Under the pieces are notes generated by a model, which worked only from the letters and a program-made list of their open reading frames with translations, had not been told where the DNA came from and made no database searches. This document shows, one piece after another, positions 1 through 64,000 of a stretch of DNA of 64,000 nucleotides. Every line of letters begins with the position of its first letter. Position 1 is the first letter of the stretch. The stretch comes from Thioalkalivibrio versutus. GTDB taxonomy: Bacteria; Pseudomonadota; Gammaproteobacteria; Ectothiorhodospirales; Ectothiorhodospiraceae. Both the position numbers and the translations under genes were made by a program. The stretch lies in the NCBI RefSeq assembly GCF_001999325.1, contig NZ_MVAR01000023.1, positions 1 through 64,000 on the forward strand, written 5' to 3'.

Positions 1-30
1 AGGCCGAGCGTGGCCGGCGGGAATGGGGCG

Positions 31-1230
31 TCAGGCGCGTGGTGGGGCGCGGGCGTCGTCGCGCCAGAGCCAGAGGATGGCGACGGTCAGTACCGCGATC
101 ACTGGCAGCATCGCCAGGTTCAGGCCATCCCAGCCCAGCGGTCGCAGTAGCGCACCGGCCAGCAACGAACCGGCGGCGACCAGGGTGAACACCGTCAGGT
201 CGTTCACGCCCTGGACCTTGCCCTTTTCGCCGGCCGTATGGGTCGTGGTGAGCAGGGTGCTGCCGCCGATGAACAGAAAGTTCCAGCCGACCCCCAGCAG
301 GAACAACGCCAGCCAGAAGTGCGCCAGCGTCTCGCCATGCGCGGCGATGGCGACACTGAAAAGCACCAGCGCGTTGCCCAGCGCCAGCACGCGCGTAAGC
401 CCGAATCGCGTGATCAGATGGCCGGTGACGAAGGATGGGGCGAACATCCCGAGCACGTGCCACTGCATCACCAGGGCGACCTGGCCCATGTCGAAGCCGG
501 CCTGGCGCATGGCCAGCGGGGTTGCGGTCATCAGCAGGATCATCACCGCGTAGCCCAGGGCGGCCGTTGTCAGCGCAACGACGAACCGGCCCCGGGGCAT
601 GATCTCGCGCAGGGGACGGGATATGGCACGTTCTGCTGCCGGCGGTGTTGGTACGCGTAGCCAGGCCAGCAGCAGCATGGCCAGCAGGGCGAGTGCCCCG
701 AGCAGAAGGTAGGGACCGGCTTCCGGCGTCTGTGGCAGCAGGGCCTGGGCATGGTGGGCGTTCCACGGGCCGAGGAAGGCTGCGGCCACGCCCCCGGCCA
801 TGACCAGGGAGATGGCGCGCGGGCGGAAGGCGTCGCTGGCGACATCCGCCGCGGCGAAACGGTAGTACATCGCGAAGGCCTGGTAGGCGCCCAGCAGGAG
901 ATTGCCGAGCACGAAAATCCAGAAGGCCTCGGCGAATACCCCGACCGCGGCGATTGCCGCCCCGCCGAAGCCGCCGACGCCCGCCCCCAGCAGGAAGCCT
1001 GTGCGCCGCCCGAAGCGTTTCATGAACAGGGATGCCGGCAGGGTGATGACCAGGGTCCCGATCATCATGGCGGCGACCGGCAGGGTGGCCAGCGACGGGT
1101 CGCTGGCCAGGCGCTCGCCGACCACGCCGCTCAGGGTCATCACGGTCACCGCGGCGATCAGGAACAGGGCCTGGCCGAGGGCAAGGATCAGGACATTCGC
1201 GCGCTCGCGCGGGGTGGTCTGGCCGGACAT
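31..1230 (-). CDS. MFS transporter
   Basis: Probable inner-membrane transporter of the major facilitator superfamily; the substrate is not deducible. The 399-residue product is almost wholly hydrophobic, with about 12 predicted membrane segments. A motif-A-like loop (FMKRFGRRTG) follows the second segment and a long arginine-bearing cytoplasmic loop sits in the middle, as expected for two six-helix halves. I start it at the ATG of MSGQTTPRER because AAAGGAA lies just upstream; an in-frame ATG 33 bases earlier has no ribosome site. The gene is followed downstream only by the window edge. Upstream, msrB lies 54 bases away on the same strand, so co-transcription with msrB is possible. Confidence 0.85.
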   Translation of the reverse strand: MSGQTTPRERANVLILALGQALFLIAAVTVMTLSGVVGERLASDPSLATLPVAAMMIGTLVITLPASLFMKRFGRRTGFLLGAGVGGFGGAAIAAVGVFAEAFWIFVLGNLLLGAYQAFAMYYRFAAADVASDAFRPRAISLVMAGGVAAAFLGPWNAHHAQALLPQTPEAGPYLLLGALALLAMLLLAWLRVPTPPAAERAISRPLREIMPRGRFVVALTTAALGYAVMILLMTATPLAMRQAGFDMGQVALVMQWHVLGMFAPSFVTGHLITRFGLTRVLALGNALVLFSVAIAAHGETLAHFWLALFLLGVGWNFLFIGGSTLLTTTHTAGEKGKVQGVNDLTVFTLVAAGSLLAGALLRPLGWDGLNLAMLPVIAVLTVAILWLWRDDARAPPRA

Positions 1231-1284
1231 GAGATTCCTTTCGGCATTGGGCCCGGGCCTCATGGCCCGGTTCGGGTAACTGGG

Positions 1285-1683
1285 TCAGCGGCGCGGATGG
1301 AACTCGAGCACCGCCGAGTTGATGCAGTAGCGCAATCCGGTGGGCGCCGGGCCATCGGGGAAGACGTGGCCCAGGTGGGAGTCGCAGGCGGCACAGCGGA
1401 CCTCGGTGCGCTCCATGCCCAGCGCGCGGTCGCGGTGTTCGTCGACGGCGGCAGCGGACACGGGGGCGGTGTAGCTGGGCCAGCCGCTGCCGGAGTCGAA
1501 CTTGGCTGCGGAGTCGAACAGCGGCGCGCCGCAGGCGGCGCAGTGATAGAGGCCGTCCGCCTTATGGTCGTTGTAGGCGCCGGTGAATGGCCGCTCGGTC
1601 CCGCCCTCGAGGGCGATGTGATACTGCTCCGGTGTCAGGCGGTCGCGCAGTTCGGCGTCGGTCGGGCGTTGGGATGAGCTCAT
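1285..1683 (-). CDS. msrB: Peptide-methionine (R)-S-oxide reductase MsrB
   Basis: Reduces the R-epimer of methionine sulfoxide in damaged proteins using thioredoxin. The 132-residue protein has the full single-domain MsrB fold: two CxxC zinc-binding pairs (CAAC at about residues 48-51 and 97-100), the SGSGWPS substrate loop and the catalytic cysteine in RYCINS near the C terminus. No signal peptide is visible, so it acts in the cytoplasm. GGAG precedes the ATG at a normal distance. It is read divergently from the EAL gene. MsrA, which handles the S-epimer, is encoded separately at 56168-56800. Confidence 0.96.
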
Positions 1684-1799
1684 GCAATCTCCGGGTTGAT
1701 GCTATTGTTTGCGAATCGAGAATGGGTCTTCCGGTGGACCGGGAAAATTATCCCCGGTTCTCGGCCGGGTGGCCAAAGACTGGACCGCTGGAGGTGGTC

Positions 1800-2879
1800 G
1801 TGGGTTGTCCCGATTGCGAACGTATCGATCTGCTGCCGGCGGCCTCCGGCACTCTTTACCTGGCACCGGTGCTGGCGCACACCCGCGCGGCCCTGCGCCA
1901 ACGCATGGTGGACGAGCAATTGCCCTGCGCAGAGCCGAGCTCGGGCATCCTGGCCCTGCCGGTCAAGGGTGCCGGCGGGCTGGGCGAGATGCTGGTGCGG
2001 CTGGAGCAGGCCCTGAGCAGCTCCGAGCAGGCCGGTTGCCGCGCGACCTTCGTGCCGGAAGGCGAGGACTTCGGGCTGGCGCATCTGCAGGACACCCACC
2101 TGCTGTCCACGCTGATTGCGCGGCACAACGCGCGCGATCTCTCCGCGATCCTGGCCAACGACACCCTGGACTTCCACTTCCAGCCGATTGTGCATGCCGC
2201 GAACCCCACCGAGGTCTTTGCCTACGAGGCCCTGGTGCGCGCCTCCACGCCGGGCGGTGACATCATCCCGCCGCTGGACCTGTTCAAGACGGCGCGCAAT
2301 GCCGAGCTCCTGTTCCATCTGGATCGTTCCGCCCGGATCAATGCCATCCGTCGCGCCAGTGAGCGCGGGGTCCGTAGCCATCTGTTCATCAACTTCAACC
2401 CGACCGCGATTTATGACCCGGCCTTCTGCCTGGAAACGACCGTGCGCGAGATCATGTCACGCGTGCCAGGCCAGCCGGGGCCCGCCGGCTTCGTTTTCGA
2501 GGTGATCGAGAGCGACCAGGTCAACGACATGGAGCACCTGTCGCGGATCGTCGAGCGCTATCGCCGCGCCGGGTTCCAGGTCGCCCTGGACGACCTGGGG
2601 GCGGGGTACGCATCGCTCAACATGCTGTCGCAACTGCGCCCGGATTTCGTGAAGATCGACCGCGAACTGGTCAGCGGGATCGACCAGGACATCTACCAGC
2701 AGAAGATCCTCGAAAAGATCATCGAGCTGGCGCGGGATCTCGATATCCGGGTCGTGGCCGAGGGCGTCGAGACCGTGGAGGAATGGCGCTGGCTGAAGGA
2801 GCGCGTGGATCTCTGTCAGGGCTACCTGTTCGCGCGCCCGGCCGCGGAGCCGCCGCTGCCGAACCACCCGGAGTCCTGA
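1800..2879 (+). CDS. EAL-domain cyclic-di-GMP phosphodiesterase
   Basis: Predicted c-di-GMP phosphodiesterase. Counting from the GTG start, the EAL domain covers about residues 120-345 and has every catalytic element I can check: EALVR (142-146), the asparagine in FINFNP, the glutamate of FEVIES, DDLGAGY (a variant of DDFGTGY, 264-270), VKID, AEGVE and QGY. There is no GGDEF partner domain. The first 120 residues, beginning with a CPDC pair, match no domain I recognise and may be a sensor. I prefer GTG at 1800 because GGAGG lies five bases upstream; an ATG at 1722 (26 more residues) is the alternative but has a poor ribosome site. The 3' end faces the RND operon with a 13-base gap. Confidence 0.88.
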   Translation: MGCPDCERIDLLPAASGTLYLAPVLAHTRAALRQRMVDEQLPCAEPSSGILALPVKGAGGLGEMLVRLEQALSSSEQAGCRATFVPEGEDFGLAHLQDTHLLSTLIARHNARDLSAILANDTLDFHFQPIVHAANPTEVFAYEALVRASTPGGDIIPPLDLFKTARNAELLFHLDRSARINAIRRASERGVRSHLFINFNPTAIYDPAFCLETTVREIMSRVPGQPGPAGFVFEVIESDQVNDMEHLSRIVERYRRAGFQVALDDLGAGYASLNMLSQLRPDFVKIDRELVSGIDQDIYQQKILEKIIELARDLDIRVVAEGVETVEEWRWLKERVDLCQGYLFARPAAEPPLPNHPES

Positions 2880-2892
2880 CTACCCATCCGTT

Positions 2893-5800
2893 CTACCCCC
2901 GGGCGTTGGCGGTCATGGGTCCGAATCGCTGCAGAAGCACAAACAGGGCCGGAATCACCACCAGCGTCAGAACGGTCGCAGCCAGGATGCCGCCGATGAT
3001 CACCGTGGCAATCGGCGAGAAACGTTCGGCCCCGACGGCCATCTCCAGGGCCAGCGGCAGCATCCCGGCGATGGTGGACAGGGCGGTCATCATGATCGGA
3101 CGCATGCGGGTTTCCACCGCCTCGGTGACGGCGGCGTAAATGTCCCGGCCCTCGGCCAGTCGGCGCCGGGCCAGGTCGAGCAGGATGATGCTGTTGTTCA
3201 CGACGATGCCGATCAGCAGGACGATCCCGAGCAGCGCCGGCATGGATACGTACTTTCCGGCGATCAGCAGTGCAGCGACTACGCCGATGAACTGCAACGG
3301 AATGGCGGCCATGATGATGACGGGGTGGGCGAAGCTGCGGAACTGCACGACCAGCAGCAGGTAGACGGCCAGGGCGGCCAGCAGCAGCGCCCGCATCATG
3401 TGGCCACGCGCCTCGTCGAAGTCTGCCTGCTCGCCGGCCAGCGTCGCCGGGTAGCCATCCGGGGCGGCGAAGGTGTCCAGGCGCTGCTGGACGTCGGCCA
3501 CCACCTCGGACAGTGGACGCCCCAGATGGAAGCCGAGGATGTCCAGGGTCCGCTGTCCGTTTTCCCGCGTGACGATGCGCGGACCCAGGGTGTGTTCAAG
3601 GCTTGCGACCTCGCTCAGGGCGATCGGGCCCTCGCGGGTGGGCAGCAGGATGCCCTCCAGGTCTTCCGGATAGCGGCGGTCCGATACCTGGTAGCGCACG
3701 ACCACGTCCAGATCCCGCTTCGGCGGCTGGCGGAAGCGTGTGGCCACGGCGCCGTCCATGGCCTGGTGCACCGCGCGGGCGATCGCGGTGCCGGTGAGGC
3801 CGAGCTCGGCCGCGCGGTCATGGTCGACCCGGATCCGCACCTCGGGGGTGTCGAGGGCCCAGTCCTTGTACAGGTCGGTAATGCCGGGGATGCCGGCAAG
3901 ATGGTCCAGCAGCTCGCTCGCCGTGCGGTCCAGGGTTTGCGCCTGCTCGCCACTGATCCGGGCGATGATCGGGGCGGCGGTTGACGAGCGCGCGGTGCCG
4001 CCGAGTTCCCGGGGCACGGCGAGGGTCACGCCCGGGGTGGCCTCCAGGCGCTGGCGCACGTCGTCCATGATCTCCCACTGTGTGAGGGAACGTTGCGTCC
4101 GCGGCACCAGCGTCACCGTGATCTCGGCCTGGTTGACGCCCATGGCGCCGCGGTCGCCCATCGAGCGGGCGCCGGCTTCGTGGCCGAACTGGCTGCTGAC
4201 ATCCACGACGTATTCATGTTCGGCCAGATACCGCTCGACGGGTTCCAGGGTTGTCAGAGTGGTGTCGAGCCGGGTTCCCGGCGCCATGTCGACCAGAACC
4301 TGGAAGCTGCCCGAGTCGAAACGCGGCAGCATCTCGCTTCCGGTCATGCGGAGCATGCCCAGGCTGAGTGCCAGGAGTACGACCGCCACCACCAGCGTCG
4401 CCAGCGGACGATGCAGTGCCAGGGCAAGGACGTCCAGATAGAGGTTGCGGACCCCTCGCGCCGGCGCCTCCAGGGTCTCCCTCCAGCGCGGGGTGGTGGT
4501 CGACGTTGCAGGGCGCAGCCAGTAGGTGGCCAGCAGCGGGATCAGGGTGACGGCCATCACGAACGACGCGCCGAGGGCGAACGCCAGGGTCAGCGCCAGC
4601 GGACGGAACAGCTCGCCGACAAAGCCGCCCATGAACGTGAGAGGCAGCAGTACGCCGAGGGTGGTCAGTGTCCCGCCCAGCTTGGCGCCGAAGACCTCGC
4701 CGACCCCCTCGATGGCCGCCTGGCGCGGGGGCTGGCCCTCTTCGTCCAGGTGGCGGTGGATGTTCTCGAGGATCACGATGCCGTCGTCGACCAGCAGGCC
4801 GATGGCCAGGATCAGCGCCGACATGGTGACCATGTTCAGATCCAGGCCGGCCAGTTGCATCAGGCCGAAGGTCGCCAGGAACGCCGCCGGAATCGAGAGG
4901 GCGATGATCCCGGCCTGACGGAGGTCGGCGAGAAACAGCAGGACGATCACCATCGTCAGGGCGATGGCGATCATCACGGTCTGTGTCATGTCGGCGATGA
5001 CCTTCTCGGTGAACACCGAATCATCGTCGGCGACGACGATGTCCAGCTCGGGCGTGACGTCGCGCAGGGGTCCCAGCGCCTCGCGGACCCGCGCGGCCAC
5101 CTCCACCGTGTTGGCATCGTCCCGGCGCAGCACCTGCACGGCAATGGCCGCCCGGCCGTCATGACGGTAGGCCGAGCGCGGCTCACCGGGCTCCAGACGG
5201 ATACGGGCGATATCACCCAGGCGCACCCGGGAATCGCCGTCCGCCTCCAGGATGAGCCCGCGCGCATCGGCCTCGCTTCGCAATGGCGCATCGAACCGCA
5301 CGACGCTCTCGAGTTCACCGATGCGGACGCGTCCGCCCGGCGCCATGAGATTCCAGTCGTCGAGGGCCTCCAGTACCCGGGACATGTCGATCCCCAGGGC
5401 CTCGGCGCGCTCGGGGTCGAGGGCAACATGCAACTCGCTCTTGTGCCCCCCGACCACGTCGATCGCGGCGACACCGGGGATCCACTCCAGGGTTTCGCGG
5501 ACGGCGTTATCGGCCTGTTCGCGGATCGCGTGGAGCGGCAATGTGTCGCTGGTCAGGGCGATGGTGATGATCGGCTTGTCGGCGGTGGAGAACTCCAGGA
5601 TCTGCGGTTCTTCGATGGTGGCGGGCAGGTCGGGACGCAACCGTCCGACGGCGTTCTGGACGTCCACTGCAGCCAGGGCGCTGGTGATGCCGTAGTCGAA
5701 TTCCACGCGCGCCACGGACAGCCCGGTCTGGCTGGAGGAGCTGATCCGGGTGACGCCGTCGAGGCTGGCAAACTCCTCCTCCAGCAGGCGTGTGAGTTCG

Positions 5801-5982
5801 CGGTCGACGTCCAGGGCCGCCATGCCGGGGTATGCAGTGATGACCGTGACAGTCGGCGGATCGGTGTCGGGAAAGAGCTGGACGGGCAAATCGAAGCGCG
5901 CCTGCAGGCCCAGGATCAAGGCGGCCGCCAGAAGGGCCAGCACCGTGTGCCGGTACCGCAGGAGGCCTTCGACCCAGGTCAT
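2893..5982 (-). CDS. RND efflux pump permease, AcrB/HAE type
   Basis: Inner-membrane proton/drug antiporter subunit of a tripartite efflux pump. Its 1029 residues match the usual RND length. One membrane helix is at residues 12-29, followed by a periplasmic porter domain, a six-helix block at about 335-545, a second porter domain and a final helix block. The proton-relay aspartates are D399-D400 in GLLVDDG. The helix that carries the relay lysine in E. coli AcrB reads VVNNSIILL here, with asparagines N929-N930, which is common in the more divergent HAE pumps. The ATG overlaps the adaptor stop by four bases, so the two are translationally coupled. No outer-membrane channel gene is next to it. 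Confidence 0.95.
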   Translation of the reverse strand: MTWVEGLLRYRHTVLALLAAALILGLQARFDLPVQLFPDTDPPTVTVITAYPGMAALDVDRELTRLLEEEFASLDGVTRISSSSQTGLSVARVEFDYGITSALAAVDVQNAVGRLRPDLPATIEEPQILEFSTADKPIITIALTSDTLPLHAIREQADNAVRETLEWIPGVAAIDVVGGHKSELHVALDPERAEALGIDMSRVLEALDDWNLMAPGGRVRIGELESVVRFDAPLRSEADARGLILEADGDSRVRLGDIARIRLEPGEPRSAYRHDGRAAIAVQVLRRDDANTVEVAARVREALGPLRDVTPELDIVVADDDSVFTEKVIADMTQTVMIAIALTMVIVLLFLADLRQAGIIALSIPAAFLATFGLMQLAGLDLNMVTMSALILAIGLLVDDGIVILENIHRHLDEEGQPPRQAAIEGVGEVFGAKLGGTLTTLGVLLPLTFMGGFVGELFRPLALTLAFALGASFVMAVTLIPLLATYWLRPATSTTTPRWRETLEAPARGVRNLYLDVLALALHRPLATLVVAVVLLALSLGMLRMTGSEMLPRFDSGSFQVLVDMAPGTRLDTTLTTLEPVERYLAEHEYVVDVSSQFGHEAGARSMGDRGAMGVNQAEITVTLVPRTQRSLTQWEIMDDVRQRLEATPGVTLAVPRELGGTARSSTAAPIIARISGEQAQTLDRTASELLDHLAGIPGITDLYKDWALDTPEVRIRVDHDRAAELGLTGTAIARAVHQAMDGAVATRFRQPPKRDLDVVVRYQVSDRRYPEDLEGILLPTREGPIALSEVASLEHTLGPRIVTRENGQRTLDILGFHLGRPLSEVVADVQQRLDTFAAPDGYPATLAGEQADFDEARGHMMRALLLAALAVYLLLVVQFRSFAHPVIIMAAIPLQFIGVVAALLIAGKYVSMPALLGIVLLIGIVVNNSIILLDLARRRLAEGRDIYAAVTEAVETRMRPIMMTALSTIAGMLPLALEMAVGAERFSPIATVIIGGILAATVLTLVVIPALFVLLQRFGPMTANARG

Positions 5983-7118
5983 CGGTCGCTGTCGTCCACG
6001 GCCTGCACGGGCCCCCCGTCGCGGACCCGCCGATCCGGGGTCACGATAATGCGGTCACCCGGGTTGATGCCCTCGAGAATCGCCTGTTCTCCATTCGGCA
6101 ACGACCGTGTCACCACCTCCGTGCGGTATGCGTGTCCGTCTTCCAGCCGATAGACCCATTGGTGATCGGCGTCGCTCCGGACCGCATGTGCCGGTACCCG
6201 GATGACCGGGTCCAGATGGTCCAGGACGACCCGGGCCTGTACGGCCATGCCGGGGCGCAACGCCTCCGGCGGGTCGGGCAGGCGTGTCTCGAAGCTCCCG
6301 CTGCGCCGGCCGGCATCCAGTGTGGGGTGGACCCGGTCCAGCCGGGTCGTCACGGTGTGTTCCAGGGCGGGGATGGTCAGCTCCACGGCCAGACCGGGTT
6401 GGAGCAGCAGGCTGTCGCGCTCCGGCACGCGCAGGACCGCATGCAGGCCCTCGAGGCCGACCAGCTCGATCAGGGGCTGCCCCGAAACCGCCAGGTCGCC
6501 GGGGCGGACATGGGTGCGCCGCACCTGAGCGGCGAAAGGGGCCCGTTCCGTCGTGTATTCCAGGCGTTTGCGGGTCAGTTCCAGCGCCGACCGATTTTCG
6601 CGGAGCTGGGCCTCCAGTGTGGCGACGCGCTGGCGAGCGTCGTCGAGTTCGCTTTCCGGAATCAGACCCCGGGAAAAGAGGTCCTGCTGGCGATCGAGGT
6701 TGCGCCGGGCGGTTGCACGTTCTCCGTCCAGGCGCTGATCGGCGGCCTCTCGCTGCCGGACCTCCAGGCGGGTCTCGTCGGTATCCATACGCACCAGGAC
6801 GCCATCCGCCTCGACCCGGTCCCCGGCATTCAGGGGGCTTTCCAGTACCTGGGCCGTGACCCGGGCCGAAATGGTGGTCTCGTCATGGGTCTCGATGCTG
6901 CCTCGGTACGCAGGGCTATAGAGTGTGACTCCGGTAGGTTCCGCGGCGATCGTGGTGACGGCCGGCGGTGGCACGGTGCGTGCGGCCTCGGGCGAAAACC
7001 GCTCCGACAGCCGGTCCGCAGCGCTCCAGACCGTCACCAGCACCACCCCGCCCAGCGCGAGGAGGCCCAGGGTCCGCCGAAGACCGCGACGACCGGATGG
7101 AGTCCGGGGTGCGTTCAT
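5979..7118 (-). CDS. RND periplasmic adaptor (HlyD/MFP family)
   Basis: Membrane-fusion subunit that links the RND permease to an outer-membrane channel. The 379-residue protein has an N-terminal membrane anchor (LGLLALGGVVLVTVW), a split lipoyl domain (GSIETHDETTISARV near residue 60 and a partner half around 185), a helical hairpin between them (DQRLDGERATARR to RKRLEYTTERAPF) and a beta-barrel/membrane-proximal C terminus. I start it at the internal ATG of MNAPRTPSGR, 87 bases after the first in-frame ATG, because the longer form would run into the cytochrome gene. It sits eight bases after that gene and overlaps the permease start, so all belong to one operon. Confidence 0.92.
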   Translation of the reverse strand: MNAPRTPSGRRGLRRTLGLLALGGVVLVTVWSAADRLSERFSPEAARTVPPPAVTTIAAEPTGVTLYSPAYRGSIETHDETTISARVTAQVLESPLNAGDRVEADGVLVRMDTDETRLEVRQREAADQRLDGERATARRNLDRQQDLFSRGLIPESELDDARQRVATLEAQLRENRSALELTRKRLEYTTERAPFAAQVRRTHVRPGDLAVSGQPLIELVGLEGLHAVLRVPERDSLLLQPGLAVELTIPALEHTVTTRLDRVHPTLDAGRRSGSFETRLPDPPEALRPGMAVQARVVLDHLDPVIRVPAHAVRSDADHQWVYRLEDGHAYRTEVVTRSLPNGEQAILEGINPGDRIIVTPDRRVRDGGPVQAVDDSDR

Positions 7119-7125
7119 GTTGTGC

Positions 7126-7560
7126 TCAGCGTTTTGGGGCGTCTTCCGGCGACAGGGCGCTGACCACCTCGTCCCGGAATGCGCTGTGGCAGGCGATGCA
7201 GGCATTTACGAGCCTGCCGTGGTAGCGGATGGACTTGTCCAGATCCTGGTCACGCGCCGCGTCGGCAAGCCCTTCGGCGGCACCGTGCACTCGTTGATCC
7301 AGCGCACGGAACTCGCTGACCCGGGACCCTACTGCCGACAGGACACGGCGACGTTCGCCGAGCGAGGGCTTCGGATGATCTGCGATCGCCTCGGCTGCCT
7401 CGGTGATGGCAGTGAAGTCCTCGACGAACAACGCGGACTGGACCCGGTTCATGTCGTCCGTGAGCCCCTGCATCACGGACTGGAAGGTATCGGCCGACGC
7501 AGTGCTAGCCAGGGGCATGGCGAGAACGGCGACGACCAGGGTGGCACGGGTGAAGGACAT
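7126..7560 (-). CDS. Periplasmic c-type cytochrome, c'/c556-like
   Basis: Small periplasmic monohaem cytochrome. The 144-residue product has a signal peptide ending near ASTASA (cleavage about residue 23), a mainly helical body and a single CIACH haem site at residues 121-125, close to the C terminus. That is the layout of the four-helix-bundle cytochrome c'/c556 family rather than the class I cytochromes, whose haem site is near the N terminus. Its partner and redox role are unknown. It lies between a TetR regulator (16 bases upstream) and the RND adaptor (seven bases downstream), so it is probably transcribed with the efflux pump, which is an unusual companion for such a pump. Confidence 0.85.
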   Translation of the reverse strand: MSFTRATLVVAVLAMPLASTASADTFQSVMQGLTDDMNRVQSALFVEDFTAITEAAEAIADHPKPSLGERRRVLSAVGSRVSEFRALDQRVHGAAEGLADAARDQDLDKSIRYHGRLVNACIACHSAFRDEVVSALSPEDAPKR

Positions 7561-7576
7561 ATCCAGTCTCCTCGGG

Positions 7577-8218
7577 TTAGTCGAATGTGTTCGGGTGCGG
7601 GCCGGGTGCCTGAGTCGGTTGGTCCTGCGGTGCTCGCAATGCAGGCTCCAGCAGTCGCCACAGCACGTCGCCCTGCTGGTCGAGCGGAAACTCGAAATCG
7701 GAGAGTGACCAGCGCATGACCAGCCCCTGGATCATCGCCACGATCAGGCGGGCGGTTTCGGCGGTTTCCATGTCCTGGCGAAAGCATCCCTGGGTGACGC
7801 CTTCCCGGAGCAGTTCCTCCAGCCGGGAGGTGTAACGGTCGATGATGTCGCGGACCACGGCCTTCAACTCGGGGTCTTCCAGGTGCAGGCGTTCGGAGAA
7901 GATCAGGCGCGGCAGCCCCTTGCGCCGACTGATGAATCGCAATTGTCGGGTCAGGAGGTTGCGCAGGCGGACGTCTGCCGAGCCGCGTCCGGACAGCATC
8001 GGTGTGAGTACGTCCAGGAGCCTGCGGCCGATGGACTCCAGCGCCGCGCGGAAGATCGCGTCGCGGGTTGGGAAATGCCGGAAGATCGTGGGCTGGGCGA
8101 TGCCCACCCGATCGGCAATGGCCTGGGTGGAGACGTCCCGTGCCCCGCGTTCGGCTGTCAGGTCGAGTAGGGCCTGAACGATCTCTTCGCGCCGTTCGTC
8201 GCCGGATTTTCGTTGCAT
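7577..8218 (-). CDS. TetR/AcrR-family transcriptional regulator
   Basis: Predicted one-component repressor of its own efflux operon. Residues 12-58 form a typical TetR N-terminal helix-turn-helix (STQAIADRVGIAQPTIFRHF, with the usual F-x-x-F/KDAIF-like follow-on TRDAIF). The remaining residues to 213 would form the ligand-binding and dimer domain. It is the first gene of the TetR-cytochrome-adaptor-permease series. The start codon lies inside a 10-bp palindrome, TTGCATGCAA (8213-8222), next to AAGTAAGTAA. These could be part of an autoregulatory operator, but I cannot define the site from one example. The 116-base gap to the divergent sucrose operon must hold promoters for both directions. 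Confidence 0.92.
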   Translation of the reverse strand: MQRKSGDERREEIVQALLDLTAERGARDVSTQAIADRVGIAQPTIFRHFPTRDAIFRAALESIGRRLLDVLTPMLSGRGSADVRLRNLLTRQLRFISRRKGLPRLIFSERLHLEDPELKAVVRDIIDRYTSRLEELLREGVTQGCFRQDMETAETARLIVAMIQGLVMRWSLSDFEFPLDQQGDVLWRLLEPALRAPQDQPTQAPGPHPNTFD

Positions 8219-8334
8219 GCAAGTAAGTAATCGCTTTCGCTCTTTATGATGCAGATCGTATGAAGTTTATGGGGGGGGTGGCAAGTGGCTGGGGTGCGTG
8301 CACAAACGCACGGGTTTCCATAGACTCGGTGTTT

Positions 8335-9732
8335 ATGAATCAGCTCCCGCCCGACGCCCGCAATCCGACGCTCGAATCCGCCTACCAGCTGCTGCACGAT
8401 GCCGAGGTGCGCTATCGCGGGCGCACGGTGGGCACGGTGGCCAGCCTGGACGAGCGGGCGCCTGCGGAAAACTATGCCGACTGCTTCATCCGCGACTTCG
8501 TGCCCTCGGGGCTGGTCTATCTGCTGAACGACGAGCCCGAGGTGGTGCGCGACTTCCTCGCGCTGATCCTGCAGATCCGCGATACCCAGGAAGAGATCGA
8601 GGGCCATCGCCGCCTGCCGCGGGTGATGCCGGCGAGCTTCCGCGTGTTCACCGACGAGAACGGGCGCGAGTCCCTGGCGGCGGACTTCGGCGATCGCGCG
8701 ATCGGGCGTGTGGCGCCGGTCGACTCGATGATGTGGTGGGTGCTGCTGCTGCGGGCCTACCAGAACCGCACCGGCGATACCGATTTCATCAAGAGTGCCG
8801 ATGTGCAGCGCGGCATCCGCTTGATCCTGAGCATCTGCCTGCAGGACCGTTTCGAGGTCTTCCCGACCCTGCTGGTGCCGGACGGCAGCTTCATGATCGA
8901 TCGGCGCATGGGGGTGTTCGGCCACCCGCTGGAGATCCAGGCCCTGTTCTACGGGATGCTGAAGGCCTCGCTGGCGATGCTCGAACCCTGCGACAAGGAC
9001 TCGGAGCTCTTGTGCGAGCAGTCCGCGATTCGTACGCGGCAGCTGTCCGATTACATTCGCAATTACTACTGGCTGGATCTCGAGCGGCTGAACGATATCC
9101 ATCGCTATCGCACCGAGCACTTCGGCCACGAGTCCGAGAACTCGCTGAACATCTATCCCGAGAGCATCCCCGACTGGCTGGTGGACTGGATCCCTTCGGA
9201 GAGCGGGTACCTGGTCGGCAACCTCGGCCCCGGACGCATGGACTTTCGCTTCTTCAGTTTCGGCAACCTGCTGGCGGTCCTGTTCGGGCTGGCCGACGAG
9301 CACCAGTCGCGTTCGATCATGCAGACCTTCGAGCAGCGCTTCGAGGACCTGATCGGGACCATGCCGGTCAAGATCTGCTATCCGGCGATGGTGGGCGAGG
9401 AGTGGCGCCTGTTGACCGGGTCCGATCCCAAGAATACCCCGTGGTCCTACCACAACGGCGGCAACTGGCCGGCACTGTTGTGGGCGTTCACCGGCGCGGC
9501 CCTGCGCGTCGGGCGGCCGGATCTCGCGCGTAGCGTGCATGCGGTCGCGGCCGAGCGCCTGTATCGCGATAACTGGCCGGAGTACTACGACGGGCGCCAT
9601 GGTCGTCTGGTCGGCCGGCGCGCCAACTATCGCCAGACCTGGTCGGCGACCGCGGTGCTTGTTTCGCAGGGCCTGATCGACAACCCCGAGACCCTCAGCC
9701 TGTTCGACAGCCCGGAACCCGAGGTGCCATGA
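8335..9732 (+). CDS. Glycoside hydrolase family 100 alkaline/neutral invertase
   Basis: Predicted cytosolic sucrose hydrolase (sucrose to glucose plus fructose) of the plant/cyanobacterial alkaline-neutral invertase type. The 465-residue protein has the GH100 marks: NYADCFIRDFVPSGL near the N terminus, GRVAPVDSMMWWVLLLRAY in the middle and PWSYHNGGNWPALLW toward the C terminus, with acidic residues in each that fit the catalytic (alpha/alpha)6 barrel. No signal peptide is present. I start at the ATG of MNQLPPDARN, since the 25 residues before it read as untranslated leader. The stop overlaps the next gene's ATG (ATGA), so it is coupled to sucrose-phosphate synthase and would control osmolyte turnover. 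Confidence is high for family, lower for exact substrate. Confidence 0.88.
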   Translation: MNQLPPDARNPTLESAYQLLHDAEVRYRGRTVGTVASLDERAPAENYADCFIRDFVPSGLVYLLNDEPEVVRDFLALILQIRDTQEEIEGHRRLPRVMPASFRVFTDENGRESLAADFGDRAIGRVAPVDSMMWWVLLLRAYQNRTGDTDFIKSADVQRGIRLILSICLQDRFEVFPTLLVPDGSFMIDRRMGVFGHPLEIQALFYGMLKASLAMLEPCDKDSELLCEQSAIRTRQLSDYIRNYYWLDLERLNDIHRYRTEHFGHESENSLNIYPESIPDWLVDWIPSESGYLVGNLGPGRMDFRFFSFGNLLAVLFGLADEHQSRSIMQTFEQRFEDLIGTMPVKICYPAMVGEEWRLLTGSDPKNTPWSYHNGGNWPALLWAFTGAALRVGRPDLARSVHAVAAERLYRDNWPEYYDGRHGRLVGRRANYRQTWSATAVLVSQGLIDNPETLSLFDSPEPEVP

Positions 9733-11906
9733 AAAAGACCCAGAGCAAGTCACGCGACGGTGAAGGCCTTTATCTCGTCCTGATCAGTGTCCACGGCCTG
9801 ATCCGCGGACGGGAGCTGGAGCTGGGTCGCGACGCCGACACCGGCGGGCAGACGCTCTACGTGGTCGAGCTCGCGCGCGCGCTGGCCCGCCACCCGCAGG
9901 TCGGCCGGGTTGACCTGCTGACCCGGCGGGTGGTCGACAGCAAGGTATCCGCCGACTACGCCGAACCGGAAGAAGACCTGGGCGACGGGGCCCATATCGT
10001 GCGTCTGGACTGCGGCCCGCGGCGCTACCTGCGCAAGGAGAAGCTCTGGCCCTATCTGGACTGCTTCGCCGACAACGCCCTGGGGCATATCCGGCGGGTG
10101 GGGCTGCGGCCGGACGTGATCCACGGGCATTACGCCGATGCCGGGCATGTCGCGGTGCAGCTGTCGAACCTGCTGGGCGCACCGATGCTGCAGACCGGCC
10201 ACTCGCTAGGGCGGGTCAAGCGCGAACGCCTGCGCGAGAGCGGGATGTCGGACGCCGACATCGAGGCGCGCTACAACATCTCCACCCGCATTCATGCGGA
10301 GGAGGAGGCGCTGGCTCATGCCCACCGCGTGATTGCCAGTACCCGCCAGGAGATTGGCGAACAGTACGCGACCTACGACAACTATCAGCCGGAGCGCATG
10401 GAGGTGATTCCGCCGGGCACCGACCTGACGCGCTTCCATCCGCCGAAGCGGGGTCAGCGCAAGCCGCCGATCTGGGCCGCGGTCCGGCGCTTCCTGGAAA
10501 CCCCTGACCGCCCGCTGATCATGGCCCTGTCGCGCGCCGACGAGCGCAAGAACATCCGCGGCCTGTTGGAGGCCTACGCCGGGAATGACTGGCTGCGCGA
10601 GAACGCGAACCTGCTGATCGTTGCCGGTAACCGTGACGACATCGCCGACCTCGACAAGGGCGCGCGCGACGTCATGACCGATCTGCTCCTGCGGATCGAT
10701 CGCCACGACCTGCATGGCCTGGTGGCCTACCCGAAGCACCACGACTCCGACGACGTGCCGGATCTCTACCGCCTGGTGGCCTCCAGCAAGGGCGTATTCG
10801 TGAACCCGGCGCTGACCGAGCCCTTCGGCCTGACCCTGATCGAGGCCGCGGCCAGCGGCGCCCCCATCGTGGCCACCAACGACGGCGGACCGGAGGAGAT
10901 CATCTCGCGCTGCCACAACGGACAGTTGATCGATCCGCTGGATCCGGAGGGCATCGCCGACGCGATCCAGGCCATCCTCGCGGATCGTCCGCGCTGGCAG
11001 CGTTACTCGCGCGCCGGGCTCAAGGGCGTGCGCCAGCACTATTCCTGGGACGGCCACGCCGAGAAATACGTCAAGCTGGTGAAGTCGCTGACCCGCGAGG
11101 TGCGCCAGGAGCGCCACCACGAGCGCCGGGTCTCCGGTCATCTGGCGCAGATGGATCGCGCCGTGATCACCGACATCGACAACACCCTGCTGGGCGATGA
11201 CAAGGCCACTCGTGCCTTCGTCGCCTGGCTCAAGCGCAATCGCAAGCGTGTCGCCTTCGGCGTGGCCACGGGACGGCGCATCGATTCGGCCGCGGCGATC
11301 CTCGAGGAGCATGGCGTGCCCACCCCGGACGTCTGGATCACCTCGGTGGGCAGCGAGATTCATTACGGCACCAAGCAGACCGAGGATCGTGGCTGGGCGC
11401 GCCATATCAGTCATCGCTGGGAGCCGGACCGGCTGCGCGAATGTCTGCAGCAGGAGAAAAATCTGGTCCTTCAGCCGGATGTGGACCAGCGCGCATTCAA
11501 GGTCAGCTTTTTCGTCGAGCCGCCCGGCAGTCTGGATGCGAAGGCGGTGGAGACCCGGCTGTACCGCGAGGACCTGCACGCCCGGGTGATCTACTCGCAC
11601 GACCGGTTCCTCGACCTGCTGCCGGTGCGCGCCTCCAAGGGCCTGGCGGTGCGCTATCTCTCCGACAAGTGGGGCATCCCGCTGGAGCACGTGCTGGTCG
11701 CCGGCGATTCTGGCAACGACGAGGACATGCTGCGCGGGCGCCTGCTGGGGACGGTGGTGGGCAACCACCAGCCAGAGCTGGAGAGCCTGCGCGGCTTCCA
11801 GCGCATCTTCTTCGCCGGGGCCACGCACGCGCGGGGCCTCCTCGAAGGGATCGAGCATTTCGACCTCCTCAACCGCTGCGAAAGCCCGGGCGACGCCGAA
11901 GAATAG
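9729..11906 (+). CDS. Sucrose-phosphate synthase fused to sucrose-phosphate phosphatase-like HAD domain
   Basis: Predicted to make sucrose-6-phosphate from a nucleotide-activated glucose and fructose-6-phosphate and, through its C-terminal domain, to dephosphorylate it to sucrose, a compatible solute. Residues 10-455 form a GT4 glycosyltransferase: DTGGQT (37-42), GHYADAGH (133-140), SRADERKN (268-275) and the E-x7-E pair E364/E372 in EPFGLTLIE. Residues 475-715 are HAD-like, with TDIDNTLL (nucleophile D482 and D484) and GDSGNDED (659-666). All catalytic HAD residues I can check are intact, so the phosphatase half is probably active. Length, 725, fits the bacterial fused SPS. It is translationally coupled to the GH100 gene. 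Confidence 0.93.
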   Translation: MKKTQSKSRDGEGLYLVLISVHGLIRGRELELGRDADTGGQTLYVVELARALARHPQVGRVDLLTRRVVDSKVSADYAEPEEDLGDGAHIVRLDCGPRRYLRKEKLWPYLDCFADNALGHIRRVGLRPDVIHGHYADAGHVAVQLSNLLGAPMLQTGHSLGRVKRERLRESGMSDADIEARYNISTRIHAEEEALAHAHRVIASTRQEIGEQYATYDNYQPERMEVIPPGTDLTRFHPPKRGQRKPPIWAAVRRFLETPDRPLIMALSRADERKNIRGLLEAYAGNDWLRENANLLIVAGNRDDIADLDKGARDVMTDLLLRIDRHDLHGLVAYPKHHDSDDVPDLYRLVASSKGVFVNPALTEPFGLTLIEAAASGAPIVATNDGGPEEIISRCHNGQLIDPLDPEGIADAIQAILADRPRWQRYSRAGLKGVRQHYSWDGHAEKYVKLVKSLTREVRQERHHERRVSGHLAQMDRAVITDIDNTLLGDDKATRAFVAWLKRNRKRVAFGVATGRRIDSAAAILEEHGVPTPDVWITSVGSEIHYGTKQTEDRGWARHISHRWEPDRLRECLQQEKNLVLQPDVDQRAFKVSFFVEPPGSLDAKAVETRLYREDLHARVIYSHDRFLDLLPVRASKGLAVRYLSDKWGIPLEHVLVAGDSGNDEDMLRGRLLGTVVGNHQPELESLRGFQRIFFAGATHARGLLEGIEHFDLLNRCESPGDAEE

Positions 11907-12057
11907 CCCGCGTTTGCTAGCGCCGAGCGCGTGAAGGCCCGAAGAAGGGCCAAGGCCGTTGCGCCACGGAGGGATCGAAGATCGCGGAGTGAGTGGATGT
12001 TGCCGCCAAACCCATTTCGCTCTGCGGATTTGCGGGGACGGCCAATCACTTCCAGGC

Positions 12058-12083
12058 CATGCCCTTCCTGCACGAAGGGCATG
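12058..12083. terminator. Inverted repeat after the sucrose operon
   Basis: A perfect 10-bp stem, CATGCCCTTC paired with GAAGGGCATG around a 6-base loop, lies in the 233-base gap between the convergent sucrose synthase and TauE genes. It is followed by TTCCCCTTTC rather than a clean T tract, so it may work as a bidirectional or Rho-assisted terminator. The following bases repeat TTCGTG-like units (about 12090-12120) and look like intergenic repeat debris; no gene is visible in the gap. Confidence 0.45.
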
Positions 12084-12139
12084 TTCCCCTTTCGTGCCTT
12101 CGTGTGCTTCATGGTGGATTGCCCTGGTGAGGCAGGGCG

Positions 12140-12893
12140 TCAGGGCACGGGCAGCAGCAGGGCGATCCCGGTGAGGACGGTGACGACCTCGAAGGCGCGT
12201 TTGACCAGGCGGTTGCCGTAGTGCTGGGCCGCCCAGGCGCCCAGATATCCGCCAACAAAACTGCCCACCAGCAGTGCCGGCAGCCAGTCCCACTGCACCG
12301 TCCCGAGCGTCCCGAGCATCAGGGCGCCCGCCCCGTTCCAGACCAGGCCGACCAGGACCATGGTGTAGGCGACCGCCTGGGTATAGTTCATGCCGTACCA
12401 GCGCACCAGCCACAGGGTGACCATCAGCCCCGTGCCCGAGGCCAGCGAGCCGTTCAGGATGCCGATCAGGAACAGACCGGCCGCGCCGATCAGGGCGTGG
12501 CTCCAGGAAAAGCCGATCTCGCGCACCACCTGCCCGAGCTGCGGGCGGCGCCAGGAGTACCAGCCGAGGCCGATGGTCAGCAGGCCCAGGGCGATTTCGC
12601 CGGCCCGCGGCGGGATCCCCAACACCAGCCAGGCACCGATTAACACCCCAGGCAGACCGGCCAGCAGGATAATGGCTAGGCGCCTGGGCGCGAATGTGCT
12701 TTTCTTGACGTGGCGCAGGCCGGCACCGGCACCCAGAGCCACGGATGCGATTTTATGGGTGGCCAGTGCCACGGGGTAGGGAAGGCCCAGAAAAATCAGG
12801 GCGGGCAATTGCAAAAGGCCCGCCCCGCCACCGGCCAACGCGGAGAACCCGTTGGCCACGATGGCGATGAAGACGAGTCCGAGGTGTTCGAAA

Positions 12894-12901
<8 letters not shown>
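12140..12901 (-). CDS. TauE/SafE-family sulfite/organosulfonate exporter-like permease
   Basis: Eight-helix inner-membrane protein of the TauE/SafE (DUF81) family, proposed to export sulfite, sulfonates or related anions. The 253 residues are strongly hydrophobic, with the family's duplicated glycine-rich segments: FSALAGGGAGLLQLPALIFLGLP near the N terminus and a second half beginning about residue 130 with the related LNGSLASGTGLMVTLWLV. GLPYPVALATHK follows the first. Its substrate cannot be read from the sequence, but such permeases are frequent in sulfur-oxidising bacteria. Its start overlaps, head to head, the 5' end of the DUF4124 gene. Confidence 0.88.
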
Positions 12902-14466
<1,565 letters not shown>

Positions 14467-14519
14467 TTAGCACCCCGCCTTGCGGGTGCGTCGGGGCGGT
14501 CATGGTCAGCGTCTCCTTG

Positions 14520-14542
14520 AAGGTCGATTCGATATGCATGGT
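14520..14542. promoter_or_regulatory. NsrR-like operator upstream of hmp
   Basis: This 23-bp imperfect inverted repeat matches the E. coli-type NsrR consensus (two AAGATGCAT arms facing each other) at 15 of 23 positions by my hand alignment. One arm keeps ATATGCAT almost intact; the other reads AAGGTCGAT. It ends directly against the -35 box of the hmp promoter, where binding of the nitric-oxide-sensing repressor would block RNA polymerase. No nsrR gene is in the window, so the regulator's identity is inference. Confidence 0.5.
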
Positions 14543-14571
14543 TTGACCGGTGACGCCGTGGCGGGTATAAA
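14543..14571 (+). promoter_or_regulatory. Sigma-70 promoter of hmp
   Basis: TTGACC (14543-14548) and TATAAA (14566-14571) are separated by exactly 17 bases, an almost ideal sigma-70 promoter, which stands out in this GC-rich sequence. Transcription would begin near 14578, giving a leader of about 28 bases before the hmp ATG at 14606, which has AAGGTG as ribosome site. Confidence 0.75.
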
Positions 14572-14605
14572 GCTGCGCACCACATACAACAAATGAAGGT
14601 GTCCC

Positions 14606-15787
14606 ATGCTCTCGACCGAACAGAAGGCGATCATCCAGCAAACCGTGCCGCTGCTGGAATCCGGCGGCGAAGCCCTCACCCGTCACTTCTACGAGATCAT
14701 GCTGCGCGACTACCCGGAGGTGCAGCCGCTGTTCAACCAGGCGCATCAGGCCAGTGGCGAGCAGGCACGGGCCCTTGCCAATGCGGTCCTGAACTATGCA
14801 CGGCACATCGACCGACTGGAGGCCCTGGGCCCGCTGGTGGGCCAGATCGTCAACAAGCACGTGTCGTTGCAGGTGCAGCCCGAGCATTACCCGATTGTCG
14901 GCACCTGCTTGTTGCAGGCCATGCGCGAGGTGCTGGGCGAGGAGGTCGCGACCGATGCGGTGCTGGAGGCCTGGGGCGCGGCCTATCAGCAACTGGCCGA
15001 CATCCTGATCGAGGCCGAAGAGGGCGTGTACACCGCGCACGAACAGCAACCCGGCGGCTGGCGTGGTGCCCGCGCCTTTCGTGTGGAGCGCAAGTTCCCC
15101 GAGAGCGAGGAGATCACCTCGTTCTATCTGCAGCCGGTGGACGGTCAGCCCGTTCCGCCGCACCAGCCAGGGCAATACCTCGGGCTGCGCCTGCTGATCG
15201 ACGGCAAGGAGGTACGGCGGAACTATTCCCTGTCGGCGGCGGCGAACGGCAAGACCCTGCGCATCAGCGTCAAGCGCGAGCCGGGCGGTGTCGCCTCGAC
15301 GTTCCTGCATGACCGGGTTCAGGAGGGCGACGTGCTGGATGTCTTCCCGCCGGCCGGCGATTTCGTGCTGCGGGCGTCGGATCGCCCCGTGGCCTTCGTG
15401 ACCGCGGGAGTCGGGATTACGCCGGCGGTGGCGATGACCGAGGCGGCGCTGGCCGACGGTCGCGAGGTGCACTTTCTCCACTGTGCGCGACACGGTGGCG
15501 TGCACGCGTTCCACGACTGGGTGGAACGTCAGGCAGAACAGGTGTCCGGTCTGACGCGTCGTTATTGCTACAGCGAACCGCGTGCCGGCGACCAGCCGCA
15601 CGCGGAAGGCTTCCTGACCCGGGAGCAGCTCGCCGAGTGGCTGCCCGACAGCCGCGAGGTGGATGTCTATTTCCTGGGACCGAAGCCCTTCATGCAGCAG
15701 GTGCGCGCCCACCTGCGCGGGCTGGGTATCCCGGACGACCGGGTGAACTACGAGTTCTTCGGGCCCGCCTCCGCGCTGGAGACCTGA
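14606..15787 (+). CDS. hmp: Flavohaemoglobin (nitric oxide dioxygenase)
   Basis: Converts NO and O2 to nitrate using NAD(P)H, protecting the cell from nitrosative stress. The 393-residue protein has a globin domain (1-140) with the distal Tyr29 and Gln53 and proximal His85 at exactly the E. coli Hmp positions, plus Tyr95 of the haem pocket. An FAD-binding reductase domain follows with RNYSLS, and an NAD domain with TAGVGITPA near residue 270 and the closing YEFFGP. The cytoplasmic location fits the absence of a signal peptide. A strong promoter and an NsrR-like operator lie just upstream, so expression is probably induced by NO. Confidence 0.97.
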   Translation: MLSTEQKAIIQQTVPLLESGGEALTRHFYEIMLRDYPEVQPLFNQAHQASGEQARALANAVLNYARHIDRLEALGPLVGQIVNKHVSLQVQPEHYPIVGTCLLQAMREVLGEEVATDAVLEAWGAAYQQLADILIEAEEGVYTAHEQQPGGWRGARAFRVERKFPESEEITSFYLQPVDGQPVPPHQPGQYLGLRLLIDGKEVRRNYSLSAAANGKTLRISVKREPGGVASTFLHDRVQEGDVLDVFPPAGDFVLRASDRPVAFVTAGVGITPAVAMTEAALADGREVHFLHCARHGGVHAFHDWVERQAEQVSGLTRRYCYSEPRAGDQPHAEGFLTREQLAEWLPDSREVDVYFLGPKPFMQQVRAHLRGLGIPDDRVNYEFFGPASALET

Positions 15788-15802
15788 TGCGGTTGGGGTG
15801 CC

Positions 15803-15824
15803 GGGCCGGGGTCAGCCCCGGCCC
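15803..15824. terminator. Bidirectional hairpin between hmp and dut
   Basis: A perfect 9-bp GC stem, GGGCCGGGG with CCCCGGCCC around a 4-base loop, lies between the convergent hmp and dut genes. The first three loop bases (TCA) are the complement of the dut stop codon, so dut's last bases are part of the stem. There is no T run, so termination strength is uncertain. Confidence 0.55.
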
Positions 15825-16273
15825 GAAGACCCGAAGCCGCCCGCGCCGCGGGTGGTCTCTTCGAAGTCCTCGACCACGCGGAATTTCGGCTGGATGACCG
15901 GGACGATGACGAGCTGCGCCAGGCGCTCGCCGATCTCGAGTGTGTAGGCGCTCGCGCCCCGGTTCCAGCAGGAGACCATCAGCGGGCCCTGGTAGTCGGC
16001 GTCGATCAGGCCCACGAGATTCCCCAGCACCAGGCCGTGCTTGTGCCCGAGCCCGGAGCGCGGAAGGATCATCCCGGCATAGCCCGGATCCTCGATGTGG
16101 ATCGACAGCCCGGTGGGGATCAGCTCGGCCGTGCCCGGCTCCAGCGTCAGCGGGGCCTCGATCATTGCCCGCAGGTCCACGCCGGCAGAGCCGTCGGTGG
16201 CCGGGGCGGGCAGCGGGAAGTCCGCGCCCATGCGTGGGTCGAGGATCTTCAGGTCAATCTCGGGGACGGGCAT
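15812..16273 (-). CDS. dut: Deoxyuridine 5'-triphosphate nucleotidohydrolase
   Basis: Hydrolyses dUTP to dUMP, keeping uracil out of DNA and feeding dTMP synthesis. The 153-residue trimeric dUTPase carries all five motifs: [43 protein letters not shown] and the C-terminal GGFGSSGRG arm that closes over the active site. I start at the ATG of [10 protein letters not shown]. It is 20 bases after coaBC on the same strand, the coaBC-dut order common in Gammaproteobacteria, so the two are probably co-transcribed. Confidence 0.97.
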
Positions 16274-16293
16274 TCGGGGTTCCTTGGCAATGA

Positions 16294-17511
16294 CTAATCT
16301 GTTTCGCGTGGGTTCAGGCGCTCGATGACCAGGTCGATCAGCGCGCGCGCCAGTTGGGCCTTGGGCTGGTTCGGCAGCGTGCGCTCGCCGCCCTCCCACA
16401 GGCACAGCAGCTCGTTGTCGGCGGTGCCGAAGGCGAGGCCTTCGCCGACGCGATTGGCCGCGATCAGGTCGAGCCCCTTGTTTCGGCGCTTGGTCTCGGC
16501 GTGCTCGCGCAGGTCCTCGGTCTCGGCCGCGAAGCCCACCAGGAACGGGCGCCGGGGGAGCGTGGCCGCCTGGCGCGCGGCGTCGGCGAGGATGTCCTGG
16601 GTGCGTTCCAGGGCCAGATGCATCGTGGGGTCGGATTTCTTGATCTTCTGGGCCTGTGGTTTGGCCGGGCGGTAGTCGGCCACGGCCGCCGCCGCGATCA
16701 GGATGTCGGTCGCGGGCAGGCGTTCCATCACCGCGGCGTGCATGGTGGCGGCGGTTTCGGTGGCAACGCCCTCGACGCCGGCGGGCACGGCCTGTGCGGT
16801 GGGGCCATGCACCAGGGTCACGCGTGCCCCGGCATCACGCGCGGCCGCGGCCAGGGCGAAGCCCATGCGCCCGGAGCTGCGGTTGCCGATGAAGCGCACG
16901 GGGTCGATGGGTTCGAAGGTGGGGCCGGCGGTGATCAGCACCTGGCGACCGGCTAGCGGGGCGTCTGCTGGCTGCAGCAGTTCGCGCGCGATCGCGGCCG
17001 GCTCGCGCAGGCGGCCTTCGCCCTGCTCGCCGCAGGCCTGGTCGCCGCTGTCGGGTCCGATCAGGGTCACGCCGCGTTCGACCAGGGTCGCAATGTTGGC
17101 CTGCGTGGCCGGGTGTGCCCACATGCGGTGGTTCATCGCCGGCGCCAGGGTGACCGGCGCGGTGGTGGCCAGCAGCAGGGTACTCAGCAGGTCGTCCGCC
17201 AGGCCCTGGGCGTAGCGGGCGATCAGGTTGGCGCTCGCGGGGGCGACCACGATGCGATCGGCCCAGCGCGCCAGGGCGATATGGTCCATGCCGGATTCGG
17301 CCTCGGCATCCAGCAGTTCGGTGCGCACCGGCGCGCCGGACAGGGCCTGGAAGGTCAGCGGGGTCACGAAGGCGCGGGCACCCGCGGTCATCACCACGCG
17401 CACCGCGCAGCCGGCGCGCTTGAGCTCGCGCACCAGCTCGCAGGCCTTGTAGGCGGCGATGCCGCCGCTGACGCCGACCAGTATCCGGGGCTGGGTGTCG
17501 TGTTCCGTCAT
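16294..17511 (-). CDS. coaBC: Bifunctional phosphopantothenoylcysteine decarboxylase/synthetase
   Basis: Performs two steps of coenzyme A synthesis: ligation of cysteine to 4'-phosphopantothenate (CoaB) and decarboxylation of the product (CoaC). The 405-residue protein begins with an FMN flavoprotein domain, [18 protein letters not shown], containing the active-site His in [13 protein letters not shown] and the cysteine of the flexible flap. The CoaB half starts about residue 190 with [24 protein letters not shown] and has the conserved KIKK loop (QAQKIKKSD). Length and motifs are canonical. It precedes dut. Confidence 0.97.
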
Positions 17512-17529
17512 GCGCCGGATTCTACCCCT

Positions 17530-17802
17530 TAAGGAGACGCTGATTAATTCGCACGTTCGCGCTCGAGTCGATTTTGCTCGATGACAAGGCGCGGCGAGCG
17601 AAGTGTAGCCGAGCTACATAAGCGAGCCGCAACGCCGTCAGCGGGCAAAATCGGCCGAGCCCTCAAGGGGTTGGCGCCCCATTTTCCCCGATTCTGCGTT
17701 GCGCCGCTTGACCGTAGAGTGACTACGGCACTGCGCACCGCGCCTTGTCTCGGAAAAAATGGGGCACCAACGCGGACGTGCGAATTGATCAGCGTCTCCT
17801 TA
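17530..17802. mobile_element. Foldback MITE-like element, 273 bp
   Basis: Non-coding element bounded by inverted repeats of about 30 bp that differ at only a few positions (TAAGGAGACGCTGATT on the left and its near-perfect complement ending CAGCGTCTCCTTA on the right). The similarity between arms continues inward, with GACAAGGCGCGG near the left and the complement CCGCGCCTTGTC near the right, so the whole element can fold into one long imperfect hairpin. Each end carries TA, which could be a two-base target duplication (IS630- or IS5/IS427-like). No transposase is encoded. Its right end provides the stop codon of the DUF502 gene. A related half copy is at 29490-29647. Confidence 0.8.
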
Positions 17803-18396
17803 GCCTTTGTCCTGGCGCGCGGAGACGCCGGCGGTCAGGGCGTAGCGCATCGCATCCTCCAGCGGCAGGTCCAGCGGCTCGACCCGCTCGCGCGGCAGCA
17901 TCAGGGTGTAGCCGCCGATCTGGTAGCTCATGGGCATGTAGACCGCGAGCGTCTCCGGCCCCCCCAGGTTGTCCGGCAGGCCCTCGAAGTCCTCGCGGGT
18001 GACAAAGCCGACCAGTTTGAAGTCGGTGCCGGGGAACGTGACGAGCACGGCCTTCCCGAAGCGCTGATGGATGTCGCCGGAGAGCAGGTTGGTGACGTCG
18101 CGCACGGTGCCGTGGATCGTCTTGATCACGGGGATGCGCTGCATCAGGCCCTCCAGCCAGTCGAACAGCCAGCGCACGACATAGGCCTGCAGCAACACCC
18201 CGAGGCCGAAGATCAGGCCGATGCCGGCCAGGATCCCCATGCCCGGGAAGTAGAGCAGATCCGGCAGGACGGCCTGCAGCAGGCCCCCGAGGACATCCTC
18301 GGCGGTGCTGCCCAGCCACCACAGCAGGGCCAGCGTGATCGCGGCCGGGAGGATCGCGGCCAGGCCGGTCAGGAAGGTGCGGGAGATTCGGCGCAC
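17800..18396 (-). CDS. DUF502 family membrane protein
   Basis: Inner-membrane protein of unknown function. The 198 residues begin with two long hydrophobic helices (FLTGLAAILPAAITLALLWWL and PGMGILAGIGLIFGLGVLLQAYVV), followed by the family's most conserved stretch, RIPVIKTIHGTVRDV, and VTFPGTDFKLVGFVT, then a soluble C-terminal part containing YMPMSYQIGGYTLMLPRERV. The usual DUF502 C terminus is reached and then ends in VSARQDKG just inside the foldback element, whose terminal repeat supplies the TAA stop. The last few residues may therefore differ from those of relatives. It stands alone, divergent from the metallohydrolase gene. Confidence 0.88.
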   Translation of the reverse strand: MRRISRTFLTGLAAILPAAITLALLWWLGSTAEDVLGGLLQAVLPDLLYFPGMGILAGIGLIFGLGVLLQAYVVRWLFDWLEGLMQRIPVIKTIHGTVRDVTNLLSGDIHQRFGKAVLVTFPGTDFKLVGFVTREDFEGLPDNLGGPETLAVYMPMSYQIGGYTLMLPRERVEPLDLPLEDAMRYALTAGVSARQDKG

Positions 18397-18528
18397 AGCA
18401 GGCTCCGTGCAGGGGGGATCTCCGGAATGCTAACGCATTCGTGTCCGCAGCACGGTCGGCTGCCGGTCACGACTGCTCGGGGCGGCACTTCCGTGATCGG
18501 GTGCAGTCTATGAAATGGGTTTGAGCGG

Positions 18529-18556
18529 CATTTTTGCCGATACATTTTTGCCGATA
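18529..18556 (+). repeat. 14-bp tandem direct repeat
   Basis: CATTTTTGCCGATA occurs twice in immediate succession, ending one base before the GAAGGAG ribosome site of the metallohydrolase gene. It is AT-richer than its surroundings. It could be a replication-slippage duplication or a pair of regulator half sites in the 5' leader; nothing else in the sequence decides. Confidence 0.8.
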
Positions 18557-18569
18557 GAAGGAGCGGACG

Positions 18570-19544
18570 ATGAGCGGATGGACCGGGTTGGGTGTGCTGG
18601 CGCTGGTAGTCTCGGCGGTTGCCCTACCGCAGGCCTCCATCGCGGGGGAGTCGGACGCGGCCGCGCCCGAGGACTACGCGATGACGCCCGAGGCGGTGGC
18701 GCCGGGCGTCTATGCGGTGATGACGCCGGCGCGGGATCTCCCCAGTCGCGAGAACCTCGGCTGGAACGCGAACATGGCGTTCGTGGTGGCCGACGACGGC
18801 GTGCTGGTATTCGACACGGGCTCCTCCGAGACCATGGGTGTGGCGCTGCGCGAGGCGATTGCCGAGGTCACGGGTCAGCCGGTGCGCTGGATCGTGAACA
18901 GCCACAGCCACGGGGATCACTGGCTGGGCAACCACGCCTTCGCCGATTCCGACCCGGAGATCATGGCCGGTTCCGCCGCGACCGCGCGTATGGAGACGGA
19001 GGCCGAAGGCTGGGTCGAGAATTTCCGCGAGATGACCGAGGGCGCGACCGGTGACACCACGCCGCTGTTGCCGAATGTTGCGGTGGACGAGCGTATCACC
19101 CGTGACCTTGGCGGCACCGAGGTGGTGATTCTTCCCTCCGGGGGTGCCCATTCGCCGGGCGATCTGAGCATCTGGCTGCCGCAGACGCGGGTCCTGCTGG
19201 CCGGGGACGTGGTCTACAGCGATCGTGCGCCGTCGGTCTGGGATGGCGATGTCGCGCAATGGATCGACCTGCTGGACGAGCTGATCGCGCTGGAGCCGGC
19301 GGTGGTCGTACCCGGCCACGGTCGGCTGGAGGATGCGCAGACGCTGGCCCGGCTGCAGCGTTATCTGGTCACGCTTTGGGAGGGGATCGAGGAAGGTGTG
19401 GAACAGGGGCTGGCCGCTTTCGAGACCGTGCCGCTGGTGCGCGAGCGCATGGGTGACCTGATCGATCACTACCCCGGCTTCGACGACAAGATCGACCGGT
19501 CGGTGGCTACCACGTACCCGGATGTCGAGGCCGCGGTGTTCTGA
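18570..19544 (+). CDS. Periplasmic MBL-fold metallohydrolase
   Basis: Predicted exported metallo-beta-lactamase-fold enzyme, substrate unknown. A signal peptide (LGVLALVVSAVALPQASIAG, cleaved about residue 25) is followed by the fold's core: VFDTGSS, then the di-metal motif H112-S-H114-G-D116-H117 in NSHSHGDHWLGN, GGAHSPGD with the next histidine, LLAGDVV with the bridging aspartate and VVPGHG with the last ligand. It resembles the SoxH/quinoprotein-relay-associated group common in sulfur oxidisers and methylotrophs rather than true beta-lactamases. GAAGGAG precedes the ATG. The gene ends 10 bases from the convergent LpxR-like gene. Confidence 0.87.
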   Translation: MSGWTGLGVLALVVSAVALPQASIAGESDAAAPEDYAMTPEAVAPGVYAVMTPARDLPSRENLGWNANMAFVVADDGVLVFDTGSSETMGVALREAIAEVTGQPVRWIVNSHSHGDHWLGNHAFADSDPEIMAGSAATARMETEAEGWVENFREMTEGATGDTTPLLPNVAVDERITRDLGGTEVVILPSGGAHSPGDLSIWLPQTRVLLAGDVVYSDRAPSVWDGDVAQWIDLLDELIALEPAVVVPGHGRLEDAQTLARLQRYLVTLWEGIEEGVEQGLAAFETVPLVRERMGDLIDHYPGFDDKIDRSVATTYPDVEAAVF

Positions 19545-19554
19545 ATCCCTGTGT

Positions 19555-20604
19555 TCAGAACTGCCAGGTGGCGTGCAGCGAGCCGAACTCGGCCGCGCCC
19601 TTGGCCTGCCCGCTGAACTCGCGCGAGCGCCAGACATGGGTGTAGCCCAGGCGCACCCCGCCTACATGAAACACGACCCCGGCGGTGAGTTCGCCCACCA
19701 CGGGGTGTTTGTCCACCGAGGGCCCGTCACGAAAGACTGGGCCGTCCAGGAACAGGTCGTAGAGCATCAGCCGCGTGTCGATACCGGCAAACGCATAGCC
19801 GCCGACGCGCGCGGTGGTCTCGAAGGTGTGGGTGCCGGACAGGGCCGGGCGGATCCGGGGCGGGCCGTAATCGCCCGGCAGGTTGCGCCCCGCGCGCACG
19901 ATGGCACCGGCATTCGCGAAGGTGAAGGGGGTTCCGGCAGCCGCGCCCCAGTGCGGGGTCAGGTCGGCGCCCCAGCCGTTTGGCGTGCGGTGTGACCGGC
20001 CGCGCAGCTGGCGTTCGTAGGCCAGCATCAGCGTCGGTTCATTGCCGATCTGGTGATCCCATCCTTTTGGCTCCGGTGCGCTGGACCAGCTGTGGACCTC
20101 CCTCTGGGTGCGTTCGGCCAGGGAGGCCGGGCCGACCGTGCCCAGCGTGACCTGCAGGCGGTCCAGGCGGTTGTCGTGTTCCGCGGCCATGCTGAAATTC
20201 AGGTACAGCCAGCCGGCGTAGGGGCGATCATCCGGGTCCGGCGTCGTGCGCTCGATATCCTCCGGGGTGTACATGTTCTGACCCAGGTGGATCGCCGCCT
20301 TCAGGCGTTCGGGCTCCTCGCGACGGATGAAGAACGGCAGGCTGTCCGCCACAGTCCGCAGCCACGGTGGCACGCGTTCCTCGCTGCGCGTCCAGCCGAT
20401 GCGAACCCCGTTGGTGTAGTAGCGATCCTCGCCCCCGAACAGGTCGTTCTCGAATTCGAAGTGCAAGGCATCGACGCCGCTCCCGGCCAGGCTGGTTGGG
20501 CTGGCGACCGCCACGCACAGGAGTGCCGTGGCCAGCAGGCCAGCCTCTCTCCAGCGGGTGGAGCGCCGTCGGGATGCGGGGGTGTTCCGGTATGATTGGC
20601 GCAT
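19555..20604 (-). CDS. LpxR-family lipid A deacylase-like outer-membrane protein (DUF2219)
   Basis: Predicted 12-stranded outer-membrane barrel related to LpxR, which removes the 3'-acyloxyacyl group from lipid A. After a signal peptide (LLATALLCVAVASPTSLA) the mature protein starts with the family signature FEFENDLFGGEDRYYTNG, containing the conserved Asn-Asp pair and the DRYYTNG segment, then GQNMYTPEDI, DDRPYAGWLY and a C-terminal strand ending in phenylalanine (LHATWQF), typical for outer-membrane insertion. Whether it modifies this organism's lipid A is inference. The start codon overlaps that of the divergent antiporter. Confidence 0.88.
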   Translation of the reverse strand: MRQSYRNTPASRRRSTRWREAGLLATALLCVAVASPTSLAGSGVDALHFEFENDLFGGEDRYYTNGVRIGWTRSEERVPPWLRTVADSLPFFIRREEPERLKAAIHLGQNMYTPEDIERTTPDPDDRPYAGWLYLNFSMAAEHDNRLDRLQVTLGTVGPASLAERTQREVHSWSSAPEPKGWDHQIGNEPTLMLAYERQLRGRSHRTPNGWGADLTPHWGAAAGTPFTFANAGAIVRAGRNLPGDYGPPRIRPALSGTHTFETTARVGGYAFAGIDTRLMLYDLFLDGPVFRDGPSVDKHPVVGELTAGVVFHVGGVRLGYTHVWRSREFSGQAKGAAEFGSLHATWQF

Positions 20605-22330
20605 GGACCTCTCCAACCAGATCATCTTCCTGGCCGCGATCGTGCTGCTGGGGAGCATCCTTTCGAGCGTGATCACCTCGCGGCTGGGTGTGCCCCTGTT
20701 GCTGGTGTTCCTGGTCATCGGGATGCTGCTGGGCCCGGAAGGCCCGGGCGGTCTGGTGTTCGAGAATATCACCGTTGCCTATCTGATCGGCTCGGCGGCG
20801 CTGGCGATCATCCTGTTCGACGGCGGGATGCGCACACCGGCGCGCAATTTCCGCATCGGGCTGAAGCCGGCGCTGGGGCTGGCCACACTCGGGGTCATCG
20901 TCACCTCGGGGCTGACCGGGGCGTTCGCCGTGTGGTGGCTGGGACTGTCCTGGCTGGAGGGGCTGCTGCTCGGGGCGATTGTCGGGTCCACCGATGCGGC
21001 GGCGGTGTTCTCCCTGCTGCGCTCGCGTGGGCTGGAGCTGAAGAGCCGGGTCGGCGCCACGCTCGAAATCGAGTCCGGCTCCAACGACCCGATGGCGATC
21101 TTCCTCACCATTGTGCTGATCGAACTGCTGCTGATGCCGGAACAGCAGTTCGGTCTGGTGGTGCTGGTGGAGTTCGTCCAGCAGATGGGCCTGGGCGCGT
21201 TGCTCGGGGTGGGTGGCGGCTTTGCCCTGCTCGCGCTGATCAACCGGGTGCCGATGGCGGCCGGGCTTTATCCGCTGTTTGCCATGGCCGGGGCACTGGC
21301 CATCTTCGGGCTCACCGGGCTGGTCGGCGGTTCCGGGTTCCTCGCCGTGTACCTGGCGGGGCTGCTGCTCGGCAACCGACCGCTGGAGGCCTCGCAGAAC
21401 ATCAAGCGCTTCCACGACGGCATCGCCTCGCTGGCGCAGATCGGCATGTTCCTGATGCTGGGCATGATCGTCGCCCCGTCCGAGCTCCCGCCGGTGGCGC
21501 TGGACGCCGGCCTGGTCGCCGCCGTGCTGATCCTGATCGCGCGGCCGCTGGCGGTGTGGATTTGCCTCTACCCATTCCGCTTTCCCTGGCGCGAGCAGGT
21601 GTTCATCTCCTGGGTTGGTCTGCGCGGGGCGGTGCCGATTATCCTCGCGCTGTTCCCCTTGCTGGCCGGGCTGGAACTGGCTGGCTACTTCTTCCACGTG
21701 GTGTTCTTCGTCGTGCTGATCTCGCTGCTGGTGCAGGGCTGGACCGTCGCGACCTCGGCGCGCTGGCTGGGGCTGGAGTTGCCCCCCACCACCGCGCGGG
21801 TGCAGCGCACCGAGCTCGACATCCCGGGGCAGCAGGAGATGGAGCTGGTCGGCTACCGTCTGGCGGAGACCACCCCGGTGGTGCGCGAGGCCTGGTCGAA
21901 CTTCCGCTTGCCGGGCAGCGCACGGGTGGTGGCGCATCTGCGCAAGGGCAAATTGCTCGAGACCCTGGAGCTGCTGGATCTGCACGCCGGCGACCATCTC
22001 TACATCATGGTCACGCCCGCGGATCTGCATGACCTCGACCGCCTGTTCGTGCCCAAGGACGAGGTGCCGGAACGCCTCACCGAGCGCAGCGTGTTCGGCG
22101 AATTCGCGCTCAACGGCGACGCCCAGTTGGGCGCAGTCGGCATGGCCTATGGCGCCCCGGTCCCGCCCGAACGCCAGGGTGAAACCCTGGAGGTCTATCT
22201 GCGTCGCGAGCTCCAGGCCGAACCGGTCGTCGGCGATGCCGTCGATCTCGGCCCGATGCGCCTGGTCATCCGCGAGATGGACGGCGCCCGCATCACCCGC
22301 GTCGGCCTGAAGCTGCTGAAGCCTTCTTGA
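20603..22330 (+). CDS. cvrA: Potassium/proton antiporter, CvrA/NhaP2 type
   Basis: Inner-membrane cation/proton antiporter, probably exporting K+ in exchange for H+ and helping pH and volume control. The 575-residue protein has about 12 membrane helices over residues 1-385 with CPA1 features: VGSTDAAAVFSLL and IESGSNDPMAIFL, which hold the transport aspartates. A cytosolic TrkA-C-like (RCK_C) domain at about 415-485 (ELVGYRLAETTPVVREAW to DHLYIMVTPADLHDL) and a CorC/HlyC-type tail (VFGEFALNGDAQLG onward) follow, exactly the CvrA/NhaP2 order. The ATG shares two bases with the divergent LpxR-like start codon (CATG), leaving no untranscribed gap between them. Confidence 0.93.
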   Translation: MDLSNQIIFLAAIVLLGSILSSVITSRLGVPLLLVFLVIGMLLGPEGPGGLVFENITVAYLIGSAALAIILFDGGMRTPARNFRIGLKPALGLATLGVIVTSGLTGAFAVWWLGLSWLEGLLLGAIVGSTDAAAVFSLLRSRGLELKSRVGATLEIESGSNDPMAIFLTIVLIELLLMPEQQFGLVVLVEFVQQMGLGALLGVGGGFALLALINRVPMAAGLYPLFAMAGALAIFGLTGLVGGSGFLAVYLAGLLLGNRPLEASQNIKRFHDGIASLAQIGMFLMLGMIVAPSELPPVALDAGLVAAVLILIARPLAVWICLYPFRFPWREQVFISWVGLRGAVPIILALFPLLAGLELAGYFFHVVFFVVLISLLVQGWTVATSARWLGLELPPTTARVQRTELDIPGQQEMELVGYRLAETTPVVREAWSNFRLPGSARVVAHLRKGKLLETLELLDLHAGDHLYIMVTPADLHDLDRLFVPKDEVPERLTERSVFGEFALNGDAQLGAVGMAYGAPVPPERQGETLEVYLRRELQAEPVVGDAVDLGPMRLVIREMDGARITRVGLKLLKPS

Positions 22331-22371
22331 GTGTAAGTCCGGCGGTGCGAGGCCTGAATCTCTAAGGGGCC

Positions 22372-24423
22372 CTATTTTTCCAGCATGGCCTTCAGGCCGG
22401 CGAGGTGGGCGCGGGCGGTGAGCTGCTGGGTCTCGGGGTCCGGCGGCTTGGCGTCGGGCCAGTCGAGATGCTCCCCGGGGAGTTCGTCGAGAAAGCGCGA
22501 GGGCTCGCAATCGATGCTTTCGCCGTAGCGGCTTCGGCTTTGGGCGTAGGTGATCAGGAGGGTTTGCTGGGCGCGGGTCAGGCCGACATAGGCCAGGCGG
22601 CGCTCCTCCTCGATGGAGTCGTCTTCGACGCTGACGCGGTGTGGCAGCAATTCCTCCTCGAAGCCGACCAGGCAGACATGCGGAAACTCCAGGCCCTTGG
22701 CGGTGTGCAGGGTCAGCAGCTGTACCGACTCGTTGCCGTCCTGGGAATCCCGGTTGCGGTCGAGGATGTCCATCAGGCTGATGCGATTGACGATGTCGGC
22801 AAGACCCATGCTGCGGGTGTCCTCGGCCTCGTCATCACCGTATTCGGCCGTGGTGTTCGCTCCGCCCATGCGCCCGACCCAGTCGATGAATTCGCGCACG
22901 TTGTCCATGCGCCGGGTCGCTGCGCGCGGGTTGGGGCTGTTCTCCAACAGCCAGGATTCGTAGTCGATGTCTTCGACCAGGGCGCGTAGCAGGACGTCCG
23001 GGGACTCTTCCGCGCCGCGGCGCTGGAAGCCGTCAATCCAGTCAGTAAAGCGCTCCAGCCGGGCCTGGGCGCGGGCATCCATGTATTCGGAAAGACCGGC
23101 GCCGCGGGCGGCCTGCAACAGGGAGGTGCCGCGCTGGTTGGCGTAGTGGCCGAGCTTTTCCAGGGTGGCTGGCCCGATCTCGCGGCGCGGGACGTTGACC
23201 ACGCGCAGGAACGCGGTGTTGTCGTCCGGGTTGGCGAGCAGGCGCAGGTAGGCAACCAGGTCCTTGATCTCGGCCTTCTCGAAGAACGACTGGCCGCCGC
23301 TCAGGCGGTAGGGGATGCCCTGCTCGCGCAGGAGCTTCTCGAACAGCCTGGACTGGTGGTTGCTGCGGTAGAGGATCGCGAAATCCCCCCAGCCCGCATT
23401 GTGACGGAAACGCCGGCGCATCAGCTCGGAGACCACGCGTGCGGCCTCGGTGTCGGCGTCGGAGCAGCCGATGACCTCAATCTTCTCGCCCTCGCCGAGC
23501 GCACTCCACAAGCGCTTCTCGAACACGTGCGGGTTGTTCGCGATCAGCGCGTTCGCCGTGTGCAGGATGCGGTTGGTGGAGCGGTAGTTCTGCTCCAGCT
23601 TGATCACCTCCAGGCGCGGGAAGTCGTCCTGTAGGCGCACGAGGTTCTCCGGGCGTGCCCCACGCCAGGCGTAGATCGACTGATCGTCGTCGCCCACCAC
23701 CGTCAGTCCATCGCTGACGCCAACCAGCAGGCGCACCAGTTGGTACTGCGCGGAGTTGGTGTCCTGGTACTCGTCCACCAGCAGGTGGCGGATACGGTCC
23801 TGCCAGCGGTTGCGCAACTCCGGGTCGTCGCGCAGGCAGTCCACCGGGCGTTTGATCAGGTCGTCGAAGTCCACCGCGTTGTAGGCGCGCAGGGCGTCCT
23901 CATAGCGCGGGTAGAGGTTGGCGGCGGCGATCGCCTCCGGGGCATCGGTCATCTGACCCGCCTCGTGCAGCGCCTCCGCCGGCGTCATCAGGTCGTTCTT
24001 CCAGCGGCTGATGTGGCCGACCAGTGCGTCCACCTCGGAGCCGGTGTCGTCGCGGTAGGTGATCTCCCGCAGCAACTGCCGGCAGTCGCCCGGATCAAGA
24101 ATGGAAAAGCCGGCACGCAGCCCGGCCGCCTGCAGTTCGCGGCGCAGGAAGTTGAGCCCGAAGGTGTGGAAGGTGGAGACGTTGAGCCCGCGTGCCTGCT
24201 CGCGCGACAGGCGGCCCTGCACCCGCTCGCGCATCTCGCGCGCCGCCTTGTTGGTGAAGGTGATGGCCACGATCTGGCGCGCGGCCAGGCCGCGCTGCTC
24301 GATCAGGTGTGCGATCTTCTCGGTGATTACGCGCGTCTTGCCCGACCCCGCTCCGGCCAGCACCAGCAGTGGGTGGTCCGTGGTGGTCACGGCGGCCTGT
24401 TGTTGGGGGTTCAGTTCGGACAC
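22372..24423 (-). CDS. rep: ATP-dependent DNA helicase Rep
   Basis: 3'-5' superfamily 1A helicase that removes obstacles ahead of replication forks. The 683 residues are close to the 673 of E. coli Rep. Visible motifs include Q-motif LNPQQQAAV (4-12), Walker A AGAGSGKT (23-30), Ia ITFTNKAAREM, II VDEYQDTN, III VVGDDDQSIYAWRGA, IV EQNYRST, V LTLHTAKGLEFPHV and VI RRLAYVGLTRA. UvrD is excluded by the shorter C-terminal tail and the Rep-like order. The end faces the antiporter gene with a 41-base gap holding no clear terminator. Confidence 0.96.
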   Translation of the reverse strand: MSELNPQQQAAVTTTDHPLLVLAGAGSGKTRVITEKIAHLIEQRGLAARQIVAITFTNKAAREMRERVQGRLSREQARGLNVSTFHTFGLNFLRRELQAAGLRAGFSILDPGDCRQLLREITYRDDTGSEVDALVGHISRWKNDLMTPAEALHEAGQMTDAPEAIAAANLYPRYEDALRAYNAVDFDDLIKRPVDCLRDDPELRNRWQDRIRHLLVDEYQDTNSAQYQLVRLLVGVSDGLTVVGDDDQSIYAWRGARPENLVRLQDDFPRLEVIKLEQNYRSTNRILHTANALIANNPHVFEKRLWSALGEGEKIEVIGCSDADTEAARVVSELMRRRFRHNAGWGDFAILYRSNHQSRLFEKLLREQGIPYRLSGGQSFFEKAEIKDLVAYLRLLANPDDNTAFLRVVNVPRREIGPATLEKLGHYANQRGTSLLQAARGAGLSEYMDARAQARLERFTDWIDGFQRRGAEESPDVLLRALVEDIDYESWLLENSPNPRAATRRMDNVREFIDWVGRMGGANTTAEYGDDEAEDTRSMGLADIVNRISLMDILDRNRDSQDGNESVQLLTLHTAKGLEFPHVCLVGFEEELLPHRVSVEDDSIEEERRLAYVGLTRAQQTLLITYAQSRSRYGESIDCEPSRFLDELPGEHLDWPDAKPPDPETQQLTARAHLAGLKAMLEK

Positions 24424-24509
24424 CGGGCAGGTCGATTCCTTCGCAACGGGGCGCGTAAACTAACCCACGATTCAGCATTCATAAAGACAGTAACGGTGAG
24501 GATAAGCCA

Positions 24510-24893
24510 TTGACCGATGCGTCGGGCACCGCAGCGTCGGCCGGACCGGAAGGTTCGCTCGTGCGCCTGACCCAGTTCGATTTTCATCAGCGCCTGATGG
24601 ATGTGCCAGGCCCGGCGGTCATTCTGTTCACCCGTCGGGGCTGCGGCGCCTGCAAGGTGATGGGTCGGGTCCTGGCGGAGTGGCAGGCGGCCGCGGATGC
24701 GCCTGCCTTGTTCGTGGTGGACGCCGAGACGGATACCGCCCTGGTGCGCGAATTCGAGGTCTTCCATCTGCCGGCGCTGTTCGTGTTCCAGGCGGGCGCC
24801 TACCACGGTCGCCTGGAGGCCCCGCCCCGGTTGCCCCTGCTGCGCGAGGCGCTGACCGCCTGCCTCGCGCGCCCACCCGAGGAGGCACCATGA
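24510..24893 (+). CDS. Thioredoxin-fold protein with CGAC motif
   Basis: Small thioredoxin-like protein, 127 residues. The active-site pair is C45-G-A-C48 in FTRRGCGACKV, followed by the fold's later conserved points VVDAETDTALVREFEV and a cis-proline in HLPALFVF. CGAC is unusual compared with CGPC and CPYC, so the redox potential and partner are uncertain. The preferred start is TTG at 24510, preceded by GGTGAGG; a GTG at 24558 would give a shorter form that still keeps the fold. Its TGA overlaps the ampD start (ATGA), so the two are translationally coupled. Confidence 0.82.
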   Translation: MTDASGTAASAGPEGSLVRLTQFDFHQRLMDVPGPAVILFTRRGCGACKVMGRVLAEWQAAADAPALFVVDAETDTALVREFEVFHLPALFVFQAGAYHGRLEAPPRLPLLREALTACLARPPEEAP

Positions 24894-25447
24894 CCTCGAG
24901 CGACATCGACTGGTGGCCGCCCGCGCGCGTGGTGGAAAGCCCGAACCAGGATGCCCGCCCGCCGGGACAGGACCCGGAGTTGATTGTGGTGCATGCGATC
25001 AGTCTTCCGCCCGGCGAGTTCGGCGGACCGCATATCGCCGAGCTCTTCCAGAACCGGCTGGATCCGCAGGCCCATCCCTACTTTGCCGAGATCGCGGCGT
25101 TGCATGTCTCCGCCCATGTGCTGATTAACCGCGACGGGTGGGCCACCCAGTTCGTGCCGTTCTCCCGCCGTGCCTGGCATGCAGGGGCGTCGCAGTGGTG
25201 CGGACGCGAGCGCTGCAACGATTTCTCCATCGGGATCGAACTCGAGGGGACCGACGAGGATCCGTTCACCCCGGCGCAGTACGCCGAACTGGCGCGGTTG
25301 GTGGGCTGGCTCCGGGCACGCTACCCCGGTATTGGCGCGGATGGGCTGGTGGGTCACAGCGACATCGCGCCGGGGCGCAAGACGGACCCCGGGCCCTGCT
25401 TCGACTGGACGCGCCTGCGGCGGGAATTACAGGCGGTGACGGCATGA
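24890..25447 (+). CDS. ampD: 1,6-anhydro-N-acetylmuramyl-L-alanine amidase AmpD
   Basis: Cytoplasmic zinc amidase that cleaves the peptide from anhydro-muropeptides during peptidoglycan recycling, and so lowers the inducer of AmpC-type beta-lactamases where those exist. The 185-residue Amidase_2 protein has the zinc ligands His35 (VVHAISLP), His156 (VGHSDIAPGRKTDPG) and Asp166 at positions almost identical to E. coli AmpD, and FSIGIELEG with the catalytic glutamate. No signal peptide. GGAGG lies seven bases before the ATG. It overlaps genes at both ends by four bases. Confidence 0.96.
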   Translation: MTSSDIDWWPPARVVESPNQDARPPGQDPELIVVHAISLPPGEFGGPHIAELFQNRLDPQAHPYFAEIAALHVSAHVLINRDGWATQFVPFSRRAWHAGASQWCGRERCNDFSIGIELEGTDEDPFTPAQYAELARLVGWLRARYPGIGADGLVGHSDIAPGRKTDPGPCFDWTRLRRELQAVTA

Positions 25448-26028
25448 TCGTGGATTTGTTGCGCCACGGGGAGCCGGAGGGCGGTCAGCGCTATCGCGGT
25501 CATGGCTGCGACGATCCGCTGAGCCCGCGCGGGTGGGCCCAGATGGAGCAGGCGGTGAAAGGCGAGGCCGGCTGGCAGTACGTGGTCAGTTCGCCGATGC
25601 AGCGTTGCCGCGCCTTCGCTGAACGCTTCGCCGCCGGACAGGATTTACCGCTGTCCCTGGCGCCGGATCTGCGCGAGGTGGGCTTCGGCGACTGGGAGGG
25701 GCGGACCCGGGTTGAGCTTCAGCGTGACCGGCCGGAAGAGTACCGCGCCTTCTACGCCGACCCAGTCCACGCGCGGCCGGCAGGGGCCGAGCCGCTGGCG
25801 GACTTTCGGCGGCGGGTGGAGACCGGCTTCGAGGCGGCGTTGCGGCCCCTGGAGGCCGAGCGCGTGCTGCTGGTCGTGCACGCCGGGGTGATCCGCGCCC
25901 TGGTGGGCTGGGTGATGGGGGTGCCGGACGCGCGGCTGTTCCAGTTGGAATGCGACTATGCCAGCCGCACCCGCCTGCACCGGCACCCGACCCGGGGCTG
26001 GCGCCTGATCCACGCCAACCGGGTTTGA
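25444..26028 (+). CDS. Histidine phosphatase family protein
   Basis: Phosphoglycerate-mutase-like phosphatase of the CobC/GpmB branch; the substrate is not certain. The 194-residue protein starts with LLRHGEP (nucleophile His8), then SSPMQRC, a GFGDWEGRTR block typical of alpha-ribazole phosphatase-like members, and VVHAGVIRALVGW with the second catalytic histidine. Without cobalamin genes nearby, calling it CobC would be a guess. It is the last gene of the thioredoxin-ampD-phosphatase operon, overlapping ampD by four bases. Confidence 0.88.
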   Translation: MIVDLLRHGEPEGGQRYRGHGCDDPLSPRGWAQMEQAVKGEAGWQYVVSSPMQRCRAFAERFAAGQDLPLSLAPDLREVGFGDWEGRTRVELQRDRPEEYRAFYADPVHARPAGAEPLADFRRRVETGFEAALRPLEAERVLLVVHAGVIRALVGWVMGVPDARLFQLECDYASRTRLHRHPTRGWRLIHANRV

Positions 26029-26046
26029 GTCGGACGCCGCTCCGGT

Positions 26047-26364
26047 CTACCCGGCCTGGTTGCTGCGTTTGGGGACGGCCTTCACCGACAGGTAGAAGTC
26101 GTTGTTCAGCACGTCGATCAGACGATCGATGTTCGGGTGCTTGCCGGGGTTGGCGCGGGCGTCATCGGCGTGGTTGCCGTACATCAGCAGCCCCGAGTTG
26201 GCCGCCTTGGGGCCGATGCCGCCGAAGTCCAGCGCCAGCTGATAGTAGATCTGCAGCGACAGGCTCTGGCCTTCCACGTTTTCGATGGTCGCGGTGGGGT
26301 TGTAGTCTTCGCCAAACAATTCCAGGCGTTCGATATTGCTGACGTCGGGCAGCTTCTTGGACAT
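26047..26364 (-). CDS. DUF2322 family protein
   Basis: Small cytoplasmic protein of unknown function, 105 residues, matching the DUF2322 pattern as I recall it: SNIERLELF near the start, a central SLQIYYQLALDFGGI and the very conserved end DDARANPGKHPNIDRLIDVL. No membrane segments or metal motifs. An ATAATG-gcgg-CATTAT hairpin (26380-26395) lies 15 bases upstream of the ATG and could sit in the leader or act as an operator. It is convergent with the phosphatase gene, with an 18-base gap. Confidence 0.82.
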   Translation of the reverse strand: MSKKLPDVSNIERLELFGEDYNPTATIENVEGQSLSLQIYYQLALDFGGIGPKAANSGLLMYGNHADDARANPGKHPNIDRLIDVLNNDFYLSVKAVPKRSNQAG

Positions 26365-26507
26365 GTCGGGCTCCTCGAAATAATGGCGGCATTATCGGGG
26401 CATGACCCGGTGGCGACAACCAACCCGCGAAGGCGGCAGGGTCGCGCCGGGTCAGCGACGAAGGCGCCACATGCTAAGATAGCGGCTTTTGTCGAGGGGA
26501 CACGAAC

Positions 26508-27287
26508 ATGTCGCGAAGCGCGTTCATGGAGGCCGCCCAGGCCGCCGCCGATGCCGCCGAGAAGGTAATCCGCCACTATTACGAGGCGGGTGTCGACGTC
26601 GAAACCAAACCCGACGATACCCCGGTGACCCGGGCCGACGTGGAGAGCGAACAGGCGATCCGCCAGGTGATCCGCGAGCACTTCCCGGATCACGGTTTCT
26701 ACGGCGAGGAGACCGGGCAGTCGGACATGGATTCCGACTATGTCTGGCTGATTGACCCGATCGACGGCACCAAGAGCTTCGTGCGTCGCTACCCGTTCTT
26801 CTCCACCCAGATCGCGCTGATGTACAAGGGCGACCTGATCCTGGGGCTGTCCAATGGCATCCAGTTCGGCGAGCGGGCCTGGGCGGAAAAGGGCCAGGGC
26901 GCGTTCCTGAATGGCGACCCGATCGCGGTCGAGAAGACCACCGATCTGGGGCGGGCCTCCCTGTCCACCGGTAACCTCAAGTCCCTGGCGCAGAATGCTG
27001 AAGGCTGGAAGGCACTGGGCGGCATCACGGCCGAGGTGAACCGCACCCGTGGCTACGGCGACTTCTACCACTACCACCTGCTGGCGCGCGGCAGCATCGA
27101 CCTGATCGTCGAGTCGGACGTGAATATCCTGGATATCGCCGCACTGGCGGTGATCGTGCGCGAGGCGGGGGGCGTGTTCACCAACCTCTCTGGCGGCGAA
27201 CTGGACCTGCAGACCGCGAATGTCCTGGCCGCGGCCACCCCGGAACTGCATCGTACGGCCCTGACCCGCTTGGGCTGGAAGGGCTAG
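26508..27287 (+). CDS. Inositol-monophosphatase family phosphatase, HisN-like
   Basis: Mg-dependent phosphatase of the IMPase/FBPase superfamily, 259 residues. Metal-binding motifs are YGEET (E67, E68), DPIDGT (83-88) and DILDIAAL near residue 210, all intact. The overall length and the DPIDGTKSFVRRYPFFSTQIAL stretch fit the histidinol-phosphatase HisN group, which replaces the HAD-type HisB phosphatase in many bacteria; an inositol- or PAP-phosphatase (SuhB, CysQ) role is less likely but cannot be excluded. A TAAGAT box about 30 bases upstream is a weak -10 candidate. It is followed by a strong hairpin. Confidence 0.88.
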   Translation: MSRSAFMEAAQAAADAAEKVIRHYYEAGVDVETKPDDTPVTRADVESEQAIRQVIREHFPDHGFYGEETGQSDMDSDYVWLIDPIDGTKSFVRRYPFFSTQIALMYKGDLILGLSNGIQFGERAWAEKGQGAFLNGDPIAVEKTTDLGRASLSTGNLKSLAQNAEGWKALGGITAEVNRTRGYGDFYHYHLLARGSIDLIVESDVNILDIAALAVIVREAGGVFTNLSGGELDLQTANVLAAATPELHRTALTRLGWKG

Positions 27288-27300
27288 TCAGCGCCTTCCC

Positions 27301-27322
27301 ATGCGCCCCGATCGGGGCGCAT
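27301..27322. terminator. Terminator hairpin after the HisN-like gene
   Basis: ATGCGCCCCGATCGGGGCGCAT is a perfect 22-bp palindrome placed 14 bases after the stop codon. There is no T tract on the plus side. A second hairpin 8 bases further overlaps the fis stop, so the short convergent gap consists almost entirely of stem-loops. Confidence 0.6.
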
Positions 27323-27330
27323 GGGGTTGC

Positions 27331-27358
27331 CGGCGCCGGGGGTTATTCTCCGGCGCCG
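27331..27358. terminator. Hairpin overlapping the fis stop codon
   Basis: Two copies of the self-complementary CGGCGCCG enclose 12 bases that contain the fis TAA (27343-27345). In the fis mRNA the stop codon would lie in the loop. It may end fis transcription or protect the 3' end. Confidence 0.45.
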
Positions 27359-27669
27359 TTCCCGTTGGTTCCCACCAGTCCGTGGGTGCGCAGCTTCTTG
27401 CGCAGGGTGGCGCGGTTGAGCCCGAGCAGGGCCGCCGCGCGGCTCTGGTTGCCCCCGCAGCGCTCCAGCACGCTGGCCAGGAGGGGGCGCTCCACCTCGT
27501 TCATCACCAGCGCGTAGAGATCGTGGCTGCTCTGCCCATCCAGGGTCTCGAAGTACTGGTCCAGTGCATGGCGCACGGACTCGGCCAGCACACAGTCGGA
27601 CGGGAGGACGCCTGCAACCGGCGTCTCGTGGACCTCTGGGTCCTGTTCGAGTGGCATGTTCATGCTCAT
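27343..27669 (-). CDS. fis: Fis-family nucleoid/transcription factor
   Basis: DNA-bending nucleoid protein that activates rRNA promoters and responds to growth phase. The 108-residue product has a variable N terminus and a conserved C-terminal helix-turn-helix, GGNQSRAAALLGLNRATLRKKL, preceded by the family's MNEVERPLLASVLE helix. I start at ATG 27669, which overlaps the dusB stop as ATGA with GAGG upstream; internal ATGs at 27663 and 27657 are weaker choices. The dusB-fis pair is the classical gammaproteobacterial operon. Confidence 0.94.
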   Translation of the reverse strand: MSMNMPLEQDPEVHETPVAGVLPSDCVLAESVRHALDQYFETLDGQSSHDLYALVMNEVERPLLASVLERCGGNQSRAAALLGLNRATLRKKLRTHGLVGTNGNGAGE

Positions 27670-28658
27670 GCAGCCTCGCTTGCGATTCCCGTCAGGTGGG
27701 CCCGAAGGCGCCACAGTTGTTCGCTGGCCGTGGGGGCGGCGAGAAGATCAGCCCGGGCCGCCCGGGTGCGGGCCTCGTCGAGACCCAGGCCCTGAAGATA
27801 CCAGCCCAGGTGCTTGCGCGCGATGCGCACGCCCTGCGGTTCGCCGTATTGGGCGTGCAATTCGCCAATGTGCTCCTCGATCAGGGCCAGGCGGGCGGCG
27901 CGCCCGGGTGCCGGCGGTATCGGTTCGCCCGCCAGCGCGGCCCGGATCTGGCCCGGGAGCCAGGGCTGGCCCTGGGCGGCACGCCCGATCATCACGCCCG
28001 CCGCACGGGTCGTATCCAGTACCTGCAGGGCCTTTTCGGGGCCGGTGATGTCGCCATTGGCGAGCACGGGGATGGAAACGGCCCGGACGATGCGCGCGAT
28101 GGCGGCGTAGTCCGTCTCTCCGCGATAGGCATCGGCCCGCGTGCGGCCATGCACGGTCAGCATCGCGATGCCGCAGTCCTCGGCAATGGCCGCGATGGTC
28201 TCGCCGTTGATCCGTTCGCGGTCGAGGCCCAGGCGCATCTTCAGGGTCACCGGGACCGTGACCGCGGTGGTGAGCGCCTGGAGCAGTTCGCGCACCCGTT
28301 CCGGCTCGCCCAGTAGCGCCGATCCGGCGGCCTTGCTGCAGACCTTCTTGGCCGGACAGCCGAGGTTCAGATCAATCACGTCGGCACCGCGGCGCACGTT
28401 CTCGCGCGCAGCCTCGGCCAGGGCCTCGGGTTCGTTACCCAGCAACTGTACGATGCGCGGGCGCGGCTCCTGGCGATGATCCAGGCGGTGGCGGCTCTTG
28501 TCGCTGGTCCATAGTCGGGTGTCGGAGGTCACCATCTCGGATACCGCCGCGCTGGCCCCCAGGCGGCGGGCCAGTAACCGAAACGGACGGTCGCTGACCC
28601 CGGCCATCGGCGCCAGAAACACGACAGGGTCGGGGAAGTGGTGAGTTCCGAGCTGCAT
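27666..28658 (-). CDS. dusB: tRNA-dihydrouridine synthase B
   Basis: FMN-dependent reductase that makes dihydrouridine in the D-loop of tRNAs. The 330-residue TIM-barrel protein starts with VVFLAPMAGVSDRPFR, contains QLLGNEP, NLGCPAKKVCSKAAGSALL with the catalytic Cys101, the FMN-binding LTVHGRTR and ANGDI motifs, and a C-terminal helical RNA-binding domain. It precedes fis, which fits DusB rather than DusA or DusC. A 110-base gap separates it from the DUF3426 gene. Confidence 0.96.
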   Translation of the reverse strand: MQLGTHHFPDPVVFLAPMAGVSDRPFRLLARRLGASAAVSEMVTSDTRLWTSDKSRHRLDHRQEPRPRIVQLLGNEPEALAEAARENVRRGADVIDLNLGCPAKKVCSKAAGSALLGEPERVRELLQALTTAVTVPVTLKMRLGLDRERINGETIAAIAEDCGIAMLTVHGRTRADAYRGETDYAAIARIVRAVSIPVLANGDITGPEKALQVLDTTRAAGVMIGRAAQGQPWLPGQIRAALAGEPIPPAPGRAARLALIEEHIGELHAQYGEPQGVRIARKHLGWYLQGLGLDEARTRAARADLLAAPTASEQLWRLRAHLTGIASEAA

Positions 28659-28768
28659 CGGGGCTATCGGGTCGGGAGCAAGCGGGTCAGTCTAGCAGCT
28701 AACCTGCGCGGTTTCCGGTGCGGTCGATCGCGAAACCATGTGAATGCGCGCGAGCTTGGACCCGGGAA

Positions 28769-29488
28769 TTACCGGGGCTGGATTTCGATGCCGGTGATGT
28801 GGCCATGAGGACTGGCAACGGCCAGACGCACGGAATGGGGGGAGTGGGCATTCATCGGTGCGTGGGTGTCGGTGTAGTCGTCGGGGGTTAGCCGGAGGGT
28901 GCCATGGGGCGTCCCAAGCTGGTCGGTCAGGCGGATATCGAGGATCGGCCAGGCCTGCCGGATCGGGCTCTCGAGCACGAATTGCAGGTGCAGAGTGCCA
29001 TCGCTGGTGGTGAAGAAATCGGGCGCCGAGGTGCGGACTTGGCCAGGGGCGCGCCGCGGGTGCCAGGTCGGGCAGGGGAGGGCCGCGCACACTTGTGCCC
29101 GGGCCTGGTCCAGCTGGGGACTCCGGTCCGGTGCCACGGGCGGGATTGCCAGTAGTTGCGCGCCCAGCAGCAGCATCAGGGCGGCGGCCAGCACGATCCC
29201 CGGCCAGGAGCGCCGGCGTGTTGCGTCTGCCGAGCCCAGGGGGCTTGCGTGGCGTTCGATGTTGAGGGGGATTGCAGCGCCCGGGGCCCGCTCGATGGCG
29301 TGGAGGGGCGCCTGCCGTGCCGGGAGGAGCCCTTGGCCCAGCACGCGTTCGCCCGCGCCGCCGATCTCCAGTGCCGGGAACAGATCGAACTCGGCATCGC
29401 AATTGGAGCAGTGCACTCGCCTCTGGCGGAGCTTGGCCCCGCGGGCGAGGGCGTGGGTGACGCCGCATTGGGGGCAGCGGGCCAGCAT
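28769..29488 (-). CDS. Zinc-ribbon and DUF3426 membrane protein
   Basis: Single-pass membrane protein of unknown function, 239 residues. An N-terminal zinc ribbon holds C5, C8, C27 and C30 (CPQC and CSNC), of the MJ0042 type. One membrane helix follows at about residues 94-115 (GIVLAAALMLLLGAQLLAI), and the C-terminal 120 residues are DUF3426, with the family-like stretch LQFVLESPIRQAWPILDIRLTD and a late ASPHGHITGI. Such genes sit between prmA and dusB in many Gammaproteobacteria, so the position is conserved. Here the 156-base gap before it is filled by a degraded foldback element, which probably changed how it is expressed. Confidence 0.88.
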   Translation of the reverse strand: MLARCPQCGVTHALARGAKLRQRRVHCSNCDAEFDLFPALEIGGAGERVLGQGLLPARQAPLHAIERAPGAAIPLNIERHASPLGSADATRRRSWPGIVLAAALMLLLGAQLLAIPPVAPDRSPQLDQARAQVCAALPCPTWHPRRAPGQVRTSAPDFFTTSDGTLHLQFVLESPIRQAWPILDIRLTDQLGTPHGTLRLTPDDYTDTHAPMNAHSPHSVRLAVASPHGHITGIEIQPR

Positions 29489-29489
29489 C

Positions 29490-29647
29490 CTACGGGCTGG
29501 GCGTCAGGTGTCGCGAGGATTCGCCCGATGGGGCCTGCTGATGGGCTTGCGGCGCGTTGCTGCAGCCGGGCGATCCTGTGCTTGCGGCGCCTTGCCGTTG
29601 AGAGCGATCGACTCGGCCGGGCGCGTCCATGACTCAGCGTCTCCCTA
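29490..29647. mobile_element. Degraded half copy of the foldback element
   Basis: Read on the minus strand from 29647, this spacer starts TAGGGAGACGCTGA, like the end of the 17530 element, and then keeps GAGTCGAT, a 12-base spacer of equal length, CAAGGCGC and a run matching GCCGCAA. By hand I count 34 identities in the 54 bases after CAAGGCGC without gaps, and recognisable similarity continues toward the element's centre. Only one arm is present, so it is probably an old, deleted insertion. Its outer end contains the prmA TAG stop codon, just as the intact copy supplies the DUF502 stop. Confidence 0.6.
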
Positions 29648-30526
29648 GCGCCGGCGGCCGCCGAGCAGGGCCCAGCCTTCGCGGCAGTCCTCGACGCCGA
29701 TATCGAAGGTGTCAGAGTAGGCCGCGATGACTTCGTCTGCCTGGCGTTCGAGCAGCCCGGCGAGCAGGATGCGTGCGCCCGGTTTCGCCGCCCGAGCCAA
29801 CTCCGGTGCCAGATCGATCAGCGGCTTGGCGAGGATGTTGGCCAGCACCAGGTCATAGGCCGCGTCGGGCACAGGGTGATCGGTCAGCCCCGTCTCCAGC
29901 TGTGCGGGCGGGATGGCGTTGGAGTCGGCATTGCTGCGGGTGGCTTGCACGGCCTGTTCATCGATGTCGATGCCCAGTGCATGGCGTGCGCCCAGCTTCA
30001 GGGCGGCGATCGCGAGGATGCCAGAGCCGCAGCCGTAGTCGAGGACCTCTTGATCGCGCGGTGGCTGCTGGGCCAGGGCGGCCAGGCACATCGCGGTGGT
30101 CGGGTGATTGCCGGTCCCGAAGGCAAGGCCGGGGTCCAGGCGCACGAAGGTGCCTTCCTCGATCGCCGGTTCATCCTCCCAGGAGGGCACGATCCAGAGT
30201 GCGCCGCCGCAATGGATGGCGCCAAGACCGTCCAGCCCGGCGCGGACCCAGTCCTGGTCCTCGATCGCCTGGACCTGGATCGCCTCCGGGGCCTGCGCTT
30301 GGCGCGCCAGCGCGGCGGCGGCGAGGTCCGCCTGGGTGGTGTCCGGGAACACCGCCTTCAGGCGCACGGTGGACCACAGGGGATGGGTGCCCAGGGGCGG
30401 CTCGAAGAGGGGTTCGTCTGCGGCGTCGAACAGCTCGACGCTGACGGCACCCAGTTCGAACAGGGTGTCCTCCAGCGGCTCGGCTTGTTCCGGGCTGATC
30501 TGGCATTCAAGTTCGGCAAGGCTCAT
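29645..30526 (-). CDS. prmA: Ribosomal protein L11 methyltransferase
   Basis: SAM-dependent trimethylation of ribosomal protein L11. The 293-residue protein has the N-terminal L11-binding domain (ELECQISPEQAEPLEDTLFELGA), a linker, and a Rossmann methyltransferase core with GTGNHPTTAMCL, motif I LDYGCGSGILAIAALKLGA, GIDIDEQAV and LVLANILAKPL. Length and motif order match E. coli PrmA. It lies 31 bases after accC on the same strand, as is common. Its stop codon falls in the end of a degraded foldback element. Confidence 0.97.
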   Translation of the reverse strand: MSLAELECQISPEQAEPLEDTLFELGAVSVELFDAADEPLFEPPLGTHPLWSTVRLKAVFPDTTQADLAAAALARQAQAPEAIQVQAIEDQDWVRAGLDGLGAIHCGGALWIVPSWEDEPAIEEGTFVRLDPGLAFGTGNHPTTAMCLAALAQQPPRDQEVLDYGCGSGILAIAALKLGARHALGIDIDEQAVQATRSNADSNAIPPAQLETGLTDHPVPDAAYDLVLANILAKPLIDLAPELARAAKPGARILLAGLLERQADEVIAAYSDTFDIGVEDCREGWALLGGRRR

Positions 30527-30557
30527 GGCATCAGGCTCGTGGCGCGAGGGGGAAGGG

Positions 30558-31904
30558 TCAGGCCTGTGCCTTGAGCTTCTTCTCGAGATAGTGGATATCG
30601 GTCTCGCCGCGCTGGAAGTTCGCGTCGATCATCAGGTCGTGGTGCAGCGCGACGTTGGTCTGGATGCCGTCCACCACGATCTCGCCCAGGGCGCCGCGCA
30701 TGCGCGCCAGCGCGATCTCGCGGCTGTTGCCGTGGGCGATCAGCTTGCCGATCATGGAGTCGTAGTACGGCGGCACCATGTAGCCGTTGTAGATGTGGGT
30801 ATCCATGCGGATGCCCGGTCCGCCCGGCGCGTGGTATTGCTGGATGGTGCCGGGGCTGGGCATGAAGGTACGGGGGTCTTCCGCATTGATGCGGCACTCG
30901 ATCGCGTGACCGGTGATGCGCACGTCGTCCTGCGTGTAGCCCAGGGGTTCCCCGGCGGCGATGCGGATCTGTTCGCGCACCAGATCGATGCCGGTGACCT
31001 GCTCGGTGACGGTGTGCTCGACCTGCAGCCGGGTGTTCATCTCGATGAAATAGAAGCCCCCGTTCTCGTACAGGAACTCGAAGGTCCCGGCGCCGCGGTA
31101 GCCGATCTCCTGACAGGCGCGGATCAGACGTTCGGCCATGGCCTGGCGCTGGTCATCGGTAATGCCAGGGGCCGGTGCCTCCTCGATGACCTTCTGGTGG
31201 CGTCGCTGCATGGAGCAGTCACGTTCGCCCAGGCAGACGGCGTTGCCGTGGCTGTCGGCGAGGATCTGGAACTCCACGTGGCGCGGGTGTTCCAGGTACT
31301 TCTCCATGTACAGGGCGTCATTGCCGAACCCCTGCTGCGCCTCGTTGCGGGTCAGCGATATGGCGTTCAGCAGCGCGCCCTCGGTGTGTACCACACGCAT
31401 GCCGCGCCCGCCCCCGCCGGCGGCGGCCTTGATGATGACCGGGTAACCGATCTCGCGCGCCAGCGCCAGGTTGGTGTCCGCGTCGTCGCCCAGGGCGCCG
31501 CCGGAGCCGGGGACGCAGGGCACGTTGGCCTCCAGCATCGACTGCTTCGCGGAGACCTTGTCGCCCATCAGACGGATGGTCTCGGCGCGCGGACCGATGA
31601 AGGCGAAGCCCGAAGACTCCACTCGTTCGGCGAAGTCCGCGTTTTCCGACAGGAAGCCGTAGCCCGGGTGGATCGCTCCGGCGTCGGTGACCTCGGCGGC
31701 CGCGATCAGCGCGGGAATGTTCAGGTAGCTCTCGCCCGAGGCCGCGGGGCCGATGCAGACCGACTCGTCCGCCAGGCGAACGTGCTTCAGGTCGCGGTCG
31801 GCGCTGGAGTGGGCGGCGACGGTGGCAATGCCCATTTCGCGGCAGGCACGCAGGACCCGCAGGGCGATCTCGCCGCGGTTGGCGATCAGAATTTTCTCAA
31901 ACAT
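30558..31904 (-). CDS. accC: Acetyl-CoA carboxylase biotin carboxylase subunit
   Basis: ATP-grasp enzyme that carboxylates the biotin on AccB with bicarbonate, the first half-reaction of fatty-acid synthesis. The 448-residue protein has the N-terminal [21 protein letters not shown], the glycine-rich lid [12 protein letters not shown], the [14 protein letters not shown] segment, [14 protein letters not shown] with metal and catalytic residues, and the C-terminal half ending in [11 protein letters not shown]. Length equals that of E. coli AccC. It is 51 bases downstream of accB. Confidence 0.98.
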
Positions 31905-31955
31905 GCTCGAACCTGTTTCCAGCGAAGCCGGGGGTGTGAGGCCCGGCGGATGGGT

Positions 31956-32408
31956 TCATCCGATGATGAACAGCGGCTGCCCGTATTCCACCGGGTTGCC
32001 GTTCTCGACCAGGATGTCGCGGATGGTGCCGCCCTGGTCGGCCTCGATCGGGTTGAGCATCTTCATGGCCTCGATGATGCAGAGGGTCTCGCCGGCCTCC
32101 ACCGTCTGGCCGACCTCGACGAACGGCTTGGAGCCCGGGCTCGGCGCCCGGTAGAAGGTGCCGACCATGGGTGCGGTGACCCGATGACCGTCCATTTCCG
32201 GTGCGGCCTCCGTCGCGCCCGCCGGGGCTGCGGTCGGGGCCGCCGCGGCGGGCGCCGCTGGGGGCAATGGGGCCGGGGCGGCGGCCATGGGCGTCCCACT
32301 GGCGGAGCGGGTGATGCGCACCGACTCCTCGCCTTCGTGGATCTCGATCTCGTGGATGCCGCTCTCGTCGAGCAGGTCGATCAGTTTCTTGACCTTGCGA
32401 ATGTCCAT
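31956..32408 (-). CDS. accB: Acetyl-CoA carboxylase biotin carboxyl carrier protein
   Basis: Carries biotin between AccC and the AccAD transferase. The 150-residue protein has an N-terminal segment ([23 protein letters not shown]), an alanine-proline hinge at about residues 38-68, and a biotinyl domain whose target lysine is K116 in [11 protein letters not shown]. The PRM-like thumb region is present ([14 protein letters not shown]). It follows aroQ by nine bases and precedes accC. Confidence 0.98.
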
Positions 32409-32417
32409 GGAAGCCTC

Positions 32418-32858
32418 TTAGTCCTTGATAGCTGCAAGAGCCGCATCCAGCGCCAGCCGGTAGCCAATGACGCCGAAGCCACTGACCAGGCCGGCGGCGA
32501 CATCGCTCAGGCGCGAGGTCTGGCGGAAGGGCTCGCGGGCGTGGATGTTGCTGATATGGATCTCGTAGAACGGGATGGCGACGCCCAGCAGGGCATCGCG
32601 CAGGCTGACACTGGTGTGGGTCAGGCCGCCCGGATTGATCAGGATGTGCTCCACGCCCTCGCCGGCGGCGGCGTGGATGCGGTCGATCAGGTCGCCTTCG
32701 TGATTGCTCTGGAAGCAGTCGAGGGTTGCGCCGGCCTGTTCCGCCCGGGCTTTAAGGTCGGTCTCGATGTCCGCCAGGGTCTGTACGCCGTAGCGCTCCG
32801 GCTCCCGCTGTCCCAGCAGGTTCAGGTTGGGGCCGTTGAGCAGCAGTATGGACGCCAT
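32418..32858 (-). CDS. aroQ: 3-dehydroquinate dehydratase, type II
   Basis: Third step of the shikimate pathway. The 146-residue dodecameric type II enzyme shows [19 protein letters not shown] with the catalytic tyrosine and arginine, [28 protein letters not shown] and [14 protein letters not shown] with the catalytic histidine. I start at the ATG of [10 protein letters not shown] rather than one 48 bases earlier, which would add an unrelated tail. It is the first gene of the accB-accC-prmA row, so the promoter should lie in the roughly 190 bases upstream; that gap also holds an 8-bp stem (TCCAGCGC/GCGCTGGA, 32963-32981). Confidence 0.96.
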
Positions 32859-33047
32859 GGCAGGGGGAATCGGTAGCGATCCTGTCGAGAATGGACGCGA
32901 TTGCACCGAAAAATCACGATGCAGCGAATGATCGGGATTCTGCCGCAGGAAGGGTAGGAGTGTCCAGCGCGAGGCGCTGGAGACGTCGCCAGAATGGGGT
33001 CGGCCCGGCCTCGGCTAGCGCCGGGGTGGTGGGCCGGAACGTGCAGT

Positions 33048-33710
33048 TTAGTCGGCGGTGAGCGGGAACAGGGTGAGTTCGACGCGGCGGTTCTGTTCGC
33101 GGCCCGCATCGGTGTCGTTGGTAGCGACCGGCTGGTGCGGCCCGAGGCCGATGGTGTGCACCCGCACCGGCTGCACGCCACGGCGGATCAGGGCCTGACC
33201 CACGCTCTCGGCACGGCGCTCGGAGAGGTCCATGTTGTATTCCACCCGGCCGGTGCTGTCGGTGTGACCGGCGATCTCGATCCCGGTCTGATCGAACTCC
33301 TCCAGCACCAGTGCGACCGAGTCGAGGACGTCATGGAACTGCGGCTTGATCTCGCTGCGATCGAAATCGAAGGTGATGTTGCTCGGCATGTTGAGGATGA
33401 TGTTGTCGCCATCGCGGGTCACGCTCACGCCGGTGCCGCGCAGCTGTTCGCGCAGGGCATCCTCCTGGCGGTCCATGTAGTTGCCGATGGCGCCACCGGC
33501 TAGGGCCCCGATGCCGGCGCCAATCATGGCGCGCTGGGTGCGGTTGCGACTGCTGGTGACGCTACCGAGCACCGCACCGGTGGCGGCCCCGATGCCGGCC
33601 CCGATGGTGGCTCGGGAGACGCGTTCTTCCCCGGTGTACGGATCCGTGGTGGTGCAGCCCACCACCAGTACCAGGGCGCTGGTGACGGCCAGGGCGAGAA
33701 TGCGTTGCAT
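33048..33710 (-). CDS. OmpA-family lipoprotein with glycine-zipper domain
   Basis: Predicted outer-membrane lipoprotein that grips peptidoglycan. The 220-residue precursor has a lipobox LVVGC with the lipidated cysteine at residue 19; residue 20 is Thr, so outer-membrane sorting is expected. A glycine-zipper stretch (TIGAGIGAATGAVLG and MIGAGIGALAGGAIGNY) follows, and then an OmpA C-terminal domain with FDFDRSEIKP, IAGHTDSTGRVEYNMDLSERRA and GREQNRRVELTL. It resembles E. coli YiaD. A start at ATG 33710 with GGGAGA upstream fits the signal sequence. It stands apart from aroE by 102 bases and is probably transcribed alone. Confidence 0.92.
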   Translation of the reverse strand: MQRILALAVTSALVLVVGCTTTDPYTGEERVSRATIGAGIGAATGAVLGSVTSSRNRTQRAMIGAGIGALAGGAIGNYMDRQEDALREQLRGTGVSVTRDGDNIILNMPSNITFDFDRSEIKPQFHDVLDSVALVLEEFDQTGIEIAGHTDSTGRVEYNMDLSERRAESVGQALIRRGVQPVRVHTIGLGPHQPVATNDTDAGREQNRRVELTLFPLTAD

Positions 33711-33812
33711 GATGAATCTCCCAGTATTCGCTGGCCCCGTGCGGATACGGGGCAATAGGTTCAGCTTGCGCTGTGGCGCGTGAACCGTCCATGAACCCGG
33801 GTTGTGGGTGGG

Positions 33813-37270
<3,458 letters not shown>

Positions 37271-39945
37271 TCAGGCGGTTGTCGCCAGCGCCGGCGGACT
37301 TCGCAGTAGACGACTTCTTCGCCGGGGTCTTCTTGGCGGTGGTCTTCTTCGCGCCCGTCTTGCTGGCGGTGGCCTTCTTCTTGGTCGCCGGTTTTTTCGC
37401 GGATGTCGACTTGGCGGTCGACTTGGCCGACGTCTTGCTGGCGGTCTTGCCCTCGGTCTTGCTAGAGGACTTGGCAGCGGTCTTGCCCGTGGACTTGGTC
37501 GCCCCCTTGCGTCCGCGGCCCTTGCGTTCCGGGGCGGCGGCGATCAGTTCCTGGCACTGTTCCAGCGTCAGGGACTTGGGGTCGGTCTCTTTCGGGATCT
37601 TGGCGTTCTTGTTGCCGTCGGTCACGTAGGGGCCGTAGCGCCCGTTCAGGACCTGGATGCCTTCCGCGTCGAAGCTCTTGATGAAGCGTTCGGCGTCCTT
37701 TTTCTTCTTCTCGGCGACGACCTCCAGCGCGCGTGGCAGCTCGATGCTCCAGACATCGTCGTCCGGGCCCAGCGACGCGTACTTGGAGCCGTACTTCACG
37801 TACGGGCCAAAGCGGCCGATGTTGACCATCACCGGTTCGCCCTCGGGGGTCTCGCCGAGATCGCGCGGCAGCTTGAACAGCTCCAGCGCCTCCTCGAGGG
37901 TGACCTTGTCCATCTTCTGCCCGGGCAGCAGGCCGGCGAAGCGCGGCTTCTCCTCGTCGTCCTTGGTGCCGATCTGCACGATCGGTCCGAACCGGCCCAG
38001 GCGTACGCTGACCGGGCGCCCGCTTTGCGGGTCGGGGCCCAGCTCGCGCGATTGCACGGCCTCGGCGCGGGTCACGTTCTCTTCTTTTTCCTTCACCCGG
38101 TCGCGGAAGTCGCCCCAGAACGCTTCCAGCACCGGGACCCAGTCCTTCTCGCCGCGCGAGATGGCATCCAGCTCGTCTTCCAGCTTCGCGGTGAAGTCAT
38201 AGTCCACGTAGCGGTCGAAGTGCTGGGTCAGGAAGCTGTTCACGATCCGGCCGGTGTCGGTCGGGATGAAGCGCTTGCCATCCATCTCTACGTACTCGCG
38301 CGACTGCAGGGTGGAGATGATGCTGGCGTAGGTAGAGGGGCGGCCGATCCCGTATTCCTCCAGCGTCTTCACCAGGCTGGCCTCGGTGTAGCGCGGCGGC
38401 GGCTCGGTGAAGTGCTGGTCGGCGGTGACTTCGTTCAGTTTGACGCTGTCGCCCTCGGCCATTTCCGGCAGGCGCTTGTCCTCGTCGTCGTCCTGCGTGT
38501 CGTCGCGGCCCTCCTGGTAGACCGCGATGAAGCCGGGGTCGACCAGGGTGGAGCCGGTAGCGCGGAACTGGTGCTGGGTCTCGCCCGGGACCAGGTCAGC
38601 AGCGACGGTGTCGAAGGTCGCGTGGATCATTTGGCAGGCGACGGTGCGCTTCCAGATCAGGTCGTACAGGCGTGCCTGGTCGCTGCTTAGGCGATCGCGT
38701 ATCTCGTTCGGCACGTGGCGCACGGAGGTCGGGCGGATGGCCTCGTGGGCCTCCTGCGCGTTCTTGGACTTGGTCTTGTACTGGCGCGGGCTGTCGGGGA
38801 CATTGTTGGCCCCGTAGCGCTCCTCGATCAGACCGCGGATTTCGCCGATCGCCTCGCCGGCCAGGGCCACCGAGTCGGTACGCATGTAGGTGATCAGGCC
38901 GATCGCGCCGGAGCCCAGATCGATCCCTTCGTAGAGCTGCTGGGCGGTGCGCATGGTGCGGCTGGCGGTGAAGCCGAGCTTGCGCGAGGCCTCCTGCTGC
39001 AGGGTCGAGGTGGTGAACGGCGCGGCCGGGTTGCGGCGGCGCTGCTTCTTCTCGACCTTGGCGACCCGGAGCTCGCCGCTGGCGGCGTCGGTCAGGCGTT
39101 TCTGGGCGTCGTGCGCCAGTTCGGTGCTGTTGAGGTCGAACTGGTCCAGCTTGTTGCCGTCCAGGTGGGTCAGGCGCGCGGTGAATGACTGGCCCTGACG
39201 CTCGGTCAGGGCGTCGAGCGTCCAGTACTCGCGTGCGACGAAGGCCTCGATCTCGTTCTCGCGCTCGGCAATCATGCGCAGGGCCGGACTCTGCACGCGC
39301 CCGGCGGACAGGCCGCGCTTGATCTTGCGCCACAACAGCGGCGAGAGGTTGAAGCCGACCAGGTAGTCCAGCGCGCGGCGCGCCTGCTGGGCGTCGATCA
39401 GCGGCTGGGCCAGGTCGCGCGGGTGCTCGATCGCTTCCTGGATCGCCTTCTTGGTGATCTCGTGGAACACCACCCGGTGCACGTCGCGGTTTTCCAGCAG
39501 GCCGCGTTCGCGCAGGACCTCGTGGAGGTGCCAGGAGATCGCCTCGCCTTCACGGTCGGGGTCAGTCGCGAGGATCAGGTCGTCGGACTTCTTCAGCGCC
39601 TTGGCGATCGCCTCGATCTGTTTCTCGCTGCGCTCGATGATGTCGTACTTCATCCGGAAGCCGTCTTCCGGATCCACCGCGCCCTCCTTGGGTACGAGAT
39701 CGCGTACGTGGCCATACGAGGCGAGGACCTGGTAGTCGGGACCCAGGTACTTCTCGATGGTCTTGCCCTTGGCGGGGGACTCTACAATGACGAGGTGCTT
39801 GCTCATGTGGCTCGGGACCGTCTCCGTGGCAGCGGGTTCCGTGTCGGGGCGGTGGCGGTTGCAAGCATGCAACCGGGTTCACGGGCGCTAAAGACTAGAT
39901 GAGGAAAACGCCCGTGGCTACCGCGTAACCATCGAAAGACGGTGA

Positions 39946-40431
39946 TCAGTGCAGATAATCCACGGCACTGGGGCCCGAGTCGTCGCGCATGACCTCTTCC
40001 AGGCGGGAATAGGCGATCGCGTCGTCGGGCTGGTTGAACAGCACCATCAACACCACCCAGCGCAGCTGGTCGAGGTCGATCTCCTCGGCATCCAGCTCCA
40101 TGACGCGATCCAGCACCAGCTCGCGGGTGCCGGCCGTCAGCAGGCCGTTCTGCTCCAGGTGCAGCAGGAAGCCGTGAGACTCGGTGTCCAGGCGCTTGCG
40201 CTCCTCGGGGGCGTAGATCCGCTGGGCGGCACCGTCCCCGCCGCGGCCTGCCAACGGGGCCTCGCTCATCAGGCGGTCCAGCCAGCCGAGGGCGCGATCG
40301 ATCTCGCGCCGGGCGAAACCGGCCTCCACCAGGTGGCGCTCCAGTTCCGAGCGGTCCGGCTCCTCGTCGGATTCCTCGTCGATGGTGTGCTCAAAGAGAT
40401 ACATGAGCACATCCAGCACGTTCTCGTTCAT
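39946..40431 (-). CDS. smg: Smg family protein (DUF494)
   Basis: Cytoplasmic protein of unknown function, 161 residues, of the Smg/DUF494 family that is nearly always next to dprA. Recognisable parts are MNENVLDVLMYLFEHTIDE, an acidic stretch, ALGWLDRL, RIYAPEERKRLDTESHGFLLHLEQNGLLTAGTRELVLDRVMEL and the late LRWVVLMVLFNQP. No enzyme motif or membrane segment is visible. Its ATG overlaps the dprA stop by four bases and topA follows 139 bases downstream. Confidence 0.94.
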   Translation of the reverse strand: MNENVLDVLMYLFEHTIDEESDEEPDRSELERHLVEAGFARREIDRALGWLDRLMSEAPLAGRGGDGAAQRIYAPEERKRLDTESHGFLLHLEQNGLLTAGTRELVLDRVMELDAEEIDLDQLRWVVLMVLFNQPDDAIAYSRLEEVMRDDSGPSAVDYLH

Positions 40432-41543
40432 GATTCGGGGGATCCTGCGTCGAGGCGCTGGAAGCGCCCGTGGTCGAGGGCGGCCACGCGGCCATGGAGT
40501 TCAAGCAAAACCAGCATGGATGAAAGCTGTTCGATGGTCAATTTGGTGCGCTCGCGCAGGGTTTCCAGTGGGACCGGGTCGAAACCCATCGCGTTCAGCA
40601 CGCGTTCCTGCTCCGGGTCCAGCGGTTCGCTGGTGGGTTCCGCCGGAACAACTGGGGTGTTGGGCGCCACGCCTAGCCAGTCCGCGAGGTCGTCGAGGAT
40701 CTCGTCGGCCGACTCCACCAGTTGGGCGCCGTCGCGGATCAGTTGGTGGCAGCCCCGGCTGGCGGGGCTGAGTACCGAGCCCGGGACCGCATAGACCTGG
40801 CGCCCCTGCTCGGCGGCCAGCCGCGCGGTGATCAGCGAACCGCTCTTCAGGGCCGCCTCGACGACCAGGGTGGCCAGCGAAAGCCCGCTGATCACCCGGT
40901 TGCGCTGCGGGAAGTTCCGCGCCAGTGGCCGGGTATCGGTGGGCCATAACGAGACGACCAGGCCATGGTCCGCGATGCGATGGGCGAGCCGGCGATGCTG
41001 GGCGGGGTAGATGCGGTCGGGCCCGGTGGCGACCACCGCGATGGTGCGCCCGCCGGGTGCGGCCAGGGCGCCCTCGTGGGCCGCGCCGTCGATGCCGCGC
41101 GCCAGGCCGCTGGTGACCGTGAGCCCGGCCGTGGCCAGGCGCTCGCCCTGCGGGGTCGCCTCGCGGCTGCCGACGATCCCCACTTGCGGGGCGCGCAGCA
41201 GTTCCGGGTTGCCGTTCAGGTACAGCACTGGCGGTGGGTCGGGGAGCTCGGCCAGCAGGGGCGGATAGGCGGGGTCGTCGAGGCACAGGAGGTGATGCCG
41301 GGGATCGGCATCGAGCCAGGCCCGGTCGGCTTCGGCCCCTTTGTCGCGGGCCTGGCGCGCGGCATCGTCCAGCCGGAGGTCGATGCCCGCGCGCTGCCAT
41401 TCGGCGGTGGGGGCGTCGAGGGCGTTGCCCGGAGTGCCGAAGGCCTCGACCAGTTGCAGCATGCGCCGCGGGCCGAGGCCGGGGGTGTTGATCAGGCGTA
41501 GCCAGTCCTGGTGCGGAGCGGCCGCCGTTTCGGCATCACGCAT
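40428..41543 (-). CDS. dprA: DNA processing protein DprA
   Basis: Binds incoming single-stranded DNA and loads RecA in natural transformation. The 371-residue protein has a SAM-like N terminus (WLRLINTPGLGPRRMLQL), the Rossmann-like core with VGIVGSREATPQGERLA, SGLARGIDGAAHEGAL, TIAVVATGPDRIYPAQHRRL, LPTDTRP-like and GSLITARLAAEQGRQVYAVPGSV, and a winged-helix C-terminal domain (VLNAMGFDPVPLETLRERTKL). The protein is widely retained in non-competent bacteria. It is 21 bases after the LysM gene and overlaps smg. Confidence 0.96.
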   Translation of the reverse strand: MRDAETAAAPHQDWLRLINTPGLGPRRMLQLVEAFGTPGNALDAPTAEWQRAGIDLRLDDAARQARDKGAEADRAWLDADPRHHLLCLDDPAYPPLLAELPDPPPVLYLNGNPELLRAPQVGIVGSREATPQGERLATAGLTVTSGLARGIDGAAHEGALAAPGGRTIAVVATGPDRIYPAQHRRLAHRIADHGLVVSLWPTDTRPLARNFPQRNRVISGLSLATLVVEAALKSGSLITARLAAEQGRQVYAVPGSVLSPASRGCHQLIRDGAQLVESADEILDDLADWLGVAPNTPVVPAEPTSEPLDPEQERVLNAMGFDPVPLETLRERTKLTIEQLSSMLVLLELHGRVAALDHGRFQRLDAGSPES

Positions 41544-41564
41544 GAAGCCGGGCCGCAAGTCCGG

Positions 41565-42731
41565 TCAGGGGGCGCGAACCTTGTCACCCTCGCGCAGGGT
41601 GCGTTCGGCCTCGGTTACCAGCACGTAGGAGACCTTCTCGAAGGTCTGGAAGACCATTACGGTGCCGACTTCTTCTTCCGGCAGGGTGACCACGTCGTTG
41701 GCGCGATCACTGATCGGGTCGCGCACCTCGCGTCCGGCGGTGAAGGCCGCGAAGACGTGACCGTTCTCGATGCCGTCGCGCTCGCCGCGGTTGATGATGG
41801 CGGCCTGCAACTGGCCGATCTGGCTGATGGCGTCGAACAGCGAGATGATCGTGCCCTCGGCGCCGGCCGGCGCGCGGCCAATGTCGAACAGCCGGTCCTG
41901 CTCTTCGGCATACGGCACCAGGCGGTCGCCACGGATGGCCTCGCGTTCGCCCTTGCGGATATCGGCGCGGGCGACGTTGCCCGGCTCGATGATCTCCGCC
42001 TCGCCCACCGGCAGGGTCGCGACGCCCAGCTCCTCGCCGGTATCCGGGTCGATCAGCATGCCGTCGTGGCGCACGATGTGGTAGAGCTCGTACTGTTCGG
42101 TGTCTTCGGCGTTGCGCACGTAGACGCGGTCGCCGGGGCCGAAGATCACGCGCTCGTCCTGCGAGGCGAGGACATACGGCGCGTTCTCCAGGGTCTCTTC
42201 GTCCAGCACCTGCGGCCGGAACATGAACGACTGCAGGGTGGAGATGGGGGAGATGTCCTCGTCGCGCTCCACCACCCGGGCCTCGGGCGACAGGCGATGG
42301 GTCGGGCGCACGCGCGGGCCGCCGTCGACCATGATGCGCGGCTGGCCATCCACGTAATGAATGCTCAGCACGTCACCCGGATAGATCAGGTGGGGGTTCT
42401 CAATCTCGGGGTTGACCAGCCAGATCTCCGGCCAGTACCAGGGGTCCTGCAGGAACATCGCGGAGATATCCCAGAGCGTGTCGCCCTTCTTGACGACGTA
42501 GCGTTCCGGCGCGGATTCGCGGATCTCCGGCTCGGCCTCGGCCTCGGCGGAGCTGCGTCGTTCCAGTGCGTTGCGCGACTCGCGGGCGGCAGCTTGCGTT
42601 TCGCTGGTGTCGGATACAGCCGTTTCGGCGCTGCCATTCTCTGGCGTGGCCGCGCAGGCGCTCAGCAACAGCGTTACACTGAAGAGAATGCCCGGCAGAA
42701 CGAAGGTCGTGGTGGCCCTGGTCTTGTACAT
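41565..42731 (-). CDS. LysM-domain lipoprotein
   Basis: Probable peptidoglycan-binding envelope lipoprotein of unknown role. The 388-residue precursor has a hydrophobic leader with lipobox LLSAC (Cys26), an acidic Ala/Glu-rich linker, a LysM domain at about residues 77-130 (YVVKKGDTLWDIS, then WYWPEIWLVNPEIENPHLIYPGDVL), and 250 further residues with SAF-like/YjjA-like repeats ending in VTEAERTLREGDKVRAP. LysM proteins of this size lie upstream of dprA in many Gammaproteobacteria. It is divergent from def; the 142-base spacer has no clear sigma-70 boxes that I can defend. Confidence 0.92.
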   Translation of the reverse strand: MYKTRATTTFVLPGILFSVTLLLSACAATPENGSAETAVSDTSETQAAARESRNALERRSSAEAEAEPEIRESAPERYVVKKGDTLWDISAMFLQDPWYWPEIWLVNPEIENPHLIYPGDVLSIHYVDGQPRIMVDGGPRVRPTHRLSPEARVVERDEDISPISTLQSFMFRPQVLDEETLENAPYVLASQDERVIFGPGDRVYVRNAEDTEQYELYHIVRHDGMLIDPDTGEELGVATLPVGEAEIIEPGNVARADIRKGEREAIRGDRLVPYAEEQDRLFDIGRAPAGAEGTIISLFDAISQIGQLQAAIINRGERDGIENGHVFAAFTAGREVRDPISDRANDVVTLPEEEVGTVMVFQTFEKVSYVLVTEAERTLREGDKVRAP

Positions 42732-42873
42732 TTTAGTGTCCCCTGTCAGGTCCGCGCGCTCCCCGAGCCTTCCTGTGGCCCGGCCCCAGTCGGATGACGC
42801 AACTCCGCGGATATTGCGGTCCAACGTTAGCAGAATTGCGACGTCTGTACAGTACAAAGTTTGAGGTTTTTTC

Positions 42874-43407
42874 ATGGCCAAGCGTGAAATCCTGCACTTC
42901 CCCGATCCCCGGCTACGCCTGAGGGCCGAGCCGGTCGCCGAGGTGGATGACGAGATCCGTACCCTGGTGGACGACATGTTCGAGACCATGTACGAGGCCC
43001 CGGGCATTGGCCTGGCGGCCACCCAGATCAACGTGCAAAAGCGAGTGCTGGTGGCGGATGTCTCCGATGATCAGAGCGCGCCGCATGCCTTGATCAACCC
43101 CGAGATCCTGGAAACCTCCGGCGAGGAGGAGATGGACGAGGGCTGCCTGTCCGTGCCCGGTTTCTACGAAAAGGTGCAGCGTGCCGACCGCATCCGCGTG
43201 CGCGCCCTGGGGCGCGATGGCCAGCCCTTCGAGCTGGACATCGACGGGCTGCTCGCGGTGTGCATCCAGCACGAGATCGACCACCTCGACGGCAAGCTGT
43301 TCGTCGATTACCTGTCCAGCCTGAAGCGCAGCCGCATTCGCAAGAAGCTGGAGAAGCAGGGCGTCCGCACCGGGGCGGGTGACAAGGCCGCGGTCCCCGC
43401 GGTCTGA
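42874..43407 (+). CDS. def: Peptide deformylase
   Basis: Removes the formyl group from the N-terminal methionine of new proteins. The 177-residue metalloenzyme has all three motifs: GIGLAATQ (47-54 region), EGCLSVPG with the cysteine metal ligand, and QHEIDHLDG with the two histidine ligands and catalytic glutamate. The ATG follows GAGG and a T run. It is the first gene of the def-fmt-rsmB-DUF4390-ntrY-ntrX row, and its stop overlaps the fmt ATG (TGATG). Confidence 0.97.
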
Positions 43408-44372
43408 TGGGGGTGGCGGACACGGACGTCGACTCCCTGCGCATCGTCTATGCCGGGACGCCCGATTTTGCAGTCCCGGCGCTGAAGGCCCTGATCGAGA
43501 GCGGGCATGCGCCGGTCGCGGTCTACACCCAGCCGGACCGCCCGGCGGGGCGCGGGCGCAAGCTGCGCCCCGGGCCGGTCAAGCAGGTCGCCGAGGCCGC
43601 GGGGCTGCCGGTGGTGCAGCCGGAGAGTCTCAAAACCCCTGAGGCCCAGGCGGCGCTCGCGGCCTGGCGCCCGGATATCCTGATCGTGGCGGCCTACGGG
43701 CTGATCCTGCCGCGCGCGGTGCTCGCGATCCCGCCGCTGGGGGGGCTCAATATCCACGCCTCGTTGCTGCCGCGCTGGCGCGGCGCGGCGCCGATTCACC
43801 GTGCCATCCTCGCGGGGGATGCCGAGACCGGGGTCTGCCTGATGCAGATGGCCCCGGGGCTGGATACCGGCCCGGTGCATGCCTGCCGGGGTGTGACGAT
43901 TACACCGGAGACCACCACTGGAAGCCTGCACGACGTTCTCGCCCGTGAAGGCGCCGAACTGCTGGTCGAGCAGCTCCCGGCGATTGCCGCGGGCGAGTCC
44001 GCGCCCTGGCCACAAGATGACGAGCAGGCCACGTATGCCCGCAAGCTGGAGAAACAGGAGGCCTGGATGGACTGGTCGCAACCGGCCGTCGCCCTGGATC
44101 GCCAGGTACGTGCCTTCAACCCCTGGCCGGTGGCCCAGACCGGCTGGCAGGGGCAGGTGGTGCGGGTGTTTAACGCGACCCCTCTTGCCGAACCGGCCGA
44201 TGCGGCGCCGGGGACGATTCGAAATACTGGGGTGGACGGCGTCGACGTGGCCACGGGCGACGGCATCCTGCGGCTGCAAACGGTGCAGCTGCCGGGACGT
44301 CGCCCGGTCGCGGCGGCCGACTGGGCTCGTAATGCCGATCTGGTTGGCCAGACCCTGACGGGGGCGGTCTGA
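43407..44372 (+). CDS. fmt: Methionyl-tRNA formyltransferase
   Basis: Formylates initiator Met-tRNA with 10-formyl-tetrahydrofolate. The 321-residue protein has the N-terminal catalytic domain, [38 protein letters not shown] with the catalytic Asn and His, MAPGLDTGP with the catalytic Asp, and a C-terminal OB-like domain ([11 protein letters not shown]). A possible extension [10 protein letters not shown] before the conserved SLRIVYAG is short and unconserved, so GTG 43413 is an alternative start. TGATG overlaps on both sides show tight coupling with def and rsmB. Confidence 0.97.
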
Positions 44373-45730
44373 TGGCAGGCAAGCAAAAGCGTGTGGTGCC
44401 CTCGCGGGTGGATTCGCGTTCGCCGCGTCAGCGTGCGCTGGAGGCGGTCGAGCGCGTGGTGCTGCAGGGGCAGTCGCTGACCCGGGCGGTGGAGCTGGTG
44501 ACCGAGGGGCTCGCGTCGCGCGATGCCGCCTGGGTGCAGGCCCTGGCCTACACCACCCTGCGCTGGTATCCGCAGCTGGAGGGGCTGGTCGGCGGGTTTC
44601 TCGAGCGACCGCTGCGCAAGAAGGATGCCGTGATCGGCGTGCTGCTGGCGCAGGGCCTGGCCGAGGTGCTGCATTTCGGTACGCGGGATCATGCGGCGGT
44701 GCGCGAGACGGCCGAGCTGGCGCGCGAGATCCATCGACCCGGCGCGGTGGGGCTGATCAACGCGGTTCTGCGCCGTGCCCTGCGCGAGCAGGATGCGCTG
44801 GCCGCCCGGATCGAGGCGGAGCCGGGCCTGCGCTATGCGGTTCCGGCGTGGCTGCTGGAGGCGATTCGCGACGCCTGGCCCGAGGACTGGGAGGCGTTGC
44901 TGGAGGCCTCGACGCTGCCGGCGCCGATGACCCTGCGGGTGAACCTGCAGCGCGGCAGCCGCGAGGCGGCGCTGGAGGCGCTGGCCGCTGCGGGGACGCC
45001 GGCGCGGCCGCACCCGGTGCTCGCCAGCGCGCTGACCCTGGAGAATCCGGTCGACGTCGGGGCGCTGCCGGGGTTTGCCGACGGGGCGCTGTCGGTCCAG
45101 GACGCCTCGGCGCAATGGGCCGGGCACCTGCTGGATCCGCAGCCGGGCGAGCGGGTGCTGGATGCCTGTGCGGCCCCGGGCGGCAAGACCGGGCACCTTC
45201 TGGAGCGCGCCGGTGGCCAACTGGACCTCACCGCGCTGGACAACGACCCGGAACGCCTGGAGCAGGTGCGCGAGAATCTCGACCGGCTGGGCTTCGACGC
45301 CCGGCTGGTCGCCGCCGACCTGGAGGCCGCCGACGACTGGTGGGACGGCCAGGCCTTCGACGCGATCCTGCTGGACGTGCCTTGTTCTGCCACCGGCGTG
45401 ATCCGGCGTCATCCGGATATCAAGACCCTGCGCCGAGCCGAGGACATCCCGCGTCTGGCGGCGGAGCAGGCCCGCCTGCTGGCCGGCGCCTGGCAGCTGC
45501 TGCGCCCGGGCGGGCGGCTGCTGTATGCCACCTGCTCGCTGCTGTCGCCGGAAAACGAGGCCGTTGTGGCCCCGTTCGTGGCCGCGACCGCGGATGCGCA
45601 GGTACTTCCCGTGAATGGCGATGCGGGGATCCCCGGAGGCCGGCCGCGCGAGGTCGGCGTGTCGCTGCCGCTGGGGCTCGAGGGCGGTGACGGCTTCTAC
45701 TATGCGCTCCTGGAGAAGCGGGCCCCCTGA
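44372..45730 (+). CDS. rsmB: 16S rRNA (cytosine-967-C5)-methyltransferase RsmB
   Basis: Methylates C967 of 16S rRNA. The 452-residue protein combines an N-terminal NusB-like RNA-binding domain (RQRALEAVERVVLQGQSL to INAVLRRALRE) with a RsmB methyltransferase core: VQDASAQWAGHLL, motif I VLDACAAPGGKTGHLLE, ALDNDPERLEQ, and the two catalytic cysteines in LDVPCSATGVIRRHPDIK and LYATCSLLSPENE. Length and order match E. coli RsmB. The stop overlaps the next start. Confidence 0.97.
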   Translation: MAGKQKRVVPSRVDSRSPRQRALEAVERVVLQGQSLTRAVELVTEGLASRDAAWVQALAYTTLRWYPQLEGLVGGFLERPLRKKDAVIGVLLAQGLAEVLHFGTRDHAAVRETAELAREIHRPGAVGLINAVLRRALREQDALAARIEAEPGLRYAVPAWLLEAIRDAWPEDWEALLEASTLPAPMTLRVNLQRGSREAALEALAAAGTPARPHPVLASALTLENPVDVGALPGFADGALSVQDASAQWAGHLLDPQPGERVLDACAAPGGKTGHLLERAGGQLDLTALDNDPERLEQVRENLDRLGFDARLVAADLEAADDWWDGQAFDAILLDVPCSATGVIRRHPDIKTLRRAEDIPRLAAEQARLLAGAWQLLRPGGRLLYATCSLLSPENEAVVAPFVAATADAQVLPVNGDAGIPGGRPREVGVSLPLGLEGGDGFYYALLEKRAP

Positions 45731-46308
45731 TGCCGAGCGGCGCCTCCCCGTGGCGCGGGCCCTTCGTGGCGCTGTGCTGCCTGTTTGCTCTGCTGGCGCT
45801 GCCTGTGCCGGCCGCGGCGGTGGAGATCCGCGGCGCCAATCACCTGTGGCTGGACGACACCACCGTGCTGGTGCGTCTCGATATCGACATGCGTCTGCCC
45901 GCCGTGCTGGAAGCTGCCCTGGCCAACGGAGTGACCCTGGAGTTCGAGGCGGAAACCCGTCTGGAGCGCGGTCGCCGGGTGGGGCGCGACACCCTGGCGA
46001 GCGAGACCCGCCGGGTCCAGCTGCAATACTTTGCGCTGAACCGGCACTACCTGGTAACCGCGGTGACCGACGAGCGCATGGATCTGAAACCGACCCTGGG
46101 GGATGCCCTGGACCAGGTCGCCCGGCGGCTGGGCCGGCTGCGCCTGGACGGCATTCCCGCTTCGGCGCGCCCGAATCCCGGGGAGTTCGACCTGGCGGCG
46201 CGCCTGATGCTGGTGTACTCGGCGCTGCCTCTGCCCCTGCAGCTGGATGCCGGGTTGCGCGGTGATCTGACGACACGACAGGAGTGGCGGCGATGGTCGC
46301 TGGACTGA
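45730..46308 (+). CDS. DUF4390 domain-containing protein
   Basis: Exported protein of unknown function, 192 residues. A signal peptide (FVALCCLFALLALPVPAAA) precedes the domain, which includes ANHLWLDDTTVLVRLDIDMRLP, ALANGVTLEFEAETRLER and LQYFALNRHYLVTAVTDE. DUF4390 genes lie between rsmB and ntrY in many Beta- and Gammaproteobacteria, which suggests a link to the NtrYX envelope signal, but no role is known. Its 3' end overlaps the ntrY start region by 16 bases. Confidence 0.88.
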   Translation: MPSGASPWRGPFVALCCLFALLALPVPAAAVEIRGANHLWLDDTTVLVRLDIDMRLPAVLEAALANGVTLEFEAETRLERGRRVGRDTLASETRRVQLQYFALNRHYLVTAVTDERMDLKPTLGDALDQVARRLGRLRLDGIPASARPNPGEFDLAARLMLVYSALPLPLQLDAGLRGDLTTRQEWRRWSLD

Positions 46309-48490
46309 GGGGCTTCCCGTGGGGGCTGTTCGGCATCGGGCTCCTGTTCGTGCTGCTGCTGACCTCGCTGGTGGTGATGGGCGATGCCGCCCAGAACCAG
46401 GCGCGCTTCGAGCAGCTGTTTCTGTGGCTGCTGGTGTTCCACGTCGCCGTGCTGGTGGCGCTGGGCGGGCTGATCATCTATCAGGTCGCGCGCATGGCGA
46501 TCCAGTATCGCCGCGGGGTCCCCGGCAGCCGGCTGACCCTGCGCCTGGTTGCGGTGTTCATGCTGGTGGCGGTCCTGCCGGTGTCCGTTGTCTATTACTT
46601 CTCCTTCAAGTTCCTGAACGAGGGCGTGGATTCCTGGTTCGACGTGCGCGTGGAGTCGGCGCTGGAGGATGCGCTGGAGCTGTCGCGCTCGTCGCTGGAT
46701 CTGCGGGTGCGCCAGCTGGCGAACGAGACCCAGGAGCTGATGAGCGATCTCGAGGGGGTCTCGGAGGGGCTGGTGCCGCTGGCCCTGAACGACTATCGCC
46801 GCCAGGTCGGGGCGCAGGAGCTGACCCTGGTCGGCTCCAACAACCGCATCATCGCCTCCAGTACCGACAGCCCAATCCGTCGTCTGCCGACCCCGCCCGG
46901 GTCCGACATTCTGATGCGGGTACGCCCGGAACAGCCGTATTCGCGGCTGGAGCCGCAGCCCGACGGCTCGCTGATCATCCGCGTGGTGGCCACCACCAGC
47001 AGCCGCCGCCCGGGCTCGGAGAACCGTATCCTGCAGGGTATCTATCCCGTGGACCCGCGCATGAGCGCGTTGTCGCTACGGGTGCAGGACGCCTTCGCCG
47101 ACTATCGCGAATTCGCCTACCTGCGCGGGCCGATGATCCAGGGCTTTGTGTTCACCCTCTCACTGGCGCTGGCGATCTCGCTGATGGCCGCGCTCTGGGC
47201 CGGGCTGCTGGTGGCGCGGCGCATGGTGCGCCCGATCTCCGACCTGGTGCAGGGCACACGCATGGTCGCCCAGGGCGACTACAGCACCCGCCTGGCGGTG
47301 CAGCGCGCCGACGAGCTGGGTTTCCTGGTGCAGTCGTTCAATACCATGACGCGCACCCTGAACGAGGCGCGCGACGAGGCGGAACGCAACCGCCGCCTGC
47401 TGGACGCCGAGCGCGCCTATCTGGAGAGCGTGCTGCAACACTTGCGCTCCGGCGTGCTGGCGCTGGATGGCAGCCTGCGCCTGCGTACCGCGAACGCCGC
47501 GGCCAGCGAGATCCTGGAGTGCGACCTGCAGCGGGCGCGCACCCGGGTGATGTCGGAGGTGGGCGCCGAGTGCCCGCTGGTGGCGCAGTTTTTCGAGGCG
47601 ATCAGCGATGCCCTGGTGCGCCAGGAAGAAGAATGGTCGCGCCAGGTGGTGGTGTTCACCCGTAGCGGGCGCAAGGTGCTGATGACCCGTGCCGTGTGGC
47701 TGCCGACTTCGGGGTCCAGCCGCGGTCTGCACGCGATCGTGTTCGACGACATGACCGAGTTCCTGAAGGCCCAGCGTGACGCCGCCTGGGGCGAGGTGGC
47801 GCGCCGCCTGGCGCACGAGATCAAGAACCCGCTGACCCCGATCCAGCTGTCCGCCGAGCGCCTGTCGCGGCGTCTGGGCAAGGTGCTGGAGGGGGCGGAT
47901 CGCGAGGTGCTGGATCGCGCCACCGGTACCATCGTGCAGCAGGTGGAGGCGATGAAGACCCTGGTCAACGCCTTCCGCGACTATGCCCAGGCCCCGCAGC
48001 TGGAGCGCGCGTCGGTGGATCTGAACCAGCTGATCCGGGACGTCTGCGAGTTGTACCTGGACCAGGACGGGCGCTCGCGCGTCGATGTCACGCTGGATGC
48101 GTCCCTGCCGCGAATCCATGGCGACGCCGGGCGTCTGCGCCAGTTGCTGCACAACCTGATCAAGAACGCCCTGGAGGCGGGCGAGGGCCACGAGGACATG
48201 GAGGTGCATGTCGCCACGGCGTATCTCGACGACTCGGCCGGGCCGCATATCGAATTGCGTGTGATCGACACCGGCCCGGGCATCAAGCCGGAGTTCCTCG
48301 AGCGCATCTTCGAGCCCTACACCACCGACAAGCCGCGTGGAACCGGTCTCGGTCTGGCCGTCGCGCAGAAGATCGTGGAGGAGCATGGCGGCATGATTGA
48401 GTGCCATAATGCAGAGTCCGGGCCGGGCGGGGCGGTCTTCCGCATCCGCATCCCGGTGGAGCATGGTCCGGTGGTTCACGAGGAGCCCGA

Positions 48491-48494
<4 letters not shown>
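46293..48494 (+). CDS. ntrY: NtrY-type membrane sensor histidine kinase
   Basis: Membrane sensor kinase of the NtrY-NtrX pair, linked in other bacteria to nitrogen, redox and envelope responses. The 733-residue protein begins with several membrane helices and a periplasmic domain, then a HAMP linker (VARRMVRPISDLVQGTRMVA), a PAS-like domain, the phospho-acceptor H508 in RRLAHEIKNPLTPIQLS, and ATPase boxes NLIKNALEAG (N), DTGPGI (G1), FEPYTTDKPRGTGLGLAV (F/G2). The ATG at 46293 has GGAG at a proper distance; GTG at 46284 is an alternative. It ends with an ATGA overlap with ntrX. Confidence 0.95.
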
Positions 48495-49870
<1,376 letters not shown>

Positions 49871-49893
49871 ACCTGCTCCGGGACGGGAGACGC

Positions 49894-51273
49894 ATGAAGC
49901 ACATCATCATCCTCGGGGCCGGGCAGGTCGGGCAGTCGCTGGCGGAGGCGCTGAGCGCCGACGGGATCGACATTACGGTGGTCGATTACCGCGCCGAGAT
50001 GCTGGCGGAGCTGGAGGATCGTTTCGACATCAAGACCGTGCACGGCTTTGCCGCGCACCCCTCGGTGCTGGAGGCAGCCGGTGCGCAGGACGCGTCCATG
50101 CTGATCGCGGTCACCAACTCGGACGAGACCAACATGGTCGCCTGCCAGGTGGCCTCCACGCTGTTCAATATCGAGACCAAGATCGCCCGGGTGCGGGCCC
50201 GCGACTACCACGAGACCCCGGCGCTGTTCGCCCAGGACGCGATGCCGGTGGACATGCTGATCTCGCCCGAGGCCATCGTGACCAGCCACATCCAGCGCCT
50301 GATCGAGCACCCCGGTTCGCTCCAGGTGCTGGAATTCGCCGAGGGCCGAGTTTCGCTGGTGGGGGTGCGCGCCTACTACGGGGGCCCGCTGGTCGGGCAC
50401 GAGCTGAAGAATCTGCAAAACGACATGCCGGGCATCCAGACCCGGGTGGCCGCGATCTTCCGCAAGGATCGCTCGATCCAGCCGGATGGTTCCACGGTGA
50501 TCGAGGCCGATGACGAGGTGTTCTTCGTCGCGGCGAAGAAGAACATCCGCGCGGTGACCTCGGAGCTGCGCAAGCTGGAAAAGCCCTACAAGCGAATCAT
50601 GGTGGCCGGTGGCGGCAACATCGGCGAGCGCCTGGCCGAGACGCTCAGCAAGCGCTACCGGGTCAAGGTGATCGAACGCGATTCCGAACGTGCCGATCAT
50701 CTGGCGCGGACGCTACCCAGCAATGTCCTGGTGCTGCACGGGGACAGCTCGGATGACCGCTTCCTCGAATCCATCAACGTCGAGCACAGCGACGTGTTCT
50801 GCGCGGTCACCAACGACGACCAGGCGAACATCTTCGCCGGGATGCTGGCCAAGCGCTGGGGCGTGCGCAAGGTGATGTCGCTGATCAATCGGCCGAGTTA
50901 CGTGGACCTGCTGCAAAGCGGGACCATCGATGTCGCGATCTCGCCACAGCAGGCGACCATCGGTGCGCTGCTGGCGCGGGTGCGCGAGGGCGGAACCGCC
51001 ACCGTGCATGCCCTGCGCCGCGGTGCGGCCGAGGCGATCGAGACCGTGGTCAACGGCGATGCCCGGACGTCGCAGGTGGTCAGCCGCCGGATCGACGAGA
51101 TCGACTTTCCCGAGGGCACTCGCGTCGGAGCGGTGGTGCGGGGCGAGGAGGTCATCATCCCCCATCGCGACACGGTCATCGAGGCCGGCGACCACGTGAT
51201 TCTGTTCGTGACCGATCGGCGCAAGGTGAAGCAGGTGCAGCGCCTGTTCCAGCCCACGGCGCTGTTCTTCTAG
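49894..51273 (+). CDS. trkA: Trk potassium uptake regulator TrkA
   Basis: Cytoplasmic NAD(H)/ATP-binding gating subunit of the Trk potassium channel. The 459-residue protein has two tandem RCK_N/RCK_C units: the first with IILGAGQVGQSLAEALS, and the second starting at about residue 230 with RIMVAGGGNIGERLAETLS, with EVFFVAAKKNIRAV between. Duplication of the RCK pair and length are typical. It lies 13 bases before trkH and 23 after ntrX. Confidence 0.97.
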   Translation: MKHIIILGAGQVGQSLAEALSADGIDITVVDYRAEMLAELEDRFDIKTVHGFAAHPSVLEAAGAQDASMLIAVTNSDETNMVACQVASTLFNIETKIARVRARDYHETPALFAQDAMPVDMLISPEAIVTSHIQRLIEHPGSLQVLEFAEGRVSLVGVRAYYGGPLVGHELKNLQNDMPGIQTRVAAIFRKDRSIQPDGSTVIEADDEVFFVAAKKNIRAVTSELRKLEKPYKRIMVAGGGNIGERLAETLSKRYRVKVIERDSERADHLARTLPSNVLVLHGDSSDDRFLESINVEHSDVFCAVTNDDQANIFAGMLAKRWGVRKVMSLINRPSYVDLLQSGTIDVAISPQQATIGALLARVREGGTATVHALRRGAAEAIETVVNGDARTSQVVSRRIDEIDFPEGTRVGAVVRGEEVIIPHRDTVIEAGDHVILFVTDRRKVKQVQRLFQPTALFF

Positions 51274-51286
51274 GCGGAGCGCGCGG

Positions 51287-52741
51287 ATGCTCCATCTCGC
51301 CTCCACGGCCCGGCTGCTGGGTGTCCTGCTGACGCTGTTCAGTCTGGCGATGCTGCCGCCGGCGGCCATCGGCTTTCTGTACGGGGAGTCCACCGCGTAT
51401 GTGTTCCTGCAGGCCTTCGCCCTCCTGTTGCTGATGGGCGGTCTGCTGTGGGCGCCGCTGTACCGCATGCGCCAGGACCTGCAGGCGCGCGACGGCTTCA
51501 TCCTGGTGGTGCTGTTCTGGCTGGGACTGGGGATCGCCGGGGCGACACCGCTGTACCTCGATCCGAACCTGCACGTGTCCTTCACCGATGCCGCCTTCGA
51601 GTCGATGTCCGGGCTGACCACGACCGGCGCCACGGTGCTGACCGGGCTGGATGATCTGCCGCGGGCGCTGCTGTGGTATCGCCAGCAGCTGCAGTGGATG
51701 GGCGGTATGGGGATCATCGTGCTGGCGGTGGCCATCCTGCCGCTTCTGGGCGTGGGCGGCATGCAGCTGTTCAAGGCCGAGACCCCGGGGCCGATCCGCG
51801 ACAACAAGCTGACGCCGCGTATCGCCGAGACCGCGCGCAACCTCTGGTACATCTACCTGGGCCTGACCGTGGCCTGCGCGCTGGCCTACTGGGCCGCCGG
51901 CATGGATGCCTTCGATGCGGTCGCACATGCCTTCTCGACCATCGCGATCGGCGGCTTCTCGACCTATGACGCCAGCATCGGCCACTTCGACAGTGCCCTG
52001 ATCGAGAGCGTTGCCATCGTCTTCATGATCATCGCGGGGATGAACTTCGCCCTGCACTTCCTGGTGATCCATCGCGCCACCGTTGCCCCCTATCGTCACG
52101 ACGAGGAACTGCGGACCTACCTGCTGCTGCTGGCCGTGGCCAGCGTGATCGTGGTGACCTTCATGCTCTGGACCGGCTTCGTCGGTGACCCTGCGGAGGC
52201 TCTGCGCAAGGGCATCTTCCACGTGGTGTCCATTGCGACCACGACGGGCTATGCCACCGACAGCTTCTACCTGTGGCCAGGCTTTCTGCCAGTGCTGCTG
52301 ATCTTCCTCTCGTTCATCGGGGCCAGTACCGGTTCCACCGGCGGCGGCATGAAGGTCATCCGCGTGCTGCTGCTGGTGAAGCAGGGGCTGCGCGAGATCA
52401 AGCGTCTGATCCACCCGCACGCGCGGATCGCCGTGAAGGTCAACGGGAAGGAGGCCCCGGATCGCGTCGTGCAGGCGGTGTGGGGCTTCCTGGCGGCCTA
52501 CGTGATGGTGTTCGTTGTGATGATGCTGTTGCTGATGGTGACCGGTCTGGATCAGGTCACCTCGTTCTCGGCAGTGGCCGCTTCGCTGAACAACCTGGGT
52601 CCCGGTCTGGGCGAGGTGGGCGCGAACTATGCCTCCATCAACGACTTCAGCAAGTGGGTCCTGGTGGTTGCGATGCTGATGGGGCGCCTGGAAATCTTTA
52701 CCGTGCTGGTGCTTCTGTCGCCCGCCTTCTGGCGGCGTTAG
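51287..52741 (+). CDS. trkH: Trk potassium uptake protein TrkH
   Basis: Potassium-translocating membrane subunit of Trk. The 484-residue protein has four repeated membrane-pore-membrane units. The selectivity glycines are visible in SMSGLTTTGATVL, AIGGFSTYDASI, ATTTGYATDSFY and LNNLGPGLGEVG. GASTGSTGGGMKVIRVLLL forms the third gate loop region. Together with trkA it provides the high-capacity K+ uptake expected in a salt-adapted cell. The last membrane span ends in VLLSPAFWRR. Confidence 0.97.
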   Translation: MLHLASTARLLGVLLTLFSLAMLPPAAIGFLYGESTAYVFLQAFALLLLMGGLLWAPLYRMRQDLQARDGFILVVLFWLGLGIAGATPLYLDPNLHVSFTDAAFESMSGLTTTGATVLTGLDDLPRALLWYRQQLQWMGGMGIIVLAVAILPLLGVGGMQLFKAETPGPIRDNKLTPRIAETARNLWYIYLGLTVACALAYWAAGMDAFDAVAHAFSTIAIGGFSTYDASIGHFDSALIESVAIVFMIIAGMNFALHFLVIHRATVAPYRHDEELRTYLLLLAVASVIVVTFMLWTGFVGDPAEALRKGIFHVVSIATTTGYATDSFYLWPGFLPVLLIFLSFIGASTGSTGGGMKVIRVLLLVKQGLREIKRLIHPHARIAVKVNGKEAPDRVVQAVWGFLAAYVMVFVVMMLLLMVTGLDQVTSFSAVAASLNNLGPGLGEVGANYASINDFSKWVLVVAMLMGRLEIFTVLVLLSPAFWRR

Positions 52742-52781
52742 CCTGACTGTACGTATCGGCACGCGCCGAGGGAGGTACCCC

Positions 52782-53141
52782 ATGAGCGACATGATCGAAC
52801 GCTTCCAGAATATGCTCGATGGCGGTCAGGATTCCGCCATGCTGCGTTTCTCGCTGGGCAATGCCCTGGCGACCGATGGCCAGCTGGAGGCCGCAGTGCC
52901 CCATCTGCAGCGGGCGCTGGATCTGGACGGCGGTTATTCCGCGGCCTGGAAGCTGCTGGCGAAGACGCTGGTGGAGCTGGAGCGCCCCGAGTCGGCCCTG
53001 TCCACCTGCGAGCGCGGTATCCGCGTGGCCACCGAGAAGGGTGATCTGCAGGCCGCGAAGGAGATGGAGGTCTACGCCAAGCGCGCCCGCAAGCAGCAGG
53101 CCGCCACGGACGGGCCCGGCGACGGTACCGGGGGCGCATGA
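52782..53141 (+). CDS. Small TPR-repeat protein
   Basis: Cytoplasmic 119-residue protein with about two and a half tetratricopeptide repeats: LRFSLGNALATDGQLEAAVPHLQRALDLD, YSAAWKLLAKTLVELERPESALSTCERGIRVA and a capping helix rich in Lys and Ala. No enzyme motif. It probably serves as a protein-protein adaptor; partners are unknown. GGAGG sits nine bases before the ATG, and the stop overlaps the ATG of the acyltransferase (ATGA), so the two are probably produced together. Confidence 0.85.
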   Translation: MSDMIERFQNMLDGGQDSAMLRFSLGNALATDGQLEAAVPHLQRALDLDGGYSAAWKLLAKTLVELERPESALSTCERGIRVATEKGDLQAAKEMEVYAKRARKQQAATDGPGDGTGGA

Positions 53142-54115
53142 GCGCTGTCGACGACGAAACCGGGCGGCGCGAGGACGCTGGTGCCTACCAGGCCCCGCTG
53201 ACCGCCGCGCACTTCGCCCCGCGTTACTGGGGCAGCTGGCTGTTGCTGGGCCTGGCCTGGGTGCTGCAGGAGTTGCCGCGCCCGGCCGTGCGCGGTCTCG
53301 CCGGCGGGCTGGGCCGGCTGATTCGCCGGCTGGCCGGGCGCAGTCGGGCGGTGGTCGAGCGCAACCTGGAGCTGTGCTTCCCGGCGATGAGCGCCGCGGA
53401 GCGCGCCCAGCGCCTGGAGGCCTATTACCGCTACCAGGCGCAGACGGCGCTGGACTACGGGTTGCTGTGGTTCGGCAAGCCCGGCCAGCACGCCGCCCGC
53501 ATTCGCATCGAGGGTCTGGAGCACTACGAGCGCCTGCGCTCCGGCGGGACGCCAGTGATCATCCTGGCGCCGCATTCCCTGGGGCTGGATTACGGCGGTG
53601 TGCGCATGAGTCAGATGTTCGACGGCGTGTCCTTCGCCAAGCCGATGAAGAACCCGGTGCTGGAGTGGATCAACCACCGCAGCCGCACGCGCTATTCCGG
53701 CGATATCTTCGCCCGCGACCAGGGCCTGCGCCCGGCCATTCGCCAGCTCAAGCGCGGTCGCTTCTTCTATTACCTGCCGGACGAGGACCTAGGCGCCGAG
53801 GGCGCGGTATTCGTGGATTTCTTCGGTGTGCAGAAGGCCACGCTGACCGCGCTGGCGCGTCTGGCGCGCATGTCGAAGGCGGCGGTCCTGCCCAGCTTCG
53901 CCTGGTATGACGCGGCGGCGGACCAGTACGTGATGCGCCTGTGGCCGCCCCTGGAAGACTATCCCTCGGGGGATGATGCCGTCGATGCGCGGCAGATGAA
54001 CGCCGCCATCGAGCGTGGCATCGAGCAGGCCCCGGCGCAGTACCTGTGGTCCATGCGCCTGTTCCGCACCCGGCCCGAGGGCGAGCCGCGCCTGTACCCC
54101 GCGCGCGAGCGCTGA
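53138..54115 (+). CDS. LpxL/HtrB-family lipid A acyltransferase-like protein
   Basis: Predicted inner-membrane acyltransferase that adds a secondary acyl chain to lipid A precursors. The 325-residue protein has a hydrophobic N-terminal anchor, then the H-x4-D catalytic motif H146-SLGL-D151 in LAPHSLGLDYGG, KPMKNPVLEWINHRSRTRYSG, the arginine-glutamate motif region RGRFFYYLPDEDLGAEGAVFVDFFG and a phosphate-binding VLPSFAWY. The DED...DFFG and HxxxxD set is the LpxL/LpxM pattern; which chain it transfers cannot be told. Confidence 0.92.
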   Translation: MSAVDDETGRREDAGAYQAPLTAAHFAPRYWGSWLLLGLAWVLQELPRPAVRGLAGGLGRLIRRLAGRSRAVVERNLELCFPAMSAAERAQRLEAYYRYQAQTALDYGLLWFGKPGQHAARIRIEGLEHYERLRSGGTPVIILAPHSLGLDYGGVRMSQMFDGVSFAKPMKNPVLEWINHRSRTRYSGDIFARDQGLRPAIRQLKRGRFFYYLPDEDLGAEGAVFVDFFGVQKATLTALARLARMSKAAVLPSFAWYDAAADQYVMRLWPPLEDYPSGDDAVDARQMNAAIERGIEQAPAQYLWSMRLFRTRPEGEPRLYPARER

Positions 54116-54125
54116 TCCCGCCCTC

Positions 54126-54953
54126 ATGCCCGAGGGCGACACGATCCACAAGCTGGCCGCCGCGTTGCGGCCGGTACTGGAGGGCGCAACGCTGACTGCG
54201 GTAGCGACCCGCACCCGGCGCGGCGATCCGTTGCTCGAGCATGGCGCGATGACCGCCGGGACCGTGCAGGCCCGGGGCAAGCACTTGTTGCTGGATCTTG
54301 CAGCTGCGGATGGCCGGCCGTGGCAGTTGCGCACCCACCTGGGCATGTACGGGACCTGGCATCAGTACGCCCCGGGTGTCGCCTGGCACAAGCCGGCCTC
54401 CAGTGCCTGGGCCGTCCTCAGCCTCCCGGAGCGGGTGCTGGTCTGTTTTCATCCTCGCGAGCTGCAGTGGCGCCCGCGCACGGCGGGGGCGGCGGATGTC
54501 CCGCGTCTGGATGCCCGTGTCGGCCCTGATCTGCTGGACCCGGCGATCGACCTGGATGCCGTGGTCATACGGGTGCGGACCGTCGCGGACCCGGCGCGCC
54601 CGATCCTGGATGTGCTGCTGGATCAGTCGCTGGCGGCGGGCATCGGAAACATCTACAAGTCAGAGGTGCTGTTCCTGCAAGGCTGTCACCCGCTGTGGCC
54701 TCTCGGGCAGGTGTCGCAGCGGGTGCTGGCGGGGCTGTACCGCGATGCCGAGCGGTTGCTGCGGCGCAACCTGAAGCCGGGTCCGCGCATCACCCGCGAG
54801 CGCGCGGAGGAGGGAGCGTTCCTGAACGTCTATGGCCGCCGTGGCGAGCCCTGCCGGCAGTGCGGCGCACCGGTCGAATCTGCCCTGCTGGGCGAACACG
54901 GCCGCTCGACGTACTGGTGCCCTGTCTGCCAGCCGAGGGAACCCGCCGCCTGA
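54126..54953 (+). CDS. Fpg/Nei-family DNA glycosylase (Nei-like)
   Basis: Base-excision repair glycosylase/AP lyase for oxidised bases. After removal of Met1 the N-terminal proline needed for catalysis is exposed (PEGDTIHKLA, with Glu next). The 275-residue protein has the helix-two-turn-helix LDQSLAAGIGNIYKSEVLFLQGCHP and a C-terminal zinc finger CRQCG...CPVCQ. The MPEGDTI start and the missing Fpg-type RRIGK region favour the Nei/Nei2 branch (pyrimidine lesions) over MutM (8-oxoguanine). A 10-base gap separates it from the acyltransferase. Confidence 0.88.
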   Translation: MPEGDTIHKLAAALRPVLEGATLTAVATRTRRGDPLLEHGAMTAGTVQARGKHLLLDLAAADGRPWQLRTHLGMYGTWHQYAPGVAWHKPASSAWAVLSLPERVLVCFHPRELQWRPRTAGAADVPRLDARVGPDLLDPAIDLDAVVIRVRTVADPARPILDVLLDQSLAAGIGNIYKSEVLFLQGCHPLWPLGQVSQRVLAGLYRDAERLLRRNLKPGPRITRERAEEGAFLNVYGRRGEPCRQCGAPVESALLGEHGRSTYWCPVCQPREPAA

Positions 54954-54995
54954 ACGCAGGTACCAATGGACATCGGACCGAACAAGGAGCGAACC

Positions 54996-56156
54996 ATGAG
55001 CAAGCGCAAACATATCCTGGGACGTGCAACGGTGGTTCCCATGACCGTGAGCCTTCTGGTGGCATGCACCGGGTCCTCCGGGGTCTCGGCCGAGGGCCTG
55101 GAGGGCGGGCAGCAGGATCTGCAGGTCAGCGTGCTGCACGAGGAACTGAATCACCCCTGGGCCATCGCCTTCCTGCCCGACGGCGGTGCACTGATCAGCG
55201 AACGCCCGGGCACCCTGCGCTGGTTCGAGGACGCCGAGTCCTTCGACGGGCGGGGCGCGCTGGTCCCGGGGTTGCCGGACGACCTGCAGGCGCGCAACCA
55301 GGGCGGGCTGCTGGATCTTGCGCTGCACCCCAATTTCGCCGACAACCGCTGGCTGTACTTCACCTACTCGGCGAGCGTGGAGAGCGGACTGACGACCCGC
55401 CTGGCGCGTGGGCGCTTCCAGGATGGCGAGCTGCAGGACGTGGAGACATTGTTCACCGCCGAGCCGGGTGTCAGCGGCGGCCGCCACTTCGGCAGCCGCA
55501 TCGTGTTTGACCAGGCCGGGTACGTGTACATCAGCGTGGGTGACCGCGGCGATCGCGATCATGCGCAGGACACCTCCACCCATATCGGCAGCATCATCCG
55601 GCTGCATGACGATGGTTCGGTGCCGGATGACAACCCGTTGGTGGATGAACCCGACGCCCGCCCGGAGATCTGGGCCTGGGGTGTGCGCAACCCGCAGGGC
55701 ATGGTGATGGACCCCGAGACCGGCACCTTCTGGCAGAACGAGCATGGCCCGCGCGGGGGTGACGAGGTCAACATCATCGAACCTGGCCTGAACTACGGCT
55801 GGCCGGTCATTACCCACGGCGAGGAATACCGTGGCGGCCAGGTGGGCGAGGGTCTGACCGAGAAGGAGGGGATGGAGTCACCGCTGCATCACTGGACGCC
55901 TTCCATTGCCCCGTCCGGCATGGCGATCCTGCGCGATCCGGCCTTTGCCGACTGGGATGGTGACCTGCTGGTCGGCGGACTGGCGCACCAGACGCTGCGC
56001 CGCCTGACCTTCGACGGGCGCGACCTGGTCAATGAGTCCGAGGTGCTGCCGGATCTGGATCGCCGTGTGCGCGACGTGCGCGTGCACGAGGGCGCAATCT
56101 ACGTACTTACCGACCACAACCCGGGGGAGCTGATCCGGCTCACCCCGGCTGACTGA
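54996..56156 (+). CDS. PQQ-dependent sugar dehydrogenase-like lipoprotein
   Basis: Predicted periplasmic six-bladed beta-propeller of the glucose/sorbosone dehydrogenase (Asd/YliI) family. The 386-residue precursor has a lipobox LLVACT, then [105 protein letters not shown] and LNYGWPV, the core motifs for PQQ and calcium binding. The actual sugar or other aldose substrate is unknown, and no PQQ-synthesis gene is in the window. GGAG precedes the ATG of [10 protein letters not shown]. It is followed 11 bases later by msrA. Confidence 0.9.
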
Positions 56157-56167
56157 TGGAGTCGCCG

Positions 56168-56800
56168 ATGTTCGCATTTTCCGAGCCGCGCATGCCTGCG
56201 CCCGAGCAGGCCTTGCCCGGGCGCGAGGAGCCGATGCCGGTGCCCGGGCGCCACATGGTGCTGGGAACCCCGTTGGCACCGCCGTACCCCGAGGGCATGC
56301 AGGTGATCCAGTTCGGCATGGGCTGCTTCTGGGGCGCCGAGCGCCTGTTCTGGCAGCTGGACGGGGTGTACTCCACCAGCGTCGGTTACGGTGGGGGCTA
56401 TACCCCGAATCCGACCTATCGCGAGGTATGCAGCGGCCAGACCGGGCACACCGAGCTGGTGCGTGTGGTATTCGATCCGCGGCGAGTCGACCTGGATGCG
56501 CTGTTCCGCACCTTCTGGGAAGGCCACGACCCGACCCAGGGCATGCGCCAGGGCAACGACGTCGGTACCCAGTACCGCTCCGCGATCTACACCACCGATG
56601 CGGACCAGCTGGCGGCCGCCGAGACCAGCCGCCAACGCTTCCAGGCCGCGCTGGACAAGGCACGGGGCGGAACGATCACCACCGAGATCGGCGAAGGGCC
56701 GGCGTTCTATTTCGCCGAAGAGGATCACCAGCAATACCTGGCCAAGGTCCCCCACGGCTACTGCGGCCTCGGCGGCCTCTCCGTGCCGTACCCGGCCTGA
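56168..56800 (+). CDS. msrA: Peptide-methionine (S)-S-oxide reductase MsrA
   Basis: Reduces the S-epimer of methionine sulfoxide. The 210-residue protein keeps the catalytic [60 protein letters not shown] and the closing [11 protein letters not shown] with a recycling cysteine. The N-terminal 50 residues are proline-rich and unlike the core. I prefer the ATG at 56168, which has GGAG six bases upstream, over the one overlapping the preceding stop (56156). Confidence 0.96.
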
Positions 56801-56839
56801 GCGCCTGCCCTTCTTCGTGTCTTCTTGGTGAATCGGGTT

Positions 56840-57670
56840 TTAGCCGTTGTTGGCGGCGGCCTGAACGAGGGCGTGGAACAGACGCTGGTGGCGGCGCTTC
56901 TGGGGCAGGTATTCCGGGTGCCACTGCACGCCGATGCACCAGCCGCGGTCGGCTTCGATCGCCTGTACCACGCCGCTGCTCTCGCGGCCGGCGACCCTTA
57001 GCCCGCGACCCAGGCCATCCACCGCCTGATTGTGCAGGGCGTTCACGTGCAGCGTGGCGTCGCCCAGGATGTCGGCCAGGTGGCTGCGCGGCTCCAGCTG
57101 GACCGGCTTGACCGGCAACAGGCTGCGGGCCTGCGGTGTTTCCACGTAGAACTCGGCCAGGTCGCGCTGCAGCGTGCCGCCGCGCACCACGTTGACCAGC
57201 TGCATGCCGCGGCAGATGCCGAGGATCGGGCGGTGATCGTCCAGCGCGCGGTGGATCAGGGCCTTCTCCAGGCGGTCGCGGTCGACGTCCAGTACCCCGC
57301 CGTGCGACTGGAACAGCCGGCGCAGCAGCCACAGGGCCGGGTAGAAGAGATAGCCGATCAGCCGTTGCGAGAGGCGGCGCTCCGCCTGGCGGATGGCCGC
57401 CGCATCCGGCCCGTCGGGCAGGGTCTCGCCGTAGAGCTCGGGGTCGACATCCGCCCCGCCGCCCACGATCAGTCCGTCGAACGGGCAACGGCCGCGCGGC
57501 TTTCCCGGGCGCAACCGCAAAGGGCGGCCTCCCGCGCGCCACACCGCCAGGGCGGTGAACAGCCAGGCCGGACCCCCGCCCTGGTCCGGCCCGGTGATCG
57601 CGATCACCGGGCGACGGGCTTGGGGCGTGACCCGGCTGGTTGCATTGGGAGCCGAGTCAGAACCAGTCAC
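56840..57670 (-). CDS. Class I glutamine amidotransferase-like peptidase (C26, PuuD-like)
   Basis: Glutamine-amidotransferase-fold thiol hydrolase, about 276 residues. The catalytic cysteine is in LGICRGMQLVNV and the histidine in GVQWHPEYLP; LIVGGGADVDPELYGE near residue 60 and NALHNQAVDGLG are typical of the gamma-glutamyl-GABA hydrolase (PuuD) and peptidase C26 group. The start is uncertain; GTG 57670 overlaps the amidoligase stop by 14 bases, so coupling is likely. Pfam describes Amidoligase_2 genes in proteobacteria as neighbours of just such an amidotransferase-like peptidase, so the two probably make and cut one amide. The substrate is unknown. Confidence 0.87.
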   Translation of the reverse strand: MTGSDSAPNATSRVTPQARRPVIAITGPDQGGGPAWLFTALAVWRAGGRPLRLRPGKPRGRCPFDGLIVGGGADVDPELYGETLPDGPDAAAIRQAERRLSQRLIGYLFYPALWLLRRLFQSHGGVLDVDRDRLEKALIHRALDDHRPILGICRGMQLVNVVRGGTLQRDLAEFYVETPQARSLLPVKPVQLEPRSHLADILGDATLHVNALHNQAVDGLGRGLRVAGRESSGVVQAIEADRGWCIGVQWHPEYLPQKRRHQRLFHALVQAAANNG

Positions 57671-58649
57671 GGAGGCGCTGGCTCCAGTCGTCGGCCCAGC
57701 GGCCGAGGGCCTGGCCGGGGCGGTCCAGGTATTCCCGCGACAGGCGCTCCAGGCGTTCCGGATCCGCCGCCAGGCGTTCCACCTCGACCCAGCCATTGAA
57801 CGGTCGCGCCAGGCTCCAGTCCGGGTCGTCGATCTCGCAGTTCGGCAGGCGGTAATGGAAGGCCGGGCGCGGTTTGATCAAGTCGTGTTCCACCGGTGCG
57901 GCGTTGACCCGTTCCGGGTCCAAGTGGGCAAACAAGGGCAACAGGTCCAGTGGTCGGTTGCGCGTCGGGCTGTGTGCCAGGTAGGCATCGATCAGGCCGG
58001 CCTGATCGGGTTGGAAGTCCGGGTCCAGCATGTGGCGTACAAAGGGCCCGGGAAATGCCCGAATGTAGGGCGACAGTCGCCGTGCCAGGTCGATTGCGCC
58101 GGCCGCGGTGAGGGCCTCGGCCATCAGCAGGAAGCTGCGCAGGATCGCCAGCAGCCACTCGGCATCGGTGCGGTGGATCTCGATATTGATCTGCAACCCG
58201 AAGGCGTAGAGAAACGAGCGTTCGGTGCCCTGGGCGCCGGCCTCTTGCAGGGCCGCGCGTACCCGGTCCAGGCGGGGCAGGTCGGCCACCGGGATCGGCG
58301 GGGCCACGATTTCATGCGGCACCAGGCGGCCGGCGGCGTCGGCCAGCCAGCGATCCAGCGCCGCCTTGTCGGAGTCGTCCAGCGAGATGCCGAGGCGCGC
58401 GAGATGCTCGCGGTAGGCCCGGTCCTTCAGCACCCGGGCGTCCAGTTCCAGCTGGAAGTCGCCGACGTCGGTATCGCGCACGCGGGCGACGAACGCACTG
58501 TCCGGTTCGATCTGCCCTCCGAATTCGGCCTTTACTGCTTCGGCCATAATCTCCAGCGAGACCCCGGCCATCTCGATCTCTACCCCGATGCGGCGCGGTT
58601 CGCCCTCGGGGGTGTCGGGCCACGGGAGGTCGTGGAAGGGCTCGCTCAT
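57657..58649 (-). CDS. Putative amidoligase (Amidoligase_2 family)
   Basis: Predicted ATP-dependent COOH-NH2 ligase with the glutamine-synthetase/glutamate-cysteine-ligase fold, 330 residues. The first beta strand has the metal-binding glutamates of the fold in RRIGVEIEMAGVS (E24, E26), followed by the family-like IEPDSAFVA and FQLELDARV. Further on, QINIEIHRTD carries a metal-site glutamate and histidine, and RPAFHYRLPNCEI and SLARPFNGWVEVERLA close the domain. It does not match true GshA in length. Its reaction, product and carrier are not known. I start at ATG 58649 (MSEPFHDLPW); upstream ATGs lack a ribosome site. It is divergent from folB and coupled to the amidotransferase gene. Confidence 0.85.
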   Translation of the reverse strand: MSEPFHDLPWPDTPEGEPRRIGVEIEMAGVSLEIMAEAVKAEFGGQIEPDSAFVARVRDTDVGDFQLELDARVLKDRAYREHLARLGISLDDSDKAALDRWLADAAGRLVPHEIVAPPIPVADLPRLDRVRAALQEAGAQGTERSFLYAFGLQINIEIHRTDAEWLLAILRSFLLMAEALTAAGAIDLARRLSPYIRAFPGPFVRHMLDPDFQPDQAGLIDAYLAHSPTRNRPLDLLPLFAHLDPERVNAAPVEHDLIKPRPAFHYRLPNCEIDDPDWSLARPFNGWVEVERLAADPERLERLSREYLDRPGQALGRWADDWSQRLRDWF

Positions 58650-58755
58650 GCGTGTCTCGAAGCCGTGCAAGGAGAGCTCCATGATAACGGCTCGGTGTAC
58701 CTCGTGCGGCCCGGGCAGTAGGATAGGCGCCGACCTACAGGAGCCCGCCGAGCCC

Positions 58756-59121
58756 ATGGATCGAATCTATCTGCGCGACCTCGAAATCGATGCCGTTGTT
58801 GGTGTCTACGACTGGGAACAGCGGATCCAGCGCCGCCTGCGATTCGACATCGAACTGGCGGCGGATACCCGCATCGCCGCCTATTCCGGCGAGATCGGCG
58901 ATACCGTCGATTACGAGGCGGTGGCCAACGCGGTGCGCGCCATCGTCACGCGCGAGCCGCACGCGCTGCTGGAATCCCTGGCCGAAGAGATCGCCGAGGC
59001 CCTGATGGCCCAGTTCGGCACCCCCTGGGTGCGCATCAAACTGGGCAAGCCCGGGGCCGTTCCCGGTGTACGCGAGGTCGGCATCGAGATCGAGCGCGGC
59101 ACCCTCGCGACGTCCGACTAG
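58756..59121 (+). CDS. folB: Dihydroneopterin aldolase
   Basis: Converts 7,8-dihydroneopterin to 6-hydroxymethyl-dihydropterin plus glycolaldehyde in folate synthesis. The 121-residue octameric enzyme starts MDRIYLRDLEIDAVVGVYDWEQ with the conserved glutamate, then DTVDYEAVANAV and LLESLAEEIAEAL, and ends VGIEIERG. A ribosome site AGGAG lies 15 bases upstream, with GAG nearer. It faces away from the amidoligase gene with a 106-base gap. Confidence 0.96.
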   Translation: MDRIYLRDLEIDAVVGVYDWEQRIQRRLRFDIELAADTRIAAYSGEIGDTVDYEAVANAVRAIVTREPHALLESLAEEIAEALMAQFGTPWVRIKLGKPGAVPGVREVGIEIERGTLATSD

Positions 59122-59135
59122 CCCCTCTTCTCCTA

Positions 59136-59152
59136 CGGGCCCTTCCGGCCCG
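59136..59152 (+). terminator. Terminator hairpin after folB
   Basis: CGGGCC pairs with GGCCCG around a 5-base loop, 14 bases after the folB stop, followed by CTTTCCTGTCTCTTG, a pyrimidine run with several Ts. It separates folB from the nitrogen-control region downstream. Confidence 0.55.
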
Positions 59153-59220
59153 CTTTCCTGTCTCTTGTTCCGCGTCTGGCCCGTGCGGGGACCGGACCGT
59201 GTTCACACTTTTCGTTGATC

Positions 59221-59252
59221 GCACGCTTTTGGTGCGTGTGCACTTTTAGTGC
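59221..59252. promoter_or_regulatory. Tandem NtrC-type enhancer sites
   Basis: GCAC-N7-GTGC (59221-59235) has the exact spacing of the NtrC consensus TGCACC-N5-GGTGCA and an AT core (TTTT). A second GCAC-N5-GTGC (59240-59252) follows at once. They are centred about 130 and 110 bases upstream of the predicted start of the sigma-54 promoter, the usual enhancer distance. A 12-bp palindrome, CAACACGTGTTG (59288-59299), lies between enhancer and promoter. Confidence 0.65.
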
Positions 59253-59330
59253 GCACCATCCAGAGGCAAAACCTCGTGGTTCGGCCGCAACACGTGTTGT
59301 GAAAAGCCGATTTTGCTCCCTTTTGGTACT

Positions 59331-59347
59331 TGGCACAGCCCGTGCAA
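59331..59347 (+). promoter_or_regulatory. Sigma-54 promoter of torF-glnK-amtB
   Basis: TGGCACAGCCCGTGCAA matches the -24/-12 consensus TGGCAC-N5-TTGCA at all but one core base, with GG and GC separated by exactly ten bases. Transcription should start near 59357, about 45 bases before the torF ATG. With the NtrC-like sites upstream, this implies induction under nitrogen limitation. Confidence 0.8.
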
Positions 59348-59401
59348 GGACCGGGTGTCGACTACGCGACACTCGATTGACCAATCTGGGAGATGACCAA
59401 T

Positions 59402-60115
59402 ATGAAGAAGTTCACCCGTTCCGCGCTGGCCGCTGCTGTCCTCACCGTAGGCTCCACCGGTGGCGTCGCGTTTACCTCCACCGCCGCCGCGGAGCTGTCC
59501 GTGAACATTGGTGCGGTGTCCAACTACTACTTCAGGGGCTTTTCCGAAAGCGATGACGGTGCGGCCATTCAGGGCGGCATTGATTACGAGCATGCCTCCG
59601 GGTTTTACGCCGGAACCTGGCTGTCGAACGTCGATTTTGGTGATGACACCAGCTACGAACTCGATCTCTATGCCGGATTCGCCGACGAGTTCGCCAGCGG
59701 GTTCGGATACGACGTTGGCTACATCTACTATGCCTACCCCGATGCCCGTGATGACACCGGCTCCCTGAGCGCCGACTTTGGCGAGATCTACGGGGAAGTC
59801 AGCTTTGATACTGGCACCGTCGGTCTCTACGGCGGTATGGCCTATGTTGTTCACGACAGTGATGACTCGGCCTTGCAGGATGACGACATGTACTTCTACG
59901 CCGGTCTGGATATCCCGTTCATGGATGTCTACAGCGCCGGGTTCCTCGTGGGTCGTACCCGCTTCGACGATTCCGATGCCGAAAACTACACCCATTACAC
60001 CGCCAGCCTGGCGCGCGACGCCGGGGACTGGGGCGAGTTCAGCCTTAACCTCGAGTATGTCGACGAATCCGACGAGGACCTGGGCGCCTGGGTGGGCTGG
60101 TCCAAGACGTTCTGA
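59402..60115 (+). CDS. TorF-family putative porin
   Basis: Predicted small outer-membrane beta-barrel, 237 residues. A signal peptide (ALAAAVLTVGSTGGVAFTSTAAA) precedes a strand-rich, very acidic mature protein that begins LSVNIGAVSNYYFRGFSESDDGAAIQGGIDY, the TorF family hallmark, and ends with the aromatic GAWVGWSKTF. The excess of Asp and Glu fits a salt-adapted periplasm. It is the first gene after the sigma-54 promoter, so the porin may admit ammonium or another nitrogen source; transport specificity is inference. GGGAG is about ten bases before the ATG at 59402. Confidence 0.88.
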   Translation: MKKFTRSALAAAVLTVGSTGGVAFTSTAAAELSVNIGAVSNYYFRGFSESDDGAAIQGGIDYEHASGFYAGTWLSNVDFGDDTSYELDLYAGFADEFASGFGYDVGYIYYAYPDARDDTGSLSADFGEIYGEVSFDTGTVGLYGGMAYVVHDSDDSALQDDDMYFYAGLDIPFMDVYSAGFLVGRTRFDDSDAENYTHYTASLARDAGDWGEFSLNLEYVDESDEDLGAWVGWSKTF

Positions 60116-60138
60116 AGCCGGCTATTACCTCTTAATGA

Positions 60139-60522
<384 letters not shown>

Positions 60523-60556
60523 ACCTTTGCCTTCCAGCGAATGAGGAATTTCAATC

Positions 60557-61810
60557 ATGGAAATTGAACAGCAAGTTGTCGAACTCGCCTATGCGATGGA
60601 CACCTTTTACTTTTTGGTGGCCGGTGCACTGGTGATGTGGATGGCCGCGGGCTTTACCATGCTCGAGGCCGGTATGGTGCGCACCAAGAGTGTGGCCGAA
60701 ATCGCAACCAAGAATATCGCCCTGTATTCGATCGCCAGCATCATGTACATGCTGATCGGCTACAACATCATGTACAGCGATGGTCTCAGCTCCATTATCC
60801 CGGGGCTGGGCTTCCTGATCAGCGGCGACAACGCAGTCGCGGACGTGCTGGGTAGCGGTGGCGACATCTACTACTCCGATCGTGCCGACTTTTTCTTCCA
60901 GGTCGTGTTCGTGGCCACCGCGATGTCCATCGTCTCGGGTGCCGTGGCCGAGCGCATGAAACTGTGGGCCTTCCTGGCCTTTGCGGTCGTGCTGACGGGC
61001 TTCATCTACCCGATCCAGGGCTTCTGGAGCTGGGGTGGCGGTATCCTCGACCAGATCGGCTACCTGGACTACGCCGGTTCCGGCATCGTCCACTTCACGG
61101 GTGCCGCTGCGGCGCTGGCCGGTGTGTTGCTCCTCGGGGCGCGCAAGGGCAAGTACGGCGCGGATGGCAAGATCAACGCCATTCCGGGTTCCAACATGCC
61201 GCTGGCCACGCTGGGTGTGCTGATCCTGTGGCTGGGTTGGTTCGGCTTTAATGGCGGGTCCGAGCTGAAGGTGTCGGACATCGAGTCCGCCAATGCCGTG
61301 GCCGCCGTGTTCGCCAACACCAACCTGGCCGCGGCCGGGGGTGTGGTTGCCGCGCTGATCACCACCCGTCTGATCTTCGGCAAGGCCGACCTGACCATGG
61401 CACTGAACGGAGCGGTTGCGGGGCTGGTGTCCATCACTGCCGAGCCGCTGATGCCCAGCCCGGTCCTGGCGATGATCATCGGTGCCGTGGGTGGTGTGAT
61501 CGTGGTGTTCTCGATCGTCGCCCTCGACAAGCTGAAGATCGACGACCCGGTTGGTGCGATCTCCGCGCACGGTACCGCCGGTATCTGGGGTGTGATGGCG
61601 GTCCTGCTGTCCAACCCGGATGCGACCTTCTTCGGGCAGATCGTGGGCCTGCTCGCCATCTTCGTTTTCGTCTTCGTGGCCAGCCTGATCGTCTGGGCGA
61701 TCCTCAAGGCGGTGATGGGCATCCGCCTGAGCGAAGAGGACGAGGCCATGGGCGCCGATATCGCCGAGTGCGGTCTCGAGGCCTACCCGGAGTTCACCGG
61801 GAAGCAATAA
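60557..61810 (+). CDS. amtB: Ammonium transporter AmtB
   Basis: Trimeric inner-membrane ammonium channel. The 417-residue protein has eleven membrane helices with the family blocks AAGFTMLEAGMVRTKS, FQVVFVATAMSIVSGAVAERM, YPIQGFWSWGGG, DYAGSGIVHFTGAAAALAG (first pore histidine), LGVLILWLGWFGFNGGSEL and AISAHGTAGIWGVMAVLL (second pore histidine). The C-terminal tail ends in the cytoplasmic GxxxxxEECG-like stretch (ADIAECGLEAYPEF) that binds GlnK. It ends the nitrogen operon, before a strong terminator. Confidence 0.97.
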   Translation: MEIEQQVVELAYAMDTFYFLVAGALVMWMAAGFTMLEAGMVRTKSVAEIATKNIALYSIASIMYMLIGYNIMYSDGLSSIIPGLGFLISGDNAVADVLGSGGDIYYSDRADFFFQVVFVATAMSIVSGAVAERMKLWAFLAFAVVLTGFIYPIQGFWSWGGGILDQIGYLDYAGSGIVHFTGAAAALAGVLLLGARKGKYGADGKINAIPGSNMPLATLGVLILWLGWFGFNGGSELKVSDIESANAVAAVFANTNLAAAGGVVAALITTRLIFGKADLTMALNGAVAGLVSITAEPLMPSPVLAMIIGAVGGVIVVFSIVALDKLKIDDPVGAISAHGTAGIWGVMAVLLSNPDATFFGQIVGLLAIFVFVFVASLIVWAILKAVMGIRLSEEDEAMGADIAECGLEAYPEFTGKQ

Positions 61811-61919
61811 AGCTTCGTTAACCTGAAACCGGGGTCGGGCCGTAACCCGGCTCGATCCCGATACATCGTCTCCTCCGACGCCGACAAGACAGTCTCCCAG
61901 GACTTGGATGTTGGCCTTT

Positions 61920-61950
61920 GGGCGCCCCTTTATCGGGCGCCCTTTTTTTT
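61920..61950 (+). terminator. Rho-independent terminator of the ammonium operon
   Basis: GGGCGCCC pairs with GGGCGCCC (self-complementary arms) around a short loop and is followed by eight Ts, the clearest intrinsic terminator in the window. It lies about 110 bases after amtB; the bases between hold no gene. Confidence 0.92.
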
Positions 61951-61961
61951 GTTCGATACAC

Positions 61962-61989
61962 CCTGTGGGAGCGGGCTTGCCCGCGAAGC
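61962..61989. repeat. REP-type repeat
   Basis: CCTGTGGGAGCGGGCTTGCC followed by CGCGAAG matches, from memory, the well-known Pseudomonas REP sequence. The core GCGGGCTTGCCCGC folds into a hairpin. It lies in the 334-base gap between amtB and fetA; the remaining bases (61990-62144) are GC-rich, contain a second weak stem and show no coding signal. Confidence 0.7.
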
Positions 61990-62144
61990 CCCCGCCCGCG
62001 GCGGTTCTTGCGACTGATGCCCGCGGGCTACTAACACCCCGGCCGGCTCTCTTCCCAGCAAGCAGGGTCTCCCGGTCCGGCCATTCATCCCCGTACCCCG
62101 GCTTCGGTTACGATCCCGCTTTTGCCGCACCGGAACCCTGTCGC

Positions 62145-62765
62145 ATGGATCGCCTGCTGGACGTCCGACAACTGAAAACAGCCCAGCTGGGCCCGCTGGA
62201 CCTGGCGGTTCAGCCGGGCGAACTGGTGCAGGTCACCGGCGCCTCGGGTGCCGGCAAGTCCCTGCTGTTGCGCGCCCTGGCGGATCTCGACCCCAGCACG
62301 GGGGAGGTGATGCTGAACGGCGAGGCGCGCGACGCCATGCTGCCGGTCCAGTGGCGCCGGCGCGTGGCCTATGTGTCGGCCGAGACCGCCTGGTGGGGCG
62401 AGCGCGTGGACGAACACCTGCCGGCCGATTTCTCTCGCGAGGCGGCCCTGCACCTGCTGAAACAGGTCGCGTTGCCGGAGGCCTCGCTGGGGTGGGAGGT
62501 CGAGCGTCTCTCCAGCGGCGAGAAACAGCGCCTGGGTCTGGTGCGCGCGCTGCTGAACCGGCCCCGTGTCCTGCTGCTGGACGAGCCCACCGCCAACCTG
62601 GACCTGGAGAACACCAAGCGCATCGAGCGCGCGGTGCGGGCGTACTTGGCCGAAGAAGAGGCGGCGGCACTATGGGTCAGTCATGACACGCTGCAGCGCC
62701 AGCGTCTGGGCGGGCGCATCCTGACCATCCGCGATGGCCAGTTGGAGGCAAACGCATGGACCTGA
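62145..62765 (+). CDS. fetA: ABC transporter ATP-binding protein, FetA (YbbL) type
   Basis: ATPase subunit of the FetAB exporter, linked in E. coli to iron efflux and resistance to oxidative stress. The 206-residue protein has Walker A GASGAGKS (32-39), the Q-loop region VQWRRRVAYVSAETAWWGERV, signature LSSGEKQRLGL, Walker B VLLLDEPTANLD and the H-loop ALWVSHD. The short length fits FetA. The stop overlaps fetB by ten bases, so the subunits are translated together. Substrate is by analogy only. Confidence 0.9.
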   Translation: MDRLLDVRQLKTAQLGPLDLAVQPGELVQVTGASGAGKSLLLRALADLDPSTGEVMLNGEARDAMLPVQWRRRVAYVSAETAWWGERVDEHLPADFSREAALHLLKQVALPEASLGWEVERLSSGEKQRLGLVRALLNRPRVLLLDEPTANLDLENTKRIERAVRAYLAEEEAAALWVSHDTLQRQRLGGRILTIRDGQLEANAWT

Positions 62766-63562
62766 TCTCGCTTTCCGCGCTGGATCTGACGCTGGCGGCG
62801 CTGCTGGTTGTCGCCCTGGCTGGTCTGACCATCTGGGCGCGCATGGGGCTGGGGCGCAGCCTGCTGATCGCCGGGGCGCGCACCGTGATCCAGCTGCTGC
62901 TGATCGGCCTGGTGTTGCAGACGCTGTTCGACCACGCGCACCTGGGCTGGGTGGCACTGATGGCGCTGGTCATGGTGTCGATCGCGGGCTACGAGGTGAT
63001 GGCGCGTCAGCAGCGCCGTTTTGCCGGGCTGTGGGGCTACGGGATCGGTGCGGTCACCATGTTCGTTTCGGCCTTTGCCGTCACCGTGCTTGCGCTGACC
63101 ACGATGGTGGGACCCTCGCCCTGGTGGGAGCCGCAGTACGCCATCCCGCTGCTGGGGATGCTGCTGGGCAACACCATGACCGGCATCGCGCTGGGGCTGG
63201 ACCGCCTGACCCAGACGGTCTGGCGCGAGCGCCGCACCATCGAGGCCCGCCTGGCGCTGGGCTCGGGCTGGAGCGAGGCCGTCGCCACCATGCGCCGCGA
63301 GGCCGCCCGCTCCGGCCTGATGCCGACCATCAATGCCATGGCCGCGGCCGGTATCGTCAGCCTGCCGGGCATGATGACGGGCCAGATCCTCGCCGGTGCC
63401 CCGCCGGTGGAGGCGGTCAAGTACCAGATCCTGATCATGTTCCTGATCACTGCCGGCACCGGCTTCGGCACCCTCGGCGCGGTCTGGTTCGCCTCCCGCC
63501 GCCTGTTCGACACCCGCGAACGCCTGCGCCTCGACCGCCTCAAGCCGGGCCGCCACACGTAG
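62756..63562 (+). CDS. fetB: FetB (YbbM/UPF0014) permease
   Basis: Membrane subunit of the FetAB system. The 268-residue protein has about seven membrane helices and the family stretches ARTVIQLLLIGLVLQTLF, GMLLGNTMTGIALGLDRL, EARLALGSGWSEA, and GIVSLPGMMTGQILAGAPPVEAVKYQILIMFLI. It ends in a short basic tail. No other gene follows in the unit. Confidence 0.92.
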   Translation: MDLISLSALDLTLAALLVVALAGLTIWARMGLGRSLLIAGARTVIQLLLIGLVLQTLFDHAHLGWVALMALVMVSIAGYEVMARQQRRFAGLWGYGIGAVTMFVSAFAVTVLALTTMVGPSPWWEPQYAIPLLGMLLGNTMTGIALGLDRLTQTVWRERRTIEARLALGSGWSEAVATMRREAARSGLMPTINAMAAAGIVSLPGMMTGQILAGAPPVEAVKYQILIMFLITAGTGFGTLGAVWFASRRLFDTRERLRLDRLKPGRHT

Positions 63563-63627
63563 CCATATCCGCCCGAACGGTGCATTTCGCATTCGCTCAA
63601 TGCGCCCTGCGGCGCGCGGCCGAGCCC

Positions 63628-63706
63628 TCGTAGGATGCGCTGAGCGCAGCGAACCGCATCACATGGCGTGTGTTTCGCGACCCCCTGCGCGTGCAGACCC
63701 TACGAG
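63628..63706. repeat. Intergenic inverted-repeat element
   Basis: CTCGTAGG and CCTACGAG bound a 79-base segment that contains GGATGCGCTGAGCGCAGCG and CGAACCGCATC, a type of sequence frequent between genes of Gammaproteobacteria. The internal GATGCG and CGCATC also pair. The right boundary overlaps the last codons and the TAG stop of the toxin gene. No coding potential. Confidence 0.6.
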
Positions 63707-63984
63707 CCGCGTTTCAAATCTCGGTAGAAGTTTTCGTGTGTGCCGAGCAGTAGCAGGAGGCGGGTGGTGGGGTCGTACTCGTAGGCGAGCAGCATCAGTT
63801 GCTCGCGCGACTTGAACTTGTAGACCATGACTCCGGCCAGATCGCCTTTCTTGCTGGTGCCGATCTCGGGGTTGCGGACGATCTCGGCAACCGCTTCGTC
63901 CACGTCGGCCTTCTGGGCGGGATGGAGGCGCTTGTAGGCGCGCCGGAAGCGGATGCTTTGCAGCACCTCCACGTCCGCGGCCAT
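63700..63984 (-). CDS. Type II toxin, RelE/ParE superfamily
   Basis: Predicted small toxin, 94 residues, of the RelE/ParE fold: a basic N-terminal helix pair (SIRFRRAYKRLHPAQKADVDEAVAEIV), then DLAGVMVYKFKSREQLMLLAYEYD with the central strands and conserved arginine, and LLLLLGTHENFYRDLKR, matching the YafQ/HigB-like sub-branch often found with an upstream antitoxin. Its ATG overlaps a TAA stop of an incoming frame (TAATG), the usual antitoxin-toxin coupling. Whether it cuts mRNA is inference. Confidence 0.85.
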   Translation of the reverse strand: MAADVEVLQSIRFRRAYKRLHPAQKADVDEAVAEIVRNPEIGTSKKGDLAGVMVYKFKSREQLMLLAYEYDPTTRLLLLLGTHENFYRDLKRGS

Positions 63985-64000
63985 TAGTCGGGTTTGCCCT
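63984..64000 (-). CDS. C-terminal end of the probable antitoxin (partial)
   Basis: Only the last codons are inside the window, reading G-K-P-D-stop, in the frame that overlaps the toxin start by one base. Position and overlap suggest the partner antitoxin; four residues are too few to identify the family. Confidence 0.35.

Follow-up and report, generated by a model that had tools for sequence, protein, structure and literature searches.

Pairs of an Amidoligase_2 protein (PF12224) and a glutamine-amidotransferase-like thiol peptidase are already noted for proteobacteria in the Pfam entry of the ligase family, and a 2009 survey of amidoligases reportedly described the same pairing in this group. 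The pairing itself is of an already known type; no assigned product of the Amidoligase_2 family was found in the literature searched. The polyamine gamma-glutamylation systems PuuA/PuuD of Escherichia coli and SpuA of Pseudomonas likewise bring together a ligase of the glutamine synthetase (GS) fold and a C26 hydrolase. The pair analysed here lies in a 64,000-nucleotide stretch of Thioalkalivibrio versutus DNA (contig NZ_MVAR01000023.1; hereafter the window). We lean, with slightly more confidence than doubt, towards reading it by analogy as a PuuA/PuuD-like gamma-glutamylation and deglutamylation module that operates outside the Puu polyamine pathway, on an amine that is possibly membrane-associated.

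Both genes lie on the minus strand. The amidoligase gene (57657-58649, ATG start) encodes a 330-residue protein that Pfam, AlphaFold, VIA-align and dN/dS analyses characterize as a predicted glutamine-synthetase-fold, ATP-dependent amide ligase, and the Peptidase_C26 gene (PF07722; 56840-57670, GTG start) encodes a 276-residue protein that Pfam, AlphaFold and VIA-align mark as a predicted gamma-glutamyl-amide hydrolase with Cys153, His251 and Glu253. The overlap between the ligase stop and the hydrolase GTG start was read directly as 14 bp on the minus strand (57657-57670, GTGACTGGTTCTGA), which bears out the overlapping gene pair of the original prediction along with the outer coordinates it gave for the C26 gene. 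An overlap at the same relative position occurs in several Thioalkalivibrio and Desulfurivibrio loci, and its presence suggests translational coupling of ligase and hydrolase. Measured against four relatives, dN/dS comes to 0.09-0.13 in the ligase gene and to 0.14-0.17 in the hydrolase gene; these ratios indicate purifying selection on both genes, and neither frame can therefore be a chance open reading frame. The host genome holds a single ligase and a single strong C26 gene, the further C26-profile matches being weak and located elsewhere, and the closest relative of the ligase, at 97% identity, comes from Thioalkalivibrio sp. ALMg11.

Neither flanking gene was counted as part of the system. 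Downstream of the C26 gene lies a convergent gene for a peptide methionine sulfoxide reductase (PMSR by Pfam, msrA-like; 56156-56800), which was left out because of its convergent orientation despite being kept in this position across much of the host family. On the other side folB (PF02152, E 6e-30; 58756-59121, plus strand) is divergent from the pair, as had been stated, and this neighbour had led to the suggestion of a role for the two enzymes in folate or pterin polyglutamylation. We consider that suggestion very improbable and have discarded it: folB stands next to the pair in all of Thioalkalivibrio, but neither the family's other genera nor Desulfurivibrio nor other classes show this arrangement, so that the adjacency is best described as genus-level synteny.

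The assignment of the ligase to Amidoligase_2 is clear from its profile match, which scores 195.8 bits against a curated cut-off of 22 (E 1.5e-57) and spans positions 1-244 of the 245 in the model. At E 0.001 no other Pfam family matched the protein, the GS family (Gln-synt_C) included. An AlphaFold model built from 45 aligned ligases has a mean pLDDT of 91.5 and aligns with glutamine synthetase (5dm3) at a VIA-align Z of 12.9 (210 residues, rmsd 3.5), and the 50 entries shown are GS or GS-family enzymes throughout. Foldseek returned weak matches to the same model, the best being to YbdK (E 2.7e-3), followed by glutamate-cysteine ligase and GS, and no relative emerged when the PDB was searched by sequence, the single match (E 0.45) being at chance level. 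The modelled ligase thus has a glutamine-synthetase-like fold, in agreement with the original prediction and with the fold of PF12224. Ten residues are invariant among the 45 aligned ligases (R19, E24, E26, D70, E113, N155, R230, R261, H265 and R267); E24 and E26, which had been described as intact, are among them, and by analogy with the metal-binding ExE strand of GS we take them as putative metal ligands. ATP-dependent amide bond formation would be the activity expected of such an enzyme. Neither outcome that the original prediction had named as refuting it, a modelled ligase with no ATP or metal site or relatives that separate the two genes, was encountered, the putative metal site being judged by the invariance of this acidic pair.

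The weak structural matches of the ligase also include PafA and Dop, two GS-fold enzymes, and these fit a reading in which the pair would attach an amino acid or peptide as a tag to a protein or a secreted peptide and take it off again. Peptide modification was reportedly proposed for some families of the amidoligase superfamily in a 2009 comparative study, which would favour the same reading. Against it, among neighbours of 80-90 residues or more no conserved small-peptide gene and no export gene recurs near the pair, and we judge a tagging role to be quite unlikely. A phage origin or phage relatives of the ligase were ruled out, neither phage records nor PHROG giving a match; plasmid records contained 11 relatives. 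Elsewhere, a second, divergent PF12224 subfamily of about 318 residues was observed beside a GATase_6 glutamine amidotransferase in two loci (L113:8234-9190 and L149:8586-9545), where the ligase copies are near identical by eye although the genomes belong to different families. In L113 this gene adjoins BREX BrxF and BrxC genes, and this suggests a mobile or defence-island version of the amidoligase-amidotransferase pair.

The hydrolase belongs to Peptidase_C26 by its PF07722 match (E 3e-39, 135.5 bits, cut-off 20.5), and PF00117 matches the same protein at E 6.5e-14. Its Cys-His-Glu triad is intact, C153, H251 and E253 of the GICRG and GVQWHPE motifs being invariant in 39 of 39 aligned hydrolases, as predicted for the catalytic cysteine and histidine. 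The AlphaFold model (pLDDT 86.8) aligns best with Lin1909 (VIA-align Z 28.6), PuuD (27.9) and the SpuA glutamyl-thioester structure (27.2), while the domains of ammonia-producing class-I glutamine amidotransferases (GATases) rank below at a Z of about 21 at most. The protein is accordingly a class-I amidotransferase-fold thiol peptidase, as proposed, whose model stands nearer to the PuuD/SpuA-type gamma-glutamyl hydrolases than to the ammonia-transferring class-I GATases. Its gamma-glutamyl specificity would follow by homology with those enzymes. A defence system identity was rejected for the pair after PADLOC matched neither protein.

The main rival to a PuuA/PuuD-like cycle is a glutamine-dependent amidation complex, in which the C26 protein would act as the glutaminase subunit and supply the amidoligase with ammonia, the two forming a two-subunit synthetase that amidates a carboxylate in the manner of MurT/GatD. 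The class-I GATase fold with its complete triad and the PF00117 match agree with such a role, and the gene overlap and co-inheritance would suit a complex, but profile and structure both group the protein with PuuD and SpuA, well above the ammonia producers, and we regard the glutaminase reading as unlikely. The same structural ranking brings in a different alternative, in which the two genes would encode a variant form of polyamine breakdown by the Puu (gamma-glutamyl-putrescine) pathway: PuuD and SpuA are the closest of the solved relatives of known function, and puuA and puuD adjoin in E. coli. The C26 protein nevertheless scores 76.2 bits against the PuuD equivalog NF008471, whose cut-off is 266, the ligase is a PF12224 protein with no GS-family Pfam match, and neither an oxidase nor an aldehyde dehydrogenase is among the recurrent neighbours. 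Nor was the gamma-glutamylputrescine oxidase PuuB found in the genome, the only two matches there being short, at 57-69 residues (best E 7e-5, 39% over 69 residues). A Puu variant has, in our estimate, a low probability; the classical pathway is unlikely because PuuB is absent, and we ruled it out on that absence together with the distance of the C26 protein from the PuuD equivalog cut-off.

Among 68 related loci, to which a few genomes contribute two and some of which are close kin, the C26 gene lies directly downstream of the ligase on the same strand in 61. The expectation that related genomes would keep the two genes together is thereby borne out, and with the GS fold and the PuuD/SpuA-type hydrolase this lends support to the proposed "make and cut" pairing. 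The remaining seven loci have a ligase with no adjacent C26 gene, which tells against the glutaminase-subunit reading and also counts against the cycle preferred here. Several of the Haliea ligases (L033 and related loci) are of this kind while L031 and L036, also from Haliea, retain the C26 gene, and we read these cases as recent loss or relocation of C26. The ligase occurs in 43 of 47 genomes of the host family (36 of the 38 well-assembled ones) and in about 5-6% of the sampled genomes of the class and phylum. Two near-complete members of the host family (G106 and G788) have neither the ligase nor this C26 gene; a third (G749) carries a ligase copy with a C26 remnant adjoining it in place of an intact gene, and a fourth (G789) has both genes, unlinked.

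The two genes also appear to share a history. Ligase and C26 trees, both quick reconstructions that have several long branches and no support values other than SH-aLRT, agree in an insert-bearing clade and in a Desulfurivibrio branch inside Thioalkalivibrio. This branch comprises the pairs of Desulfurivibrio and a Desulfobulbaceae bacterium (L025, L026 and L027; Thermodesulfobacteriota), and the copy from this group that was aligned (L025) carries the insert. Because Desulfurivibrio branches inside Thioalkalivibrio, the whole pair was probably transferred between these sulfur bacteria into Desulfurivibrio. Thioalkalivibrio and Desulfurivibrio are both soda-lake sulfur bacteria.

The original prediction had proposed looking for a conserved third gene near such pairs. 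Clustering of neighbours in related loci yielded no universal third gene, but one family that had not been predicted, the VTT/DedA-superfamily membrane proteins, was the sole recurrent and mostly co-oriented one besides the pair. Of the 68 loci, which are not independent of one another, 16 have a VTT gene in the vicinity of the pair; 15 of these genes share its strand and 13 adjoin it directly. Chance would place one within about 5 kb in about 0.9 of 68 loci, as calculated from 166 VTT matches in 35 genomes totalling about 135 Mb. The last eleven loci came from one alphaproteobacterial order, picked since a member showed the association; when they are excluded the count is 12 of 57, nine of them adjacent. 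PF09335 was confirmed in eight representatives. The YqaA-like proteins, whose matches to E. coli YqaA reach E 7.6e-24, are encoded 3' of C26 (L114, L121-L124 and, as a partial frame, L126), 5' of the ligase (L220) or about 2.2 kb further on (L116, L117), and the TVP38-like proteins 3' of C26 (L142, L215, L217, L218), 5' of the ligase (L128, L178) or on the opposite strand (L172). A 4-bp overlap between the VTT frame and the C26 stop occurs in L114, L142 and L215. A search of the order of G242 added no further YqaA-adjacent pairs, because only G242 carries the ligase there. The YqaA subfamily (COG1238) is little known, and uncharged or positively charged lipids have been suggested for it in a 2023 DedA survey (PMC10127716).

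The pair in the window has no VTT neighbour, and since VTT genes are not adjacent in Thioalkalivibrio, the one feature that would link the window to a membrane is an insert in its C26 protein. About 30 extra residues follow the YGE segment in the alignment of hydrolases from Thioalkalivibrio and relatives, Desulfurivibrio, G072 and G140; in the window they correspond to residues about 97-125 (57296-57382, minus strand), and AlphaFold models residues 100-120 as a helix. The insert has a hydrophobic core, LIGYLFYPALWLL, with arginines on both flanks, and E97, P111 and R117 are invariant in all 12 insert-bearing rows, the core in the window reading LIGYLFYPALWLLRR. With Kyte-Doolittle values of 1.1-2.2 over 17 residues, its hydrophobicity is moderate, more like that of an interfacial or docking helix than of a transmembrane segment, and it may serve either for docking to the membrane or for docking to the ligase. 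A hydrophobic moment scan of the protein did not single out the insert as its most amphipathic stretch, and we therefore make no claim of amphipathicity.

Taken as a PuuA/PuuD-like module, the pair would work as a cycle. This preferred reading starts from what was observed for the pair directly, namely two reading frames under purifying selection, modelled folds and invariance of the catalytic residues to be expected, and two genes that are strongly paired, share a history and are missing together in two relatives, and we infer by analogy the use of ATP, glutamate as the acyl donor and the hydrolytic direction. The amidoligase would activate a carboxylate with ATP, most likely the gamma-carboxyl of glutamate, and join it to an amine; the C26 enzyme would later hydrolyse the gamma-glutamyl amide through a Cys153 thioester, such that the cycle may protect, mask or mark the amine and then release it. 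Folds, families and pairing thus agree with the earlier idea that one enzyme makes and the other hydrolyses an amide, and its gamma-glutamyl nature is suggested by homology. The amine may perhaps be membrane-associated, either a lipid head group or a lipid-linked compound, given that many relatives have a VTT/DedA gene with the pair and that a conserved hydrophobic helix is present in the C26 protein of this clade. A more specific and speculative version, to which we give a small but real chance, is a membrane-lipid glutamylation cycle in which the ligase would glutamylate an amine-bearing lipid or lipid-linked compound, a VTT protein of the YqaA or TVP38 type would move the product across the membrane and a membrane-docked C26 would deglutamylate it. 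If true, this would be the first biochemical setting for the YqaA subfamily. Should the VTT/DedA link itself be upheld in wider sampling, the search for a substrate could be confined to membrane-associated amines instead of covering all amines, and the link would offer a handle on this poorly understood subfamily.

A limited literature search found no earlier description of the VTT/DedA association or of the C26 insert, and it is in these two respects that the pair departs from the described pairs of PF12224 and a thiol peptidase. The two families, their order and the gene overlap are the same; what differs is the additional helix, about 30 residues long, in the C26 protein of this clade and, in relatives of the pair, the recurrent VTT/DedA-superfamily neighbour. 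Comparison with PuuA/PuuD gives likeness in the combination of ligase fold and hydrolase family, while the window ligase belongs to another family lacking Gln-synt_C, PuuB is absent and the C26 protein lies far under the PuuD equivalog cut-off. The gshA locus of E. coli K-12, where yqaA adjoins gshA (L185:5513-5941), resembles the relatives of the pair in placing a gamma-glutamyl ligase of the GS-like superfamily beside a YqaA-type DedA gene. It differs in that GshA is of another ligase family with no C26 neighbour and yqaA is located upstream, about 72 bp away. This adjacency, which may have arisen by chance, provides a second case in which a YqaA-type gene neighbours one for a gamma-glutamyl ligase.
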